Shown here piece by piece: positions 1 to 64,000 of a stretch of 64,000 nt of DNA (position 1 is the first letter of the stretch; every line of letters begins with the position of its first letter). The notes under the pieces are model-generated. The model made no database searches. It was not told the origin of the DNA and worked only from the letters and a program-made list of their open reading frames with translations. The DNA lies in NCBI GenBank assembly GCA_902541285.1, contig CACBQD010000002.1, forward strand, positions 1 through 64,000. The letters run 5' to 3'. Source of the stretch: an uncultured Pelagibacteraceae bacterium (lineage in GTDB: Bacteria; Pseudomonadota; Alphaproteobacteria; Pelagibacterales; Pelagibacteraceae). The position numbers were made by a program, and so were the translations under genes.

Positions 1-1951
1 AGCTTATTTAAACAGACAATACAAAACTATCGCAATTGTTGGTGTTGTAGTTTTAGTTATTATTAGTTTTGCATTCTCATTATTAGTAGGAATTGGATAT
101 TTAATTGGCGCAGCATTATCTGGTATAGCTGGATACGTTGGAATGTTAGTATCTGTTCAAGCAAATGTCCGTACAGCAGAAGCTTCAAGAAAAGGTTTAT
201 CTCAAGGTCTTTCAATAGCGTTTAAATCTGGAGCAATAACAGGAATGCTGGTGGCTGGTTTGGCACTGTTAGCTATTGCAGTCTATTATTATATATTACT
301 ATCAGCAGGTGTAGATGAAAGAGAAATTGTAAATGCTTTAGTGGCTTTAGGTTTTGGTGCATCGTTAATATCTATTTTTGCAAGATTAGGTGGTGGAATT
401 TTTACAAAAGGTGCTGATGTTGGCGCTGATTTAGTTGGAAAAGTTGAAGCAGGTATTCCCGAAGATGATCCTCGAAATCCAGCTGTTATAGCAGATAATG
501 TTGGAGATAACGTAGGGGATTGTGCGGGTATGGCCGCAGATTTATTTGAAACATATGCTGTAACAATTGTTGCAACGATGGTTCTTTCGTCAATATTCTT
601 TGTATCAGATTTAAATATGATGGTTTACCCTTTGAGTATTGGAGCAGCGTGTATCTTAACATCAATAGTTGGTACTTTTTTTGTAAAGCTTGGAAACTCT
701 AAAAATATAATGAATGCACTATATAAAGGTTTTGTTGCCACAGCTATTTTATCTTTAGTTATTTTATATCCAATTACAGATTATGTTATTGGATTAGACA
801 CCAACTATTCTGTAAATGGAGTTTCCTTTGATGGAATGAGTTTATATTATTGTGGAGTTATAGGTCTAATAATTACTGGATTATTAATATGGATAACAGA
901 ATATTACACTGGTACAGATTATAGACCAGTTAAAAGTGTAGCAGAATCATCTACTACAGGACATGGAACAAATGTAATTCAAGGTTTAGCAATATCGATG
1001 GAAGCTACTGCAATCCCAGCAATTATAATTGTTGCAGGTATATTATTGACTAATTCAATAGCAGGATTATTCGGTATAGCAATTGCTGTTACAACTATGC
1101 TTGCTCTAGCTGGTATGGTAGTAGCTTTAGATGCTTATGGTCCTGTTACAGATAATGCTGGTGGTATTGCAGAAATGTCAAACTTACCAAAAAATGTTAG
1201 AAAAACAACTGATGCACTGGACGCGGTAGGGAATACAACAAAAGCTGTCACAAAAGGTTATGCAATTGGTTCTGCTGGATTAGGAGCATTAGTATTGTTT
1301 GCAGCATACACAGAAGACATAAAACATTTTTCTAAAGAAGCAGGCTCTAAACTTGAAGGTATTGTAGTTACTTTTGATTTATCAAACCCATTTGTTGTAG
1401 TTGGCCTACTGATTGGTGGAATGTTGCCATATTTATTTGGATCAATGGGAATGCAAGCCGTAGGTAGAGCAGGAGGAGCAGTTGTAATCGAGGTTAGAAG
1501 ACAATTTAAAAAAATTCCAGGAATTATGAAACGTAAAGCTAAACCTGATTATGGAAAATTAGTAGATTTATTAACAAAAGCAGCAATAAAAGAAATGGTA
1601 ATACCTTCATTGTTACCAGTCTTATCACCTATAGTTTTATATCTAATTATTTTACCAATTGGTGGTCAAGTCGCTGCCTTATCATCTGTAGGTGCAATGT
1701 TGCTAGGAGTTATTATAACAGGTTTATTTGTAGCCGTTTCTATGACAGCAGGTGGTGGAGCTTGGGATAATGCAAAAAAATATATTGAAGATGGAAAATT
1801 TGGCGGAAAAGGTTCTGAAGCTCATAAGGCTGCAGTAACAGGTGATACAGTTGGCGATCCTTATAAAGATACAGCTGGTCCAGCGGTAAATCCAATGATT
1901 AAGATTACAAATATTGTTGCACTTTTATTACTAGCTGTAATTGCAGGATAG
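1..1951 (+). CDS. hppA: Membrane-bound proton-translocating pyrophosphatase, 5' end outside window
   Basis: Integral membrane pump that hydrolyses pyrophosphate to move protons out of the cytoplasm. The open frame runs in from the window edge (first full codon at base 2), so the N-terminal residues are missing; the first ATG inside the window (143) is internal, because upstream codons still encode a hydrophobic membrane segment. Family signatures are clear: [19 protein letters not shown] (substrate/Mg binding), [16 protein letters not shown], and a C-terminal [18 protein letters not shown]. The motif [16 protein letters not shown] has Lys where K+-dependent enzymes have Ala, which predicts the K+-independent, H+-pumping type. 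The stop lies 3 bp from the convergent bamE stop. Identification is secure. Confidence 0.97.
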
Positions 1952-1954
1952 GGA

Positions 1955-2416
1955 TTATTTTTTGTTCCTTATTGGTGCATTTATTTTTTCTCTAAGAGAG
2001 CTAAATACATCGTACAACACATTTTTGTTTTGAAATTCTTTACTTGTTTCATTTTTAAGATATTTCATATCATTCATATCTTTGAGATTTAATATTTTTT
2101 TATCAATTAACAAACCCACATCATTTAATTCTACAATAATAACATTATTTTTTTCAATTCTTTGTTTACCAAATTTAAAGACTGATTGGTTAGATTTCAA
2201 TCTTTCAATGTAAAACCATTTATTTTTATTAAAATCACTTTTTATAGAAGGTGGTCCAATAATTTTAATCAAATCATTTTTATTTGTTGAATTTAATTTT
2301 AATTCTTCAAATTTACTTTCTAGCGATTTAACTCCGTGATAATTTGATACTTTATTTCCAGAACAGTTAACTGTAATAATAAAGATTAAAAAGTATAAAA
2401 TTTTTATGAAAAACAT
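1955..2416 (-). CDS. bamE: BamE/SmpA-like outer membrane assembly lipoprotein
   Basis: Predicted small lipoprotein of the beta-barrel assembly (BAM) machinery. The 153-aa product starts with a hydrophobic signal peptide ending in a lipobox-like VNCSG (Cys near residue 19). The SmpA/OmlA fold signature follows: a short helix region, then IIGPPS, KWFYIE and NNVIIVELNDVGLL, the usual order of G-PP, W-Y and V-hydrophobic strands. Its ATG overlaps head to head with the divergent cytochrome chaperone gene (both start codons lie within 2406-2416). Next to a ubiquinol-cytochrome c chaperone is its usual place in alphaproteobacteria. Assigned from motif pattern and context; sequence is divergent. Confidence 0.75.
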   Translation of the reverse strand: MFFIKILYFLIFIITVNCSGNKVSNYHGVKSLESKFEELKLNSTNKNDLIKIIGPPSIKSDFNKNKWFYIERLKSNQSVFKFGKQRIEKNNVIIVELNDVGLLIDKKILNLKDMNDMKYLKNETSKEFQNKNVLYDVFSSLREKINAPIRNKK

Positions 2417-2870
2417 TTATTTAAATATTTACAACAATTTAATAAAACTAACCAGAAATAAAATTTTATACAATCTAAATAAACAGGATACCTTTTATGA
2501 TAGAATAATTATTTTTTTCTTTCATTTGGGATTTTTATTTAAAATATATAAAAATGATGAAACAAAAGAAAACCTTCAAAATTTTTTTGATTATTGTATT
2601 AGGCAAATTGAACTATCCATAAGGGAAACAGGTTATGGTGATGCTACTATAAATAAAAAAATGAAAGAATATGTTAATTTACTTTTTTCAATAATTGATA
2701 AAATTAATGATTGGGAACTTAAAGATAATCAAAAAAAAATGGATATATTCATTAATTATTTAGATGATGGCCATAATTTTGATAATTACGTTGATTATTT
2801 CGAAAAATACAGGATTTTTTTAACAAAAAACTCTTTCAATAATCTCTCAAAAGATATAATAACCCTTTAA
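2406..2870 (+). CDS. Ubiquinol-cytochrome c chaperone family protein (CBP3-like)
   Basis: Probable assembly factor for the cytochrome bc1 complex, related to mitochondrial CBP3/UQCC1. The 154-aa protein contains the family pattern: an aromatic-rich [15 protein letters not shown] helix near residues 32-46, then [22 protein letters not shown] near residues 73-95, matching the conserved G-x-GD...K-M-K segment. The chosen ATG (2406) lies inside the first codons of divergent bamE. A TATAAA box at 2394-2399 sits only 6 bp upstream of the ATG, so the mRNA could be leaderless. rpmF follows after 8 bp. In many alphaproteobacteria a DUF177 (YceD) gene comes next; none is seen here. Confidence 0.75.
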
Positions 2871-2878
2871 ATTATATT

Positions 2879-3058
2879 ATGGCTGTACCTAAACGAAAAA
2901 CAACGAAATCAAGAGCTGGTAAGAGAAGATCTCATATGGCTATAAACTCAAAAAACATAATTGAGGATAAAAAATCCGGTGAGTATAGACTTTCACATCA
3001 CATAGATCTTAAAACTGGTTATTATAAGGGTAGGCAAGTATTAGACCCTAAAGAGTAA
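2879..3058 (+). CDS. rpmF: 50S ribosomal protein bL32
   Basis: A 59-aa ribosomal protein of the large subunit. The translation begins [20 protein letters not shown], the diagnostic bL32 N-terminus, and ends near [12 protein letters not shown]. It has no cysteine pair, so it is the zinc-free form usual in alphaproteobacteria. The start ATG is 8 bp after the chaperone stop, and plsX begins 10 bp after the rpmF stop. The rpmF-plsX pairing is widely conserved and probably cotranscribed. Length and sequence match the family completely. Confidence 0.96.
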
Positions 3059-3068
3059 AGAATAAAAT

Positions 3069-4076
3069 ATGAACAACCCAATAAAGATTGCAGTTGATGC
3101 AATGGGTGGTGAAAAATCTCCTCTTAAAGTAATAAAAGGCATCGAAGTACATTATTTAAATTCAAAACACATATTCTACAATATTTTTGGCGATCAAAAT
3201 TTAATAGAGCCGCTAATAAAAAAAACAAAAATATCAAAAAATAATTTCAAAATAATACATACAGAGAAATCAATTAAAGACACAGACAGTCCATTATCAG
3301 CTGCAAAAAAGGGGAAAGATACAAGTATGTGGTTAGCCATTGAGAGTTTAAAGAAAGAAAATTCGGATGCTATTGTTTCGGCCGGAAATACAGGAGCATT
3401 ATTTGTAATTGCTAAACTTAATTTAAATATGATTGAAAATATTGATAAACCAGCTTTATCCGCCCTATGGCCAAACAAGAATGGAATGAATATAGTTTTA
3501 GATTTGGGAGCAAATATTGAATGTAGTGAAAAAAATTTAGTTGATTTTAGTCTAATGGGCTCAGCACTGCACAAATCTTTATTTGAAGGTGAAGAAGCAA
3601 AAGTAGCTCTTCTAAATATTGGATCAGAAGAACTTAAAGGTAATAATATAATTAAAAATACGTATCAAATTTTAAATGAAAATAAAAATTCGTTATTCGA
3701 ATTTAAGGGATATATTGAAGGAAATCATATAATGGATGGAGATGTTAATGTGATAGTAACAGACGGTTTTACAGGAAATATAGCTTTAAAAACAGCCGAA
3801 GGTACAGCAAACTTTATCACTGATGAGTTAAAAAATGCATTAAACTCGTCTCTAATAGGCAAAATATCGGCACTTTTAAATATAAAAAATTTAAAAAAAT
3901 TTAAAAATAAATTGGACCCGAGATTATATAATGGAGCAATTTTATTAGGTTTAGATAAACCAGTAATTAAAAGCCATGGTTCTACAGATGATATTGGTTT
4001 TGCAAATTCTTTGAAAGTATGTGAAAAAATTATAAATGGTAAACTAATAGATAAAATAAAAAAAAATATAATTTAA
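3069..4076 (+). CDS. plsX: Phosphate acyltransferase PlsX
   Basis: Converts acyl-ACP to acyl-phosphate, the acyl donor for PlsY in phospholipid synthesis; peripheral membrane enzyme. The 335-aa protein opens with IAVDAMGGEKSP (classic PlsX start), then SPLSAAKKGKDTSM, SAGNTGALF near residue 103, DLGANIECS, and VTDGFTGNIALKTAEG near residue 235. Length is normal. The stop TAA is followed directly by the ihfA ATG with no gap. In most proteobacteria fabH follows plsX; here it is absent from this place. Confidence 0.97.
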   Translation: MNNPIKIAVDAMGGEKSPLKVIKGIEVHYLNSKHIFYNIFGDQNLIEPLIKKTKISKNNFKIIHTEKSIKDTDSPLSAAKKGKDTSMWLAIESLKKENSDAIVSAGNTGALFVIAKLNLNMIENIDKPALSALWPNKNGMNIVLDLGANIECSEKNLVDFSLMGSALHKSLFEGEEAKVALLNIGSEELKGNNIIKNTYQILNENKNSLFEFKGYIEGNHIMDGDVNVIVTDGFTGNIALKTAEGTANFITDELKNALNSSLIGKISALLNIKNLKKFKNKLDPRLYNGAILLGLDKPVIKSHGSTDDIGFANSLKVCEKIINGKLIDKIKKNII

Positions 4077-4370
4077 ATGAGAATTAATTTAACCAAAAAA
4101 GAGATAATTAATTCTATTTACATGCAACTAGGTTTTTCCAAAAAAATATGTGAAAATATATTCGATGATTTTTTTTCTATAATTTTAGACGAACTTATAA
4201 AAAACCAGAAAGTAAAAATACCAAAGTTTGGATCATTCGAATTAAGGCATAAAAAAAGTAGAATTGGAAGAAATCCAAAAACTCTAGAAAAAAAAGTTAT
4301 TTCTGAACGAAACGTTATATTATTTAAACCCTCAAAAGATCTAAAAAAATTTATAAATAGTCATGAGTGA
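4077..4370 (+). CDS. ihfA: Integration host factor subunit alpha
   Basis: Small DNA-bending protein of the HU/IHF family; the alpha subunit acts as a heterodimer with IhfB in recombination, replication and transcription. The 97-aa protein shows N-terminal helices (LTKKEIINSIYMQLGFSKK), the KIPKFGSFELRHKKSRIGRNPKT core with the DNA-intercalating beta-arm Pro in GRNPKT, and a final helix FKPSKDLKKFIN. RIGRNPKT and position upstream of a MerR gene favour IhfA over HU or IhfB. It starts at the base after the plsX stop and overlaps merR by 8 bp. Confidence 0.93.
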   Translation: MRINLTKKEIINSIYMQLGFSKKICENIFDDFFSIILDELIKNQKVKIPKFGSFELRHKKSRIGRNPKTLEKKVISERNVILFKPSKDLKKFINSHE

Positions 4371-4731
4371 AAATAAAAAAACATATAAAACAATTGGTGA
4401 GGTTGCTAAGATTTTGGATCTGTTTGATCAAAAAACTGGAAAGCTAGCAACATATACAATTAGATTTTGGGAAAAAGAATTCAAACAAATACGTCCCTAT
4501 ATTTTTTCAGGTAAAAGAAGATATTATGATGATAAAACAATTGAAGTTTTAAAAAAAATTAAACATTTGTTAAAAAATGAAGGAATGACGATAAAGGGTG
4601 TTAAAAAACAATTAAATTACCCCAATTCTAAACTTGACGAAATTAATAATAAATCTATAAACAAAAAAATTATTAGAACTAAACTTAACAAAATATCGAA
4701 TTTAATTAAAAGTATTAAAAACAATGGCTAA
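4363..4731 (+). CDS. MerR family transcriptional regulator
   Basis: A 122-aa DNA-binding protein with a MerR-type winged helix-turn-helix: YKTIGEVAKILDL, then TIRFWEKEFKQIRPYIFSGKRRYYDDKTIEVLKKIKHLL. No C-terminal ligand domain is visible beyond a short Lys/Asn-rich tail. It belongs to the MerR-like gene that follows ihfA in most alphaproteobacteria; its targets are unknown there as here. It overlaps ihfA by 8 bp and rpmG by 8 bp, so it is translationally embedded in this operon. Confidence 0.9.
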   Translation: MSENKKTYKTIGEVAKILDLFDQKTGKLATYTIRFWEKEFKQIRPYIFSGKRRYYDDKTIEVLKKIKHLLKNEGMTIKGVKKQLNYPNSKLDEINNKSINKKIIRTKLNKISNLIKSIKNNG

Positions 4732-4915
4732 AAAAACTCATGTAAAAGTACGACTGGTACCAGAGAACAAACCAGATAGCCCTTTTTTTTATTACGTCAA
4801 AAAGCCTGCTGGCGGGGAAAAGGCTAAAATTAAATTAAAGGCTAAGAAATATAATCCTGCAACAAGAAAACACGAACTTTTTGTTGAAAAAAAATTACCA
4901 CCACATAGTAAATAA
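4724..4915 (+). CDS. rpmG: 50S ribosomal protein bL33
   Basis: A 63-aa large-subunit ribosomal protein. It starts MAKKTHVKVRLVP and ends with KKYNPATRKHELFVEKKLP, the diagnostic bL33 core (KYDPxxRKHVxFKE in relatives). A Pro/Gly-rich insert (PFFYYVKKPAGGEKAK) makes it slightly longer than the usual 50-55 aa. There are no cysteines, so it is the zinc-free form. The start overlaps merR by 8 bp. The convergent chorismate mutase gene ends 1 bp downstream. Confidence 0.93.
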   Translation: MAKKTHVKVRLVPENKPDSPFFYYVKKPAGGEKAKIKLKAKKYNPATRKHELFVEKKLPPHSK

Positions 4916-4916
4916 A

Positions 4917-5207
4917 TTATTTTTTCTTAAAATTTCTTCTTTCAAAGTCAATATAGGACATAATCATATTTTTCCAAATACGATTAGTTATCTTTGGATC
5001 AATTTTATTTTTGATTGATTTTTTTTTTATATTTTTAAGAATTAGTGAAATTCTTTTTTTGTCAACGATTTCATGTTTGTGAGTTTTTAGTTTCAGAACA
5101 TCTTTAACTATATTGGTTCTAATTTTTATCAATTTAATAAGTTTATTATCAAGTAGATCTAATTTTTTTCTTAAAATATTTAATTTTTTTCTTTTATCAG
5201 GCGACAT
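4917..5207 (-). CDS. Chorismate mutase, AroQ type
   Basis: Predicted to convert chorismate to prephenate for Phe/Tyr synthesis. The 96-aa all-helical protein fits stand-alone AroQ-class enzymes: LRKKLDLLDNKLIKLIKIR (helix 1 with active-site Arg), VLKLKTHKHEIVDKKRISLIL (Lys and Asp/Arg of the active site) and a last helix ITNRIWKNMIMSYIDFE. It is convergent with rpmG and divergent from ctaA, with only about 43 bp to the ctaA start. Lys-rich composition is normal for this genome. Moderately high confidence from the helix pattern. Confidence 0.82.
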   Translation of the reverse strand: MSPDKRKKLNILRKKLDLLDNKLIKLIKIRTNIVKDVLKLKTHKHEIVDKKRISLILKNIKKKSIKNKIDPKITNRIWKNMIMSYIDFERRNFKKK

Positions 5208-5238
5208 TTGATCAATTGGATTTATAAATAAATATTAT
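5208..5238 (+). promoter_or_regulatory. Candidate promoter for ctaA
   Basis: TTGATC at 5208-5213 and TATTAT at 5233-5238 with a 19-bp spacer, or AATATT after 17 bp, in the only gap between the divergent aroQ and ctaA genes. Transcription would begin only a few bases before the ctaA ATG at 5251. AT-rich background makes chance matches common, so this is tentative. Confidence 0.3.
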
Positions 5239-5250
5239 ATTAAAACAATT

Positions 5251-6267
5251 ATGTATACCGAAATAAATACAAAATACAGAATATACATATCTAATTGGTT
5301 ATTATTTATGTTTTTCTTGGTTGCTATAATGATTGTTGTTGGGGGATTAACAAGACTTACAGATTCTGGGTTATCAATAACTGAATGGGAATTTTTTAAA
5401 GGTTTTTTCCCACCAATTAACAATGACTCTTGGATAGCATATTTCGAAGCGTATAAACAAATACCTGAATTTGAACTTCAAAATTATTCAATGAATTTAA
5501 GTGAATTTAAAATAATATTTTGGTGGGAATGGGCACACAGATTTTTAGGACGCATTATTGGTTTGACTTTTCTGATACCTTTAATTTTTTTTACTATCAA
5601 ATTAGGTTTGACAAAACTTTATAATTTTTACTTGATATTTTTTTTGATCTGTTTCCAAGGTTTTTTAGGTTGGTTCATGGTACAGAGTGGTCTTGTGAAT
5701 AATATAGATGTTAGTCACTTTAGGTTATCAATTCACCTTTTATTTGCATTTATTATTTTATCATTAATTTTTTGGAGTTATTTATGTTTAGTAAAATTTA
5801 ATAAAAAGCATAAAAAAATTAATAGTTATTTACCTGAATTTTTTTTACTATTAATTTTCTTACAAATTATTATTGGCGCATTCGTTTCGGGTATGGATGC
5901 AGGAAAAATATATAACTCTTGGCCTTTAATGGGTAATTCTTATTTTCCAGATGATAATAAGTTTATAAATTTATTTAAGTTATCTGCATTTAGTGATCCA
6001 TCACTAGTTCAGTATTTGCATCGAAATTTAGCATATTTAATATTTTTTATATATGTAGTAATTGCATATATAACTTATCGTAATAAATTCTTTTATTTAT
6101 TTAAATCTGTAATTATTTTAGGTTTAGTTATTTTATTGCAAATTATATTGGGAATTCTTACTGTTATGTCTGGTGCTAGCATTTTAACAGCATCTTTGCA
6201 CCAGTTTAGCTCAATATTATTGATTACCTCAACATTGTATTTTTTATTCAAGAATAGATTTAGTTGA
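5251..6267 (+). CDS. ctaA: Heme A synthase (COX15/CtaA type 2)
   Basis: Integral membrane enzyme that oxidises heme O to heme A for cytochrome aa3 oxidase. The 338-aa protein has about eight membrane helices. Typical blocks are GGLTRLTDSGLSITEW, WWEWAHRFLGR (heme-ligand His), SHFRLSIHLLFAF (second His), GAFVSGMDAGKIYNSWPLM, VQYLHRNLAY and a final LHQFSS His. The GxDAGxxYNxWPLM sequence marks the alphaproteobacterial/mitochondrial COX15 branch. It converges with the methyltransferase-like gene, the two stops being adjacent. Confidence 0.95.
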   Translation: MYTEINTKYRIYISNWLLFMFFLVAIMIVVGGLTRLTDSGLSITEWEFFKGFFPPINNDSWIAYFEAYKQIPEFELQNYSMNLSEFKIIFWWEWAHRFLGRIIGLTFLIPLIFFTIKLGLTKLYNFYLIFFLICFQGFLGWFMVQSGLVNNIDVSHFRLSIHLLFAFIILSLIFWSYLCLVKFNKKHKKINSYLPEFFLLLIFLQIIIGAFVSGMDAGKIYNSWPLMGNSYFPDDNKFINLFKLSAFSDPSLVQYLHRNLAYLIFFIYVVIAYITYRNKFFYLFKSVIILGLVILLQIILGILTVMSGASILTASLHQFSSILLITSTLYFLFKNRFS

Positions 6268-7377
6268 TTATTGTTTTTCAATTACAAACAGTTCGTTGTT
6301 AAAATACAATCCTTTATTTTTATTGACTATATCTTTAACAACTTTTTGGTAATATTTTTTTCTTTCTGCATTCATTATTTGTTCATCTGATATTTGGTTA
6401 ACATATACTGCAGCATTCCATGCTGAAAATATTAATGATGTAGCAATACCTCCGGTAATTTCATTTGGTAATGCCCTCAAAACATATTTTATATTTTGTT
6501 TTTTATTAAATTTTAATGTTTTCAAAATTGCATCATCTGTGTTTTTTTTTATATATTTTATTATTGAATCATAAAGAGAAGGAAATGGTTTTTCTTTTGG
6601 CCATATTTTCTTAATAATTTTGTTTCCAGGATCATTTCCACATGCATGAACTACTACTAATTTGCCCTTCTTATCTAATGATTTTATCATTGGATCAATA
6701 ACGTACTTCACTTTTTTTTCTGCAGATATTCTCGATCTATAAGGTTGAGAGGCAATGATTAAGTCGTAACTATTTTTCCCATTATTTTTTTTTGGAATAA
6801 CATTTTTTAACGAAAATTCTTGATCTTTTCTATAAATTACAATTACAGATGGTTCTTTGTATGTGGGATTACCATTTTTAGGGTTTCTCTCAATTTGCCA
6901 TTTTTTACTTAGAAATTCCTGATTTAGTCTTCTTAATTGATTTGAAAAATCTAATGAAGAATTACCATTTAGCTTAACTATCTTCCAATTCATTTTTTTT
7001 TGTTTTTTTTTGTTATTTGATTTGAGTGAAGTTGATTCTGCATAATTTAGATTTGAAATAACAAATACTGTGTTTTTATGTTCGACAAACCGATCTGGAA
7101 GTTTTTCAAGTCCTAATCTAACATCTTCCATGCTTATTTCCTTTGTGCTTACAAGTAGAGGAATATGAGGCATTTTCTGATGACATTGCCTCATTACACT
7201 CATCAACAATGATCCATCACCCATACCTGCATCAAATATTTTTAATGCTGGAAATTTTGGCTTTAATTTTTGAACAATAGGTTTTAATGCATCAGCAATC
7301 TTGTTCTTTTCGTTAGTTGTAGTTACAAAAAGCAAATATTTTTGTCTATTATCAAAAAATCTAAAATTTTTTTTCAT
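6268..7377 (-). CDS. Class I SAM-dependent methyltransferase-like protein
   Basis: The 369-aa protein has a Rossmann SAM-binding motif I, KIFDAGMGDGSLL, near residues 46-58, preceded by RQKYLLFVTTTNEKNKI. Later KGKLVVVHACGNDPG suggests the central strand and loop of the methyltransferase sheet, and YDLIIASQPY may be the motif IV region. No substrate is evident. It lies 16 bp downstream of the alpha/beta hydrolase and could be the last gene of a metY-hydrolase-methyltransferase operon, but a link to methionine or SAM metabolism is only inferred from position. Confidence 0.65.
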   Translation of the reverse strand: MKKNFRFFDNRQKYLLFVTTTNEKNKIADALKPIVQKLKPKFPALKIFDAGMGDGSLLMSVMRQCHQKMPHIPLLVSTKEISMEDVRLGLEKLPDRFVEHKNTVFVISNLNYAESTSLKSNNKKKQKKMNWKIVKLNGNSSLDFSNQLRRLNQEFLSKKWQIERNPKNGNPTYKEPSVIVIYRKDQEFSLKNVIPKKNNGKNSYDLIIASQPYRSRISAEKKVKYVIDPMIKSLDKKGKLVVVHACGNDPGNKIIKKIWPKEKPFPSLYDSIIKYIKKNTDDAILKTLKFNKKQNIKYVLRALPNEITGGIATSLIFSAWNAAVYVNQISDEQIMNAERKKYYQKVVKDIVNKNKGLYFNNELFVIEKQ

Positions 7378-7393
7378 AAATGCAAATTTGTAA

Positions 7394-8209
7394 TTACTTA
7401 TTTGCTGGATAATTTGTTGTTATGAATTTTTTCAAAACTTTTAATACTCGATCTGCTTCTTCTAATAACATCATATGTCCGCAATTATCTATTATATCAA
7501 TTTGACTTCCTTCAATTAAATTGGCTAGTTTTTTCCCTTCTTTCACTGGACACATCTTATCGTCAGTAGCAAGTATAGAAAGGGTAGGTATCTTAATTTG
7601 TTTTGCAGCCTCAAAACCATTTTTGTAATTATCACATGCTCTAAAATCTACACCGAGGGTATTTTTAATTGTTCTGGTTTTAGCTAGCATTGAACCAGTA
7701 TTAATATGATATAACCCTGGAACGGGATGACCACCAAAGTGACCAGCAGGTCCATGAGCCCAATCCATCATTAATTCTACAGCCTTAGGATCGTTATTTT
7801 CTGCTAAAGATAATAATTCAGGGTTCATCGGAATTGCACCAGCACCACCCATTAAACTTAAAGTTTTTATTTTATCAGGATTCCTTGCGGTACACTCAAC
7901 AGTAACTAAGCATCCTTGTGAGTGACCAACTAGCGAAGCTTCTTTATAACCAACTGCATCAATAACATCACTTACCCAATCAGCCATATCCTCAATTGAT
8001 TTTAAACTTTCACCTCCTGATAAACCGTGACCTGGCATATCTAAAGCTAAAACACTATATCCATGAAATGCAAAATATCTTGTTTGCAAAACCCATGTCA
8101 TATGAGTTAGTCCACTACCATGCACAAATATAATTAATGGTTTATTTTTATCAAATGGTCTACCTCCTGTTGAAGCATAAACCTCATTATTATTTACTTG
8201 AAACTTCAT
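7394..8209 (-). CDS. Alpha/beta hydrolase
   Basis: A 271-aa alpha/beta-hydrolase fold protein. The oxyanion-hole motif FVHGSG, the nucleophile elbow GHSQG near residue 96, an acid in SILATDDKMCP near residue 215 and the catalytic His in DNCGHMMLLEEAD near residue 245 form a complete triad. Substrate cannot be told. It is not MetX, which has a GGSMGG elbow and is about 100 residues longer. Its ATG overlaps the metY stop by 4 bp (ATGA), so it is translationally coupled to metY and a role in sulfur amino acid turnover is plausible. Confidence 0.85.
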   Translation of the reverse strand: MKFQVNNNEVYASTGGRPFDKNKPLIIFVHGSGLTHMTWVLQTRYFAFHGYSVLALDMPGHGLSGGESLKSIEDMADWVSDVIDAVGYKEASLVGHSQGCLVTVECTARNPDKIKTLSLMGGAGAIPMNPELLSLAENNDPKAVELMMDWAHGPAGHFGGHPVPGLYHINTGSMLAKTRTIKNTLGVDFRACDNYKNGFEAAKQIKIPTLSILATDDKMCPVKEGKKLANLIEGSQIDIIDNCGHMMLLEEADRVLKVLKKFITTNYPANK

Positions 8210-9534
8210 TGATTGGATACGAGTCTAGGTTTCCTAGCAGCTCTAAATCCATTTTCAAAGTCGTTTTTAATATCATCTATATCTTCAATACCTACAGATA
8301 ATCTGATCATATCGTGTGATAAACCCGCAAATTTTAATGTAGCTTCATCCATTTGAGAATGTGTAGCTGATGCAGGATGAATTACCAATGTACGTGTATC
8401 CCCCACATTTGCTAAATGAGAAGCAAGTTTAACATTGTTAATAAATGCTTCACCCGCAGCTTTTCCACCCTTAATTCCAAATGCTATCATTGATCCTTTA
8501 CCGTTTGGTAATAATTTGCTTGCTAAATCATGATCAGGATGATCTGGTACACTCGGGTGTGAAACCCAAGCAACACTTTCGTGACCCAATAAATACTCGA
8601 CCATTTTTTCAGCATTCTCACAATGCTTTTTCATTCTAACAGAAAGTGTCTCAATACCTTGTAACACATTCCAAGCATTTTGAGGGCTTAGACAAGGACC
8701 AAAATCTCTCATACCTTCTGCTCTTGCTTTCATTGTAAATGCAGTTGGTCCAAATTCTTCAGCAAAAGATAATCCATGATAACCTTCATAAGGTTGAGTC
8801 ATTGTTGGAAATTTATCATTTTGCATCCAGTCAAACTTACCACCTTCAACAATTATACCAGCCATAGAAGATCCATGACCTGCCATCCATTTAGTAAGTG
8901 AATGAACTACAATATCAGCACCGTGCTCTATAGGTTTACATAAATAAGGTGTTTGATAAGTTGCATCTACCATTAAAGGAATACCAGCGTCGTGAGCTAT
9001 TTTAGCAATCTCAGGCATATTCATTATTTCATTACCTGGATTACCTACAAGTTCTCCAAAAATACCTTTTGTATTTTTTTGAATTGCTTTTTTAAATCCT
9101 TCTGTGTCTCTTGGTTTTACAAATGTTGTTTTAATACCAAATTTTGGAAGTGTTAATCTAAATAGATTTACAGTTCCACCATAAAGCTGTGATGATACAA
9201 CCAAATGATCTCCTGCCTCACATAGCGTCATTACTGCAAGAAATATTGCACTCATGCCAGAAGAAGTAGCAAGTGCAGCTGTACCACCTTCTAATGAAGC
9301 AACTCTTTCTTCTAAAACTGCAACTGTTGGATTTGATATCCTACTATAAATATGTCCACCTCTTTCTAAATTAAATAATGCTGCTGCATGATCTACATCA
9401 TCAAATAGATATGAAGTCGTTTGGTATATGGGTACTTGTCTTGAACCAGCATTTTTATGAGGTTGATATCCAGCATGTAAACTTAGGGTATCGAATTTAT
9501 ATGTTTTAGGATCCATTCCTTTTTTATCTGACAT
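8206..9534 (-). CDS. metY: O-acetylhomoserine sulfhydrylase (PLP-dependent, MetY type)
   Basis: Cys/Met-metabolism PLP enzyme expected to make homocysteine from O-acetylhomoserine and sulfide. The 442-aa protein begins with FDTLSLHAGYQP and VPIYQTTSYLFDD, has YSRISNPTVAVLEERVASLEGG, and the Schiff-base lysine in VVHSLTKWMAGHGSSMAG. Length (about 430-440 aa) fits MetY rather than the shorter MetB/MetZ. A good Shine-Dalgarno AGGAG lies 7 bp before the ATG, uncommon in this genome. The leader is short and I see no SAM-II or SAM-V aptamer in it. Divergent from rplM; overlaps the hydrolase by 4 bp. Confidence 0.9.
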   Translation of the reverse strand: MSDKKGMDPKTYKFDTLSLHAGYQPHKNAGSRQVPIYQTTSYLFDDVDHAAALFNLERGGHIYSRISNPTVAVLEERVASLEGGTAALATSSGMSAIFLAVMTLCEAGDHLVVSSQLYGGTVNLFRLTLPKFGIKTTFVKPRDTEGFKKAIQKNTKGIFGELVGNPGNEIMNMPEIAKIAHDAGIPLMVDATYQTPYLCKPIEHGADIVVHSLTKWMAGHGSSMAGIIVEGGKFDWMQNDKFPTMTQPYEGYHGLSFAEEFGPTAFTMKARAEGMRDFGPCLSPQNAWNVLQGIETLSVRMKKHCENAEKMVEYLLGHESVAWVSHPSVPDHPDHDLASKLLPNGKGSMIAFGIKGGKAAGEAFINNVKLASHLANVGDTRTLVIHPASATHSQMDEATLKFAGLSHDMIRLSVGIEDIDDIKNDFENGFRAARKPRLVSNQ

Positions 9535-9651
9535 TTAGTTGCTCCTGTTTAAATTTTTAAGATTTTATTATAAACTAATATTATTGCTAATTAATAGCTA
9601 ATTAATTAGTTAAAACTATCAAAAATGACTTAAGTTATAACTGTATATAGT

Positions 9652-9680
9652 TTGACAATATATCGATTTATAAGTATTAA
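9652..9680 (+). promoter_or_regulatory. Sigma-70 promoter of rplM-rpsI (near-leaderless)
   Basis: TTGACA at 9652-9657, 17-bp spacer, TATTAA at 9675-9680. With a start 7-8 bases downstream, the mRNA would begin at about 9687-9688, only 3-4 bases before the rplM ATG at 9691. The perfect -35 box and ideal spacing make this the best promoter in the window. It overlaps a TTG that would otherwise extend rplM upstream. Confidence 0.7.
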
Positions 9681-9690
9681 TCCCGCAATT

Positions 9691-10149
9691 ATGACTAAAT
9701 TTCTTAAAAAAGAGGACCTAAATAGTAAATGGTTTGAAATTGACGCAACTGGAGCTGTGGTAGGAAGACTAGCAACCGTTGTATCAAAAATTCTTAGAGG
9801 AAAAAATAAAGCAACTTTTACTCCTCATATGGATAGCGGAGATTTTGTTGTTGTAAAAAACGTAGATCAATTAAAATTTACAGGAAACAAGTTTTCAAAT
9901 AAAAAATATTATAGACATACAGGTCATCCTGGAGGAATTAAAGAAACAACACCTGAAATATTACAATCTTCAAAACCAGGTGAAGTTTTAAAGATGGCTG
10001 TAAAAAGAATGTTACCTGGTGGTCCTTTAGCTAAAAAACAATTGACTAAACTTAAGGTTTATTCAGGATCAGATCACCCTCACTCAGCACAAAACCCTGA
10101 AGTAATAGAGATTGGAAAACTTAATTCAAAAAATATAGTAAGAAATTAA
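9691..10149 (+). CDS. rplM: 50S ribosomal protein uL13
   Basis: Early assembly protein of the large ribosomal subunit. The 152-aa product starts MTKFLKKEDLNSKWFEIDA and has GAVVGRLATVVSKILRGKNKATFTPHMDSGDFVVV, YYRHTGHPGG and AVKRMLPGGPLAKKQLTKLKVY, all typical. An in-frame TTG at 9652 would add 13 residues, but that TTG is the first half of the -35 box, so the ATG at 9691 is chosen. rpsI follows after 1 bp, as in nearly all bacteria. Confidence 0.96.
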   Translation: MTKFLKKEDLNSKWFEIDATGAVVGRLATVVSKILRGKNKATFTPHMDSGDFVVVKNVDQLKFTGNKFSNKKYYRHTGHPGGIKETTPEILQSSKPGEVLKMAVKRMLPGGPLAKKQLTKLKVYSGSDHPHSAQNPEVIEIGKLNSKNIVRN

Positions 10150-10150
10150 A

Positions 10151-10582
10151 ATGGAAACAAATCAATCAACATCCTCAAAACTAAAATTAGATTTTAAAGA
10201 TGCGAAATATGCAACAGGTAGAAGAAAGACATCAATTGCAAAAGTTTGGTTAAAAAAAGGAACTGGTAAAATTTACGTTAATGGTAAAAATCTAGATGAT
10301 TATTTCACAAGAGCTACTCATAAAATGCAAATACTAAGACCTTTTGAAATTATCAATCAATCTACAGAATACGATGTTAGATCCCAAGTTGTTGGAGGCG
10401 GACAGACAGGTCAAGCAGGAGCATTAGTACATGGTATATCAAGAGCACTATTACAATTTGATGAAAATCTAAAACCAACACTTAGAAAAGAAAAACTTAC
10501 CACGAGAGATTCTAGATCAGTTGAGAGAAAAAAACCTGGTCGTGCAAAAGCTAGAAGAAGTTATCAATTCTCTAAAAGATAA
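10151..10582 (+). CDS. rpsI: 30S ribosomal protein uS9
   Basis: Small-subunit protein whose C-terminal tail contacts the P-site tRNA. The 143-aa protein contains YATGRRKTSIAKVWLKKGTG, VNGKNLDDYF, VVGGGQTGQAGALVHGISRAL and the conserved tail LTRDSR-type segment (TTRDSRSVERKKPGRAKARR) ending FSKR. It lies 1 bp after rplM and shares the rplM promoter. Length is normal. Confidence 0.97.
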   Translation: METNQSTSSKLKLDFKDAKYATGRRKTSIAKVWLKKGTGKIYVNGKNLDDYFTRATHKMQILRPFEIINQSTEYDVRSQVVGGGQTGQAGALVHGISRALLQFDENLKPTLRKEKLTTRDSRSVERKKPGRAKARRSYQFSKR

Positions 10583-10615
10583 TATCAATTTATTAAACAA
10601 CTGTTATATTACAAT

Positions 10616-11638
10616 ATGTTTAAGATTAATGCATTAGTTGCTGGAGCTACTGGATACATAGGTATTCAATTGGTCAAATTATTAACTAAACATAAAAGAG
10701 TTAAAATTAAATATCTTTGTGGTGATACCTCTGTAGGTAAGAAAATTAGTTCTTATGATAAATACTTCAATAAATATAAACTACCAAATATTGTTAAATT
10801 TAATAAAGAGTTATTAAAAAATGTTGATGTTATATTTACTGCGTTACCTAATGGAGAGGCTCAAAAAATTTCAAAAAATTTACATAATAAAAATATCTTA
10901 ATTGATTTAGCGGCAGATTTTAGACTTAAATCTGCCAGTGATTATTTGAAATGGTATAAAATCAAACACAATGCTCCCAAATTAATCAAAAAAAGTATTT
11001 ATTCTTTACCTGAGTTAAATAATAAAAATATTAAAAAATATAAAATAATTTCTTGCCCAGGATGTTATCCAACATCAATTTTATTGCCCCTAGTACCGTT
11101 AATTAATAAAAATATCGTTAAATCAAACAATATCATAATTGATTCTAAATCTGGTTATTCAGGTGCAGGCAGAAATATTCATAAAAAATATAACAACAAA
11201 TTTTTAAATGAGACATTGAGTGCTTATGGTTTAGCGTTTCACAGACACAATTCAGAAATTGATCAGGAACTAAAAATACAAACTGGCAAAAAGGTAAAAT
11301 TTCAATTTACACCTCATCTTTCACCAATGTTTAGAGGAATATTAACTACTATGTATTTAGATCTTAAAAGAAATGATTCTCTTGAAAAAATTTATTCTTT
11401 TCTAAAAAAATATTACAAAAATAATAAATTTATTAAAATTTTGAAACCAAATACATTTTTAGGAACTAATGAAGTAATAAACACAAATAACTGTCATATT
11501 TCTGTGTGTGAGAGCAAATATAAGAATAAAATTATTATATTGTCAGCAATAGATAATTTGATTAAGGGTGGTAGTGGACAAGCTGTTCAAAATATGAATA
11601 TTTTATTTGGATATAAGTCTGATGAAGGATTAAATTGA
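10616..11638 (+). CDS. argC: N-acetyl-gamma-glutamyl-phosphate reductase
   Basis: Third enzyme of arginine synthesis, reducing N-acetylglutamyl phosphate to the semialdehyde with NADPH. The 340-aa protein has the N-terminal nucleotide motif VAGATGYIGIQLVKLL, the catalytic cysteine in ISCPGCYPTSILLPL near residue 147, SGYSGAGR, the His in AFHRHNSEI and a C-terminal DNLIKGGSGQAVQNMN. Full length. argC after rpsI is a common alphaproteobacterial order. Its TGA shares one base with the ATG of the next small lipoprotein gene (TGATG). Confidence 0.95.
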   Translation: MFKINALVAGATGYIGIQLVKLLTKHKRVKIKYLCGDTSVGKKISSYDKYFNKYKLPNIVKFNKELLKNVDVIFTALPNGEAQKISKNLHNKNILIDLAADFRLKSASDYLKWYKIKHNAPKLIKKSIYSLPELNNKNIKKYKIISCPGCYPTSILLPLVPLINKNIVKSNNIIIDSKSGYSGAGRNIHKKYNNKFLNETLSAYGLAFHRHNSEIDQELKIQTGKKVKFQFTPHLSPMFRGILTTMYLDLKRNDSLEKIYSFLKKYYKNNKFIKILKPNTFLGTNEVINTNNCHISVCESKYKNKIIILSAIDNLIKGGSGQAVQNMNILFGYKSDEGLN

Positions 11639-11841
11639 TGAGAATACTGATAATTTTATTATTTGTTATATTTTTAAATAATTGCTCTAATCAAAACTTT
11701 GGTTCTTTTTTAAAGAAAAAAAATGGTGATATAGTTCAAAAGCCAAATTTAGACATTGATAAAAATATTTCTTTCGAGGATTTTAAAAATAAAATTATTA
11801 ATTATGGAAAAAATAGTAGTTTTCCAAGTTTAGATGATTGA
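11638..11841 (+). CDS. Small predicted lipoprotein
   Basis: A 67-aa protein with a hydrophobic N-terminus and a lipobox-like FLNNCS, so probably lipidated at Cys near residue 16. The rest is hydrophilic (KKKNGDIVQKPNLDIDKNISFEDFKNKI) with no recognised domain. An ATG at 11638 is preferred to the in-frame TTG at 11635. It is tightly packed between argC (1-bp overlap) and hom, which supports it as a real gene. Function unknown; tiny lipoproteins between biosynthetic genes recur in SAR11-like genomes. Confidence 0.6.
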   Translation: MRILIILLFVIFLNNCSNQNFGSFLKKKNGDIVQKPNLDIDKNISFEDFKNKIINYGKNSSFPSLDD

Positions 11842-11842
11842 T

Positions 11843-13132
11843 ATGACTAAAAAGCTTAATATAGCAATTGTTGGATTAGGGCAGATTGGTAATTATCTCT
11901 ATAATGAATTAAATACAAAAAAAAAAGATATTTTAAAAAAAACTGGAAAAATTATCTCTGTTTCTGCAATTTCAGCTAAAAATATTAATAAAAAAAGAAA
12001 ATTTAGAATTAATAAGAAAATATTTTATAAAGATCCCTTTAAAATTTTTAAAAATAATAAAATTGATATTTTAATTGAAGCCATTGGTCAATCTGATGGT
12101 ATATCAAAAAAAATTGTAGAATTTGCACTTAAAAATAAAATTCATGTTGTAACTCCTAATAAGGCATTAATTTCTAAACACGGTAATAACCTTTCTAAAC
12201 TTGCTGAAAAAAATAAAGTTAATTTAGAATTTGAAGCGTCAGTAGGTGGTGGAATTCCTGTATTAAGAACTATTAAGGAAGGGCTAGCAACTAATAAAAT
12301 AAGTAAAGTATATGGAATATTAAATGGTACTTGTAATTATATATTATCTGAAATGGAAGAAACTAAGTCTGGCTTTTCAACTGTATTAAAAAAAGCTCAA
12401 TTATTAGGTTATGCTGAACCAGGTAATCCAAAATTAGATTTAAATGGTTACGATGCTTTAGCTAAAGTTAAAATCCTTTCTGCTTTAGCATTTAATAATA
12501 AAGTTTCAAATTCAAAATGTTTAATGGAGGGCATTGAAAATATAGAATACAAGGATTTAGAAATTGCAAATCAATTAAATTATAAAATTAAACTATTGGG
12601 AATAACAGAAATTGTTAATAATAAATTATTTGAAAGAGTTCATCCGTGTTTAATTAAAAAAAATACCTACATTGCAAATGTTAATGGTGTTATGAATGCT
12701 GTTATAATTGAAGGTAATCCAGTAGGGGAGAGTGTTTTGCAAGGAGAAGGTGCTGGACCTGGTCCAACATCATCTGCTTTAATGTCTGATCTTTTGTCAA
12801 TTTTACGCGGAAATATCAAATACCCTTTTGGGATCTCGGACAATAAAAGAAAATCTCCTTCAATTTATAATACGGATAATTATTCCAATGCTTTGTACAT
12901 TAGGCTTGAAGTTAAGGATAAACCTGGTGTTCTATCTGAAATCACTAAAAAATTTGCAAAACATAAAATTTCTGTACAAAGACTAATACAAATACCAAAT
13001 AATAAAAATAAAACCGCTTCTATTGTAATTATAACTCACAAATCTTTAGAAAAGGATTATCAGAAATGTATTAAATCTTTTAAATCAAACAAAAATATTA
13101 TTAAGAACCCTATATTATTAAGACTTTTTTAA
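11843..13132 (+). CDS. hom: Homoserine dehydrogenase with ACT domain
   Basis: Reduces aspartate semialdehyde to homoserine on the route to threonine and methionine. N-terminal Rossmann motif IAIVGLGQIGNYLYNEL, then EASVGGGIPVLRTIKEGL, GILNGTCNYILSEME and GYAEPGNPKLDLNGYDALAK (catalytic region), and PVGESVLQGEGAGPGPTSSA. The last 80 residues (ALYIRLEVKDKPGVLSEITKKFAKHKISV) form an ACT domain, suggesting threonine feedback. An ATG at 11834 would overlap the previous gene by 8 bp; the ATG at 11843, one base after that stop, fits the usual N-terminus. In many alphaproteobacteria glpX follows hom; here 5.4 kb of other genes separate them and glpX is inverted. Confidence 0.95.
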   Translation: MTKKLNIAIVGLGQIGNYLYNELNTKKKDILKKTGKIISVSAISAKNINKKRKFRINKKIFYKDPFKIFKNNKIDILIEAIGQSDGISKKIVEFALKNKIHVVTPNKALISKHGNNLSKLAEKNKVNLEFEASVGGGIPVLRTIKEGLATNKISKVYGILNGTCNYILSEMEETKSGFSTVLKKAQLLGYAEPGNPKLDLNGYDALAKVKILSALAFNNKVSNSKCLMEGIENIEYKDLEIANQLNYKIKLLGITEIVNNKLFERVHPCLIKKNTYIANVNGVMNAVIIEGNPVGESVLQGEGAGPGPTSSALMSDLLSILRGNIKYPFGISDNKRKSPSIYNTDNYSNALYIRLEVKDKPGVLSEITKKFAKHKISVQRLIQIPNNKNKTASIVIITHKSLEKDYQKCIKSFKSNKNIIKNPILLRLF

Positions 13133-14032
13133 ATGGAACTTTATTTAAAGCTCTTTGAAGTTCTATTCCCTGTATTTTTTATTGTTGGAATTGGTTTTTT
13201 ATTAGGAAAAAAAAATCCAAATTTTGATACTTCTTTTATAACATCTTATGCTGGGAATTTTGGAACTCCAGCTTTAGTAATTTTTTCTCTTACTTCTACA
13301 GGCGTTACATTTGATATATTTGCAGAATATTTTATCTACGCATTAATATTACTCTCATCATTTGCTTTAATTGGTCTTGTTTTTTTAATTCTTATGAAAA
13401 AAGATTATATTAGAGAATTACCTACTTTTTTTTTACCTAATACAGGTAATATGGGAATACCAATATGTCTTTTTGCTTATGGTAAATTGGGAATGGGTGT
13501 AGCTGCAGCTATATCATCTTTGGTAATACTCTTACATTTTACTGCTAATATATTTCTTGCAAAAAGAAAATTTGATTTTTCAATAATCGCAAAAAGTCCT
13601 TCCTTTTATACAATTATTTTGACCGTTATCTTTTTATATTACGGCAAAGAGATGCCAGTTTTTGTGATTAATACAACAATGCTTTTATCTTATGCAATGA
13701 TTGTAATGATTTTAATGTCTTTAGGTATTGCCTTAACCCAGATGAAAGTATTTTCATTGAGAGACTCGATCATAACTTCTATAGGTAGAGTAATTCTTGG
13801 TCCAATTGTAGGTTTTTTTATTATAAAATTTTTTAATTTATCTGGTTTTGCAGCCGGAGTTTTACTAATTCAATCTTCTATGCCTAGTGCAATACTCTGT
13901 TATTTGGTTGCTTCAATGTATTCACCAAAAAAAAATGTAGATAATATTTCCAGTACTATTGTTGTTTCTACTTTAATGTCATTGGTTACAGTGCCAATTA
14001 CAGTATTTATCGCCCTTAAATATTTTGCTTAA
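13133..14032 (+). CDS. AEC family transporter
   Basis: A 299-aa integral membrane protein with about ten helices, of the auxin efflux carrier (AEC) family. Signs are the N-terminal LFPVFFIVGIGFLLGKK, TPALVIFSLTSTG, and the PNTGNMGIPICLFAYG repeat, with FAAGVLLIQSSMPSAILCYLVASMY in the second half. Substrates of bacterial AEC proteins are often small dicarboxylates, but none can be assigned here. The ATG follows the hom TAA directly and the DMT gene follows with no gap, so it is cotranscribed with both. Confidence 0.88.
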   Translation: MELYLKLFEVLFPVFFIVGIGFLLGKKNPNFDTSFITSYAGNFGTPALVIFSLTSTGVTFDIFAEYFIYALILLSSFALIGLVFLILMKKDYIRELPTFFLPNTGNMGIPICLFAYGKLGMGVAAAISSLVILLHFTANIFLAKRKFDFSIIAKSPSFYTIILTVIFLYYGKEMPVFVINTTMLLSYAMIVMILMSLGIALTQMKVFSLRDSIITSIGRVILGPIVGFFIIKFFNLSGFAAGVLLIQSSMPSAILCYLVASMYSPKKNVDNISSTIVVSTLMSLVTVPITVFIALKYFA

Positions 14033-14881
14033 ATGAAAGCAATATTTTTAAATTTATCCGCATGGATGGTTTTGCCCTTTATGGATGCAATTGCAAAATA
14101 CTTATCTTCAGATTTGTCTTTTTTTCAAATAACTTGGGCTAGATATTTTTTTACAGTTGTATTCACAACTTTTTTTATGTTTTTATTTTTTAGGGAACAA
14201 TTGAAGTTTTCTCAAAATAGCAAATTACAAATAATTAGAGGTTTGTCTTTATTTTTTGCAAATATATGTTTTTTTTACTCCATTTCTGTGATCTCAATGG
14301 CAAAAGCGTTAACATTGGCTTTTGTTGCTCCATTAGTCACAACTGCTCTTTCTCCATTTTTACTTAACGAAAAAGTCGGATATAGACGGTGGACTGCTGT
14401 ATTAGTCGGTTTTTTTGGTATTTTAGTTGTCATAAGACCTGGAATTATAGAGATTAATCTTGCTAGTATAGCAGCTGTTGGAACAGGCTGTTTTTACGGC
14501 TTTTATCTAATAATAACTCGAAAATTACATTCAACAGATAGTCCTTTACTCACATTGCTGATTACGGGCGTAGTAGGGGCCGTTATCGCATCTTTTTTTG
14601 TTCCTATTGTTTGGATTAATCCTACTCCAATTCAATGGTCTTGGATGGCTCTGATGGGTATATTTGCTTGTTTAGGCCATATATTAATCATTTTATCTCT
14701 TCGTTACGCTGATGCTTCAAAATTAGCACCATTTGGTTATTTCGAGATAATTACTAACCTTATTTTAGGGTATTATGTGTTTTCAGATTTTCCTGATAAA
14801 TATACTTTTATTGGACTTTTCATAATCGTTTCATCTGGTTTATATGTTTTTAAAAGAGAATATTATCATAAATATAAGTAA
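14033..14881 (+). CDS. DMT superfamily (EamA) transporter
   Basis: A 282-aa membrane protein with ten predicted helices in two EamA repeats. The first repeat starts NLSAWMVLPFMDAIAKYLSSDLSFFQITWARYFF and contains FYSISVISMAKALTLAFVAPLVTTALSPFLLNEKVG; the second contains FYGFYLIITRKL and LRYADASKLAPFGYFEII. Such proteins export or import small metabolites; the substrate is unknown. It starts at the base after the AEC stop and ends the argC-hom run. Downstream is a long gene-free stretch. Confidence 0.88.
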   Translation: MKAIFLNLSAWMVLPFMDAIAKYLSSDLSFFQITWARYFFTVVFTTFFMFLFFREQLKFSQNSKLQIIRGLSLFFANICFFYSISVISMAKALTLAFVAPLVTTALSPFLLNEKVGYRRWTAVLVGFFGILVVIRPGIIEINLASIAAVGTGCFYGFYLIITRKLHSTDSPLLTLLITGVVGAVIASFFVPIVWINPTPIQWSWMALMGIFACLGHILIILSLRYADASKLAPFGYFEIITNLILGYYVFSDFPDKYTFIGLFIIVSSGLYVFKREYYHKYK

Positions 14882-15413
14882 AATTATATGTACTATATAT
14901 TAATATAATACTTTAATTAATGTATGTAAACTATTGTATTTATTACATTTTATATAATATCTAAACTATAGTAATATTAGTATAAAAATACAAAATAATG
15001 GATTAAAAATTATAAATTTATCAATTAGATATCACCTGGTACATAAAAATAATCAATAAATATGCGGTTTCTTGAATTATAAAAATATATAATGAAATTG
15101 GATTATGAGATAGAGGACAATATTCAATAAAATCAACAATTATGATGAAATTTTATAACAAATCTATTGCTAATAAAAACTTAGTTTTATTTAGATATGG
15201 GAATCTCTTAATATTAATTAATATAAATATACTAAAAAATAATAATTTTCTAAATAATTACCGAAGTAATGCAATTTATGAATATAGCGTTTAATGCCCC
15301 AAATATAGGGCTAATTTAGGGATTTCAATTTATAAGCTGCAACCAATAGGGGAATTTAAAATTGTAATACTAAATGTTGTTAAATTAAAAAAAAACGTTG
15401 GTATTGCTAGCTT
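14882..15413. other. Gene-free, extremely AT-rich stretch
   Basis: About 530 bp without a credible gene between the DMT transporter and the MGMT-like gene. It is even richer in A+T than the surrounding coding DNA and holds only ORFs of a dozen codons. A weak GCCC...GGGC hairpin lies near 15296-15311. A 9-nt TAGGGGAAT at 15347-15355 matches tRNA-Glu but is too short to count as an att remnant. Such a gap is unusual in a genome this compact and marks the start of a variable pocket. Confidence 0.5.
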
Positions 15414-15689
15414 TTAGAGCAAAATTCCTTCGGATTTGAGCAGTTTTTTCTTAGTTTTTATACCACCTTTTCCAGAATATCCTCCTAGAGATCCATCAGA
15501 TCTGATTACTCGATGGCAAGGTATTTTAGGCGCATATGGGTTTTTTCCAATAGCATTAGCTACAGCTCTAACAGCTCTAGGCTTTTTAATACCCTTTGCA
15601 ACGTCAGAATAAGTTAAAACACTACCTTTTTTAATTGTTTTTAAGTATTTCCAGACTTTGATTTGAAATTTTGTACCTTTAAGGATCAT
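15414..15689 (-). CDS. Short MGMT-like methylated-DNA alkyltransferase domain protein
   Basis: A 91-aa protein equal to the C-terminal DNA-binding and active-site domain of O6-alkylguanine-DNA alkyltransferase. GTKFQIKVWKYL (recognition helix start), SYSDVAKGIKKPRAVRAV with the Arg finger, and KIPCHRVIRSDGSLGGYSG with the acceptor cysteine in PCHR are all present. The N-terminal domain of full MGMT is lacking, as in short MGMT/ATL-like proteins. The frame stays open to 15731, but that stretch is a long RNA hairpin, so the ATG at 15689 is chosen. The gene starts 7 bp after a U6 tract in the leader and may be controlled by the upstream structured RNA. Confidence 0.75.
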   Translation of the reverse strand: MILKGTKFQIKVWKYLKTIKKGSVLTYSDVAKGIKKPRAVRAVANAIGKNPYAPKIPCHRVIRSDGSLGGYSGKGGIKTKKKLLKSEGILL

Positions 15690-15695
15690 ATAAAG

Positions 15696-15879
15696 AAAAA
15701 ACCCTGTATCTCTGCACCTTTTCAGGTACAAAGATCAGTAGTTTTTTGGCACGTCGTTGTATGCGCTACCGCCATGCCTTCCACCCCGCAATTTTAGCGC
15801 TACTCTGCGTGGTTTTCTGCCCTCTGGGCTTGAATCTCTCGATTTTTCCCCAGATGGTCAGTTAAGAGTTGCCTCTTAA
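15696..15879 (-). ncRNA. Unrecognised GC-rich structured RNA upstream of the MGMT-like gene
   Basis: About 184 nt. Bases 15741-15880 are about 50% G+C, far above the neighbourhood. On the minus strand, 5' to 3': hairpin A (15879-15862), 7 bp closed by a GCAA loop; hairpin B (15854-15823), outer stem UCUGGG/CCCAGA, symmetric internal loop GAAA/CAAG, inner stem AAUC/GAUU with GAGA loop; C (15812-15781), CCAC/GUGG plus GCA/UGC; D (15778-15748), GGCAUG/CGUGCC; E (15735-15708), 12 bp with two G-U pairs and a GAAA loop, then six U's at 15701-15696. Three GNRA loops occur on this strand only, which sets the orientation. It does not match tmRNA, RNase P, SRP or 6S signatures I know. Independent sRNA or cis-regulatory leader. 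Confidence 0.6.
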
Positions 15880-15973
15880 TTCATTAATGAGATTATCATA
15901 GTGCAAATTAGATTAGTATCACTTTATAGTTGATTATTAAGGGTTTTTAACAGCTGTGAATAGCGTTAACAAA

Positions 15974-16180
15974 CTATTTTGGACCAACGAAAATTAGAAT
16001 AAAATAAGATAAATAGAAAATTATTGTTAAAACAGATAAGAAATACACTTCTAATGATTTTCCATTTTTTTTGTAAACCAAATAACTCAGTATAGTTAAA
16101 CCTAAAGATATAATTAAAAAATAGCTTGTAGGAATTTCACCATCTATAGTCATAAACTTTTGTTTTAATTCATTTGACAT
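15974..16180 (-). CDS. Small hypothetical membrane protein
   Basis: A 68-aa protein with two hydrophobic helices (TSYFLIISLGLTILSYLVY near residues 18-36 and VYFLSVLTIIFYLSYFILIFV near residues 45-65) separated by KKNGKS. No family recognised. Divergent from the tyrosine recombinase gene, with the dyad at 16198-16232 between the two starts. Possible accessory or immunity-type small protein of the variable pocket, but there is no direct evidence. Confidence 0.45.
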   Translation of the reverse strand: MSNELKQKFMTIDGEIPTSYFLIISLGLTILSYLVYKKNGKSLEVYFLSVLTIIFYLSYFILIFVGPK

Positions 16181-16197
16181 TTAAAATCACTTGATAT

Positions 16198-16232
16198 ATT
16201 ACTAATGATAATTAATTGTTATCAATAGTAAT
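16198..16232. promoter_or_regulatory. Imperfect dyad (14-nt arms, 7-nt spacer) before the recombinase gene
   Basis: Left arm ATTACTAATGATAA (16198-16211), spacer TTAATTG (16212-16218), right arm TTATCAATAGTAAT (16219-16232). The arms are inverted repeats matching at 13 of 14 positions. It ends 3 bp before the recombinase ATG. The layout resembles a tyrosine-recombinase core site (two binding arms around a 6-8 bp crossover region) or an operator controlling the divergent genes. Confidence 0.6.
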
Positions 16233-16235
16233 TAT

Positions 16236-17189
16236 ATGAATGAACTGACAACAGACCTAAAATCGCTTCATCAGGCAACTTTAAATAACCTTAAAAGCTC
16301 AAAGGCAAATAATACAATAAGAGCTTACAAATCTGACTTTAAAGATTTTGGAGCTTTTTGCGCTAAGCATGGATTAGATTCATTACCAACAGAGCCAAAA
16401 ATAGTTTCCTTGTATCTTACCTATCTCTCTAAAAACTCAAAAATAAGCACTTTAAGACGAAGATTAGTATCAATAAGCATGGTTCATAAGCTTAGAGGGC
16501 ATTATCTAGACACAAAACATCCAATCATCGTTGAAAATTTAATGGGAATAAGAAGGGTCAAAGGAAGTATTCAGATAGGAAAAAAACCTTTATTAATCAA
16601 TCATTTAAAATCAATTATTAATGTAATAAATGAACAAAAAAATGAGGAAATAAAAAAACTTAGAGATAAATCAATAATATTAATTGGATTTGGAGGAGGC
16701 TTTAGAAGAACCGAGCTCATTTCAATTGATCATGAGGATTTAGAATTTGTTCCTGAAGGCCTAAAAATCAATATTAAAAGATCAAAAACTGATCAATTCG
16801 GAGAAGGAATGACTAAAGGACTACCCTACTTTGATAATGAAATTTATTGCCCTGTTACAAATCTAAAAAAATGGTTAGAAATTTCTAAAATTAATTCTGG
16901 ACCTATTTTTAGAAGATTTTCTAAAGGTTTATCATTAACAGATAAAAGATTAACTGACCAATCTGTAGTTTTGTTAATGAAAGAGTATTTAAAGTTAGCA
17001 GGTATCGAAAATAAAAATTTTGCAGGTCATAGTTTAAGGTCAGGTTTTGCAACAGTAGCTGCTGACTCAGGCGCTGATGAGCGAAGCATAATGGCTATGA
17101 CAGGTCATAAAACAACTCAAATGGTTAGAAGATATATTAGAGAGGCAAATATATTTAAAAATAATGCACTAAATAAAATTAAAATATAA
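16236..17189 (+). CDS. Tyrosine recombinase / phage-type integrase
   Basis: A 317-aa site-specific recombinase. The N-terminal core-binding domain includes NTIRAYKSDFKDFGAFCAKHG and a helical region to about residue 105. The catalytic domain has all signature residues: Arg in GFGGGFRRTELISI, Lys in IKRSKTDQFGEG, HxxR in GHSLRSGFATVAADSG, His in MTGHKTT and the nucleophile Tyr in MVRRYIREA. It therefore looks active. No other phage or transposition gene is next to it. XerC/D are longer-conserved housekeeping relatives, but the RSGFATVAADSGADE signature and variable surroundings favour an element-borne integrase. Confidence 0.88.
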   Translation: MNELTTDLKSLHQATLNNLKSSKANNTIRAYKSDFKDFGAFCAKHGLDSLPTEPKIVSLYLTYLSKNSKISTLRRRLVSISMVHKLRGHYLDTKHPIIVENLMGIRRVKGSIQIGKKPLLINHLKSIINVINEQKNEEIKKLRDKSIILIGFGGGFRRTELISIDHEDLEFVPEGLKINIKRSKTDQFGEGMTKGLPYFDNEIYCPVTNLKKWLEISKINSGPIFRRFSKGLSLTDKRLTDQSVVLLMKEYLKLAGIENKNFAGHSLRSGFATVAADSGADERSIMAMTGHKTTQMVRRYIREANIFKNNALNKIKI

Positions 17190-17194
17190 TAAAC

Positions 17195-18232
17195 TTAAAT
17201 TAGCTTATCTCTGTATCTATCAATTTTTTTTGAAATATAATCATTCGTTAAGTAAAAATGTTTATAAATCGTTTTTTGTAATGATTTCTTTAAAGATTCA
17301 TTTTTAATAAGTTTTTCTATTGAATTTTCAATATTTTTAACTGTTAAAGACTTTATTTTCATAGCTTTCGGAGATGCCTCGCTTAACCCACCTTTATCTG
17401 TAATAATTACAGCACATCCTGCACTTGAAGCTTCTAAAGCAGTTCTACCGAAGGGTTCGTCCCACCGAGAACAAATAACTGAAATATCGGACTTTACAAA
17501 CCATTTAGTAACAACATTATATTTTTGAAAACCCAAAATTTTTAAATTTTTGTGTTCAAAAATATGATTTTCTCTAGGTTCATCACCAATAACTATAGCT
17601 TTCCAATAAGGATTATTATTTAATACACCTATAATAGCCTTTCCAAATAAATCATAACCTTTAGAGGCATTTAATCTACCAACAAATAAAATTATTTTTT
17701 TTTTATTTTTAAAATTAATTATTTTTTTACTGGTAGATTGATTAATAATTTCAAGTTTATCTGTATTGTATTTTTTATTTAAACCTTTCATAAATTGATT
17801 TAAAGTCCAATTACTATTAAATATAATTTTTTTTGTTTTGTTAAATATATCAATTCTTTCCTTCACCGTTTTCGATGATTTCATTTCTAATGGATTATTA
17901 TGAAAATATAGAACAATATTATTATTTGTCTTATAAATAGAACTTATATAATCAGGTCTATTATGTATTTCTATTAAATTTGATTTTTTTATTTTTTCAA
18001 TATCCAGAAATTTTTTTACATATACTTTACTACTGCTTCTGAAGAATATTTTCGAAAAATTTAAATTAGTATAATTAGGTAATAATTTTTTTTTAAAAGA
18101 AGTATTTCCATACACTTGAATATTTTTTTTGTATTTACTTAGTTTGATTGTATCATTTAAAAAAAGGGATACTGCACCTGCATAATTTGGGGTAAAATTT
18201 TCTTTGTAAGGAAGTAGAATTGAGATTTTCAT
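17195..18232 (-). CDS. Glycosyltransferase family 4-like protein
   Basis: A 345-aa GT-B type glycosyltransferase. The N-terminal half has ISILLPYKENFTPNYAGAVS and VLYFHNNPLEMKSSKTVKER. The C-terminal GT1/GT4 domain has KIILFVGRLNASKGYDLF near residue 187 and the nucleotide-sugar motif WDEPFGRTALEASSAGCAVIITDKGGLSE (E-x7-E pattern) near residues 260-288. Likely transfers a sugar to surface polysaccharide or lipid; donor and acceptor unknown. It follows the GIY-YIG gene with no gap and converges with the recombinase gene. Lys/Asn-rich composition suits the variable pocket. Confidence 0.85.
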   Translation of the reverse strand: MKISILLPYKENFTPNYAGAVSLFLNDTIKLSKYKKNIQVYGNTSFKKKLLPNYTNLNFSKIFFRSSSKVYVKKFLDIEKIKKSNLIEIHNRPDYISSIYKTNNNIVLYFHNNPLEMKSSKTVKERIDIFNKTKKIIFNSNWTLNQFMKGLNKKYNTDKLEIINQSTSKKIINFKNKKKIILFVGRLNASKGYDLFGKAIIGVLNNNPYWKAIVIGDEPRENHIFEHKNLKILGFQKYNVVTKWFVKSDISVICSRWDEPFGRTALEASSAGCAVIITDKGGLSEASPKAMKIKSLTVKNIENSIEKLIKNESLKKSLQKTIYKHFYLTNDYISKKIDRYRDKLI

Positions 18233-18484
18233 TTATAAGTAATTAGATTTTATTTTATTTCTAAGTTTATAGTTTTTTTTAAGTTTGTATTCCTCACTCA
18301 TGGCCTTAGATTTTGAATCATAACTCATACTATAGGCTAATATCCATTTTCTACCTCTAGTAAATTTTGCTCCTTTCGAACTATTATGTTTAGTCAATCT
18401 CTTCTTCAAATTATTAGTATAACCAACGTAGCTAAGGTGTTTTTGCTTATTTTTAGATATGATTAAATAAACAAAATATTTCAT
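18233..18484 (-). CDS. GIY-YIG domain protein (UvrC-type/URI family)
   Basis: An 83-aa stand-alone GIY-YIG nuclease-like domain. It starts MKYFVYLIISKNKQKHLSYVGYTNNLKKRLTKHN: the first tyrosine is in VYLI, and YVGYT replaces YIG. RGRKWILAYSMSYDSKSKAMSEEYKLKK carries the conserved Glu. Such small proteins are common in bacteria and their role in DNA processing is unproven. The gene starts 2 bp from the 3' end of tRNA-Glu and runs straight into the glycosyltransferase gene. Confidence 0.85.
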   Translation of the reverse strand: MKYFVYLIISKNKQKHLSYVGYTNNLKKRLTKHNSSKGAKFTRGRKWILAYSMSYDSKSKAMSEEYKLKKNYKLRNKIKSNYL

Positions 18485-18486
18485 TA

Positions 18487-18561
18487 TGGCGGTCCCTAGG
18501 GGAATCGAACCCCTCTTTCATGGATGAAAACCATGTGTCCTAACCGATAGACGAAGGGACC
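18487..18561 (-). tRNA. tRNA-Glu (anticodon TTC)
   Basis: Cloverleaf on the minus strand: acceptor GGTCCCT pairs with AGGGACC, anticodon stem CATGG/CCATG with loop TTTTCAT (anticodon TTC), T-arm GGGG-TTCGATT-CCCC. CCA is encoded at 18489-18487. It borders the variable pocket, a common position for island insertion. Confidence 0.97.
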
Positions 18562-18571
18562 AGAGATGGAG

Positions 18572-18600
18572 TTTCTATTGCAATTATTAAAAATAATCAA
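18572..18600 (-). promoter_or_regulatory. Candidate tRNA-Glu promoter
   Basis: On the minus strand TTGATT (18600-18595), 17-bp spacer, TAGAAA (18577-18572). The start point would fall about 4-5 bases before the mature tRNA 5' end at 18561. The -35 box overlaps the glpX stop codon. Confidence 0.45.
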
Positions 18601-19541
18601 GCTATAGGTTCCTCACTTTTTATAATTTCTATTGTAGATTCTTTGTGTGTGACAAGAGTTTCTGTAATAAATTTTTTATTTTCTTTTTTTACAGCTCCAA
18701 CCATTTCAGTGCTGGTAATTCCTGTCGCACAAAAAATACTATCCCCTTTAACTATTTCATTTAATTCATATTTCTTATTTAGATCAGATATTCCCATTTT
18801 TTTAGCCCTAGCTTTGTCTTGATCGGTTGCAAATATAAATCTACCCTGAAATTTACATCCATAAGCATCCAAAGCTGCTGCAGAAATAACTCCCTCAGGA
18901 CCTCCTCCAATACCTAAAAATAGGTCAATATTATACTTGTTATCGGTAACTAAGAGAGCCCCGCAAATATCACCATCTGAAATTAATTTTAAATTTACTT
19001 TTAACGATTTTAATTCCTCAATAATCTCTTTATGTCTTGGCCTATCAAGAATGCATACTGTTAGTTCTTTGATATTCTTATTTTTGGCTTCTGCTATATT
19101 AGAAATATTTTTTTTTAGAGGATAATCTAAATCAGTAGCATCAAATGGAACATCTTTACCAACAGCAATTTTATTCATATACGTTTCTGGAGCATTAAAT
19201 AAATTTCCTTTTTCTGAAATTGCTAAAACCGATATGGCTCCTGGAATATTTTTCGCAGCAAAATTTGTTCCTTCAAGAGGATCAACAGCTATATCAATAC
19301 TTGGTCCATTACCGTTTCCTAGTCTTTCTCCTATATATAACATTGGTGCTTCATCAAGTTCACCCTCACCTATCACTACTTTTCCGTTTATTTCTAGATT
19401 ATTTAAATCATTTCTCATTGAGTCTGTTGCTGCCTTATCAGCTATTTTTTTATTTCCTTTGCCTAGAAATTGATAACAATTAATTGCAGCTCTGGAGGTA
19501 ACTTTTACAAGTTTATAAATCAGATCTTTATCTAAAGACAT
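18597..19541 (-). CDS. glpX: Fructose-1,6-bisphosphatase class II
   Basis: Dephosphorylates fructose 1,6-bisphosphate in gluconeogenesis. The 314-aa protein has the class II signatures: VTSRAAINCYQFLGKGNKKIADKAATDSMR, VVIGEGELDEAPMLYIGE (metal site), IAVDPLEGTNFAAKNIPGAISVLA, LDRPRHKEII, and GIGGGPEGVISAAALDAYGCKFQGR. Class II identity is secure. Its stop overlaps the tRNA-Glu promoter; its start overlaps the sbmA-like stop by 1 bp. Confidence 0.96.
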   Translation of the reverse strand: MSLDKDLIYKLVKVTSRAAINCYQFLGKGNKKIADKAATDSMRNDLNNLEINGKVVIGEGELDEAPMLYIGERLGNGNGPSIDIAVDPLEGTNFAAKNIPGAISVLAISEKGNLFNAPETYMNKIAVGKDVPFDATDLDYPLKKNISNIAEAKNKNIKELTVCILDRPRHKEIIEELKSLKVNLKLISDGDICGALLVTDNKYNIDLFLGIGGGPEGVISAAALDAYGCKFQGRFIFATDQDKARAKKMGISDLNKKYELNEIVKGDSIFCATGITSTEMVGAVKKENKKFITETLVTHKESTIEIIKSEEPIA

Positions 19542-20539
19542 TAAATATTTTCAACAGTAGATTCTTCTGAATTATATTTCAATCTTGCTTCAAATTCACT
19601 TAATCTTTTCCAAACTGAAATCAATTCTACTATTGTAGACCAGCTTCTAACTAAGTACTGTAATGAATTTTCAACTCTTCCAAATGCTCTAGTTATTTGT
19701 TGAACGAAACCTAATGTGATTGCACCTGATACTATAGTTGGTGCAAGTGCTAAATATGGAACTATAACCATACCTTGGAAATAACTCCATTTTACAGCAT
19801 TAAAATATAAATAGTGAAAATATGATTTATAGTGAATGCCTCTTACTCTATCATATAATTGACCTATAGTTGGTGGAGCTGCCCTTATAGGATCATCTTC
19901 TCCATGAACTAATTCCTTTCTATAACCAGCTTCTTCTTTTTGAATATCATATTCAATACCAGGCAATTTTATACCTACAGCTGCTAATAAAACTGTTCCA
20001 CCAAGCGCAGATATTATTGCAACCCAAACTAAAGCATGATCAACCTCACCAATCCATGGAAGTACATCGACTTGTTTAGATAGTCCCCATAAAATTGGCA
20101 GGAAGGCTACTAGAGTCATTATGCTATCTAAAAGCCCAACACCGAGTCCTTCCATTATTCTTGCAAATTTTAAAGTGTCTTCTTGAACTCTCTGCGAAGC
20201 TCCTTCTGTTAAACGAGCTTTTAGCCATTGAGAGTGATAATATTCAGCCATTGAAGTTCTCCACCTAAAAACCCAATGAGATACAAAAAATCCTGTTATA
20301 ATTGCAATTATAATCCAAAGACCTGCAACTTTTGCAAATGTAAACAAATATCCAATAAATTCAGTTTCTGTGACTGAACCAGGTTCTGTTAAAGCTTTTT
20401 GAAGAGTATCGTAAAATTCACCAAACCATTCGTTAATTTTTACATCTAATTGAACTTGATACCAAGTTGAAACTAAAATGAAGATTGATCCAAATATACT
20501 CCAACCGTACCATCTTCTTTCTGTAAAAAATTTAAACAT
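19541..20539 (-). CDS. SbmA/BacA-family transporter
   Basis: A 332-aa inner membrane protein of the SbmA/BacA peptide-uptake family, ABC-like membrane domain without an ATPase. It starts FFTERRWYGWSIFGSIFILVSTWYQVQLDVKINEWFGEFYDTLQKAL, typical of SbmA, then WRTSMAEYYHSQWL, EGASQRVQEDTLKFA, and EVDHALVWVAIISALGGTVLL, with FGRVENSLQYLVRSWSTIVELISVWKRL near the end. Known relatives import peptides, bleomycin-like compounds or B12-like molecules by the proton gradient. Ends on the glpX ATG and begins on the NDUFS4-like stop, so the three genes are probably cotranscribed. Confidence 0.88.
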   Translation of the reverse strand: MFKFFTERRWYGWSIFGSIFILVSTWYQVQLDVKINEWFGEFYDTLQKALTEPGSVTETEFIGYLFTFAKVAGLWIIIAIITGFFVSHWVFRWRTSMAEYYHSQWLKARLTEGASQRVQEDTLKFARIMEGLGVGLLDSIMTLVAFLPILWGLSKQVDVLPWIGEVDHALVWVAIISALGGTVLLAAVGIKLPGIEYDIQKEEAGYRKELVHGEDDPIRAAPPTIGQLYDRVRGIHYKSYFHYLYFNAVKWSYFQGMVIVPYLALAPTIVSGAITLGFVQQITRAFGRVENSLQYLVRSWSTIVELISVWKRLSEFEARLKYNSEESTVENI

Positions 20540-20820
20540 TATTTTGTAAAATTATCAGCGTAAGACTTTAAAGTAATTTTTCTTTTGTTAGGTTCAATTA
20601 TTTCAAAATCAATATTATTTTTTTTTGCGTACTCAATTGCTAATTCTTTTGTGGAAAATTCTAATTTTAATTCACCATAAGTATCTGTGGAACTCTCCCA
20701 CCCCATCAAAGGATTGGTGCCAGGATCATCAGTAATATATTCAATAATCCATTTATCGAATTTCTTTAATCCTGACTGCATAGCAGTTTTTGAGGGCTTA
20801 TAAATTTTTGCTTTTTTCAT
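20539..20820 (-). CDS. NDUFS4-like complex I accessory subunit
   Basis: A 93-aa protein of the alphaproteobacterial/mitochondrial complex I accessory family (ETC_C1_NDUFA4 domain; human NDUFS4). It starts KKAKIYKPSKTAMQSGLKKFDKWIIEY and has the diagnostic DPLMGW-like NPLMGWESSTDTYGELKLEFSTKELAIEYAKKNNIDFEI. An upstream extension to 20868 is open but would run through tRNA-Pro, so the ATG at 20820 is chosen, 4 bp from the tRNA 3' end. Presence fits an alphaproteobacterial NADH dehydrogenase. Confidence 0.88.
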   Translation of the reverse strand: MKKAKIYKPSKTAMQSGLKKFDKWIIEYITDDPGTNPLMGWESSTDTYGELKLEFSTKELAIEYAKKNNIDFEIIEPNKRKITLKSYADNFTK

Positions 20821-20824
20821 AAAA

Positions 20825-20901
20825 TGGTCGGGGTGGTAGGATTCGAACCTACGGCCCCTTGGTCCCAAACCAAGTGCGCTACCAGGCTGCGCTACACCCC
20901 G
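20825..20901 (-). tRNA. tRNA-Pro (anticodon TGG)
   Basis: Minus-strand cloverleaf: acceptor CGGGGTG pairs with CACCCCG, anticodon stem CTTGG/CCAAG with loop TTTGGGA (anticodon TGG), T-arm GTAGG-TTCGAAT-CCTAC. CCA is encoded at 20827-20825. The NDUFS4-like gene starts 4 bp beyond its 3' end. Confidence 0.97.
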
Positions 20902-20910
20902 AATGCAGTA

Positions 20911-20938
20911 CTAATACAGTAGATAAAAAAAATTTCAA
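20911..20938 (-). promoter_or_regulatory. Candidate tRNA-Pro promoter
   Basis: On the minus strand TTGAAA (20938-20933), 16-bp spacer, TATTAG (20916-20911), placing the start a few bases before the mature 5' end at 20901. Confidence 0.4.
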
Positions 20939-20996
20939 AGTATATTAATCACTATTTAAAAGGAAATTTTACAAAATTTGCTATATATAAGTATCT

Positions 20997-21491
20997 ATGA
21001 TCATTGAATGTCCAGCTTGTTCTAAGAAGTTCAATATTGATGAAAAATTAATTCCAGATGAAGGCAGGCTTTTAAAGTGCGGCAATTGCGATCATACATG
21101 GTTTTATAAAAAGAAAGAAAATTTAAAATTAGAAACTGAATCTATAAAAATAAATAAAATTGAAGAAAATAAATCAGAGATCAATATAGAACCAGTTGAT
21201 GTACCTATAAAAGAAACAAAAAAAATAAGAAAAAAAATATCGAAAAAATCTTCAACAAAAGAGAGTACATCAAAAGAATTAGTGTCCATTGATAAAAGTT
21301 CAATTTCAAGAGAAAACAATATTATTAAAAAAATATTTTTAATAATTATTTCAATAATTGCTTTTATTTTACTCATAGACACATTTAAAAATCAAATATC
21401 CGTTATATTTCCTGGCATAGTGCAAATGTCAGATAGTTTGTTTCAAGTAATAAATGACTTGAAATTATTTATTAAAGATTTAGTCAGGTAA
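20997..21491 (+). CDS. Zinc-ribbon (MJ0042-type) single-pass membrane protein
   Basis: A 164-aa protein with an N-terminal zinc ribbon MIIECPACSKKFNIDEKLIPDEGRLLKCGNCDHTWFYK (two CxxC pairs, residues 5-8 and 29-32), a charged Lys/Glu/Ser linker, and one membrane helix IFLIIISIIAFILLIDTF near residues 107-126. This is the usual layout of the alphaproteobacterial MJ0042/zinc-ribbon family of unknown function, often found near ftsEX. nhaA follows after 2 bp. Confidence 0.8.
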   Translation: MIIECPACSKKFNIDEKLIPDEGRLLKCGNCDHTWFYKKKENLKLETESIKINKIEENKSEINIEPVDVPIKETKKIRKKISKKSSTKESTSKELVSIDKSSISRENNIIKKIFLIIISIIAFILLIDTFKNQISVIFPGIVQMSDSLFQVINDLKLFIKDLVR

Positions 21492-21493
21492 AA

Positions 21494-22666
21494 ATGATTC
21501 AGATAATTACAAAACCATTTAGATGGTTTTTCAAATTAGAAGCTGCTAGTGGTCTCGTTTTACTTTTTGCAGCCGTAATAGCTTTGATTGTAAGTAATTC
21601 TAATTTATCAGAATTATATTTTTCTACATTGAATAAATATTTATTTTTAGGCATAAATAATTTTGGTTTAAAATTATCCGTATTACATTGGATAAATGAT
21701 GCTTTAATGGCAATATTTTTCTTCTTTGTAACATTGGAAATTAAAAGAGAATTTTTACAAGGTGAACTTTCAAATATAAAACAAGCGCTCCTTCCAATTA
21801 TAGCTGCAGTAGGAGGCATGTTAGTTCCTGCATTATTTTATGTTTTTATAAATTTTGGGGACAGTGAAACAATGAATGGTTGGGCTATTCCATCTGCAAC
21901 TGATATTGCATTTTCTTTAGGAGTACTCTCATTATTAGGTAAAAGAGTTCCATTATCTTTAAAAGTTTTTCTAACTGCTTTAGCTATTATAGATGATCTA
22001 GGAGCCATAGTTATTATTGCATTATTCTATTCAGGTGATTTGAGTATTAAATATTTAAGCTTAATGCTATTAGCTTTTATTGTTCTTCTAGTAATAAATA
22101 AATTTAATATAAAGAAATTTTTACCTTATTTAATTGTTGGAATATTTCTATGGGACTTCACTCACAATTCTGGCATTCATGCAACAATTGCTGGTGTTTT
22201 GCTAGCAATGACTATACCTCATAGGAAAAAAGATAAAGACTTTTCACTACTAATAAAAATTGAACATGCGATTAGTCCATATGTTGCATTTGGTATTATG
22301 CCATTATTTGCTTTTGCAAATGCAGGTGTTTCATTAGAAGGTTTATCTTTTGCATCTTTACTTGATAAAGTTCCATTGGGAATTTTATTAGGATTGTTTG
22401 TTGGAAAACAATTAGGTGTATTTGTGTTTTCTTACATTTCAATAAAAATGAAAATAGCCCAGATGCCCAATAACTCTAACTGGTTTAATTTTTACGGCGT
22501 TGGGGTTTTAACAGGTATTGGATTTACAATGAGCTTATTTGTTGGAAATTTGGCATTTGTAGAAAATATGCAATACATGGATGGAGTTAAAATTGGAGTT
22601 TTAACTGGGTCATTATTATCCACTTTATTTGGGTACTTCTTAATACTACTTACACCAAATAAATAA
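21494..22666 (+). CDS. nhaA: Na+/H+ antiporter NhaA
   Basis: Exchanges Na+ for H+ across the inner membrane, fitting a marine cell. The 390-aa protein has about 12 membrane helices, the NDALMAIFFFFVTLEIKREFLQGEL block near residue 56, SATDIAFSLGVLSLLGKRVP, the ion-binding Asp pair in ALAIIDDLGAIVIIALFY near residues 165-170, HNSGIHATIAGVLLAM and GIGFTMSLFVGNLAF. All NhaA hallmarks are present and length is normal. Confidence 0.96.
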   Translation: MIQIITKPFRWFFKLEAASGLVLLFAAVIALIVSNSNLSELYFSTLNKYLFLGINNFGLKLSVLHWINDALMAIFFFFVTLEIKREFLQGELSNIKQALLPIIAAVGGMLVPALFYVFINFGDSETMNGWAIPSATDIAFSLGVLSLLGKRVPLSLKVFLTALAIIDDLGAIVIIALFYSGDLSIKYLSLMLLAFIVLLVINKFNIKKFLPYLIVGIFLWDFTHNSGIHATIAGVLLAMTIPHRKKDKDFSLLIKIEHAISPYVAFGIMPLFAFANAGVSLEGLSFASLLDKVPLGILLGLFVGKQLGVFVFSYISIKMKIAQMPNNSNWFNFYGVGVLTGIGFTMSLFVGNLAFVENMQYMDGVKIGVLTGSLLSTLFGYFLILLTPNK

Positions 22667-22673
22667 GTAGTTT

Positions 22674-23219
22674 ATGAAAAGATTAATAATAATAAGTATT
22701 ACTATAATTATGTTTTTTTTTAAAAGTTCGGCAACGACAAATAATCAGAAAGGTTTTTATGATCTTGAAATTGAGAGTATTAATGGAGAAATCATTAAAT
22801 TAAAAGATTATCGAGATAAAGTTATACTTATAGTAAACACTGCCAGTTATTGCGGTTTTACTAAACAATACGAAGATCTGCAAGAGTTATGGGATAAATA
22901 CAAATCCAAGGGTCTAATTGTTCTTGGAATTCCCTCAGACTCTTTTAATCAAGAAAAAAAAACCAATAGTGAAGTAAAAGAATTTTGTGAAGTTAATTTT
23001 GAAATAAATTTTCCATTAACAACAATTACAGAGGTAAAAGGTAGGGATGCTCATGAGATTTTTAAGTGGGCAGAAAATAATTTTGGCAAATCTGCAATTC
23101 CAAAGTGGAATTTTCATAAAATATTAATCAATAAAAAAGGAAATGTAGTAGGAACATATGCTTCTTTTACAAAACCTACATCAAATAAAATTATAAATAA
23201 AATTGAAGAAATATTATAA
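22674..23219 (+). CDS. Glutathione peroxidase family protein, exported
   Basis: A 181-aa thiol peroxidase with an N-terminal hydrophobic signal (IIISITIIMFFFKSSATT), so probably periplasmic. The fold signatures are NTASYCGFTKQYEDLQELW (peroxidatic Cys near residue 60) and KWNFHKILI (Trp and Asn of the tetrad). The usual FPCNQF is GIPSDSF, so the conserved Gln and the Cys there are missing; this matches a PSxDF-type subfamily rather than damage. It reduces lipid or organic peroxides with an unknown donor. Its 3' end overlaps the convergent MBL gene by 6 bp. Confidence 0.85.
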   Translation: MKRLIIISITIIMFFFKSSATTNNQKGFYDLEIESINGEIIKLKDYRDKVILIVNTASYCGFTKQYEDLQELWDKYKSKGLIVLGIPSDSFNQEKKTNSEVKEFCEVNFEINFPLTTITEVKGRDAHEIFKWAENNFGKSAIPKWNFHKILINKKGNVVGTYASFTKPTSNKIINKIEEIL

Positions 23220-23990
23220 TTCTATCGTTAAACCATCATGTGCTGGTATAACATTTTTAGGTATAACTCTTTTTAACTTATTATAATCTAGTACTGGAGA
23301 TAAATTTGAAAGTATAGCTTTTTTTGGTTTAAATTTTTTAATAAATGATAAAGATTTTTCCAAATTAAAGTGTGATGGATGAAAATTGTACCACAGACAA
23401 TCAATTATTAAATACTTTAGATTTTTGAAATAAGAATAATCTTTTTTGTAAATTTCACTTACATCTGTAATGTATGCAATTTTTTTATCAATTACAAAAC
23501 AATTGGAATTGACCGAACCATGCTTAACAACAATTGACTTAAATCTTACATTTTTATTCTTATGTTTAATAAATGAATTTTTTTTTAGTTTATTTAATTT
23601 TAAAGTAGCTGGATATTCTTTTGAGAAACTTTCAAAACAATATGAAAAACTTTGTTTTAAATATTTGGATGTTTCATTATCGGCATAAACATTAACTTGT
23701 TTTCTACTATTAATAAAAAAAGATCTCAAATCATTTATTCCGTGGGTTTGATCAGCATGCATATGTGAGTAAAATACTTTATCAATTTTTTTAATTTTAT
23801 GGCGTAATAATTGTTGTCTTAAGTCAGGAGATGTATCAATTAAAATATTTTCATCAGTTGTTTTAATAAGTGCAGAACATCTTGTTCTATAGTTTTTCTT
23901 ATTTTTTGGATCACAATTTCCAAAAAAACCATCAGGTCTTGGCACACCCATGGAGCTTCCACAACCTAATATTATAAATTTTATACTCAT
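23214..23990 (-). CDS. MBL-fold metallohydrolase, PhnP-like
   Basis: A 258-aa metallo-beta-lactamase fold phosphodiesterase-type protein. N-terminal FIILGCGSSMGVPRPDG and RTRCSALI are typical of the PhnP/RNase Z-like group. The metal motif is FYSHMHADQTHGINDLR: the final His of HxHxDH is replaced by Gln, as in many of the TatD-linked members. Also HGSVNSNCFVI, IDCLWYNFHPSHFNLEKS and the last His in IPAHDGLTIEL. Substrate unknown. It lies directly after tatD (1-bp overlap), its usual alphaproteobacterial place. Confidence 0.85.
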   Translation of the reverse strand: MSIKFIILGCGSSMGVPRPDGFFGNCDPKNKKNYRTRCSALIKTTDENILIDTSPDLRQQLLRHKIKKIDKVFYSHMHADQTHGINDLRSFFINSRKQVNVYADNETSKYLKQSFSYCFESFSKEYPATLKLNKLKKNSFIKHKNKNVRFKSIVVKHGSVNSNCFVIDKKIAYITDVSEIYKKDYSYFKNLKYLIIDCLWYNFHPSHFNLEKSLSFIKKFKPKKAILSNLSPVLDYNKLKRVIPKNVIPAHDGLTIEL

Positions 23991-24751
23991 TATTGAAAAA
24001 ATAATCTTTCAAAATTATTATTTGTAATATCGTCTAATTCATCAAAAGTTATTGATTTTAATTCTGAAAGTTTTTCCAATGTATATTTAATAAAAGAAGG
24101 TTCATTTTTTTTACCTCTCATTGGAATAGGAGCTAAAAAAGGGCTATCTGTTTCAATTAAAATTTTGTCATTTTCAATCATTTTAAATGTTTCTTGCAGA
24201 TCAGTACTATTTTTGAAAGTTATTATTCCACTAGCAGAAAAATACGCATTTAATGTCATCATTTTTTTTGCAAACTCTTTTGAACCTGTAAAACAATGCA
24301 TAAGTATTTTAATATCACTATTTTTATACCCATTTAAAATATCAAAAGTTTCTGTTTCGGCACTTCTAGAATGAACTATTAAAGGATAATTTAGTTCAAT
24401 GGAGGCCTCTATATGTGTCTCAAAACTTTTAATTTGATCATCTTTATGACTATTTTCATAATAAAAATCTAATCCTGTCTCTCCTACTCCAATTATTTTT
24501 TTAAATTTATTAGCATTTTCAACAATGAATTTTTTATCCATCTTATCATTTGTTGATTCATGAGGATGAATTCCTACGCTTCCATAAATTATTTCATCAA
24601 GATTTATTATTTTTTTAATATTTTCAAAACTTTTTGAATTAGTTGAAATAGTTAGAATTTTCTTTAATCCATTTTCCTTAGAACGTTTGATAACATCACT
24701 AATATTTGAATAAAGGGGTTCGTGATCAAGATGACAATGTGAGTCTATCAT
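23990..24751 (-). CDS. tatD: TatD family metal-dependent DNase
   Basis: A 253-aa amidohydrolase-fold nuclease (3'-5' exonuclease activity in relatives). Metal ligands: MIDSHCHLDHEP at the N-terminus, GVGETGLDFYYENSH near residue 90, LIVHSRSAETETF near residue 125, ILMHCFTGS and LIETDSPFLAPIPMRGKKNEPSFI near residue 198. Full length. It overlaps metG by 4 bp (ATGA) and the MBL gene by 1 bp. Confidence 0.95.
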   Translation of the reverse strand: MIDSHCHLDHEPLYSNISDVIKRSKENGLKKILTISTNSKSFENIKKIINLDEIIYGSVGIHPHESTNDKMDKKFIVENANKFKKIIGVGETGLDFYYENSHKDDQIKSFETHIEASIELNYPLIVHSRSAETETFDILNGYKNSDIKILMHCFTGSKEFAKKMMTLNAYFSASGIITFKNSTDLQETFKMIENDKILIETDSPFLAPIPMRGKKNEPSFIKYTLEKLSELKSITFDELDDITNNNFERLFFQ

Positions 24752-26274
24752 TTTTCAATTTTTTTAAACAAAATATCTAATTTATTTATTTTTAAATCTT
24801 TTTTTAAAATTTCATTATTATCTATTGATGTAAAATCAATAGAATTTTCTGTTTCATCAAAAACATTTAGCACTTTTAATGATGTTTCTGGCATTACTGG
24901 ATAAAGCAAGATAGTGATTTTTCTAATTAATTCTAATGCAGTATAAACAATTGTATTCAACCTCAATCTATCATCTTTCTTCTTCCAAGGTTCCTGATCA
25001 TTAAAATATTTATTTGCAGCAAACAGTCTATCAACAATAAAACTCATATATTGGTTTATGTCTTGATTATCTATAAATGATCTTATTTTATCTAGATTAT
25101 TTAATGGTTTTAAAATTTCTAAATCTTCATCATTAAATTTATGATCAGGTATTAAAGATGAACAATTTTTTTCGGCAAAAGAAAGTACTCTTTGACAGAG
25201 ATTTCCAAAATTATTTGCTAAATCACTATTAATACAATTTTCTAGTTTTTCCTCTGAAATATTTCCATCATTACCAAATGAAACTTCTTTAAGTAAATAA
25301 TATCTTAATGGATCTAAACCATAAACATTTATTATTTCTAATGGATCTAAAATATTTCCTTTTGATTTTGACATTTTTTCATCACCAGAGAGTATCCATC
25401 CATGTCCATAAACTCTTTTGGGAGGTTTTATTTTTGCAGCCAATAGGAATGCTGGCCAATAAATAGCATGAAATCTTAATATGTCTTTACCAATAATATG
25501 TAAATCTGCTGGCCAAAAATTTTTATATAATTCATTATTTTCATCTGGATATTTTAAAGAACTTAAATAATTTGTTAATGCATCTAGCCATACATAAACA
25601 ACATGATTTTCATCACTCGGAACTTTTACACCCCAAGAAAATGTTTTTCTACTAACAGATAAGTCTTTTAAGCCGCTTTTAACAAAGCTAATTACTTCAT
25701 TTCTTCTACTTTCAGGTAATATAAAATTTTTATTTTTTTCATAAAATTCTAACAAAGGCTTTTCCCATTCTGAAAGTTTAAAAAAAAAAGATTCTTCTTC
25801 GACCCACTCAACAGCTGAACCAGATGATTTAGCAACTTTTAAACCATCTTTTTCCTCAACTTCATCTTCATTATAAAATGCCTCGTCTGATACAGAATAC
25901 CAACCAGAATATTTAGACAAAAAAATTTGCTTATTTTTTTCAAGGATATTCCATAAATTTTGTACAGATACTTTATGTCTATCTTCTGTAGTTCTTATAA
26001 AATCAGTATTTGATAAGTTTAATGTTTTAGTTAAATCCTCGAATGTTTTACTTATTTCATCACAAAAAGATTTTGGATCCTTATTTAACTTTTCAGCGGA
26101 TCTTTGTATTTTTAAACCATGCTCATCTGTTCCTGTTAAAAAATAGACATTAAAACCATCAATTTTTTTGAAACGTGCAAAAAAATCAGCAATTATACTT
26201 GAATATGCATGTCCCATATGAGGTTTAGCAGAAGGATAGTAAATTGGAGTTGTTATATAATAATTTTTATTCAC
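24748..26274 (-). CDS. metG: Methionyl-tRNA synthetase
   Basis: Charges tRNA-Met. The 508-aa class I synthetase shows YITTPIYYPSAKPHMGHAYSS (HIGH motif as HMGH), YFLTGTDEHGLKIQR, YSVSDEAFYNEDEVEE, VYVWLDALTNYLSSL and the KMSKS loop as KMSKSKGNILDP near residue 300. No cysteine zinc knuckle is seen, as in other alphaproteobacterial enzymes. The start is GTG at 26274, overlapping holB by 8 bp. A short C-terminal anticodon domain and no EMAP extension. Confidence 0.96.
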   Translation of the reverse strand: MNKNYYITTPIYYPSAKPHMGHAYSSIIADFFARFKKIDGFNVYFLTGTDEHGLKIQRSAEKLNKDPKSFCDEISKTFEDLTKTLNLSNTDFIRTTEDRHKVSVQNLWNILEKNKQIFLSKYSGWYSVSDEAFYNEDEVEEKDGLKVAKSSGSAVEWVEEESFFFKLSEWEKPLLEFYEKNKNFILPESRRNEVISFVKSGLKDLSVSRKTFSWGVKVPSDENHVVYVWLDALTNYLSSLKYPDENNELYKNFWPADLHIIGKDILRFHAIYWPAFLLAAKIKPPKRVYGHGWILSGDEKMSKSKGNILDPLEIINVYGLDPLRYYLLKEVSFGNDGNISEEKLENCINSDLANNFGNLCQRVLSFAEKNCSSLIPDHKFNDEDLEILKPLNNLDKIRSFIDNQDINQYMSFIVDRLFAANKYFNDQEPWKKKDDRLRLNTIVYTALELIRKITILLYPVMPETSLKVLNVFDETENSIDFTSIDNNEILKKDLKINKLDILFKKIEK

Positions 26275-27136
26275 TTAGTAATCTGTCCTTAAATTCTAAA
26301 AAAAAAGTTTCATAATCAAGATTAAATTTTTTTACATTAGATAGTTTTGAATAATAATATTCTTTAACTTTATATGAAAATTTTTTTGTTGTGTTTATAT
26401 GTTTATAAAAAAATAATTCAATAATCATATTTAAATTATCTCTTATAAACTCTTGTTTAATATAGTGCTTATTATTAATTAAATTAACTAATAAATCATC
26501 GACTGTGGTTTCTGATACTGATAATTCATATTCATTCATATAATTTATTAATGATATTAAAAAATAAGGTGTTGTATAATAATTTATCAAATTTGAATTT
26601 ATTTGGTCATAAATATTTTCATTAAAGTAATTATTTACAATTAATCTGGTATTTTCATTTGAGATACTTAATTTAAATTCTATACATCGAGATTTTATTG
26701 TATCTATTAAAAACTTTTCTGAATTAAAAATTAAAATAAAAAAAACATTTTCATTTGGTTCTTCTAAATTTTTCAATAAGGCATTTGATGCATTAATATT
26801 TAAAAATTCGACATCATCGATAATTATAAATCTTGACTTATTATTAAAGGAGGATTGATTTGTAAACTTTATGATTTCTCTAATCTGATCAATTTCTATA
26901 TTTTTTTTTTCATTAATTTTTTTTATATTTAAAACATTAGGATGCGATTTGTTTTTTATTAGTTCGTAATCGTTGTTTGAATTAAAAATCTTATATAAAA
27001 ATTTTTCAACAAGCAGGGATTTTCCAATACCTTTTTTACCAGATAATAAAATTTTATTTGGAAGTTTATTATCTTCGTAAAGTGTTACTAATTTTTCTAA
27101 ATATGTTTCATGTCCTATTAATTTATGTTCAGACAT
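26267..27136 (-). CDS. holB: DNA polymerase III delta' subunit
   Basis: Clamp-loader subunit. The 289-aa protein has an AAA+ Walker A LLSGKKGIGKSLLVEKF near residue 34, the region SHPNVLNIKK, a DEx-like RFIIIDDVEFLNINASNALLKNLEEPNENVFFILI (sensor segment) and TIKSRCIEFKL with the SRC arginine finger. The zinc module cysteines of larger clamp-loader subunits are absent. Position between tmk and metG is diagnostic. Overlaps metG by 8 bp. Confidence 0.9.
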   Translation of the reverse strand: MSEHKLIGHETYLEKLVTLYEDNKLPNKILLSGKKGIGKSLLVEKFLYKIFNSNNDYELIKNKSHPNVLNIKKINEKKNIEIDQIREIIKFTNQSSFNNKSRFIIIDDVEFLNINASNALLKNLEEPNENVFFILIFNSEKFLIDTIKSRCIEFKLSISNENTRLIVNNYFNENIYDQINSNLINYYTTPYFLISLINYMNEYELSVSETTVDDLLVNLINNKHYIKQEFIRDNLNMIIELFFYKHINTTKKFSYKVKEYYYSKLSNVKKFNLDYETFFLEFKDRLLSE

Positions 27137-27751
27137 TTAAATTATTTTCTCAAGTTTATTTATTATAATTTTTTTTACTTCATTAATAGTATTGGTATTT
27201 GAATTAATTTTAATATATTTGGTCTTATTCCTTGATATTTTTTCATATCCGTTCTGAACTTTATTATAAAATTTAAGTTTAAATTTATCATATCTATTTA
27301 GTTTAGATCTATTTCTAAGTCTTTTTTGTAAATTTTTTGAATTTACAGTACTTAAAAAAACTACATTGGGATTAAAATTTCCAATTATAAACTTATTCAG
27401 CATTTTGATTACTTTTAAATCAATTTTCATTCCATAATGTTGATATGCAATAGTAGAATCCGTAAAACGATCAATTAGTATTATTTTTCTTTTATAATTT
27501 TTTTTAATAATTTTCTCAAAATTTTCTGATCTTCCAGCATAAAATAGTAATAAATCAGTTTTATTATTTAAATTTAATTTCTTATCTAAAATCAATTTTC
27601 TTAATTTTTCTGAAAAAATTGATCCACCTGGTTCTCTTAATTTTATAAATCTTTTTTTTCGCTTTTTTAAATAATTTGCAGCAATATTAAAATTTGTAGT
27701 TTTTCCTGAGGCCTCAATGCCTTCAAATATAATAATTGGATATTTAAACAT
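27137..27751 (-). CDS. tmk: Thymidylate kinase
   Basis: Phosphorylates dTMP to dTDP. The 204-aa P-loop kinase has IIFEGIEASGKTTNFNIAANYL (P-loop near residue 8), KLREPGGSIFSEKLRKLIL, LLLFYAGRSENFEKII and LIDRFTDSTIAYQHYG (DR motif near residue 95), all TMPK hallmarks. Lys/Asn-rich C-terminus as elsewhere in the genome. It overlaps the dac gene by 8 bp and abuts holB. Confidence 0.94.
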   Translation of the reverse strand: MFKYPIIIFEGIEASGKTTNFNIAANYLKKRKKRFIKLREPGGSIFSEKLRKLILDKKLNLNNKTDLLLFYAGRSENFEKIIKKNYKRKIILIDRFTDSTIAYQHYGMKIDLKVIKMLNKFIIGNFNPNVVFLSTVNSKNLQKRLRNRSKLNRYDKFKLKFYNKVQNGYEKISRNKTKYIKINSNTNTINEVKKIIINKLEKII

Positions 27752-28898
27752 CGCCCCATATCAAAAAATTGATAGAAGTTATCAACCTTGATATTGCATT
27801 TTGCTGTTTGATATTTTCTGTAGAAAACAAGTCATGATTAGATATAACTTCGTCTTTATATAAAACTTTAATTTCTGCCAGTTTTTCGCCCTTTTTTATT
27901 GGTGCTTGTATAGGACCTTCATAAACAATCTTAACTTTCATGTATTTTTTTTTAGCTTTTGGAATGGTCTTATAAATTATATCTTTAGCATTAACTTTTA
28001 CTTTTTTCTTATTACCCTGCCATACATCTAACTCATAAAGATATTCATTATCATTACTTATTTTTATCGTATCAAAATTTGTAATTCCCCATGTTAACAA
28101 CTTTTGAGATTGTTTTGATCTAGAATTTTTTGTTTCAAAGCCACTTGCAACAGCTATTAATCTTCTTTCTTTTCTTAATATAGATGATGCAAGTGAATAT
28201 TTTTCTGAACCTAGGTAGCCAGTTTTAATTCCATCTACACCCATATTTTTATATAATAATGGATTTCTATTTCCTTGTGTAATTGGATCCCCACCTGTTC
28301 TACTCCATGTAAATTCTTTAATTTTAAAATACTCATAATATTTTGGATGTTCTTTAATTAAATAATTAGACATAATTAATATATCTCGAACAGTTGAATA
28401 ATTATTATCATCATTGATCCCAGATGAGTTTGAAAAATTTGTATTTTCCATTCCAATTTCTTGAGCTTTCTCAGTCATTAGCAAAGCGAACTCGTCCTCT
28501 GTTCCTGCAATACCTTCTGCTAAAGCTACACAAGCATCATTACCTGAAGCAACAATTATACCTAACAATAAGTCTTCTACCGAAACTTCATCACCAACCA
28601 TTATAAACATTGATGAATAACCAGATGAGGATAATCTCCAAGCATTTTCAGAAACAATAAATTTTTCATCTAAAGTTATTTCGCCACTTTTCAATAAATC
28701 AAAAGCTACAATTGAGGTCATTATTTTTGTCATAGAAGCAGGAAATATTCTTTCATCAGGATTTTTTTCATATAAAATTTCACCAGATAAGTAGTCTTGT
28801 AAAATTGCAGTTCGTGCATTTATGTTAAACTTTGCATAAGAAATATTAGTTATAATTAAAAATGATAGGATAAAACTTAATAGTGCTTTTATTTTCAT
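27744..28898 (-). CDS. D-alanyl-D-alanine carboxypeptidase (PBP5/6-like)
   Basis: Periplasmic penicillin-binding protein that trims pentapeptide side chains. The 384-aa protein has a signal peptide (ALLSFILSFLIITNISYAKF), the SxxK motif in FPASMTKIMTSIVAF near residue 60, SxN as SSGINDDNN near residue 157 (SNSSGIND) and KTG in DGIKTGYLGSEKYSL near residue 223. The C-terminal beta domain (VKVNAKDIIYKTIPKAKKKYMKV) and a final amphipathic anchor region follow. Overlaps the rlpA-like gene by 4 bp and tmk by 8 bp. Confidence 0.93.
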   Translation of the reverse strand: MKIKALLSFILSFLIITNISYAKFNINARTAILQDYLSGEILYEKNPDERIFPASMTKIMTSIVAFDLLKSGEITLDEKFIVSENAWRLSSSGYSSMFIMVGDEVSVEDLLLGIIVASGNDACVALAEGIAGTEDEFALLMTEKAQEIGMENTNFSNSSGINDDNNYSTVRDILIMSNYLIKEHPKYYEYFKIKEFTWSRTGGDPITQGNRNPLLYKNMGVDGIKTGYLGSEKYSLASSILRKERRLIAVASGFETKNSRSKQSQKLLTWGITNFDTIKISNDNEYLYELDVWQGNKKKVKVNAKDIIYKTIPKAKKKYMKVKIVYEGPIQAPIKKGEKLAEIKVLYKDEVISNHDLFSTENIKQQNAISRLITSINFLIWGDV

Positions 28899-29647
28899 AA
28901 TTTTATTAATTCAATATTTTCAAAATTTATATTAGCTATCTCATTATATACATTTTTAATTGATCCTAAATTATAAAAAGGACCCTTATAAACTCTATAT
29001 AAATTTTTAGACATTTTTTTGATATTTATGTCTTTTAAATTGTATTCATCCTCAAGTCTTTTTTTCAATGTAATTGCAGATTCTTCAAAAAATAAATCAG
29101 CAAATTTAATTATAAATTCAAATTTTGTATTTTTTACCTTTTTAACTTTAGTATTGTTATCTTTTTCAATAGATATATTTTGGATTGAAATACTGTCTAC
29201 TGGAGCTTTATTAGCTACTTTTTTTTCCTCATCAAATGTTTTTGCTTTATTTGCAACAAATGTATTATTAGAATTTATTGTTTCTACACGTACATAAGGT
29301 TGGTCAGGGTCTATATCAAGTTCAGTAGCTATTCTCTCGGAAATTACTGAATTATAAAATATTGGATATTTTGAATTTTTTCCTACTCTAGCAATCAAAT
29401 ACTTTTCATTTAACAAATTTGTAATTTTTATATCTGTATCTTTTTTGAGTTTATTATTGAAAATAATTAATGATCTTTGATCTATTTTTTTTGAAACTAT
29501 TCGTTTTTTAAAAATATCATTATTATATATTAGAGCAAATCCATCATTTGAATAATTTTTGAAATCTTTATTCGTGATTACTTTTTTATTAGTAGTTTCA
29601 CATGATGTTAAAATTATTGCTAAAAAAATTATTATCTTAAGTTTCAT
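28895..29647 (-). CDS. RlpA-like lipoprotein with degenerate barrel and SPOR domain
   Basis: A 250-aa lipoprotein: signal KLKIIIFLAIILTSCETT (lipobox Cys near residue 16). The middle part resembles the RlpA double-psi barrel (TDIKITNLLNEKYLIARVGK..SVISERIATELDI) but the catalytic Asp and His positions of active RlpA are replaced. The C-terminal 75 residues (FEFIIKFADLFFEESAITLKKRL ... LYRVYKGPF) look like a SPOR domain, which binds denuded septal glycan. In-frame TTG at 29653 rejected for the ATG at 29647. It sits between mltB and dac, the usual RlpA position. Confidence 0.7.
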   Translation of the reverse strand: MKLKIIIFLAIILTSCETTNKKVITNKDFKNYSNDGFALIYNNDIFKKRIVSKKIDQRSLIIFNNKLKKDTDIKITNLLNEKYLIARVGKNSKYPIFYNSVISERIATELDIDPDQPYVRVETINSNNTFVANKAKTFDEEKKVANKAPVDSISIQNISIEKDNNTKVKKVKNTKFEFIIKFADLFFEESAITLKKRLEDEYNLKDINIKKMSKNLYRVYKGPFYNLGSIKNVYNEIANINFENIELIKL

Positions 29648-30632
29648 TTTCAAAACTATTTTTTAATGTGCATACGGCCAAACTAAATCTTAATGACCTG
29701 TTCCACTTTAAGATTAGCTTATAATTATCAAAAATAATATATGCTGGTTTAAGTTTATTTGCATTTTCTACTATTTCAGCATCAGGAGTAACTATTGCTG
29801 CTTTCAAATTGTCATATTTGTCCAAAAAAGACGAATTTTTTATATAATTTTTTAAATATTTTACTTTTCTCTCATGTTTAATTTTTTTTGCTGATGTATT
29901 TAAATATTTATCAGGAATATTTTCATTTAGATTAATTTTATAAAAACACGGTGTATTATCATTCCATCCAAGATTACTTAAATAGTTTGCTGCAGATGCA
30001 AAAGAATCCTCAATATTTTTTAGATCAATTGATCCATCTTTATTATAGTCAATTGCATGATTTTTAATTGTAGATGGCATAAATTGAAAATTACCAAATG
30101 CACCTGCCCAAGATCCAAATAATGTACTCGGATCTATAATTTTTGCATCTACTAATTTTAAAAGGGTGATTAATTCTTTAGTAAAAAATTCACTTCTTCT
30201 TTGATCGTAGCTTAATGTTGCAAGTGAAGAAACGATATCCATTTTACCTAAATAGTTTCCAAAGTTAGTTTCAATACCCATTAGTGCTAATAGTAAATTT
30301 TTATCTACTTTGTATTCGGAAGATACTTTATTAATAATATTATTTTCTTTATTTAATATAATTTTTCCTAATTTTACTTTTTTTGATGAGGTTCTTTTAG
30401 AAATATAAGTCTTTGTGTCTTCATAAAATTCTGGTTGATATCTATCATATTTAATTACATCAGATAAAAATTTTGATCTGTCTATTAATTTATCGACTGT
30501 GTCCTTACTAACACCTTCTTTAATTGCTCTTTTTTTAAATTTAACTTTCCAATCATTGAAATCATCAGCAATCAGAGTTGCAGAATTTAATATAATTAAT
30601 ATTGATACGATAAATAATTTAATTTTTTTCAT
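29637..30632 (-). CDS. Lytic murein transglycosylase, MltB family
   Basis: Cleaves peptidoglycan glycan strands. The 331-aa protein has an N-terminal signal (LFIVSILIILNSATLIADDF), then the MltB domain: ALMGIETNFGNYLG with the catalytic Glu near residue 120, IVSSLATLSYDQRRSEFF, and GSWAGAFGNFQFMPSTI near residues 173-189, followed by DYNKDGSIDLKNIEDSFASAANYL. Its start overlaps rarD by 14 bp and its end overlaps the rlpA-like gene by 11 bp. Confidence 0.93.
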   Translation of the reverse strand: MKKIKLFIVSILIILNSATLIADDFNDWKVKFKKRAIKEGVSKDTVDKLIDRSKFLSDVIKYDRYQPEFYEDTKTYISKRTSSKKVKLGKIILNKENNIINKVSSEYKVDKNLLLALMGIETNFGNYLGKMDIVSSLATLSYDQRRSEFFTKELITLLKLVDAKIIDPSTLFGSWAGAFGNFQFMPSTIKNHAIDYNKDGSIDLKNIEDSFASAANYLSNLGWNDNTPCFYKINLNENIPDKYLNTSAKKIKHERKVKYLKNYIKNSSFLDKYDNLKAAIVTPDAEIVENANKLKPAYIIFDNYKLILKWNRSLRFSLAVCTLKNSFENET

Positions 30633-31503
30633 ACAAATCTTTTAGGTATATCGATACAGCAATCCATATCAAAATAAAGCTGATTAATTTATGTATATCT
30701 AATTCCTCATTATATAAGAAATAACCCAACAAGAACTGCAAAGTTGGAGTTATATAAAAAACCATACCAGTTGGACCTAAACCACATAATTCAACACCTC
30801 TAACATATAAATATAAAGGAATCACGGTCATAGGACCTGCCAGCATGAATATGAACATTAATTTAACATTCGATATATCAAAATCATTTAAATCATTTTG
30901 TACAATTAAATAAAAAGCAAATATTACAGCTGGAAAAATAAATAAACTTTCAACTAATAAACCAATATCTGTGTCTACATCAATTTTTTTTCTTACTAAA
31001 TTATAAAAACTCCAACTTAAAGCTACTATTAATCCAACCCATGGTATTGATTGGAAACTGGATATAACTAAATAAAAAATTGATATAGTTACGATTAAAA
31101 GTGAAATTTTAGTTTTGAAACTTAATTCCTCTTTTAAAAAAAAATAACCTAAAAAAACACTTATTATAGGCATTATAAAATATCCAAAACTGGCATCTAT
31201 AACCTGATCATTCCCTATTGCATAAATCCAAACAGCCCAATTCGTAAAAATTAATAATCCAGATAAAAACAGCATCATAATTTTTTTTTTATCTTTAAAA
31301 ACTGAGCTAAATTTTTTCCACTTTGATAAAATGATTGTTGTTAAAATTAGCATAACAGTTGTCCACGCACTTCGATGTAGGACAACTTCAATGTGGCCAG
31401 CAAAAGCAATATATTTAAAATATATAACTCCAATAAAACCCCACCAGAAAGAACCAAATGCCGTTAAAATTATACCTTTATTAAATTGATTTTTGCTTAA
31501 CAT
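30619..31503 (-). CDS. rarD: EamA family permease, RarD-like
   Basis: A 294-aa ten-helix membrane protein. RarD-type signatures are KGIILTAFGSFWWGFIGVIYFKYIAFAG, EVVLHRSAWTTVMLIL, NWAVWIYAIGNDQVIDASFGYFIMPIISVFLGYFFLKE and GLGPTGMVFYITPTLQFLLGYFLYNE. The ATG at 31503 is preferred to an in-frame TTG at 31515. It heads the long mltB-to-MBL minus-strand run and is the last host gene before the tRNA-Ser island. Substrate unknown. Confidence 0.88.
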   Translation of the reverse strand: MLSKNQFNKGIILTAFGSFWWGFIGVIYFKYIAFAGHIEVVLHRSAWTTVMLILTTIILSKWKKFSSVFKDKKKIMMLFLSGLLIFTNWAVWIYAIGNDQVIDASFGYFIMPIISVFLGYFFLKEELSFKTKISLLIVTISIFYLVISSFQSIPWVGLIVALSWSFYNLVRKKIDVDTDIGLLVESLFIFPAVIFAFYLIVQNDLNDFDISNVKLMFIFMLAGPMTVIPLYLYVRGVELCGLGPTGMVFYITPTLQFLLGYFLYNEELDIHKLISFILIWIAVSIYLKDLYEKN

Positions 31504-31507
31504 TATA

Positions 31508-31536
31508 TTGATCAATTAAACTATTTTGTTTATGAA
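31508..31536 (+). promoter_or_regulatory. Candidate ancestral tRNA-Ser promoter, now ahead of the truncated copy
   Basis: TTGATC (31508-31513), 17-bp spacer, TATGAA (31531-31536), about 27 bp before the truncated tRNA-Ser copy. It overlaps the rarD start region. If active it would transcribe the tRNA 5' half into the island. Confidence 0.35.
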
Positions 31537-31563
31537 ATATAGAATTTTAATTATTACAAATTA

Positions 31564-31602
31564 GGAGAGATGGCTGAGCGGTTGAAAGCACCGGTCTTGA
31601 AA
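31564..31602 (+). repeat. attL: 39-bp truncated copy of tRNA-Ser(TGA)
   Basis: Identical over 39 bp to 39057-39095, the 5' half of the intact tRNA-Ser. Identity starts exactly at the mature tRNA 5' end and stops in the anticodon loop just after the anticodon and the next base (CTTGAAA, then TTCC instead of ACCGG). No T-arm or acceptor 3' strand follows, so it is a broken tRNA and marks the left edge of the island. Confidence 0.92.
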
Positions 31603-31716
31603 TTCCAAGTAACTCATACCCCTTTACGACAATACACTTACAAATTAAGCCATTGCTTACTTTTTTAAATTTAGTTTTTCAAAATCTGCATTTTGATTAG
31701 GTCGCCTAAGCTAGAA

Positions 31717-31738
31717 ACTAGAACGAAACTACAACGAA
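31717..31738 (+). repeat. Tandem 11-bp repeat, left end of island
   Basis: Two head-to-tail units, ACTAGAACGAA (31717-31727) and ACTACAACGAA (31728-31738), preceded by a partial CTAGAA. They match the right-end pair at 38962-38983 in the same orientation, 18 of 22 positions. Possible integrase arm-type binding sites. Confidence 0.55.
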
Positions 31739-31743
31739 ATTGA

Positions 31744-32118
31744 TTAATTAATTTCAGCAACTTTTACATCACATAAATAGTGATTCAAAAATTTATCATT
31801 TATATAATCATACTTTGACATAGACATAATTGGATCTTTTTTTCCCTCAAATTCATTAATTTGAAAACCCAATTCATATTCAGGAAATCTAGCTGCAAAG
31901 AAGTCTTTTTTTATAATCAAATTCTCATTTGGAATTTCAACAAATAAATTTTTATTATGATCAAAATATTGAAATGATGTAACATCAAACTTATATTTAT
32001 GAATTACATATTCTTTATCTAAAAGGTTCTTCATATTTACACATGATATATCGACACCTTGATCAGAATAACTATTTAAAGGGAACAATATGATAAAAAA
32101 AATTATTAGTAATTTCAC
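31744..32118 (-). CDS. Hypothetical exported protein of the island
   Basis: A 124-aa protein with a signal peptide (LLIIFFIILFPLNSYSDQG, cleavage likely after SYS). The mature part has two cysteines (ISCVNM and YLCDVKV) that could form a disulfide, and mixed beta-like sequence (VIHKYKFDVTSFQYFD, ENLIIKKDFFAARFPEYELGF). No family recognised. The start is GTG at 32118. It is the last minus-strand gene of the island, 39 bp after the methyltransferase stop. A link to defence is only positional. Confidence 0.5.
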   Translation of the reverse strand: MKLLIIFFIILFPLNSYSDQGVDISCVNMKNLLDKEYVIHKYKFDVTSFQYFDHNKNLFVEIPNENLIIKKDFFAARFPEYELGFQINEFEGKKDPIMSMSKYDYINDKFLNHYLCDVKVAEIN

Positions 32119-32157
32119 TACTATTCTTGTTACAAATTAGGATGGTTATATTGGGAC

Positions 32158-35100
32158 TTAAATTTGTTTAAAAGAAGAATTATATAGTTTTTCAACATTT
32201 TCATCTAACTCAATTTGAATTAATTCCAATCCATTAAGATGATCTTGTTCAGAAATTAAATTTTCTTCAAATCTTAGTCTAATTTCAGATGCTTTTAAAA
32301 AAATATTGTTAAATTTTTTTAAAGTTTTTTCATTAGGTATTATAATCGGTACTTTTCTAATATCATTAATTTGAATATTAACTGACGAATTAAGAAAATT
32401 TCTTAGATAATTAAATATAAAATTTGAATTTAACATACAAACTAAATATTCATTAGATACTAATTTATTTTTTGAACTTAATGTCATACTCGCTACATCG
32501 TAAACAGACTCATTATTCATTTTACATTTTATATATTTAGAATTTGGATTTAAAATATTTGACCAACAAAAACCCTTAGTAAAATAAAATTCTCTATTTC
32601 TTATAACTGGCATTCCTTTACCAGGTTTTCCTGAATTTGAAATAAACCAATTAACAGTTTTTCTATCCCATTTGATAAAAAAAGGAGTTTTTCCAATCCA
32701 CTTATTACCATCCTTATCTCCTTTATCGTATTTTACATAAATCTTATTATTGTCATTAATACCATCTTCTTTATCTTTTTGTGAAATTTGATTGATATTC
32801 GCTACTTCATTTTTTTGTATAATCTTATAAAGAAATCCTTGACCAAATATATCTCTACCAAATTCCTTTTTTGCATTAGAGAATAAACTTCTGATTTCTT
32901 TTTCATCTAAAGTAAAAAAATTTTTTTTAAATTCAGATAAATCACTAAATTTGCGGAATTTTTTGTATAAATTAGATTTTTTATATTTATTAATAAAATC
33001 GAAATATTTTTCAGCTCTAATATTTTTTACTCTTTCAGATTCTTTTGTGTTATTGAGGACGCCTATAAAATCACCATTATTACCTGTTGCTAATCCTTGG
33101 CCACCAACTGATATTAATCCTAGCAAAGTAATATCACCAATTTTTAATTTATCATTATATTGCTTAAGTATTGAAATATTTTTTTCTATTGACGAACTTG
33201 TTTTAATCAAGTTCCAATAATTTTTATAATCTTTTGAAACAGGTTTGACTATTTTATCATTAATTAACAAATTTTCTTTAGATGGATTAAAAAAAACATT
33301 GTTAAATGTTTCTAAATAAAGATTTTGCTGAATACTAATACTATATTCATTAATATTTTGTTTAAAAACTTTTTTTAATATTTTTTCCCAACCTTTGATG
33401 TCCTTGTTGTCCTCAATAGAATTACTTTGTAAATTTCTTAAATCAATATAATCGATTTTATTATTATTGATAAATTTCCTTTTTTTAAAAATGAAAATGC
33501 AAGTATCAACTAATGCTTTAAAAGCTTTTGGTATAGTTACAAATTTATCAACTTCATATTTTAAAATTAAATCACGCATATTTTTTTTAGTTTGAAGTGT
33601 CATAAATGTATCTGAAGTTATGAAAGTGACTATCCCTTTATCTTTAACAATAAAACTAGCTAAAAATGTAAAATGATTATATAGATCATCTAAAAAAGAA
33701 TAGCTTTCTTTTAAATCGTTTTTCCAATCATATTTATTTACTTGTTTTATTCCGATATAAGGAGGATTTGAAACAACTATATCAAAGCCACCATTTAGAT
33801 AAAATACATCTGCAAAAAAAATCCCCCACGGAAAAAAATTTCTGTAAGTATTTATTGAAATTAAATTTTCAATTTCATTAAAATCGAGTTTTAACTTTGA
33901 ATCTGAATATGAATTTTCAATAATGCACTTGAATATTTCAATCATTAGAAATTCAATATCTTTTTTTAAAATTTTTTTTTTTGAATATGAAATGCTTTTA
34001 AAAAAATCACTTTGTTTAATTGCTAATTTTTTTATTAAATCTTCTAATAATGATTGTGTAGCAAACATTTCTAAAGAAGAATTTTTATCCTCAAAAATTT
34101 TTGATCCAAAATTAATTCCTTTGAATTTTTCTATTAGACTGTTACCCTGAATAATCTTAAAATCTAAATTTGGTAAAGCTTCAGTTTTTTCATAATCATT
34201 TTCTTCAACTATTAATGATAACCACAATCTTAATTTTGATATTTCGATAGCTGATTTATTAATATCGACTCCATATATAGAATTTTTTATACAATCTCTT
34301 TTAATATAGTAATTTGACGTCTTATATTTTTTATCTAAAAAATTTTTTAAAGATGACCTGATTCTCACAATAATGTTAATAAATGTAACTGCGAATGCAC
34401 CTGAACCTATAGCCGGATCACATATCTTAATTTCTGATAAAAACTTATCTAATTCTTTTGCATTTATCTTTATGTCAGGATTGATTTCAATTTGAAAATT
34501 TTCATTTTCAACTAAATCATTTATTTGAGCCTTAGAAATAATATTTTCAAATTTATTTTCTATCGATCGCTTTAGACTTTGTTCACACATGTATTTAACT
34601 ACTGATCTTGGTGTATAAAATGGTGCTTCTTCGTGTTTAATATTTTCTGGTAGGAGATTTTCAAATACTTTTCCTAACATTTCAGGATCCACAGCTAGAT
34701 CAACATCAACAGAAAGATTCTCGTCGACTGTAAAATTATAAAGATCAAAGATATCAAGTATTCCAGTATTTTGTTTATTAGAAAAAGTCTTATTAGGAAT
34801 ATTCAAAATTTCATTTTTCCAATCATATCCATCATAATATTCAAATAATCCACCGCCGATATAAGGAAGCTTGCAGGAAATTTTTTCATTATAAAAATTA
34901 TCATTTTTTTTATTTAATCCATCATAAAAAAAATGTTCTAGAAAATCGTTGAAGAAATTTTTATCTTTTTTTTTATACTCTTCAAATTTATTTCTCAAAA
35001 AAGATAAATCTCCCTTGCCGAAATTTTTATCCTTGGGTACTCCCAACCAACCTTTTTTCTGCAAAAAATAACAGAATGTTATTTGTCCAAGTAATTTTCT

Positions 35101-35718
35101 TGCAAAAAAATTTGTATCTAAATTTATCTTCCTCGCAAATCTAGAAAATATTTTATCTTCATCTAAATATTTTGATAAATATTTATAAAGAATTTTGTAA
35201 TCTAAAAAAAATTGTTCACTTACAACTTCAATATCAAATCTATTATAAAGATCATTAAAATTTAAAATTTTACCTTTCTTTATCAGTTGAGATGTTGGGG
35301 TATGTATCTTGCTATCTGGACCAAGTAAAAATGATAATCTCTTAGGATTTGAGTATTCTTTTTTTACTTTTTTGTCAGAAATCCATTCTATTGAGCTTGT
35401 TATAAACGAGAGTCTATAATTTAAATCCTTTTTAGAATAAGTTACTGCAAGAACATTTGAGAAGGAAAAAAAAGATAACAATCTAAATATTTCTTTTGAT
35501 ATTGTTAGTCTACTTCTTTCTGAAATATTGTGTTCAATTTCTATTACTTTAAGATCATTAAGTGAATTTACTTCAGCCAATAATATTGCTTTTTCAAAAA
35601 GGTCAAAACTTTTATCTATTTTTAAATCTTTATTTATATAACTGGTATCTTCGGGCAACAAATTTATCAAAAATTCAGCAAACTCTTCTGAATTGTACTT
35701 TTTTGAAAAATCAATCAT
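32158..35718 (-). CDS. Eco57I-type adenine-specific DNA methyltransferase with target-recognition region
   Basis: A large (about 1186 aa) N6-adenine DNA methyltransferase. SAM motif I is DPAIGSGAF near residue 424 and the catalytic motif IV is NPPYIGIKQ near residue 641. YTPRSVVKYMCEQSL upstream is the usual Eco57I/type I-like motif X region. The N-terminal 180 residues (VIEIEHNISERSRLTISKEIF; SNPKRLSFLLGPDSKIHTP) resemble those of other large Eco57I-family enzymes, and the last 250 residues (NRKTVNWFISNSGKPGKG ... VPIIIPNEKTL) look like a TaqI-type specificity domain. ATG at 35718 overlaps the helicase stop by 8 bp. With the helicase it forms a likely restriction-modification-like pair; target unknown. 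Confidence 0.88.
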   Translation of the reverse strand: MIDFSKKYNSEEFAEFLINLLPEDTSYINKDLKIDKSFDLFEKAILLAEVNSLNDLKVIEIEHNISERSRLTISKEIFRLLSFFSFSNVLAVTYSKKDLNYRLSFITSSIEWISDKKVKKEYSNPKRLSFLLGPDSKIHTPTSQLIKKGKILNFNDLYNRFDIEVVSEQFFLDYKILYKYLSKYLDEDKIFSRFARKINLDTNFFARKLLGQITFCYFLQKKGWLGVPKDKNFGKGDLSFLRNKFEEYKKKDKNFFNDFLEHFFYDGLNKKNDNFYNEKISCKLPYIGGGLFEYYDGYDWKNEILNIPNKTFSNKQNTGILDIFDLYNFTVDENLSVDVDLAVDPEMLGKVFENLLPENIKHEEAPFYTPRSVVKYMCEQSLKRSIENKFENIISKAQINDLVENENFQIEINPDIKINAKELDKFLSEIKICDPAIGSGAFAVTFINIIVRIRSSLKNFLDKKYKTSNYYIKRDCIKNSIYGVDINKSAIEISKLRLWLSLIVEENDYEKTEALPNLDFKIIQGNSLIEKFKGINFGSKIFEDKNSSLEMFATQSLLEDLIKKLAIKQSDFFKSISYSKKKILKKDIEFLMIEIFKCIIENSYSDSKLKLDFNEIENLISINTYRNFFPWGIFFADVFYLNGGFDIVVSNPPYIGIKQVNKYDWKNDLKESYSFLDDLYNHFTFLASFIVKDKGIVTFITSDTFMTLQTKKNMRDLILKYEVDKFVTIPKAFKALVDTCIFIFKKRKFINNNKIDYIDLRNLQSNSIEDNKDIKGWEKILKKVFKQNINEYSISIQQNLYLETFNNVFFNPSKENLLINDKIVKPVSKDYKNYWNLIKTSSSIEKNISILKQYNDKLKIGDITLLGLISVGGQGLATGNNGDFIGVLNNTKESERVKNIRAEKYFDFINKYKKSNLYKKFRKFSDLSEFKKNFFTLDEKEIRSLFSNAKKEFGRDIFGQGFLYKIIQKNEVANINQISQKDKEDGINDNNKIYVKYDKGDKDGNKWIGKTPFFIKWDRKTVNWFISNSGKPGKGMPVIRNREFYFTKGFCWSNILNPNSKYIKCKMNNESVYDVASMTLSSKNKLVSNEYLVCMLNSNFIFNYLRNFLNSSVNIQINDIRKVPIIIPNEKTLKKFNNIFLKASEIRLRFEENLISEQDHLNGLELIQIELDENVEKLYNSSFKQI

Positions 35719-38700
35719 TAACAATTTCTTCTGATATGATTAGTTTTTCTATTTGTTTATCGATACTCTTTGCCTTAGAAATTATCTTATTTAAATAATC
35801 AATTGGAATATCTGATATTAATTGCTTTAAATTATCCTCAAGATTCTTTTTAGAAATACCCCTGATTTGTTTTAAAAATCTAGGAGGTAATGCATCTAAT
35901 TCTTTGATGACAATCAATAAATCTTTCAAATATGCTGTATATTGAGCATTATTCATTCGCAATATTAATTCAATTTTTTGGATTGCATCTCTTTTTCCCT
36001 TATCCAATGCAGCAATAAACTGTTTTTTAAACAAACCTTTAATAGCTAATAAATATTGTTTTTCAAAATTTGATGTAACCTCTTTCGACCTTTCAGACTC
36101 ACTAGATTGAAATAACCTCAAATATTTGTCAGGTGTGAGAATTTTAAATTTATTTTTGATATCTAAAAATCTAAACATAGACTCATCACCTTTTTTAGCA
36201 TAGAGAAGAATTCCTGACCCTTCTCGAGTTTTAATTTTTCTATTAATTCTAATTCTTGGTGGAAGATCTCTAATTTGTTTTATTTTTTCGGGATTACTTT
36301 CTCTTAAATTATAAATGATATTTTCAAAATAAGATTCTGGGTTTTCTTCTTCATTCAAAATATCCTTATACTGATCTTTAAAAAAAGATTCTAAGTCTTC
36401 ATCTTTTGTTAGAACTTTAGTATCATCACCAAACAATGCTTTAAACATTGACATTTTTAGGCTAGTTATTTTCTTTGTTCTAACCTCTTTTTCACCAATT
36501 CCTGTTGGAAAAAAATTATAAATAAATAATTCATCAAAGATCTTTTTATTGATCCTATTAATTCTTCCAACTCTTTGAATCACTTTTGTTGGGTTATAAG
36601 GAATATCATAATTGATAATTGTCCCAGCTCTATTAAGATTATATCCCTCCGCTATCGCATCAGTAGCTACTAAAATTTTATAATTATTGTCCTTTTTATC
36701 TGAACTTGCATCAAACTCATTTTTTAAAATTTTTTTATTATCTTTTTTTGTTCCCTGTTTAGCTGTATATTTAAAAACCTTGTATTTATTCTTTAAAAGC
36801 TTTTCATATAAATAATCAGCTGTGTCAGCAAATTCAGTAAATATTAATATCTTTCTTTTATCAGGTCTTGAAAGTTCCATTTTTAATCTTTCCTCAAACT
36901 TGTCAAATTTAGGATCTTTAAAATTATTACTTAGAATTTTAGACCATCTTAATTTTAAATTTTGTAATACTGAAATATCATTTAATAAATCAGAAAAATA
37001 TTCTTCCCTTAATTCCTCTTTTTTAATATGCCAAAACCCTTTATCTTTTAATTTTTTAAATTCAGGAACAGTCTCAATTTTTTCAACATCTAAATTGTCA
37101 TCATCACCAATGACTATGCTTACGGGGTCTGGTAGATTTCCTTTTCTATATATTGGCACAATTTTATGTTTTTCATAATATTCTTTAATCATTATGTTTG
37201 AATTTATAATAGCGTCTAAAGTTTTTAAAAATGATGATGTGCAACTTTCAAATCTTCTTACTAATAACCTTTTAATAAAATCATCCATATTTTCTTGAGT
37301 TTTTCTTAAAAGCTCTTTTTCTACGCCCGCACGATCAGCTATTTCTAAAAAAAATTTTGCTTTAATATAAGTTGTTGGTTTATACCTTGCTCCTGTATAT
37401 TCTTTAATATCCGATTTTGGAGCTATTATGTTTAGAGTATCTATATACAATTCAGTTAATTCTCCTAAATTATAATCAATTAATCTTGGATCACTTACTT
37501 TTGGAAATTCAATCTTCTGCCTTTCTAAATCTTTTTTATATCTATCAATTCTTAATAAATCTAAGCGTGATCTTCGAATTACTATAGGAGACAACATGGT
37601 TCTCATCTGACCAGCAATTTTATCTCTTTTATCTTTAATTTGCTTAAAATCTGATGGCTTACCAGGATTAAGTTTTGATATAGAGTTATACTCTTTAATC
37701 AAATCTTTAAATTCATCTGATAAATTTTCAATTGTTTGCAATGATGACTTTGTTGGAATTTGAAAAAGTTTAATCATATTAAAAATATCTTGAGGTTTGT
37801 TATTAAAAGGAGTTGCTGAGAGAAGAATAACTTTATTTTTTGTACATAGTTTGTGCAAATCACCGTAATCAATTGTTAAGTCGTTTCTATAATAATGAGC
37901 TTCATCTAGAATAATTGTGTTATCCTCATTTGGTCTTTCAAATTTAAAAGTGTCTTGAATTTTTCCTCTAGAAATTACTTTTGCGGGTACACCAGCTATA
38001 TTCATATATTCTTCCCATTGATCTATTAAATGAGGTGGACAAACAACAATTGTGTTATTGGAAAGGTTTTTAGCTATAGCTGATGCAATAATGCTTTTTC
38101 CTAAACCCACCACATCAGCAATTATAATACCCTGATGTTTTTTGATTATATCTAATCCTTTTATAATGGCATCTTCTTGATATTTTACGTTAAAAAACTG
38201 ACCAGAAGAAAATTCTCTAGGAGTTAAAATTTTATTATCATCTTTATTTTGAAAATATTCATCTAAAACTTTTAAAAATAAATCATAAGGTTTTGGTGTT
38301 TTATTAATCCAAGTCTTTTTTATTACTTTATCCTCAAATTCTTTAAAATTTTCCTTGCTTACAATAGGTATACTTCTTGACCAACCTTCCTCAAATCTTT
38401 CAATATGAGCATCAAAATTTTCTTTATCATTAAATAGATAATTATTATTTTTTTGTAAATTATTTAAAAAACCTGATCTTGAAAAATTGCTAGATCCAGC
38501 AAGAACAGAACCTGGAGAAGAATTTTTATTTTTTTTTATATGATATTTAAAAATAAAAAACTTTGAATGATCATTTTTTTCTGGGTCACATCTTATTTCT
38601 AGGGTTCCATTTTTTATTTTTTCAACAAAAAGATTATGTGAATCAAGACGTATTTTCTGATCTAATATTTCCGTTGTATTTATATCATTAGAGAGATAAT

Positions 38701-38941
38701 TAAAATAACGCTCTTTAATAGCAGATGAGGATTGAGTAAGATCAAATATTTTTTGATCATAATTAATTCCAATTATTATCTTAATTTTTTTGTCTTTAAG
38801 AGATTTATAAATTTCATCGAAACCAGAAAACCAAAAATATCCTACTTGCACAAAAAATTCATTACAACTAGGTAGTATTTCTTTTTGAATTTGACTAACT
38901 GTTTTTTCTGTATTTCTTATTAGGGGCACATTATTAGTCAT
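35711..38941 (-). CDS. PLD-nuclease / SNF2-type helicase fusion
   Basis: A 1076-aa two-domain protein. Residues 1-200 form a phospholipase D-like nuclease domain with one HxK motif (DHSKFFIF, His125, Lys127) and the partner GSSNFSRSGF near residue 150. Residues 250-800 are a superfamily 2 helicase: motif I ADVVGLGKS (275-283), VVCPPHLIDQWEEY, motif II DEAH (346-349), SATPFNN (375), then ILIFTEFADTADYL and ATDAIAEGYNLNRAGTIINYDIPYNPTKVIQRVGRINR. The last 250 residues are helical and Lys-rich. It precedes the methyltransferase in the operon. TATAAT at 38955-38950 (minus strand) lies 8 bp before the ATG. A single HKD motif suggests a dimer as the active nuclease. Confidence 0.88.
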   Translation of the reverse strand: MTNNVPLIRNTEKTVSQIQKEILPSCNEFFVQVGYFWFSGFDEIYKSLKDKKIKIIIGINYDQKIFDLTQSSSAIKERYFNYLSNDINTTEILDQKIRLDSHNLFVEKIKNGTLEIRCDPEKNDHSKFFIFKYHIKKNKNSSPGSVLAGSSNFSRSGFLNNLQKNNNYLFNDKENFDAHIERFEEGWSRSIPIVSKENFKEFEDKVIKKTWINKTPKPYDLFLKVLDEYFQNKDDNKILTPREFSSGQFFNVKYQEDAIIKGLDIIKKHQGIIIADVVGLGKSIIASAIAKNLSNNTIVVCPPHLIDQWEEYMNIAGVPAKVISRGKIQDTFKFERPNEDNTIILDEAHYYRNDLTIDYGDLHKLCTKNKVILLSATPFNNKPQDIFNMIKLFQIPTKSSLQTIENLSDEFKDLIKEYNSISKLNPGKPSDFKQIKDKRDKIAGQMRTMLSPIVIRRSRLDLLRIDRYKKDLERQKIEFPKVSDPRLIDYNLGELTELYIDTLNIIAPKSDIKEYTGARYKPTTYIKAKFFLEIADRAGVEKELLRKTQENMDDFIKRLLVRRFESCTSSFLKTLDAIINSNIMIKEYYEKHKIVPIYRKGNLPDPVSIVIGDDDNLDVEKIETVPEFKKLKDKGFWHIKKEELREEYFSDLLNDISVLQNLKLRWSKILSNNFKDPKFDKFEERLKMELSRPDKRKILIFTEFADTADYLYEKLLKNKYKVFKYTAKQGTKKDNKKILKNEFDASSDKKDNNYKILVATDAIAEGYNLNRAGTIINYDIPYNPTKVIQRVGRINRINKKIFDELFIYNFFPTGIGEKEVRTKKITSLKMSMFKALFGDDTKVLTKDEDLESFFKDQYKDILNEEENPESYFENIIYNLRESNPEKIKQIRDLPPRIRINRKIKTREGSGILLYAKKGDESMFRFLDIKNKFKILTPDKYLRLFQSSESERSKEVTSNFEKQYLLAIKGLFKKQFIAALDKGKRDAIQKIELILRMNNAQYTAYLKDLLIVIKELDALPPRFLKQIRGISKKNLEDNLKQLISDIPIDYLNKIISKAKSIDKQIEKLIISEEIVND

Positions 38942-38961
38942 AGATATAAATTATATGAATA

Positions 38962-38983
38962 TCTAGAACGAGACTAGAACTAA
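38962..38983 (+). repeat. Tandem 11-bp repeat, right end of island
   Basis: TCTAGAACGAG (38962-38972) and ACTAGAACTAA (38973-38983), related unit by unit to the left-end pair in the same orientation. They sit 20-40 bp upstream of the helicase ATG, near its -35 region, so an operator role is also possible. Confidence 0.55.
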
Positions 38984-39016
38984 AGTTAAAATTCTAAAAA
39001 TTTTTTGTTCTCTTTT

Positions 39017-39045
39017 TTGTTGAATTTTTAAATTATACTTATAAA
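39017..39045 (+). promoter_or_regulatory. tRNA-Ser promoter, island-borne
   Basis: TTGTTG (39017-39022), 17-bp spacer, TATAAA (39040-39045). A start about 7 bases downstream falls a few bases before the mature tRNA 5' end at 39057. It lies inside the island, so the element supplies transcription of the restored tRNA. Confidence 0.5.
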
Positions 39046-39056
39046 ACCTTGCTCAC

Positions 39057-39146
39057 GGAGAGATGGCTGAGCGGTTGAAAGCACCGGTCTTGAAAACCGG
39101 CAAAGGGGCAACTCTTTCCTGGGTTCGAATCCCAGTCTCTCCGCCA
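39057..39146 (+). tRNA. tRNA-Ser (anticodon TGA), island attachment site
   Basis: Full class II tRNA with long variable arm: acceptor GGAGAGA pairs with TCTCTCC, anticodon stem CCGGT/ACCGG with loop CTTGAAA (anticodon TGA), variable arm with AAAGG...CTTT, T-arm CTGGG-TTCGAAT-CCCAG, discriminator G and encoded CCA at 39144-39146. Bases 39057-39095 are the right copy of the island's 39-bp repeat. Confidence 0.97.
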
Positions 39147-39407
39147 CTAATATTTATTTTTAAATTCTATAAGTTTTTCTAAGATGATTTTATCTTCAAA
39201 ATCTTTTGAATTTTTACCTAAACTTAAGTTGACTAAAGTTTCGTCATCAAAATTAATTAACTTATCTAAAGAAACTAATTCTTTATGATCAAGATTGTCA
39301 ATAATTGAATTAACAAATTTAGAAACAAAGATATCCATTTCTTTTGTTCCACGATATTGAGCTCTGTATAAAATTTTATTAATTAAATTTTGTTTGTTTG
39401 AATCCAT
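39147..39407 (-). CDS. sdhE: FAD assembly factor SdhE (succinate dehydrogenase flavinylation)
   Basis: An 86-aa helical protein that helps insert FAD covalently into SdhA. The diagnostic motif is KILYRAQYRGTKEMDIFVSKFV (RGxxEMD near residues 19-25), followed by LDHKELVSLDKLINFDDETL. Length matches the SdhE/Sdh5 family. Divergent from recG, as in many alphaproteobacteria. Its stop codon abuts the encoded CCA of tRNA-Ser. Confidence 0.9.
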   Translation of the reverse strand: MDSNKQNLINKILYRAQYRGTKEMDIFVSKFVNSIIDNLDHKELVSLDKLINFDDETLVNLSLGKNSKDFEDKIILEKLIEFKNKY

Positions 39408-39433
39408 TAATTAAATCTTTATATATATAAATC

Positions 39434-41473
39434 ATGAATGATCACGAATATTTATTGTCAAATATTCAGAATATTAAAGGTATAGGGACAAAAACAAGCC
39501 AATTATTTAAAAGAAAAAATATAAATACAATTTTTGATTTATTGTGGCATTTACCCACAAGTAAAATTGAAAATTCAAAAGTAACAAATGTTAGTGATAT
39601 ACAAATAGGTAAGTTACAAACGATTAAATTAACACCCCTAAAATATAATTTTCCTAGAATAAGAAGATTGCCCAATAGAGTTGTATGTCAAAGTAAAGAT
39701 ATAAAAATAGATTGTGTTTTTTTTAATTCATATGAAGGATATATAAAAAAAATCTTACCATTAAATACTGAAATAATAATAAGTGGAAAAATTAATTTTT
39801 TTAGAAATAAATATCAAATCACTAATCCGACTCAGGTTAAAGAAAGTAATGAAAGTATCTTAGAAACTCAAAATAAATATAGTCTTACAGATGGTCTTAC
39901 AATCAATAAATACAATAATATAATTAATGAAGTTTTAAAGGAATTACCAGATTTAGATGAGTGGCTAAATGATGATATAAAGAAAAAATTTAATAATATT
40001 AAGTGGAAAGACGCAATCTTAAAAATTCACAGTCTTGATACTAAAGAAATTTTAAAATCTAAGTATTATAAACGGTTAGTTTTTGACGAATTGTTTGCTC
40101 ATTTTTTATTATCCTCAAAGATAAGAACTAAAATAAAAAAAATAAAGAAATCACAAAAAATTTTTAAAGATTGTAAGGAAAAATTGATACAAGATTTAAA
40201 TTTTAAATTAACAAATGATCAAGAAGCAGCAATAAAAATTATAAACGAAGATCTTAAATCAAAAAGTAGAATGTTTAGACTTTTACAAGGAGATGTTGGA
40301 TCTGGCAAAACAATTGTATCAATGATAGCAGCGGTAAATTGTATAAATGCTGGATATCAAACAAGTTTTATGGTGCCTACTGAAATTCTAGCAAAGCAAC
40401 ATTTTTCTTTTGCTAAAAAATATCTACCCAAAAATATAAAAATTGAAATGTTAACAGGTAAGTCAAAATATGCTGATAGAAAGAAAATTTTAGAAAATCT
40501 TAAACTTGGTAAGATAGACTTTCTGATAGGAACACATGCGTTATTCCAAAAAAAAGTTGAATATAATAAATTGGGTTTAATAATAATTGATGAACAACAT
40601 AAGTTTGGTGTTCGTCAGCGTAAAGATTTATCAGAAAAAGGTGGAAATAACTGCGATGTTCTAGTCATGTCTGCAACTCCAATACCAAGAACAATGATGA
40701 TGACGGTTTATGGTGATATGGATTTAACCTTAATTAAAGAAAAACCAAAAAATAGAAAAAAAATAGTCACTTACAGTAAGTTAGAAGATAAAATATCTGA
40801 AATAATTAGATTTGTTAAAAAAGAAATTTCTAATAAAAATCAAATTTTCTGGGTTTGTCCTTTGATAGAAGAGTCGAAAAAAGTTGAACAACAATCTGTT
40901 GTAAATAAATTTAAGTATTTAGAAAAATATTTTAAGAATAGAATTGGATTAATTCATGGTTCACTTGATAAGGATGAAAGGAACAAAATTTTAAATAATT
41001 TCTTAGATAGAAAGTTGGATATATTGGTTTCAACCACTGTTATTGAGGTTGGAATTGATTTTCCTAATGCTAACGTAATTGTTATTGAAAATGCTGATAA
41101 GTATGGTTTATCCCAATTACATCAGTTACGAGGTCGTGTCGGACGTGGTAGTAAACAATCTTACTGTATATTGATGTTTAAATCCTCACTAAGTGAAAAT
41201 GCAAAAAAAAGAATTAACATTCTAAAAAGTTCAGATGACGGTTTTGTAATTTCTGAGGAAGATATGAAATTACGTGGATATGGAGATTTGTTAGGATTTA
41301 AGCAAAGTGGAATTAAAAATTTTAGATTAGCTGATCCCATATTAAATGAAGATTTATTCTTACTTGCTGAGGCAGAAGTAAAAAAATTAGAGATGAAAGG
41401 TGATAATTTCAGTAAATATAATAAATTATTAAAATTATACGATCGAGCCTCAATAATTAACGAAATTTCTTAA
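39434..41473 (+). CDS. recG: ATP-dependent DNA helicase RecG
   Basis: Remodels stalled replication forks and Holliday junctions. The 679-aa protein has an N-terminal wedge (OB) domain with LQNIKGIGTKTSQLFKRKNINTIFDLLWHLP, Walker A RLLQGDVGSGKTIVSMIAA near residue 285, GTHALFQ, LIIIDEQHKFGVRQR (DEQH box), SATPIPRT, and the C-terminal ATTVIEVGIDFPNA-like STTVIEVGIDFPNANVIVIENADKYGLSQLHQLRGRVGRG. Full length. It is convergent with the DUF502 gene (4-bp overlap). Confidence 0.97.
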   Translation: MNDHEYLLSNIQNIKGIGTKTSQLFKRKNINTIFDLLWHLPTSKIENSKVTNVSDIQIGKLQTIKLTPLKYNFPRIRRLPNRVVCQSKDIKIDCVFFNSYEGYIKKILPLNTEIIISGKINFFRNKYQITNPTQVKESNESILETQNKYSLTDGLTINKYNNIINEVLKELPDLDEWLNDDIKKKFNNIKWKDAILKIHSLDTKEILKSKYYKRLVFDELFAHFLLSSKIRTKIKKIKKSQKIFKDCKEKLIQDLNFKLTNDQEAAIKIINEDLKSKSRMFRLLQGDVGSGKTIVSMIAAVNCINAGYQTSFMVPTEILAKQHFSFAKKYLPKNIKIEMLTGKSKYADRKKILENLKLGKIDFLIGTHALFQKKVEYNKLGLIIIDEQHKFGVRQRKDLSEKGGNNCDVLVMSATPIPRTMMMTVYGDMDLTLIKEKPKNRKKIVTYSKLEDKISEIIRFVKKEISNKNQIFWVCPLIEESKKVEQQSVVNKFKYLEKYFKNRIGLIHGSLDKDERNKILNNFLDRKLDILVSTTVIEVGIDFPNANVIVIENADKYGLSQLHQLRGRVGRGSKQSYCILMFKSSLSENAKKRINILKSSDDGFVISEEDMKLRGYGDLLGFKQSGIKNFRLADPILNEDLFLLAEAEVKKLEMKGDNFSKYNKLLKLYDRASIINEIS

Positions 41474-42093
41474 ATTTTTTTTGGATCTGATGTACCGGCT
41501 GAAACAATAAATTTAGACGCTTCTTCAAAAGTCATATCTAAATAAATAACTTCATCTTTGGGAAACATTAATAAAAATCCACTTGTAGGATTTGGTGTTG
41601 TTGGAACAAATACATTAATAAGATTAGTATTTGTTTTTTTTGATATTTCACCATCGTTTTCTCTGGTCGCAAACCCTACTGCCCAACTACCTTTTCTCGG
41701 ATACTCAACTAAGACTACACTTTTCTTTGATCCTTTTTTTGGTGCTAATGTTTCAGTCATTTGGCCAATTGCTGAATAAATTGTTCTAAGAATTGGTATT
41801 CTTTTTAATATATCATTAAATATTTTAAGTATTTTTTTTCCAATAAATGAAAGAGATAAACTTCCAATTATTGTAATAAAAATTATAGCTAATAATATTT
41901 CCAAACCTGGTATTGCAAAAGGCAAATAACTATTTGGATTTAATTCATTTGGTATTAATTTTGATGATATAGATATAAAAAATCTAGTTAAATATAATGT
42001 GATACCTATTGGAACAAGAACAACTATTCCTGCTATAAAATAGTTTCTAAGTCTTCCAAGGATTGAAATGCCTCTTCTCTTTAATTTTGCCAT
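41470..42093 (-). CDS. DUF502 family membrane protein
   Basis: A 207-aa inner membrane protein with two helices (YFIAGIVVLVPIGITLYLTRFF near residue 18 and LEILLAIIFITIIGSLSLSF near residue 66). The DUF502 hallmarks are PILRTIYSAIGQMTETL, SVVLVEYPRKGSWAVGFATRE and VFVPTTPNPTSGFLLMFPKDEVIYLDMTFEEASKFIVSAG. The family occurs next to recG in alphaproteobacteria; function unknown. Stop overlaps recG by 4 bp. Confidence 0.9.
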   Translation of the reverse strand: MAKLKRRGISILGRLRNYFIAGIVVLVPIGITLYLTRFFISISSKLIPNELNPNSYLPFAIPGLEILLAIIFITIIGSLSLSFIGKKILKIFNDILKRIPILRTIYSAIGQMTETLAPKKGSKKSVVLVEYPRKGSWAVGFATRENDGEISKKTNTNLINVFVPTTPNPTSGFLLMFPKDEVIYLDMTFEEASKFIVSAGTSDPKKI

Positions 42094-42096
42094 AAA

Positions 42097-42174
42097 TTAA
42101 CTGTAACTTGCATATAAAACAAATACGACTGCCAGTACAAATAGTACTATTAAAATTTTGTTATTAAGTATCAT
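42097..42174 (-). CDS. Possible 25-aa membrane peptide
   Basis: A tiny ORF in the gap upstream of the DUF502 gene, translating to MILNNKILIVLFVLAVVFVLYASYS: one hydrophobic helix with a short Asn/Lys N-terminus. There is no Shine-Dalgarno and no known family. The coding look (transmembrane pattern ending in a stop) is suggestive but could be chance in AT-rich DNA. Confidence 0.25.
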   Translation of the reverse strand: MILNNKILIVLFVLAVVFVLYASYS

Positions 42175-42216
42175 ATAAATTATTATAAAAAAGGTGTAAT
42201 ATATTAAGTAAAAAAA

Positions 42217-43038
42217 GTGAATAGAAGAAATTTCATACATTTATTTGGTTGTAGTTGCTTATCTTTTGGCTTATCTGCATGTGGTAGTGCACCGATAACA
42301 GATCGAAAACAACTAAAATTAATTCCCGAATCTAACCTAAATGCAAAAGCTGCTCAATTGTACGAAAAGGTAAAAGAGAAAGAAACCTTAAGTGATGATG
42401 CTAAAACATTAAATCAAATAAAAGAAATTGGATCCAAAATTGAATATTCAATATCAGAATACTTTGACCGAAATAATATCCCTGACCCAACTATAAATTT
42501 TGATTGGGAATATATACTTATTGATAAAAAGAAAGTTAAAAATGCCTGGTGTATGCCTGGAGGTAAAATAGCCGTTTATACTGGTCTATTAGATATAACT
42601 AAAAATGAAGATGGATTAGCAGCTGTAATGGGTCATGAAATAGCACATGCAGTTGCAAAACATTCAGTAGAAAGAGCAAGTAGAGGTGTTTTATTAAATA
42701 CAGGTACAGCAATCTTAGATATAGCTACTAAAGGGGCAGTTTCAAATATTAATAGAACTACAGGAATGAATGCTGTCGGATTATTATCACAGATAGGAAT
42801 TATGAATCCTTTCAATAGAAAACAAGAGAGTGAAGCTGATTATCTTGGTTTGATATTTGCATCACTATCTGGTTATGACATTAGGGAAACAATAAAAGTT
42901 TGGGAAAGAATGAAGGAAGCTAAAAAAGGGAAAGAACCACCAGAATTTATGTCTACTCACCCATCATCAACAAATAGAATTAACAATATTACAAATTGGA
43001 TAAACGAAATTATTATTAAATATCCACCCATTGCATAA
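42217..43038 (+). CDS. M48 family metalloprotease lipoprotein
   Basis: A 273-aa exported zinc protease. Signal peptide with lipobox: FIHLFGCSCLSFGLSACGSAPIT (Cys near residue 22). The catalytic HExxH is GHEIAHAVAKHSVERAS near residue 149, with the third ligand Glu in RKQESEADYLGLIFA. N-terminal NAWCMPGGKIAVYTGLL is typical of M48C (LoiP/BepA-like) proteins, which handle outer membrane protein quality. The start is GTG at 42217. No TPR tail as in BepA. Confidence 0.92.
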   Translation: MNRRNFIHLFGCSCLSFGLSACGSAPITDRKQLKLIPESNLNAKAAQLYEKVKEKETLSDDAKTLNQIKEIGSKIEYSISEYFDRNNIPDPTINFDWEYILIDKKKVKNAWCMPGGKIAVYTGLLDITKNEDGLAAVMGHEIAHAVAKHSVERASRGVLLNTGTAILDIATKGAVSNINRTTGMNAVGLLSQIGIMNPFNRKQESEADYLGLIFASLSGYDIRETIKVWERMKEAKKGKEPPEFMSTHPSSTNRINNITNWINEIIIKYPPIA

Positions 43039-43039
43039 G

Positions 43040-43115
<76 letters not shown>

Positions 43116-43164
43116 AAAAAGCGTTTTTTATATTGATTTTTTTTTATTAATCAATGTTAAAAAT

Positions 43165-44277
43165 TTACAATTTATTGATGTACTTATCGTGAAATTCTTC
43201 AAAAGTACCTAATTTTATATTGTCTCTGATGTTTCTCATTAAATCTTGATAAAAGTTTATGTTATTTAGGGTAAGAATCATTGAGGCCAACATTTCATTA
43301 GTGTTAAATAAATGATTTAAATAATTCTTAGAATATTTATTTAAATTGAACTTTGTGACACTTTTGTCCAGAGGAGTATTATCATCTTTATATTTTGAAT
43401 TTCTAATTTGAATTTGTCCATCCCATGTAAAAGCTAAACCAGTTCTACCTGATCTCGTTGGCATTACACAGTCAAACATATCAACACCCCTCTTAACTGC
43501 TCCGAGTATATCAGATGGAGTGCCAACACCCATTAAATATCTTGGTTTATCTTTTGGCATATGATCTTTTATTCCATCAAGAACATCAAACATTTCATCT
43601 TGTGTTTCCCCTACTGCCAATCCTCCTAGAGCATATCCATTAAATCCAATATCGATAAGATTGTTTAAAGATTTGTTTCTTAGATCATTAAATAATCCAC
43701 CTTGTACAATTCCAAACAAACCTTTGTGGTCATTTATTCCAAATGCATCTTTTGATCTTTTTGCCCACTCTGATGATAATTCCATTGATTTTTTAATTTT
43801 ATCATAGTCTTTAGTGTTCTTAGGGCATTCATCCATAACCATCACTATGTCTGAGTTCAAGCCTTTTTGAATTCTTATACTTTCCTCAGGACTTAAAACA
43901 AAAGTTTTACCATCAATATGTGATTGAAAAATTGCACCCTTATCTCTATCGATTTTATTTAATTTTGATAAAGACATAACTTGGAAACCACCTGAATCAG
44001 TTAAAATTGGTAGATCGCAATTCATGAACTCATGAAGTCCTCCAACACTTTTAATTCTTTCAACACCTGGTCTTATCATTAGATGATAAGTATTTGATAA
44101 GATTATCTCACTTCCTGTTTTTTTTATATCTTCTAAAAAAACACCTTTAACAGTAGCTTGCGTACCAACTGGCATAAAAGCAGGAGTACTAATATTGCCT
44201 CTATGAGTTTCTATAACTCCTACTCTTGCATAATTTTGAGTGTGATGAACATTAAAATTGAAATTTTTTAATGACAT
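43165..44277 (-). CDS. tgt: tRNA-guanine transglycosylase lacking zinc ligands
   Basis: Exchanges guanine-34 for preQ1 in GUN-anticodon tRNAs. The 370-aa protein has the full TIM-barrel signatures: FMPVGTQATVKG, SNTYHLMIRPG, LPILTDSGGFQVMSL (general acid/base Asp), FGIVQGGLF, GYALGGLAVGE, YLMGVGTPSDILGAVKRGVDMFDCVMPTRSGRTG (nucleophile Asp). In bacterial Tgt a C-x-C-x2-C...H site binds zinc (E. coli Cys302, 304, 307, His333). Here the aligned positions are Val307, Lys309, Leu312 and Asn338, all lost, while flanking NKYSKNYLNHL is kept. Last gene of the ssb-gyrA-coaD-ppi-tgt run. Confidence 0.94.
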   Translation of the reverse strand: MSLKNFNFNVHHTQNYARVGVIETHRGNISTPAFMPVGTQATVKGVFLEDIKKTGSEIILSNTYHLMIRPGVERIKSVGGLHEFMNCDLPILTDSGGFQVMSLSKLNKIDRDKGAIFQSHIDGKTFVLSPEESIRIQKGLNSDIVMVMDECPKNTKDYDKIKKSMELSSEWAKRSKDAFGINDHKGLFGIVQGGLFNDLRNKSLNNLIDIGFNGYALGGLAVGETQDEMFDVLDGIKDHMPKDKPRYLMGVGTPSDILGAVKRGVDMFDCVMPTRSGRTGLAFTWDGQIQIRNSKYKDDNTPLDKSVTKFNLNKYSKNYLNHLFNTNEMLASMILTLNNINFYQDLMRNIRDNIKLGTFEEFHDKYINKL

Positions 44278-44287
44278 TCATTATTAA

Positions 44288-44845
44288 TTATTGAGATTTA
44301 AAACTAATAATTTTATCTGGATTTGAAACTGCTCCGTTATCACCATCACCTTTTGTAATCATATCAACGAATTCCATTCCTTCTATTACTTTTCCAAAAA
44401 CAGTGTATTGTCTATCTAGGAAAGGTGCTGGTTTAAAACATATAAAAAATTGACTATTGGCGCTATTAGGATCTGATGATCTTGCCATAGAAACGGTTCC
44501 TCTATCATGAGGAAGGTCATTAAATTCTTGATTTAAATCTGGTAAATCAGATCCACCAATACCTGCTCTTCTTAAATCAAAATCTTTCGAAGATGAATTT
44601 CCAAATTTTACATCACCTGTTTGTGCCATAAACCCGTCAATTACTCTGTGAAAAACAACATTATCGTATTGTCCTGAATTTGCTAACTCTTGTATTCTTT
44701 TTACATGATTTGGTGCAACATCAGGGTACATTTCAATTTTTACATCACCATCTTTTAGTTTTAAAATCATTATATTCTCCTTTGCTATTAAATTTGTTGA
44801 TAAAAAAATAAAAAAAATAATTAAAATATTTAAAAATTTATTCAT
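44288..44845 (-). CDS. Cyclophilin-type peptidyl-prolyl cis-trans isomerase, exported
   Basis: A 185-aa PPIase with a signal peptide (FLNILIIFFIFLSTNLIAKE), so periplasmic. Cyclophilin blocks: LKDGDVKIEMYPDVAPNHVKRI, YDNVVFHRVIDGFMAQTGD (active-site FHR), DLPHDRGTVSMARSSDPNSANSQFFICF and FLDRQYTVFGKVIEGMEFVD. The Trp of cyclosporin-sensitive forms is not seen. Overlaps coaD by 8 bp and lies 10 bp from tgt. Confidence 0.92.
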   Translation of the reverse strand: MNKFLNILIIFFIFLSTNLIAKENIMILKLKDGDVKIEMYPDVAPNHVKRIQELANSGQYDNVVFHRVIDGFMAQTGDVKFGNSSSKDFDLRRAGIGGSDLPDLNQEFNDLPHDRGTVSMARSSDPNSANSQFFICFKPAPFLDRQYTVFGKVIEGMEFVDMITKGDGDNGAVSNPDKIISFKSQ

Positions 44846-45332
44846 AAACCTCTTTCAATGATTTAATTGTACTTTTAGTTGTAAATTTTTTTAAATCACC
44901 ATTATGTTGAGCGATTTCTTTAACAAATCTTGATGATATTATTTGATTTTCAACATCTGACATTAAAAAAATTGTCTCAACTTGATTATTCAATTTTCTA
45001 TTCATTCCAGCAAGTTGGAACTCATACTCAAAATCAGAAACAGCCCTTAGGCCTCTTAAAATGATATTTGATTTATATTTTTTGCAAAGATCTGTGGTCA
45101 AAGTGTTAAATTTTATAACATCAACCTTATTCTTTTTAAATTTCAGATCTTTATAAAGAGCTCTTTTAACAATTTCTATTCTTTCATCTAATGAAAATAG
45201 GAAATTTTTCTGATTTCCATCTGAAATACCTACAATTACTTTATCTACTATCTTAAGTGATTTTTTAATGACATCTATATGGCCAAAAGTAATTGGATCA
45301 AAAGTTCCTGGATAGATAGCTATATTTTTCAT
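44838..45332 (-). CDS. coaD: Phosphopantetheine adenylyltransferase
   Basis: Fourth step of coenzyme A synthesis. The 164-aa protein has IAIYPGTFDPITFGHIDVIKKSL (nucleotide-binding TxGH motif), RGLRAVSDFEYEFQLAGMNRKL and ISSRFVKEIAQHNGDLKKF, all diagnostic. The ATG at 45332 is preferred to the in-frame TTG at 45335; it shares one base with the gyrA TGA (TGATG). Confidence 0.95.
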   Translation of the reverse strand: MKNIAIYPGTFDPITFGHIDVIKKSLKIVDKVIVGISDGNQKNFLFSLDERIEIVKRALYKDLKFKKNKVDVIKFNTLTTDLCKKYKSNIILRGLRAVSDFEYEFQLAGMNRKLNNQVETIFLMSDVENQIISSRFVKEIAQHNGDLKKFTTKSTIKSLKEVYE

Positions 45333-47905
45333 CAAATGAGATTATCATCTAATTTAATAGCGGAAACTACTTTTTCATCACCAGTCAGTTTAATTATTCT
45401 AACACCTTGCGTATTACGACCAGCTATTCTTATTTCTTTAACAGCTGTTCTTATTACTCTACCTTTATTTGTAGAAATTAATATTTGATCTCCTTCAAAA
45501 ACAGGAAAAGATGAAGATACATTTCCGTTTCTTTGTGAATTTACTATACCAATAATTCCCTTTCCACCTCTATTTGTCACTCTATAATCATAATGAGATG
45601 TTCTCTTACCGTAACCATTTTCTGTGATTGATAGTATGAATTTTTCTTTAGCTTTAATTTCTGATTTTTGATCCTTAGTTTTTGCCTTCTTATTTGTGTC
45701 ATGATCAATAATTGATAGAGATACAATATTATCATTTTCTGCTAAATTGATACCTCTTATACCTTTAGACGATCTACCTTTGAAAACTCTAAGTTTTTTC
45801 GACTCAAACCTTATGCATTTTCCTAATTTAGTACTTAAAATTATATCCTGATCATCTCTACAAATTTTAACACCAATGATTTTATCATTACCGTCAAGTT
45901 TCATTGCAATTTTACCAGAAGCATTAATTGAAGTGAAATCTTCAAGATTATTCTTTCTAATCTTTCCTTCACTAGTTGCAAAAATGATATGCATGTCCTT
46001 TGTATCAACATCACTATCTGGAAATGGCATAATTGAACTAATTGATTGATGATTTTTTAGAGGAAGAATATTAAATAAAGACTTACCTTTTGATGCAGCC
46101 GATCCTTCCGGAATTTTCCAAGCTTTAACTTTGTATGCTAATCCTTCAGTAGAGAAAAATAGAACAGATGTGTGAGTATTTACTGATAATGTTTGCACTA
46201 CAGAATCTTCATCTCTTGTCTTAATCCCTGTTTTACCCTTTCCACCTCTTTTCTGTTGTTTAACATTACTTAAGGCACCTCTTTTAATGTATCCTTGTAA
46301 AGTAATTGTAATTATTACAGACTCTTTTTGAATAGTTTCTTCAATATTATAGTTTAAAACAGCATCTATAATCTGTGTTCTTCTCGGAGATGAAAATTTC
46401 TCTTTAATTTGAGATAACTCATTACTAATTACTTTTAATAGTTCACTTTTAGAATTTATTATTTTTTTATACTTTGTAATCAATTCTGATAATTTTTTTA
46501 TTTCTTCTTCAATTTCATTAATTCCAAGAGCTGTTAATTTTTGTAATCTAAGTTCTAATATTGATGTAACCTGAGTTTCAGATAAGCTGTATGATCCTTT
46601 AAAATTTTTACTATCAACTAATTTAATTAATTTTGCAGATTTTGTTATTTTCCATTTTGTTTTAATTAGAGTATTTTTTGCTTCTTCTGGATTTTTAGAA
46701 GATCTAATAATTTTTATTACTTTATCAATATTTTCTACACTAACGGATAAACCAAGTAACACATGGACACGATCTTCAGCTTTTTTTAAATCGTATTTGG
46801 TTTTTTTAATAACTACATCTTCTCTAAATTTTAAAAAGTTCTCTAAAAAATCTTTTAACGAACATGTTTTAGGTTTGTTATCAACAATGGCTAATGAATT
46901 AAAACCGAATGAAGTTTCAATAGATGTATATTTATAAAGTTGTCTTTTAATTGTCTCTGGTTCAACACTTCTTCTTAAATCTATAGCAACTCTTATACCT
47001 TCTCTATTAGATTCGTCTCTAATGTCACTTATGCCCTCAATTTTTTTGTCTCTAACTAATTCTGCAATTTTTTCATTTAAGTTAGATTTGTTTACTTGAT
47101 ATGGAATTGAGGTAATTACTAATCTATCTTTACCATTTTTAAGATTTTCTACATTTATTTCACCCCTAATTTTAAAAGAACCTCTGCCTGTTTTGTATCC
47201 TTCTCGAATAATATCTTTACCAATAATAACTCCACCAGTTGGAAAATCAGGGCCAGGTATATGTTTCATTAACTCTTTAACTTTAATATCTTTATTTTTA
47301 ATAAGAGCTAAAGTTCCATCAATTATTTCACCAAGATTATGTGGTGGTATACTAGTTGCCATACCAACAGCGATACCTCCGGCTCCATTTACTAAAAGAT
47401 TAGGATATTGAGCTGGCAATACTGTAGGCTCTTGCTCGGTTTCATCGTAATTACTTTTAAATGAGACAGTATTTTTTTCTATATCATCAATTAAAAACTG
47501 AGAAATTTTTGCAAGTTTTGTTTCTGTATATCTCATTGCTGCAGGAGGATCTCCATCTATTGAACCAAAATTACCCTGACCATCAATAAGTGGAAGACTC
47601 ATTGAGAAATCTTGAACCATTCTAACTAAAGCATCATACACGGCTTGATCACCATGCGGATGATATTTACCAATTACATCTCCAACAATTCTTGCAGATT
47701 TTCTAAATTGTTTTGTCCAATCGAAACCACCTTTGTGCATTGCATATAAAATTCTTCTGTGAACAGGTTTAAGTCCGTCTCTTATGTCGGGTAATGCCCT
47801 ACTAATTATTACGCTCATGGCGTAAGATAAATATGATGAACTCATTTCATCATACATTGAAATTGGTTTGATATTTAAATCTTTAGTTACTTCGTTTTTT
47901 TGCAT
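45332..47905 (-). CDS. gyrA: DNA gyrase subunit A
   Basis: Breakage-reunion subunit of gyrase. The 857-aa protein has [37 protein letters not shown], the catalytic Tyr in [13 protein letters not shown], and [19 protein letters not shown] (GyrA-box region) at the start of the beta-pinwheel C-terminal domain. Residues in the quinolone-determining region read [13 protein letters not shown], with Gln where E. coli has Ser83-equivalent region DSAVY; typical variation, not proof of resistance. Operon position after ssb (4-bp gap). Confidence 0.97.
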
Positions 47906-47909
47906 TTAT

Positions 47910-48356
47910 TTAGAAAGGGATATCATCGTCTAACTCGTTTTGAGCCATAGAACTATCATCAAAACTTTGTTTGTTATCTTGAGATGGAATTGAATTTTGA
48001 TTTCCTCCACCTAACATTGTTAATGATGAATTGTATCCTTGAATTAAAATTTCAGTAGAATATTTGTCCTGACCTGATTGTTCATCTTTCCATTTTCTAG
48101 TAGTCAGTTGTCCTTCAACGTATACTTGTGCTCCTTTTTTTAAATATTGTTGAACTACATTTACTAGTCCTTCATTGAAAACAACTACTCTATGCCATTC
48201 AGTTTTTTCCTTTTTTTCACCGGTATTTTTATCTTTCCATGATTGACTAGTAGCTAGGCTTAATCTTGCTACACTTTTACCGTTAACCATTTGTTTAACT
48301 TCTGGATCTGCGCCTAATCGACCGATTAAAAGTACTTTATTTAAGCTTCCTGCCAT
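47910..48356 (-). CDS. ssb: Single-stranded DNA-binding protein
   Basis: A 148-aa SSB with an N-terminal OB fold: [67 protein letters not shown]. The acidic C-terminal tip ELDDDIPF (DDDxPF) that recruits repair proteins is intact after a Gln/Ser/Asn-rich linker. Divergent from uvrA as in most proteobacteria, and followed by gyrA. Confidence 0.97.
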
Positions 48357-48373
48357 AATATTTATATATTTGA

Positions 48374-48391
48374 AATGTTATTTATAACATT
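48374..48391. promoter_or_regulatory. Perfect 18-bp palindrome between ssb and uvrA
   Basis: AATGTTAT-TT-ATAACATT, a perfect dyad with 8-bp arms, 18 bp from the ssb start and 46 bp from the uvrA start. It overlaps possible -10 boxes of ssb. The gap holds no alphaproteobacterial LexA box (GAAC/GTTC-N7-GAAC/GTTC), so this could be the operator for a different regulator. Confidence 0.45.
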
Positions 48392-48436
48392 AATAGGCTT
48401 GAATATTAATTTTATTAATCTAAAGCAACTAAAATT

Positions 48437-51313
48437 ATGCTTAAAAAGATACTTATTAAGGGCGCAAAAGAGCACAATTTAAAGAATATTTCACTAGAGA
48501 TTCCTAAAGACAAATTTGTTGTGATAACAGGTCTATCTGGGTCAGGAAAATCATCATTAGCATTTGATACTGTCTATGCAGAGGGTCAAAGACGATATGT
48601 TGAAAGTTTATCTGCATATGCAAGACAGTTTTTAGACAAAATGAAAAAACCAAATGTAGATTTAATCGAAGGTTTGAGTCCAGCAATTTCAATAGAACAA
48701 AAAAATACTTCTAAAAATCCAAGATCAACAGTTGCAACTGTAACCGAAATATACGATTACATGAGAGTACTTTATGCAAGAGCAGGAATACCCTACTCTC
48801 CATTCACTGGCAAACCAATTACTTCTCAAACAATTAGTCAAATTGTTGATAAGATTAAAGAATTACCGAAAAAGTCTACGATATATTTATATGCACCTGT
48901 TGTACGAGGACGTAAGGGCGAATACAAAAAAGATATATTGGGTTACAAAAAAAGAGGTTTTAGAAAAATTAAAGTTGATGATCAATTATATGATATTGAA
49001 AGTGTTCCAGAATTAAATAAAAAACTTAAACATGATATTTCAATTTTAGTTGATAGAATTGTAATAAATTCCTCATTAGGAAACAGATTGGCTGAAAGTG
49101 TTGAAACAGCTGTTAATTTAGCAAATGGATTACTTTTTGTTGAATATGAAAATGAAACACTTCCAAAAAAATACAGAAAAATTGAAAAACTAATTTTCTC
49201 TACTAAATTTGCTTGTCCTGAAAGTGGTTTTACTATTGAGGAGATTGAACCAAGACTTTTCTCATTCAACAGTCCTTATGGAGCTTGTGAAGAATGTGAA
49301 GGCATTGGGATGAAATTAAATGTTGATCCAAATTTAGTTGTTCCAAATGAAAAAAAATCTATCGCAGATGGTGCTATTGAACCTTGGGCAAAATCTACAT
49401 CAATGTATTACGCTCAAACATTGGCATCTTTATCTAAACATTATGGATTTTCATTAGATGATAAATGGTCAAGACTATCAAAAAAAATTAAAGATGTGAT
49501 TTTATATGGTTCTGATGATGAGGAAATAAAATTTACTTATGACGATGGTTATGAGAAGTATTCTCACAAAAAAACCTTTGAAGGTGTTGTCAATAATCTA
49601 GAGAGAAGATATTTAGAGACAGACAGCGATTGGAAAAGAGAAGAAATTGCTCAATATCAGTCTGATACAAAATGTGAAAGATGCAATGGTTATCGATTAA
49701 AGGATGAAGCTCTGTGTGTTAAAATAAATGACTTAAACATAAGCCAAGTTACAGAAAAATCAATTTTTGATGCTAAGGAATGGTTTAGATCTTTAGAAGT
49801 TAAATTAAACAAAAGACAAATTAAAATTGCTCAACATATATTAAAAGAAATTAATGAACGTTTAGATTTTCTTTTAAATGTTGGTCTTGATTATTTAACT
49901 TTATCTAGAGAGTCTGGAACATTATCTGGTGGTGAAGCACAAAGGATTAGACTAGCCTCACAAATAGGATCAGGTTTAACTGGAGTTCTATACGTTTTAG
50001 ATGAACCATCAATTGGTTTACATCAAAAAGATAATGTTAAGCTTATAGATGCATTAAAAAGATTAAGAGACTTAGGTAATACTGTTATTGTTGTTGAGCA
50101 TGATACAGAAACGATGGAGAATGCAGATCATATAATAGATTTAGGACCTGAAGCTGGAAACAAAGGTGGAGAAATTGTTGCTGAAGGTACATATGAACAA
50201 ATTTTAAAAAATGATAAAAGTATTACTGGAAGATATTTATCAAATAAAAGTTTCATACCTATTCCAAAAAATAGAAGACTTGCAAAAAATGGAAGGTTTT
50301 TAGAAATCAATGGTGCATCAGGAAATAATTTAAATAACGTAAATTTAAAAATACCTTTAGGTAGTTTCACTTGTGTTACGGGTGTATCTGGAAGTGGTAA
50401 ATCTACTTTGATACTTCAAACTCTATATAATGCATTAAATCTTACTTTGAATAACAATAAGTCTAGAAAAATTCCTCAGCCATTTAGAGGATTTAAAGGA
50501 ATAGAATTAATTGATAAAGTTATAGATATTGATCAATCACCTATTGGTAGAACTCCCAGATCAAATCCTGCTACATATACTGGAGCTTTTGGTCCTATCA
50601 GAGACTGGTTTACCAATTTACCTGAAGCAAAAAGTAGAGGTTATAAACCTGGAAGATTTTCTTTTAATGTAAAGGGTGGAAGATGTGAAGCTTGTGAAGG
50701 AGATGGTGTAATTACTTACGAAATGCACTTTCTTCCTGATGTTTACATAACATGCGATGAATGCAAAGGCACTAGATACAACAGAGAAACATTAGAGATT
50801 AAATTCAAAGATAAAAGTATTGCAGATGTTTTAAATATGACTGTTGATGAAGGGTGTGAGTATTTTGAAAATATTTCAAACATCAAAACTAAACTTCTAA
50901 CGTTAAAGAAAGTTGGTCTTGGCTATATAAAAATTGGTCAGCAAGCTACAACTCTTTCTGGTGGAGAGGCTCAGCGAATTAAGCTTGCTAAAGAATTATC
51001 TAAAAGGTCTACAGGAAGAACAATGTATATATTAGATGAACCAACTACTGGATTACACCAACATGATATAAAAAAACTCTTGGAAATTTTACACACTTTT
51101 GTTTCAACTGGTAATTCAGTTGTAGTTATTGAACATAATTTAGATGTTATTAAAACAGCTGATTATATTGTAGATATGGGTCCCGAGGGTGGTGTTAAAG
51201 GTGGCAACATCATTGCTGAAGGCAAACCCGAGGAAATTGCAAAAGCAAAAGATAGCTATACAGGTAAATTTTTAAAACCTTTATTAGATACGAAATTTAA
51301 AAAAACTGCTTAA
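48437..51313 (+). CDS. uvrA: Excinuclease ABC subunit A
   Basis: Damage-sensing ATPase of nucleotide excision repair. The 958-aa protein has two ABC modules: Walker [18 protein letters not shown] and [16 protein letters not shown], signatures [15 protein letters not shown] and [15 protein letters not shown], and Walker [14 protein letters not shown] and [12 protein letters not shown]. The C-terminal zinc finger [10 protein letters not shown]...CDECKGTRY is intact; the N-terminal one reads CPESGFTI...CEECEG with Ser for one Cys, as in other alphaproteobacteria. Confidence 0.98.
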
Positions 51314-51348
51314 TATTTATAAAAAAATAATATAAAATAATAATTAAA

Positions 51349-51951
51349 ATGACTTCGATATTACAATCATTATCAAAAACTATTCATTTATCTTTAGCTA
51401 TATCAATAATATTATTCATAGGGCTTTATGTTGGAAATGGTGGATTTGATTTTGATGTTTTATTCTGGAGCTGGTTATTAAGATACTTACATGTAACTGT
51501 AAGTATTATGTGGATTGGTTTACTGTGGTATTTCAATTTTGTTCAAATTCCTAACATGACTAAAATTCCAGATGAACAAAAACCAGCAATAGGCAAAGTC
51601 ATAGCTCCTGCAGCATTATTTTGGTTTAGATGGGCAGCACTATTTACAATCATATCAGGATTATTATTAGCTTATTTTAATGGATACGTTCATCAAGCGA
51701 TGACATTAGGAATTGGATCAGGTGGTGGAAAAAATACTGCGATAGGAATTGGAATGTGGTTAGGATTAATAATGGCATTCAATGTTTGGTTTGTTATATG
51801 GCCAAATCAAAAAAAGGCTTTAGGTATGGTAGAGTGTGAACCTGAAGTTAAAGCTAAATCAGCAAAGACTGCAATGTTATTTTCTAGAACGAACACCCTT
51901 TTATCATTACCAATGTTGTTAACAATGGTAGCTGCACAAAATCTTTATTAA
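51349..51951 (+). CDS. Membrane protein with PuuD/urate hydroxylase-like N-terminal domain
   Basis: A 200-aa protein with about five membrane helices. WLLRYLHVTVSIMWIGLLWYFNFVQIP is the characteristic Urate_ox_N segment with conserved His and Trp; WFRWAALFTIISGLLLAYF and GMWLGLIMAFNVWFVIWPNQKKAL follow. PuuD enzymes carry a C-terminal cytochrome c domain that oxidises urate; it is absent here, so urate activity is not supported. Function unknown. Convergent with secF, stops adjacent. Confidence 0.75.
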   Translation: MTSILQSLSKTIHLSLAISIILFIGLYVGNGGFDFDVLFWSWLLRYLHVTVSIMWIGLLWYFNFVQIPNMTKIPDEQKPAIGKVIAPAALFWFRWAALFTIISGLLLAYFNGYVHQAMTLGIGSGGGKNTAIGIGMWLGLIMAFNVWFVIWPNQKKALGMVECEPEVKAKSAKTAMLFSRTNTLLSLPMLLTMVAAQNLY

Positions 51952-52845
51952 TTATTCTTTTTCTTCCTTAACAATCGTTCTTTGATTAACTTTTAAATAC
52001 ACTAATACTGGATTTGCAATGTAAATAGATGAATAAGTTCCAAAAATTACTCCTAATATCATTGCCAACGAAAATCCTTTTAATATTTCTCCACCAAAAA
52101 TAAATATAGATAAAAGTGCCAACAATGTTGTAACTGATGTTATTATTGTTCGAGATAAGGTTTCGTTTATTGAGATATTTGTTAGTTCAAATATTTTAAC
52201 ATCTGCATATTTACGCAAATTTTCTCTAACTCTATCGAATATTACAACTGTATCATTCATTGAATATCCAACTATTGTTAAAACAGCTGCAACGATAGAA
52301 AGATTGATTTCTAATGAAAATACAGAAAATACTCCTAATGTAATTATAACGTCATGAAATAAAGCTAAAATAGCTCCAAGACTAAATTGCCACTCAAATC
52401 TGATCCATATGTATAAAAGCATCGCCGCTAATGATAAAGCTATCGCAATTACACCTGATCTCAAAAGTTCTGCACTAACTTTTGGCCCAACATTTTCTAC
52501 TCTTCTAAAATCAACCTTACCTATCGAATTTGATAGCTTAGTTTTTATCTCTTCTATAAATTGTGGGTCATTTGAATTTTGTTTTTCAAATTTAACTACA
52601 AAATCTGTTTCATTACCAAAATTTTTCACTGAAATATCACCAAGGTTCATTTGATTAAAACTATCTCTTATTTTTGTGATATTAGCAGAAGATATATCAG
52701 TCCTTAGCTCTATTAAAGTACCCCCTTTAAAATCAACACCAAAATTCAATCCTTTAAAAACTAAGAAAACTAAGGAAGCAATAATTAATATACCTGAAAG
52801 TATATTAAAACTTTTATAAAACTTATTAAAATAGATTGTTTTCAT
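51952..52845 (-). CDS. secF: Protein translocase subunit SecF
   Basis: Partner of SecD in proton-driven late protein export. The 297-aa, six-helix protein has GVDFKGGTLIELR near residue 35, RVENVGPKVSAELLRSG (VGP motif), LYIWIRFEWQFSLGAILALFHDV and GYSMNDTVVIFDRVRENLR near residue 200. Its ATG shares one base with the secD TAA (TAATG). Confidence 0.96.
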   Translation of the reverse strand: MKTIYFNKFYKSFNILSGILIIASLVFLVFKGLNFGVDFKGGTLIELRTDISSANITKIRDSFNQMNLGDISVKNFGNETDFVVKFEKQNSNDPQFIEEIKTKLSNSIGKVDFRRVENVGPKVSAELLRSGVIAIALSLAAMLLYIWIRFEWQFSLGAILALFHDVIITLGVFSVFSLEINLSIVAAVLTIVGYSMNDTVVIFDRVRENLRKYADVKIFELTNISINETLSRTIITSVTTLLALLSIFIFGGEILKGFSLAMILGVIFGTYSSIYIANPVLVYLKVNQRTIVKEEKE

Positions 52846-54398
52846 TATATAAGTTTTTCCTTATGTTTATTTTTGATGACATAGTAAGCAGTAATCAAAC
52901 GAGCAATGAAATATACTGAAAATAGTGTTGTAAGTATTCCAACTCCGAGCGTTATAGAAAATCCTTTAATTGGACCTGATCCCATGAAAAAAAGGATTAC
53001 TGCAGCAATTAAAGTTGTAATATTAGCATCTAAAATTGTTGTTCGTGATTTTGTATAACCAGAATCAAAGGCTACAATTGAATTATTTTCATTTTTTAAT
53101 TCTTCTTTAATTCTCTCAAAAATTAAAACATTTGCATCAACAGCCATACCTACTGTTAAAATAATACCTGCGATCCCTGGTAGTGTAAGAGTTGCTTCAA
53201 ATAAAGTTAAAATACCAACTAATAAAAATAAATTAGATATTAAGGCTAAGTTAGCAATTAACCCAAAAAATCTATATTTATATAACATAAAAGCTACAAC
53301 CAAAAAAAATCCAATTATCAAAGACATAATCCCTGCATTTATAGAATCTTTTCCAAGGTCAGGACCAACGGTTCTTTCCTCTATAATGTTGAGAGGTGCT
53401 GGAAGGGCTCCAGATCTTAACAATAAAGCCAAATCTGTTGCTGATTGGAAAGTAAAATCACCAGAAATTTGACCCGAGCCACCCACAATTGGTTCTCTTA
53501 TAACGGGAGCACTAATTATTTTTCCATCTAATACTATAGCTAGAGTTCTTCCTACGCCGGATGAGGTAGCTTTACCAAATTTTTTTGCACCAACTCTATC
53601 TAGATTAAAAGAAACAACAGTTTCATTTGTTTGACTATTCATTGTAGGTTTTGCATCAGCTAGGTTATCTCCACTTAAAATAATTCTTTTGCTTACAATT
53701 GTTTCACCTGATCCATCTTCAAAAGGGATTTTTTCAGTTCCAAAAGACTCTTCCTGATTAATAGTAACGAATTGAAAAGTTAGATTTGCTGTTTTTCCAA
53801 GTAAAGATTTAATTCTACCTGGATCATCTAAACCAGGTAGCTCTACTAATATTCTGTCATTTCCTCTTTTTAAAATATTAGGCTCATTAGTTCCCACTTC
53901 ATCAACTCTTCTCCTTACTGTCTCGATTGCTTGATCTAATGAAGAGTTTTTTAACAATACCAATCCATAATCAGAAAATTCTAATTTGAATGAGGTATCG
54001 ATGTTTTCAAAGTTAAATTGATGAGATTTGTATTGTTGAAAGTAAGGATTTATCTCACTTTTATCTTCATCTAAAAGAGATTTAACATTTTCAATCTTAG
54101 AATTTTCAACATCGAATATAATTGACTTATTTTCAATTACAAAGTTTCTAACCTTAATATCTTTATCTCTGAAAAATTTTTTAAACTCTAAAACTTTGCT
54201 TTGCAATCTTTGGGTAATAACTGGTTCGTTATCTATCTCTAATAATAAATAAGAGCCACCTTGTAGATCTAATCCTAATTTTATATTTTTTGAGAAAAAT
54301 TCATCATCGACTTTTGTAAAGTTTGAAATAGTAAAATATGAAATAATGAGTGTAAAAATTAAAACACTAAAAACTCTTAATTTAGAAAAATATAACAC
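52845..54398 (-). CDS. secD: Protein translocase subunit SecD
   Basis: The 517-aa RND-type protein has LGLDLQGGSYLLLEID (D1), RRVDEVGTNEPNILKRGNDRILVELPG, then the P1 domain, GALPAPLNIIEERTVGPDLGKDSINAG, and GMAVDANVLIFERIKEEL near residue 430, with six membrane helices. The start is GTG at 54398; no better ATG is close. yajC lies 12 bp upstream. Length is at the short end of the family. Confidence 0.96.
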   Translation of the reverse strand: MLYFSKLRVFSVLIFTLIISYFTISNFTKVDDEFFSKNIKLGLDLQGGSYLLLEIDNEPVITQRLQSKVLEFKKFFRDKDIKVRNFVIENKSIIFDVENSKIENVKSLLDEDKSEINPYFQQYKSHQFNFENIDTSFKLEFSDYGLVLLKNSSLDQAIETVRRRVDEVGTNEPNILKRGNDRILVELPGLDDPGRIKSLLGKTANLTFQFVTINQEESFGTEKIPFEDGSGETIVSKRIILSGDNLADAKPTMNSQTNETVVSFNLDRVGAKKFGKATSSGVGRTLAIVLDGKIISAPVIREPIVGGSGQISGDFTFQSATDLALLLRSGALPAPLNIIEERTVGPDLGKDSINAGIMSLIIGFFLVVAFMLYKYRFFGLIANLALISNLFLLVGILTLFEATLTLPGIAGIILTVGMAVDANVLIFERIKEELKNENNSIVAFDSGYTKSRTTILDANITTLIAAVILFFMGSGPIKGFSITLGVGILTTLFSVYFIARLITAYYVIKNKHKEKLI

Positions 54399-54410
54399 TT
54401 TAGGAAGTTA

Positions 54411-54695
54411 TTATTTTTGTGGTTCAGCCTTAGTAACTAGTCCTTGTATTCCTGTGGCTCTAACAATTTCAACTTTAACATTATCAGCTATCATAACTTC
54501 TACTTTTTCATTATCGATAACTCGTTCTACAGTTCCAACGATACCACCAGAAGTAATAACTTTATCTCCACGTTTTAAAGCTTCAACCATAGCCTTATGT
54601 TCTTTAACTTTCTTTTGCTGGGGTCTAATTAAGAAAAAGTAAAATATTACGAATATTAAAATTAGGGGTATAAATTGTCCAATTCCTGCGTCCAT
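54411..54695 (-). CDS. yajC: Preprotein translocase subunit YajC
   Basis: A 94-aa single-pass membrane protein of the Sec accessory complex. FIPLILIFVIFYFFLIRPQQKKVKEHKAMVEALKRGDKVITSGGIVGTVERV is the textbook YajC sequence. It heads yajC-secD-secF. A Shine-Dalgarno-like AAGGA lies 6 bp before the ATG, and TATAAAT on the minus strand about 40 bp upstream could be its -10 box, so the sec operon may have its own promoter after serS. Confidence 0.95.
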   Translation of the reverse strand: MDAGIGQFIPLILIFVIFYFFLIRPQQKKVKEHKAMVEALKRGDKVITSGGIVGTVERVIDNEKVEVMIADNVKVEIVRATGIQGLVTKAEPQK

Positions 54696-54753
54696 GTTAA
54701 GTCCTTAAAAAAGTTAACGATTATTTATACTATATAATTTTAGAAGACAACTC

Positions 54754-56013
54754 TTAATTGATACCTATTTTCTCCATATTGTTCATATATGGTCTTAGTT
54801 TTTCAGGAATAATTATTGAACCATCTTCAGTTTGATAATTTTCTAATATCGCAATTAAAGTTCTACCAACGGCAAGTCCACTCCCATTTAAAGTACCAAC
54901 AAATTCATTTTCATTATTATTATTTTTATATCTAGCTTTCATTCTTTTAGCCTGGAATGTTCCACATGAAGAACAGCTTGATATTTCTCTATATTTATTT
55001 TCAGACGGAAGCCAAACCTCTATGTCATAAGTTTTTTCTGCACTAAAACCCATATCACCTGTACTTAAAATGATTTTTCTGTAAGGTAATTGTAAATCAT
55101 CTAAAATTTTAGTAGCACAATTAGTCATTCTCTCTAGTTCTTCAATGCATTTATTATTTTCAACAATACTTACTAATTCAACTTTATAAAATTGATGTTG
55201 TCTAATCATGCCCTTTGTATCTTTACCATAACTTCCTGCTTCTTTTCTAAAACAAGGTGTTGATGCAACTAATCTCATTGGCAAAGATTTTAGGTTTAAT
55301 ATCTGATTTTTAACCATATTAGTTAAGATTACTTCAGCAGTAGGAATTAAAAACTTTCTATCATTTTTATCATCAAACTTAATTTCGAATTGATCATTTT
55401 CAAATTTGGGCAATTGGCCAGTTCCAAACATAGTGTTGTCTGTTGCCATTAAAGGTGGAGAGATTTCAGTGTAACCATTATTATTGACATGTGTATCAAT
55501 CATAAAATTAGAAATTGCTCTTTCTAATGATGCTAATTTATCTTTAACAAAAACAAATCTTGATCCAGTTGTTTTTGTTGCTAAATCAAAATCTAACATA
55601 TTCAGATTTTCACCAATTTCATAATGAGATTTTGGTTTAAAACTCATTTTTTTAATTTCACCAGATTTTATAACCTCTTTATTGCTGTTTTCATCCTTAC
55701 CAACTGGGACATCGTTCAATGGTAAATTAGGAATATTGCTTAATATCTGATCAAGCTGATCTTTAACATTCTTTTGATTTTTACTTAAATCATCTATTTT
55801 ATTTGAAATTTCTTTAGACTTTTCAAAAAGAGTTTCATCTTTAGATTTAGAAATAGATTTTTTTTCCATTTCTAATTTTTCTTTTTCTTGAATTAATTTT
55901 CTATTTTCCTCATCAAGATTTAATATTTGTTCAAGGTCTACATCAACATTTCTATTTTTTATTGTATTTTTAAAATTATCGATATCTTTTCTAATATCCT
56001 TAATATTGTGCAT
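54754..56013 (-). CDS. serS: Seryl-tRNA synthetase
   Basis: Charges tRNA-Ser. The 419-aa class II enzyme has an N-terminal coiled coil (MHNIKDIRKDIDNFKNTIKNR to about residue 105), motif 2 TPCFRKEAGSYGKDTKGMIRQHQFYKVELV near residue 250 and motif 3 LNGSGLAVGRTLIAILENYQ. The frame is open to 56037, but MHNIKDIR at 56013 is the family start. It overlaps the tatC end by 14 bp. Confidence 0.96.
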   Translation of the reverse strand: MHNIKDIRKDIDNFKNTIKNRNVDVDLEQILNLDEENRKLIQEKEKLEMEKKSISKSKDETLFEKSKEISNKIDDLSKNQKNVKDQLDQILSNIPNLPLNDVPVGKDENSNKEVIKSGEIKKMSFKPKSHYEIGENLNMLDFDLATKTTGSRFVFVKDKLASLERAISNFMIDTHVNNNGYTEISPPLMATDNTMFGTGQLPKFENDQFEIKFDDKNDRKFLIPTAEVILTNMVKNQILNLKSLPMRLVASTPCFRKEAGSYGKDTKGMIRQHQFYKVELVSIVENNKCIEELERMTNCATKILDDLQLPYRKIILSTGDMGFSAEKTYDIEVWLPSENKYREISSCSSCGTFQAKRMKARYKNNNNENEFVGTLNGSGLAVGRTLIAILENYQTEDGSIIIPEKLRPYMNNMEKIGIN

Positions 56014-56773
56014 TTCTCTCTTGAGCTTTCTTTTCAATAATATTTACAGAAAAAATTGATAATTCATATAAAATTAACAAAGGTATTGCTAAACCTATTT
56101 GTGTAATTGGATCTGGTGGAGTTAATATTGCAGCAGCAGCAAATATTATTACAACAAAATATTTTCTTCTTTCTCTTAAATAAGTTGAATTTACAACTCC
56201 TATTCTTGCAAGCAAACTTAATACAACTGGTAGCTGAAAACTTAATCCAAATGCAAAAATTAACTTCATCACAAGAGATAAGTATTCATTTACTTTAGCT
56301 TCTAATTGAATTGGTAAGCTAGTTCCAAGTCCTGCACTTTCAAATGATAAAAAGAATTTAAATGCTAGTGGCATAATTAGATAATAAACAAGCATACCTC
56401 CTAGTAAAAAAAGTATTGGTGTAATTACTAAGTAAGGCATAATTGCTTTCTTTTCATGAGTGTATAATCCTGGTGCAATAAATTTCCAAATTTGAATAAG
56501 GATATATGGACTGGTCACAAAGAAAGCTGCAAAAAAAGAAACTTTAAGATATGTTAAAAATGTTTCTTGAAGAGCGGTAAAGATTAATCTTCTATCAACA
56601 TTATCATCCTTTACAGCATTGGCATAAGGTTCAACTAAAAATCCATATATGTATTCAGAAAAATAGTAACAAACCACAAATAATACTGCTAAGAAGATAA
56701 ATGAATGTATTAGTCTTTGTCTTAATTCGGTAAGATGACTTATAAAACCTGTTTCTTTTTTTTTAGCTGTCAT
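56000..56773 (-). CDS. tatC: Sec-independent protein translocase TatC
   Basis: Receptor core of the twin-arginine export system. The 257-aa six-helix protein has FISHLTELRQRLIHSFIF, the EP motif YGFLVEPYANAV, LFTALQETFLTYLKVSFFAAFFVTSPYILIQIWKFIAPGLYTHEKKA and AILTPPDPITQIGLAIPLLILYELS. Overlaps tatB by 11 bp and serS by 14 bp. Confidence 0.97.
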   Translation of the reverse strand: MTAKKKETGFISHLTELRQRLIHSFIFLAVLFVVCYYFSEYIYGFLVEPYANAVKDDNVDRRLIFTALQETFLTYLKVSFFAAFFVTSPYILIQIWKFIAPGLYTHEKKAIMPYLVITPILFLLGGMLVYYLIMPLAFKFFLSFESAGLGTSLPIQLEAKVNEYLSLVMKLIFAFGLSFQLPVVLSLLARIGVVNSTYLRERRKYFVVIIFAAAAILTPPDPITQIGLAIPLLILYELSIFSVNIIEKKAQERNAQY

Positions 56774-56999
56774 CTTTAGGCTTGTCCTCTTTCATGATTT
56801 CAGTGTTTTTTTTTAATTCTTCTTTAATTGAAACATCCGTTATTTCTGTAACTTGATTTTGAACATCTGAAAAATATCTCTTAGCAGAACCTATCCATGA
56901 TCCAACTTTTTTTAACATTATAGGAAAGTCTTTCGGTCCTACAACTATTATTGCAATAGATACTATTATTAATATTTCAAACCAGCCGATCTGTGGCAT
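56763..56999 (-). CDS. tatB: Sec-independent protein translocase TatB
   Basis: A 78-aa protein with the N-terminal helix MPQIGWFEILIIVSIAIIVVGPKDFPIMLKKVGSW and an amphipathic helix after it. The conserved GPKxLP-type turn (GPKDFP) marks TatB. It is shorter than most TatB proteins because the C-terminal tail is reduced. 3 bp after tatA and overlapping tatC by 11 bp. Confidence 0.93.
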   Translation of the reverse strand: MPQIGWFEILIIVSIAIIVVGPKDFPIMLKKVGSWIGSAKRYFSDVQNQVTEITDVSIKEELKKNTEIMKEDKPKDDS

Positions 57000-57002
57000 T
57001 GA

Positions 57003-57200
57003 TTACTCTTTTTTGTCTGAGTCTTGATTTTCAGATATATTTTTTGGTTGGCTATCTTCTGTAGCATCTGTAGCCATACCTTTTTTAAAACTTTTAATTC
57101 CTTTAGCAACATCACCCATTAGACTAGAGATTTTACCTCTACCAAAAAGTAATACTACTAAAATTACTACAATTGCAATTTGCCAAAATCCTATACTCAT
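57003..57200 (-). CDS. tatA: Sec-independent protein translocase TatA
   Basis: A 65-aa pore-forming Tat subunit. [42 protein letters not shown] has the conserved FGRGK hinge and amphipathic helix, then an acidic tail. First gene of tatABC, 42 bp after scpB. Confidence 0.95.
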
Positions 57201-57242
57201 AATTACTTATAACCTTATAATTTTAGTTTTAAAACTATTTTT

Positions 57243-57935
57243 TTATTTATCGTTATCTGTATTAAGAGTGCTATTAAGCATCTCATCTATATCAGAGTAT
57301 ATATTTTCCTTTTTATCCTCTTGTTTTTCTTTATAGAATTTGCCTGTTCCAAATATAGATGCATCTACACTAGATGTATCAATAAGACCTGCGGTACCTA
57401 ATTCATCAACGGTTGGAAGGTCTGACAATTTTTGAAGATTGAAATGACTTAAAAAATCATCTGTTGTTCCATATTGAATAGGTTTACCAGGGGCATCTTT
57501 TCGACCTTGAGGTCTAACCCAGTTCAATTCCATCAATATTTCAAGTGTATTATTTCCAAACGCTACTCCACGAATTTCTTCTATTTCAGCTCTAGTGACT
57601 GGTTGATGATAAACAATAATTGCAAGTGTTTCTATCGCAGCCTTTGATAATTTTTTTTCAACAGTTTTTTGTTGAGACATTAATGAGGATAAATTTGGTG
57701 AAGTTCTAAAAGACCATTTATTGGATATACAAACTAAATTTATTCCACGATCGGAATAAAAATTCTGAAGTTTTAGTAAAGATTTTTCAACATCTGTCTT
57801 TTTTGAAATTTTATTTTCAATAGTTTCAATATTTAAAGGCTCTGCAGCTGCAAAAACAATAGCTTCTATTTCTTTATCAACATCACTTAGTTTAGATGGA
57901 AATGATACAACATTATTTTTTTTTAATTTATTCAT
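57243..57935 (-). CDS. scpB: Segregation and condensation protein ScpB
   Basis: Winged-helix kite subunit of the SMC-ScpAB condensin. The 230-aa protein has EIEAIVFAAAEPLNIETIENKI, FRTSPNLSSLM, LSKAAIETLAIIVYHQPVTRAEIEEIRGVAFGNNTLEILMELNWVRPQGRKDAPGKPIQYGTTDDFLSHFNL. N- and C-terminal extensions are Lys/Asp rich. ATG shares one base with the scpA stop. Confidence 0.95.
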   Translation of the reverse strand: MNKLKKNNVVSFPSKLSDVDKEIEAIVFAAAEPLNIETIENKISKKTDVEKSLLKLQNFYSDRGINLVCISNKWSFRTSPNLSSLMSQQKTVEKKLSKAAIETLAIIVYHQPVTRAEIEEIRGVAFGNNTLEILMELNWVRPQGRKDAPGKPIQYGTTDDFLSHFNLQKLSDLPTVDELGTAGLIDTSSVDASIFGTGKFYKEKQEDKKENIYSDIDEMLNSTLNTDNDK

Positions 57936-58666
57936 TAGATTTTTTTAATATATATATCATCAAATAAATTGTTTTGTTTAATAGATATATTACCTTCTTT
58001 TGCAAGCTCTAAAGATCCAGCAAAAATTCCTGCATTACCTGTCTTACTTAAAGTTTTAGAGTTTCTAAAATTTTTTGGTATCAGGTCAGTCATATTTTTC
58101 CAATCATTTAAATTATTATAAAATTCTTTTATGACCTTTATACCTTCTTCGGTAGTAAATACTGGGAGTTTCGGAATATTCATTCTCTGAAAATCTTTTG
58201 TCATTACGATATTTGAATACGTTTTTAATAATTCAAACAATGTTAATGAATATTGAGAATTATAAATTGATCTCATTCCACTTTTTGAACCTCTCATAAA
58301 AATATCTTTGCCTAATCTTTTTCTGCTCAACATTTGAGAAGACAATAATCTTATTAATTCTAGTTTTTTAAGTTGGAGCTTTAATTTCTCTGCCACTTCA
58401 TGTGCTTTAAATTCCTCTTCTTCTGTTTCTGGTAATAGTAGTTTAGATTTAAGATAAGTTAACCAGGTAGCCATTAGCAAATATTCTGACGCTAATTCTA
58501 AATTTAAATTTTCGGTCTTGGTTATAAAATCATGAAATTGATCTGCTAATTTGGTGATTGATATATTTTCCAAATCAACTTTTTGTGATTTTGCTAAATC
58601 TAAAAGTATTTCTAATGATCCAGAATAATTACTAAGATCAACATTAAATTCTAAAGAATCACTCAT
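57935..58666 (-). CDS. scpA: Segregation and condensation protein ScpA
   Basis: Kleisin subunit of the bacterial condensin. The 243-aa protein starts LEFNVDLSNYSGSLEILLDLAKSQKVDLENISITKLADQF and has LASEYLLMATWLTYLKSKLLLPE, the typical ScpA N-terminal and SMC-neck binding regions. Between nagZ (10-bp gap) and scpB (1-bp overlap), the standard alphaproteobacterial place. Confidence 0.95.
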   Translation of the reverse strand: MSDSLEFNVDLSNYSGSLEILLDLAKSQKVDLENISITKLADQFHDFITKTENLNLELASEYLLMATWLTYLKSKLLLPETEEEEFKAHEVAEKLKLQLKKLELIRLLSSQMLSRKRLGKDIFMRGSKSGMRSIYNSQYSLTLFELLKTYSNIVMTKDFQRMNIPKLPVFTTEEGIKVIKEFYNNLNDWKNMTDLIPKNFRNSKTLSKTGNAGIFAGSLELAKEGNISIKQNNLFDDIYIKKI

Positions 58667-58676
58667 GAATTTAAAT

Positions 58677-59627
58677 TTAACTTATTATTTGAATTAATTT
58701 AGAAGTTTTTTTTACAATAAAATCATCGATATAAGGTGAATTTTGACCTACCACATTCATTTCTCTCATTTTTCCATTGCAATGAAGCACCAAATTACAA
58801 CCTGCACGAAAAGATTTAATAACGTTATTTTTTAAATTACCTTTAAGAGCACCCATAGAAATATCATCTGACATTAATATTCCCTTGAATGATATTTCTC
58901 TTCTAATCATTTTTATGATTTTTTTAGAATGTGAAACGTTATTTATCGGATCAAGTTTCTTAAACAACAAGTGACCGGTCATACCTAAAACAGATTTTTT
59001 TTTGGTAAATGGAAAAAAATCATATTTTTTAAGATACTTTAGATCTTTGTCTATAACTGGTAATTTATAATGACTATCAACTTTAGCTAAACCATGACCT
59101 GGAAGATGTTTAATTACTGTGCCAACCCTATTTTCGTGAAATTTTTTGATAGATATATCGCCAATTTTAGACAGAGTTTTTTTATCATTTGAATAGGATC
59201 GATCACCTATAATTTTATGAGACTTATTTCGTCTTAAATCCAATACAGGAACTGTATTAATATTAATACCAATAAGTCTTAACAAATAGGATATTTGCTT
59301 AACATAAACATTGAAATAAATATCAAATTTTTTTCTATCTTTTGAATATAAATCACCAAAATATTTTGCACTAAAAATGGAATTATCTATGAATTTTCTT
59401 AATCTACTTACTCTTCCACCTTCTTCATCAATTAGAATTGGATAATTAGAGTTTTTAAATATTTTTTTAATCGAACCAGTTAATTTTTGAACTTGATTGA
59501 TTGTTTTTATATTTCTTGAAAAAAGGATTATTCCCCATGGCTTATATTTTTTTAAAAAACTTACTTCACTTTTTTTTAAATTATGTCCACTAATGCCACA
59601 TATAAAAGCTCTAGTTTTTTTAATCAT
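58677..59627 (-). CDS. nagZ: Beta-N-acetylhexosaminidase, NagZ family
   Basis: Glycoside hydrolase family 3 enzyme of peptidoglycan recycling. The 316-aa protein has PWGIILFSRNIKTINQVQKL, PILIDEEGGRVSRLRKF, DRSYSNDKKTLSKIGDISIKKFHENRV, the signature VIKHLPGHGLAKVDSHYKLPVID (catalytic His/Asp loop) and ILMSDDISMGALKGN with the nucleophile Asp near residue 247. Overlaps the 85-aa gene by 8 bp. Confidence 0.94.
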   Translation of the reverse strand: MIKKTRAFICGISGHNLKKSEVSFLKKYKPWGIILFSRNIKTINQVQKLTGSIKKIFKNSNYPILIDEEGGRVSRLRKFIDNSIFSAKYFGDLYSKDRKKFDIYFNVYVKQISYLLRLIGININTVPVLDLRRNKSHKIIGDRSYSNDKKTLSKIGDISIKKFHENRVGTVIKHLPGHGLAKVDSHYKLPVIDKDLKYLKKYDFFPFTKKKSVLGMTGHLLFKKLDPINNVSHSKKIIKMIRREISFKGILMSDDISMGALKGNLKNNVIKSFRAGCNLVLHCNGKMREMNVVGQNSPYIDDFIVKKTSKLIQIIS

Positions 59628-59877
59628 TATATAACAATTCCCAAAAAGAATATTTTTTTGTGTTTTTATTTTTGTATTCTACATATTCAATAATGTTGTC
59701 CGTGTCATTTTTAAGAATAAATAGATTATTTTCGTTAGATGATATTTTTTCATCAATACTTGAAACTGCTCTATATGATTTCTTGTAATTATCGTCTGAA
59801 AAATAATATCTTAGAGTAAAAAATAGAAAGAAAAATATAATTATTAAATAAAATAGATATTTGAGCTCTTTTAGCAT
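59620..59877 (-). CDS. Small single-pass membrane protein in the SPOR-gene position
   Basis: An 85-aa protein: membrane helix LKYLFYLIIIFFFLFFTLRYYF near residues 5-26, then a polar tail SIDEKISSNENNLFILKNDTDNIIEYVEYKNK. In other alphaproteobacteria the gene between argS and nagZ encodes a membrane-anchored SPOR-domain protein of several hundred residues. Here only the anchor and a short tail remain, with no SPOR domain. Overlaps argS by 1 bp and nagZ by 8 bp, so it is maintained in the operon. Confidence 0.65.
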   Translation of the reverse strand: MLKELKYLFYLIIIFFFLFFTLRYYFSDDNYKKSYRAVSSIDEKISSNENNLFILKNDTDNIIEYVEYKNKNTKKYSFWELLYND

Positions 59878-61607
59878 TACATTTTTTCAGGTGTATCAAC
59901 ACCTATAATATCCATTCCAGTTTTAATTGTTTTTGCAATAGATTTTAAAAATATTAGTTTTTCTAAATTTATTGTTTTATCATCATTGATAAATCTTTTT
60001 TCAACATCATCTTTTCCCATATTCCAATAGGAATGAAACTGAGATGATAACTCATATAAATATACAGGGATCCTATGAGGTTCTAGTTTTTTAGTGGAAA
60101 TTTCTACACATTTAGGCCATTCAGATATTTTTTTAAAAATTTCAATTTCTTCATTATTAAATTGCATATTATTATTTTCATTATCAATCTTGTCATCAAT
60201 GTTTTTATTTATATTTCTAAAAACCGATGAAATTCTAGCATAACAATATTGAACATAATAAAGCGGATTGTCTTTAGATTTTTCTTTTACTTTTGTAAAA
60301 TCAAAATCTAATTCAGCATCATTGCTTCTACTTAGCATAATAAATCTTGTTGCATCTTTTCCAACTTCAGAAATTAAATCTTCAACGGTAATGTAATCAC
60401 CTTTTCTTTTAGACATTTTAAAAGGTTTGCCATCTTTTATTAATTTAACAAGTTGGCTTACTTTACAAATTAATTTATTTTTTTCTCCAGATAATGCTTC
60501 AACAACAGATGTAATTCTTTTTATATAACCCGCATGGTCAGCTCCTAAAATATTTATTAGTTTATCAAAGTTTCTACTTAGTTTTGTATTATGATATGCA
60601 ACATCTCCAGCAAAATAAGTCCATGTGTTATCAGATTTTTGTAAAGCCCTATCCTTATCATCTCCAAAATCTGTCGATCTAAAAAGTAACTGATCTCTTT
60701 CTACCCAATTAGTTGTATCTTCTCCTTCGGGAGCTTTAATTTTTCCGATATAAACAAATTTATCTTTTTTAAGTTTCTCAATAACTTTATCGACCTCTTT
60801 ATTTTCAACTATTTCAGTCTCACTCGCAAAATTATCATGAATAATTCCCAAATTATTTAAATTGGTCTTAATTAGTTTAAGTGACTCTGTAATTGCTAAT
60901 TTAGTAAGTGTTAACTTTATTTTTTCATAATCATCAAATTGTAAATCTTTATTATTATCTATAATATGTTGGGCTATATCCTTGATGTATTCTCCTGGAT
61001 ATAAATCATCCTCATTTACTGGAAAAGTTTGATTATCTAATTTTTCTTTTATTCTCAAATATACGGATCTAGTAAAATGTAAAATTTGATTACCATGATC
61101 ATTTACATAATATTCTTTTACAACTTCTTGATTGTTAAATTTTAACAAATTAGAAATAACATCACCTAGAATAGCGCCTCTACAATGACCAACGTGTAAT
61201 GGTCCGGTGGGATTTGCAGACACGAATTCAATTAAATGTTTCTTTTTAGAGACCTTAAGTGCTGCGCCAAAATTATTAAGATTATTTATATTTAAAAGAA
61301 ATGAAATCCAAAACTCTTTTTTTAAAATAATATTTATAAATCCAGGCTTTGCTATTTCTATCTTCTCAATATTATTATCGTCTTTAAAAATAATATCTTT
61401 TAATTTTTCAGCAATTTTAATTGGTGGTTCATTATTTGTTTTAGATAAAACCATTGCAACATTAGTTGACAGATCGCACTTAAATTTTTTAGGAGGTATA
61501 TCTACATTTATACCAGATAAACTTTCAGGTAATAAAATTAGCTTTTCTTCACTTGCTAATTTAATTTTATTTAAAATTTTATTTAAATATTCTTCAAATA
61601 TATTCAT
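59877..61607 (-). CDS. argS: Arginyl-tRNA synthetase
   Basis: Charges tRNA-Arg. The 576-aa class I enzyme has IEFVSANPTGPLHVGHCRGAILGDVI (HIGH as HVGH), LLFRSTDFGDDKDRALQKSDNTWTYFAGDVAYHNTKL, ILGADHAGYIKR and FKMSKRKGDYITVEDLI (KMSKS region) and a C-terminal anticodon domain YVQYCYARISSVFRN...LYELSSQFHSYWN. Overlaps dgt by 4 bp and the 85-aa gene by 1 bp. Confidence 0.97.
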   Translation of the reverse strand: MNIFEEYLNKILNKIKLASEEKLILLPESLSGINVDIPPKKFKCDLSTNVAMVLSKTNNEPPIKIAEKLKDIIFKDDNNIEKIEIAKPGFINIILKKEFWISFLLNINNLNNFGAALKVSKKKHLIEFVSANPTGPLHVGHCRGAILGDVISNLLKFNNQEVVKEYYVNDHGNQILHFTRSVYLRIKEKLDNQTFPVNEDDLYPGEYIKDIAQHIIDNNKDLQFDDYEKIKLTLTKLAITESLKLIKTNLNNLGIIHDNFASETEIVENKEVDKVIEKLKKDKFVYIGKIKAPEGEDTTNWVERDQLLFRSTDFGDDKDRALQKSDNTWTYFAGDVAYHNTKLSRNFDKLINILGADHAGYIKRITSVVEALSGEKNKLICKVSQLVKLIKDGKPFKMSKRKGDYITVEDLISEVGKDATRFIMLSRSNDAELDFDFTKVKEKSKDNPLYYVQYCYARISSVFRNINKNIDDKIDNENNNMQFNNEEIEIFKKISEWPKCVEISTKKLEPHRIPVYLYELSSQFHSYWNMGKDDVEKRFINDDKTINLEKLIFLKSIAKTIKTGMDIIGVDTPEKM

Positions 61608-62722
61608 TTTGATGCTCTATATAATTGTATGGCGTACCTATCTGTCATGCCAGAAATATAATCAGATATAGCTCTTTCTTTGTTATTTTTTAAATATTTA
61701 ATTTTAATATACTTTTTTGGATTTTTGTTAATTACATTAAAAAGCTTTTTAATTATCTTTTTTCCTTCGTTATTTTTTTTTAATACATCTTTATTATTAT
61801 ACATAGTTATTCTAAGGAAATCTCTAATCTCATTTATAGTTATTTTTAATTTGTTGGAAAAATCAACAATTTGATTTTTTTTATTTGATACATCTTTTTT
61901 TGTAGATATTTTATTCATTAAAATATTTCTTGTCGTAGTTTTTATTAAGTCTTGAACCATTAAATTTATAGAGTCTCTTATAGTTTGATATACAAGAATA
62001 TCATTATTTTCACTTTTTAATTTGTTTTTATATGATTTTAAAATCTCATCAAAAAAAGAGATTTGTTTAAGATCGTTTAAAGTAAATAATTTAGCTTTTA
62101 TTCCATCTTGAATATCATGGTTATTGTATGCAACGTCATCGGATATAGATGCAATTTGAGCCTCCAAAGAGGAGTTTTTTGAAAAATTAATTTTATTTTT
62201 TAAATTTTTTAACCCAATTAAATTATTTATTTTGACTAGCTTTGTTACCGGACCATTATGTTTAATAAGTCCATCTAATGTTTCTAATGTTAAATTAAGA
62301 CCTTCAAATTTAAAATATTTATTTTCAATGAACATTACTATTCTAAGTGTTTGAAGGTTGTGGTCAAATCCCCCATATTCATACATACATTCATTCAGAG
62401 ACTCTTCTCCTGCATGACCAAAAGGGGTATGACCTAAATCATGAGCTAAGCTTAATGTTTCAGCTAAATCATCATTTAAACCTAAGTATTTAGCAATTGT
62501 TCTAGCAATTTGTGAAACTTCAATGGAATGAGTGATTCTGGTTCTATAATGATCTCCTTCAGTATTAACAAATACCTGAGTTTTGTGCTTCAATCTTCTA
62601 AATGAGGTAGAATGAATTATTCTATCTCTATCTCTTTGAAAAGGTGATCTGAAAGGATTGCTCGCTTCTTTAATCAGTCTACCTTTTGAAGCAAATGTTC
62701 CTAATTTTGAGTAATTTTTCAT
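61604..62722 (-). CDS. Deoxyguanosinetriphosphate triphosphohydrolase-like protein
   Basis: A 372-aa HD-domain dNTPase. RDRDRIIHSTSFRRLKHKTQVFVNTEGDHYRTRITHSIEVSQIARTIAKYLGL gives the first His, DLAETLSLAHDLGHTPFGHAGEESLNECM the HD motif near residue 90, and SISDDVAYNNHDIQDGI the last Asp. The family trims dNTP pools. Divergent from erpA; heads the run dgt-argS-nagZ-scpAB-tatABC-serS. Confidence 0.94.
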   Translation of the reverse strand: MKNYSKLGTFASKGRLIKEASNPFRSPFQRDRDRIIHSTSFRRLKHKTQVFVNTEGDHYRTRITHSIEVSQIARTIAKYLGLNDDLAETLSLAHDLGHTPFGHAGEESLNECMYEYGGFDHNLQTLRIVMFIENKYFKFEGLNLTLETLDGLIKHNGPVTKLVKINNLIGLKNLKNKINFSKNSSLEAQIASISDDVAYNNHDIQDGIKAKLFTLNDLKQISFFDEILKSYKNKLKSENNDILVYQTIRDSINLMVQDLIKTTTRNILMNKISTKKDVSNKKNQIVDFSNKLKITINEIRDFLRITMYNNKDVLKKNNEGKKIIKKLFNVINKNPKKYIKIKYLKNNKERAISDYISGMTDRYAIQLYRASK

Positions 62723-62772
62723 TCTTTAAAAATGGCAAAATATTATTATATTGTTTTTATCAATGTTTAATT

Positions 62773-63090
62773 ATGATTAAAGAAATTAAATTTACAGATA
62801 ATGCTATAAAGCAGATAAACCATCTTCTTTCATCAAAAGATAAAGGGTCATTTTTTAGAATCGCTATTAAAGGTGGTGGATGTTCTGGATTTCAATATGA
62901 TTTCTCATTTGATAACTCTGCTAAGGATGATGATCTACAACAAGATAATATTCTTATCGACAAAACATCAGCAGATTTACTAAAAGGATCTGAAGTTGAT
63001 TTTGTAAAAGAATTAATCGGAGATTCTTTTAAAATAAACAACCCGCAAAGCAAATCTTCTTGTGGTTGTGGCGTATCTTTCTCGCTTTAA
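62773..63090 (+). CDS. erpA: Iron-sulfur cluster insertion protein, ErpA/IscA type
   Basis: A-type Fe-S carrier. The 105-aa protein starts MIKEIKFTDNAIKQINHLL and has the three cysteines: IKGGGCSGFQYDFSFD (Cys near residue 40) and the C-terminal SSCGCGVSFSL. The frame is open upstream to 62686, but that extension crosses the dgt start, so the ATG at 62773 is chosen. An erpA gene between dgt and xthA is the usual alphaproteobacterial order. TAA shares one base with the xthA ATG. Confidence 0.94.
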   Translation: MIKEIKFTDNAIKQINHLLSSKDKGSFFRIAIKGGGCSGFQYDFSFDNSAKDDDLQQDNILIDKTSADLLKGSEVDFVKELIGDSFKINNPQSKSSCGCGVSFSL

Positions 63091-63866
63091 TGATAATTAG
63101 TTCCTGGAATGTTAACTCTGTAAGAGCTAGAATTGAAAATATTAAAGAGTATCTAAAAAAATATTCACCAGATATTTTAATGATGCAAGAGATCAAAGCT
63201 CAAGATGAAAACTATCCTTACGAAGACTTTGAAAAATCAAATTATCAAAATTATGTATTTGGTCAAAAATCATATAATGGAGTTGCGATAATTTCTAAAA
63301 AAAAATTAGATAAAATTGAAAAAGATATTTTTAAAGATAAAAATAAACAATCAAGAATTATTACAGCAGATCTAAAACATAAATCAAAAACTATTAAATT
63401 AATAAATATATACACACCTAATGGAAATCCAGTTGATACAGAAAAGTATACTTACAAATTATATTGGCTAGAAAATTTAATTAAAAAATTAAAAGCTTAT
63501 TTAAAAAAAAAAGAGAATATAATTATTGGTGGTGATTTTAATATAATTCCATCAGCTGAGGATGTTCATAATCCTAAAGGATATGAAAATGATGCATTGT
63601 TTAGACTAGAAATAAGAAAAAAATTAAGAGAATTATTAAGTTTAGGTTTTCATGATGCATATAGATATATTCATCCTGACAAAGAGGGATATACGTTTTG
63701 GGATTATACAAGCGGTGCATGGCAAAAAAATAATGGCATGAGAATTGATCATTTCTTAGTTTCAAACTCAATTATAAATCTTGTGAAAGATGTAAAAATT
63801 AATAAATTTCCTCGTGGAAGACAAAAACCTTCGGATCACACACCAATTGAAATTGAATTAACTTAA
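63090..63866 (+). CDS. xthA: Exodeoxyribonuclease III
   Basis: AP endonuclease and 3'-5' exonuclease of base excision repair. The 258-aa EEP-fold protein starts MIISSWNVNSVRARIENIKEYL, then DILMMQEIKAQDENYP (metal Glu), NYVFGQKSYNGVAIISK, INIYTPNGNPV (Tyr), IIGGDFNIIPSAEDVHNPK (DxN), TFWDYTSGAWQKNNGMRIDHFLVS and KPSDHTPIEIEL (catalytic His). Its 3' end overlaps the convergent LDH2 gene by 9 bp. Confidence 0.96.
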   Translation: MIISSWNVNSVRARIENIKEYLKKYSPDILMMQEIKAQDENYPYEDFEKSNYQNYVFGQKSYNGVAIISKKKLDKIEKDIFKDKNKQSRIITADLKHKSKTIKLINIYTPNGNPVDTEKYTYKLYWLENLIKKLKAYLKKKENIIIGGDFNIIPSAEDVHNPKGYENDALFRLEIRKKLRELLSLGFHDAYRYIHPDKEGYTFWDYTSGAWQKNNGMRIDHFLVSNSIINLVKDVKINKFPRGRQKPSDHTPIEIELT

Positions 63867-64000
63867 AGATTTTATTTTATTAACAAGTTCCTCATTAATA
63901 TTTCTAGGTCCAGTATCTAATCTGTTTTTGTGACGTCTTTCACCTGGCAACCTAACCTCTCCCATTGATTTCATTTTCTCAAAGAATTTATTTGAATGAC
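63858..64000 (-). CDS. LDH2-family malate/lactate dehydrogenase, C-terminal fragment
   Basis: The last 46 codons of a gene entering from the right edge. The translation includes FEKMKSMGEVRLPGERRHK and NINEELVNKIKSLS, the typical C-terminus (V-LPGERR) of the NAD(P)-dependent malate/L-lactate/ureidoglycolate dehydrogenase family (LDH2). The catalytic part is outside the window, so the substrate cannot be told. The stop lies within the xthA 3' end. Confidence 0.65.
   Translation of the reverse strand, partial: HSNKFFEKMKSMGEVRLPGERRHKNRLDTGPRNINEELVNKIKSLS

Follow-up and report, generated by a model that had tools for sequence, protein, structure and literature searches.

In SauUSI, a chain that joins a phospholipase D (PLD) nuclease to an SF2 motor can translocate and, in an ATP-dependent manner, cut DNA on meeting a roadblock (PMC7913695). 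CglI, a complex of PLD and SF2 components, is likewise an ATP-dependent restriction enzyme (PMC5737866), and type ISP enzymes consist of a nuclease, a motor, a gamma-class methyltransferase (MTase) and a target recognition domain (TRD) (PMC3874165). BR2 (BREX-Related type 2) comprises an N-terminal HKD nuclease, a Swi2/Snf2 helicase and an N6-MTase, and has been proposed to be restriction-modification (RM)-like (PMC12839542). Among SAR11 bacteria, DefenseFinder detected anti-phage systems in 19/172 genomes, all of them RM (PMC11066056). Here we describe a locus whose components and general kind are already known, and for whose exact two-gene composition we found no name; the open-access literature searched, with REBASE and DefenseFinder outside its scope, held no paper naming the exact pair.

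The window analyzed here is a stretch of 64,000 nucleotides (contig CACBQD010000002.1, assembly GCA_902541285.1) from an AT-rich, SAR11-type Pelagibacteraceae genome of 1.16 Mb. As an earlier note on this DNA had proposed, two genes are present on the minus strand:

35711..38941, minus strand, gene of the PLD-SNF2 protein, 1076 aa, start 38941, stop 35711
Its residues about 1-200, PLD domain with HxK at 125-127 and GSSN at 149-152
Its residues about 231-851, SNF2 motor with Walker A DVVGLGK at 276-282, DEAH at 346-349 and QRxGRxxR at 789-796
Its residues 852-1076, C-terminal helical/beta region
32158..35718, minus strand, gene of a predicted Eco57I-family gamma-class N6-adenine MTase, 1186 aa from ATG 35718
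Its residues 1-135, N-terminal alpha-beta domain
Its residues about 160-735, MTase core with DPAxGSG at 434-440 and NPPY at 651-654
Its residues about 760-1125, TRD, with C-terminal helices after it

The fusion of PLD and SNF2 domains claimed in that note is borne out by Pfam matches of the 1076-aa protein to Helicase_C (7.6e-20), SNF2 (6e-13) and, slightly short of the cut-off, PLDc_2 (4.8e-5); the closest PADLOC model is 'HKD+Snf2' (C3a139, 120 bits). The description of the nuclease as a single HKD is right insofar as HxK and GSxN are each kept in 60/60 relatives, but the site lacks the D of the classical HKD. Across these 60 helicases, HxK, GSxN, G157, Walker A, motif II DE and motif VI (GR..R) are invariant or nearly so. 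After GSxN, the window copy has Q163 (window ~38455) where 59/60 relatives have E, a change owing to which the nuclease of this copy may be weakened. A 2-residue insertion adjoins Q163. In the AlphaFold model (mean pLDDT 81), the SNF2 motor groups with Chd1/ISWI-class remodellers (Z up to 19.3, 412 residues), and Foldseek retrieves RapA, SNF2 remodellers and SauUSI (7clg, 3.4e-12). The PLD-SNF2 protein itself seems to lack a domain that would read DNA sequence. Viral contigs yielded no relatives of the helicase.

For the second gene, an alternative start at TTG 35724 would give 1188 aa. The ATG is the likelier start because the 8-bp overlap with the helicase gene that it creates recurs in other SAR11 copies (L003/L064, L021, L097, L098, L100), and both the overlap and an adenine MTase of about 1186 aa agree with the earlier description. 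Pfam returned Eco57I (5e-25) and MmeI_Mtase and no other family, and the best PADLOC match was REase_MTase_IIG (320 bits, 6e-96). DPAxGSG precedes NPPY, and both motifs are invariant over 45 MTases. A PDB sequence search gave no match, and structural relatives came from a fold search only, in which the AlphaFold model (mean pLDDT 70; TRD region low, mostly 25-65) grouped with CamA, BrxX, MmeI, LlaGI and LlaBIII. The alignments covered 592 residues for BrxX (Z 27.2), 550 for MmeI (Z 26.4), 506 for LlaGI (Z 23.6) and 525 for LlaBIII (Z 23.1), the matched parts of the last two being their MTase+TRD halves. Those to BrxX, MmeI and LlaGI start only at residue ~163-172 of the model. The N-terminal domain of about 130 residues that the earlier note had missed (residues 1-135) is modelled as alpha-beta-beta-beta-alpha-beta at the position of the MmeI nuclease, and an E-x-K occurs in 10/45 relatives, the window copy having E-I-E. 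We infer a nuclease-like domain with catalysis lost in most members, its assignment to PD-(D/E)XK being made from secondary-structure order and position only.

Close counterparts are the type ISP enzymes LlaGI and LlaBIII, with which the pair shares a nuclease, an SF2/SNF2 motor, a gamma-MTase and a C-terminal TRD in the same order. The sequence of gamma-MTase and then TRD is apparent from motif order, the hypervariable TRD and the LlaGI/LlaBIII alignment. However, a type ISP enzyme is one polypeptide, whereas the pair consists of two ORFs with an 8-bp overlap; the type ISP nuclease is an Mrr-like PD-(D/E/Q)xK (PD-QxK in LlaGI/LlaBIII), in contrast to the PLD HxK/GSxN; and the MTase of the pair has its N-terminal alpha-beta domain in addition. 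By analogy, the pair would work like a type ISP enzyme without being a member, since it has two chains and no Mrr. The earlier reading of these modules as a type ISP set divided over two chains, with PLD for Mrr, agrees with the LlaGI/LlaBIII alignments and the SauUSI match. Like the type IV enzyme SauUSI, the pair has an N-terminal PLD nuclease fused to an SF2 motor, but SauUSI lacks an MTase and uses a C-terminal domain of its own to read modified cytosine, while recognition in the pair apparently resides in the MTase. CglI and NgoAVII are also ATP-dependent RM systems with a PLD nuclease and an SF2 motor in an RM locus, although in these two the PLD nuclease and the motor reside on different subunits, with a B3 recognition domain on the PLD chain. 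BrxX/PglX and the MmeI-type IIG/IIL enzymes share the fold of the MTase core and TRD with the pair, whose N-terminal domain, in contrast, has no conserved E-x-K and whose nuclease-motor is on a separate chain.

Membership of three multi-gene systems was considered and rejected. The pair resembles BR2 only in the HKD-SNF2 chain: BR2 requires DUF3780, an MTase with DUF1156 and an ATPase with DUF499, and none of the three was found here. DUF499 was found neither in the genome (89% complete) nor among recurrent neighbors, the Pfam scan of the MTase gave no DUF1156, and the third ORF of the insert described below (124 aa) has no Pfam match. With class 1 DISARM and ARMADA, the pair shares an SNF2 helicase gene followed by a PglX-like MTase. 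DISARM, however, has the YprA-like helicase DrmA and DrmB, both missing here: neither lies in the insert or among recurrent neighbors, and MZB/DUF1998 (DrmB) is absent genome-wide. The helicase scored 134.7 bits against the NCBIfam DrmD equivalog cut-off of 610, and the DrmMI match of the MTase was weaker than its match to the type IIG family, so the likeness to drmD-drmMI drawn in the earlier note is not supported past superfamily level. Its interpretation is supported in part, for the type ISP module set and for a pair occurring alone, and lacks support for kinship with DISARM beyond that level. For BREX, the MTase reached 134.3 of the 500 bits of the PglX cut-off (NCBIfam), and the three ORFs of the insert have no PglZ or BrxC domains.

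The pair is a conserved unit across many phyla. A profile built from six homologues and searched against one genome per species found at least 576 relatives, of which 80 were kept, in Bacteroidota, Planctomycetota, Cloacimonadota, Spirochaetota, Bacillota, Patescibacteria, Alphaproteobacteria and others; single-cell Pelagibacteraceae contigs were among the loci with homologues. Together with SAR11 and plasmid loci, those with room for a partner made up 83 scored loci, at 54 of which an MTase starts -40 to +100 bp from the helicase stop; an MTase lies within 2.5 kb of the helicase at 69/83, and upstream of it, in reversed order, at 7. Among strong homologues with enough downstream sequence, the MTase follows within 2.5 kb in 52/56, mostly overlapping or abutting. 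This pairing is far beyond chance. Helicase and MTase are separate ORFs in the relatives examined. An extra gene, some of Schlafen/AlbA type, lies between the two at L015, L028, L082 and L094, and extra subunits may matter at loci with an intervening gene or reversed order.

The neighbors recurring in a family scan of 85 proteins from large adjoining ORFs (Schlafen/AlbA-type regulators, AAA/DUF4143, SMC-like and Abi-type proteins, GmrSD, integrases) are the usual defense-island genes. DrmA, DrmB, DUF499, PglZ and BrxC were not among the families matched twice or more in these 85 proteins, nor in ten of the largest neighbors scanned singly. As the earlier note stated, drmA/drmB are lacking; in the relatives, too, the pair occurs alone, and neither these nor BREX core genes regularly adjoin it. 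In SAR11 genomes with both flanks, only housekeeping genes surround the pair, its sites are unrelated to one another, and no other defense gene adjoins it.

The specificity region of the MTase, as claimed earlier, is real, and it is hypervariable, diverging in a way that the note had not noticed. Among Bacteroidales pairs with helicases 71-85% identical, the MTase core and N-terminus are 68-82% identical and the TRDs 14-29%. Helicase, core and TRD identities are 81, 82 and 14% for L012/L040, 85, 78 and 19% for L028/L042, and 79, 74 and 17% for L045/L046. Over 36 pairs with helicase identity of at least 60%, the means were 65.5 for the core, 62.5 for the N-terminus and 21.6 for the TRD, the last level with the value of 20 that distant pairs show as background. 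One close pair, L047/L075, has kept its TRD, as expected of near-identical copies. As read from these sequences, TRD-only divergence is the signature of RM specificity switching. Since the restriction chain is unchanged when the target changes, the MTase appears to be the source of target recognition. Identity of the helicase correlated with that of the MTase N-terminus at r=0.94, the core at 0.79 and the TRD at 0.10 (39 loci), and in a Mantel test of helicase against core the largest of 500 permutations reached 0.26 (observed 0.79). Given that the N-terminal correlation is the highest of the three regions, it suggests that the helicase docks via this domain. The two genes are co-inherited and share a switching specificity, as is general for two-gene RM systems.

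We therefore consider it likely that the pair is a two-gene ATP-dependent RM system whose PLD motor resembles SauUSI and which functions as a type ISP enzyme split in two. With its C-terminal TRD, the MTase would recognize a DNA site, short and probably asymmetric, and it would N6-methylate an adenine in the DNA of the host. The restriction chain, PLD-SNF2, would dock on the MTase, probably via the degenerate PD-(D/E)XK-like domain at the N-terminus of the latter. From an unmethylated site, the SNF2 motor would translocate along DNA, driven by ATP, and a stall or collision of motors would lead the PLD domains to cut, on the pattern of SauUSI and the type ISP enzymes; translocation and PLD cutting are proposed because of the SauUSI and CglI precedents. 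The comparison itself establishes the conserved operon with its intact catalytic motifs, the hypervariability confined to the TRD, the co-variation of helicase and MTase N-terminus and the mobile carriage described next; complex formation, the methylated base and site, translocation, cleavage and phage protection we infer.

The pair is carried by a mobile insert integrated in tRNA-Ser, a setting also missed in the earlier note:

31564..31602, plus strand, left 39-bp direct repeat, the 5' half of tRNA-Ser to the anticodon loop, at the chromosomal junction
31603..39056, insert of 7454 bp, absent from the near-identical relative G011 (empty site L112)
31717..31731, plus strand, arm-type-like repeat ACTAGAACGAAACTA, near the left end
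31744..32118, minus strand, 124-aa ORF inside the insert, with a signal-like N-terminus
38962..38976, plus strand, matching arm-type-like repeat TCTAGAACGAGACTA, near the right end
39057-39095, plus strand, right repeat copy, the first 39 bp of tRNA-Ser(TGA), a perfect match to the left copy
39057..39146, plus strand, complete tRNA-Ser(TGA), its upstream sequence element-derived

The flanks in G011 are 95-97% identical to the window and joined without 31603-39056, and the site is likewise empty in more distant relatives (L113-L115). The insert holds three ORFs only, helicase, MTase and the 124-aa ORF, with no integrase among them; the 124-aa ORF had no family match and is probably cargo. The arm-type-like repeats gave 2 matches against 0.15 expected. 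At 38997-39056, the native region upstream of tRNA-Ser is replaced by the insert. Presumably, the conserved right end of the element supplies a new tRNA promoter; a promoter scan of this end gave no signal beyond chance level. The genome encodes a single Phage_integrase-family protein (16236-17189, plus strand). It falls far short of the XerC/XerD cut-offs and occurs in 18/24 same-genus relatives and 0/16 from another family, and this tyrosine recombinase is a possible candidate for a resident helper of the element.

RM systems can behave as selfish addiction modules, and the pair is among the few genes of a 7.45-kb mobile insert, as would be expected if an RM-like module mainly stabilized its own insert and did not protect against phage. 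We regard this as unlikely: such carriage is compatible with defense as well, and TRD diversification points to selection on specificity. Quite unlikely, in our view, is BREX/DISARM-like exclusion, in which the MTase would mark self and the SNF2-PLD protein would block phage replication with host or accessory factors instead of RM-like cutting. The fold of the full-length MTase is nearest BrxX/PglX, and SNF2 helicase-PglX pairs belong to DISARM and ARMADA (PMC12458937); yet the DrmA, DUF499, BrxC and PglZ families are not recurrent neighbors, SAR11 copies stand alone, and invariance of the PLD HxK and GSxN (60/60) is difficult to reconcile with a process that needs no cleavage. It is very unlikely that the MTase itself, as a type IIG/IIL enzyme, has an active nuclease at its N-terminus and the helicase as an accessory, as its top PADLOC match (REase_MTase_IIG, 6e-96) and the alpha-beta-beta-beta-alpha-beta domain at the MmeI nuclease position might suggest, given that E-x-K is present in just 10/45 relatives and is E-I-E in the window, that this domain co-varies with the helicase and is not free to vary, and that the invariant site is that of the PLD.

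Returning to the two-gene ATP-dependent RM system, we extend it tentatively, with somewhat less than even confidence, to a widespread, unnamed two-chain class in which the restriction chain would read no sequence and dock on the dead nuclease domain of the MTase, one exchangeable TRD serving both activities, and which in SAR11 would travel as a mini-element that targets tRNA genes, lacks an integrase and is possibly mobilized by the resident chromosomal tyrosine recombinase. Such a class would give RM a compact architecture that crosses phyla and is intermediate to type I/ISP, the type IV PLD enzymes and BREX; its adaptor would be a degenerate nuclease domain, and its recognition domains would be exchanged in nature. 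In SAR11, abundant and streamlined ocean bacteria, defense would be gained and lost via very small elements in a tRNA gene, and questions on the SAR11-phage arms race would be open to direct genome comparison.

At L021, the pair lies beside the same tRNA-Ser, and in other SAR11 copies the adjoining gene is tRNA-Thr, -Val or -Met. Direct repeats surround three SAR11 copies (44 bp in G040, 25 bp at tRNA-Thr in G267, 61 bp in G385); none were found around L106, L107, L108 and L021, where the ends may fall beyond the stretch examined. The tRNA-Thr element of G267 (L105) has a perfect 28-bp internal repeat (5600-5627 and 13000-13027), ~100 bp inside both element ends, like recombinase arm sites. 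Near-identical small secreted proteins (MKRVLLIILLHLSLFF...) are encoded beside the pair at L105 (12423-12989) and L109 (13494-14054), at different tRNA genes.

The 5' half of tRNA-Ser(TGA) is an insertion hotspot in Pelagibacter: the 39-bp core occurs in 2-3 copies in about 20/399 Pelagibacter genomes, mostly bracketing 0.25-7.5 kb of cargo. At ten hotspot loci (L117-L126), elements of 1.4-4.5 kb have a right end 86-93% identical to that of the window, compared to 29% for the sequence native to the empty site. These ten elements showed no integrase, and two of them (L117, L120) carry other RM genes, namely an MmeI-like single-chain enzyme (L117, 660-3404, minus strand) and a type III Mod/Res-like pair (L120, 711-4698, plus strand). 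A 945-aa ORF in the L122 element has, by eye, a caspase-like HG...C region near its C-terminus.
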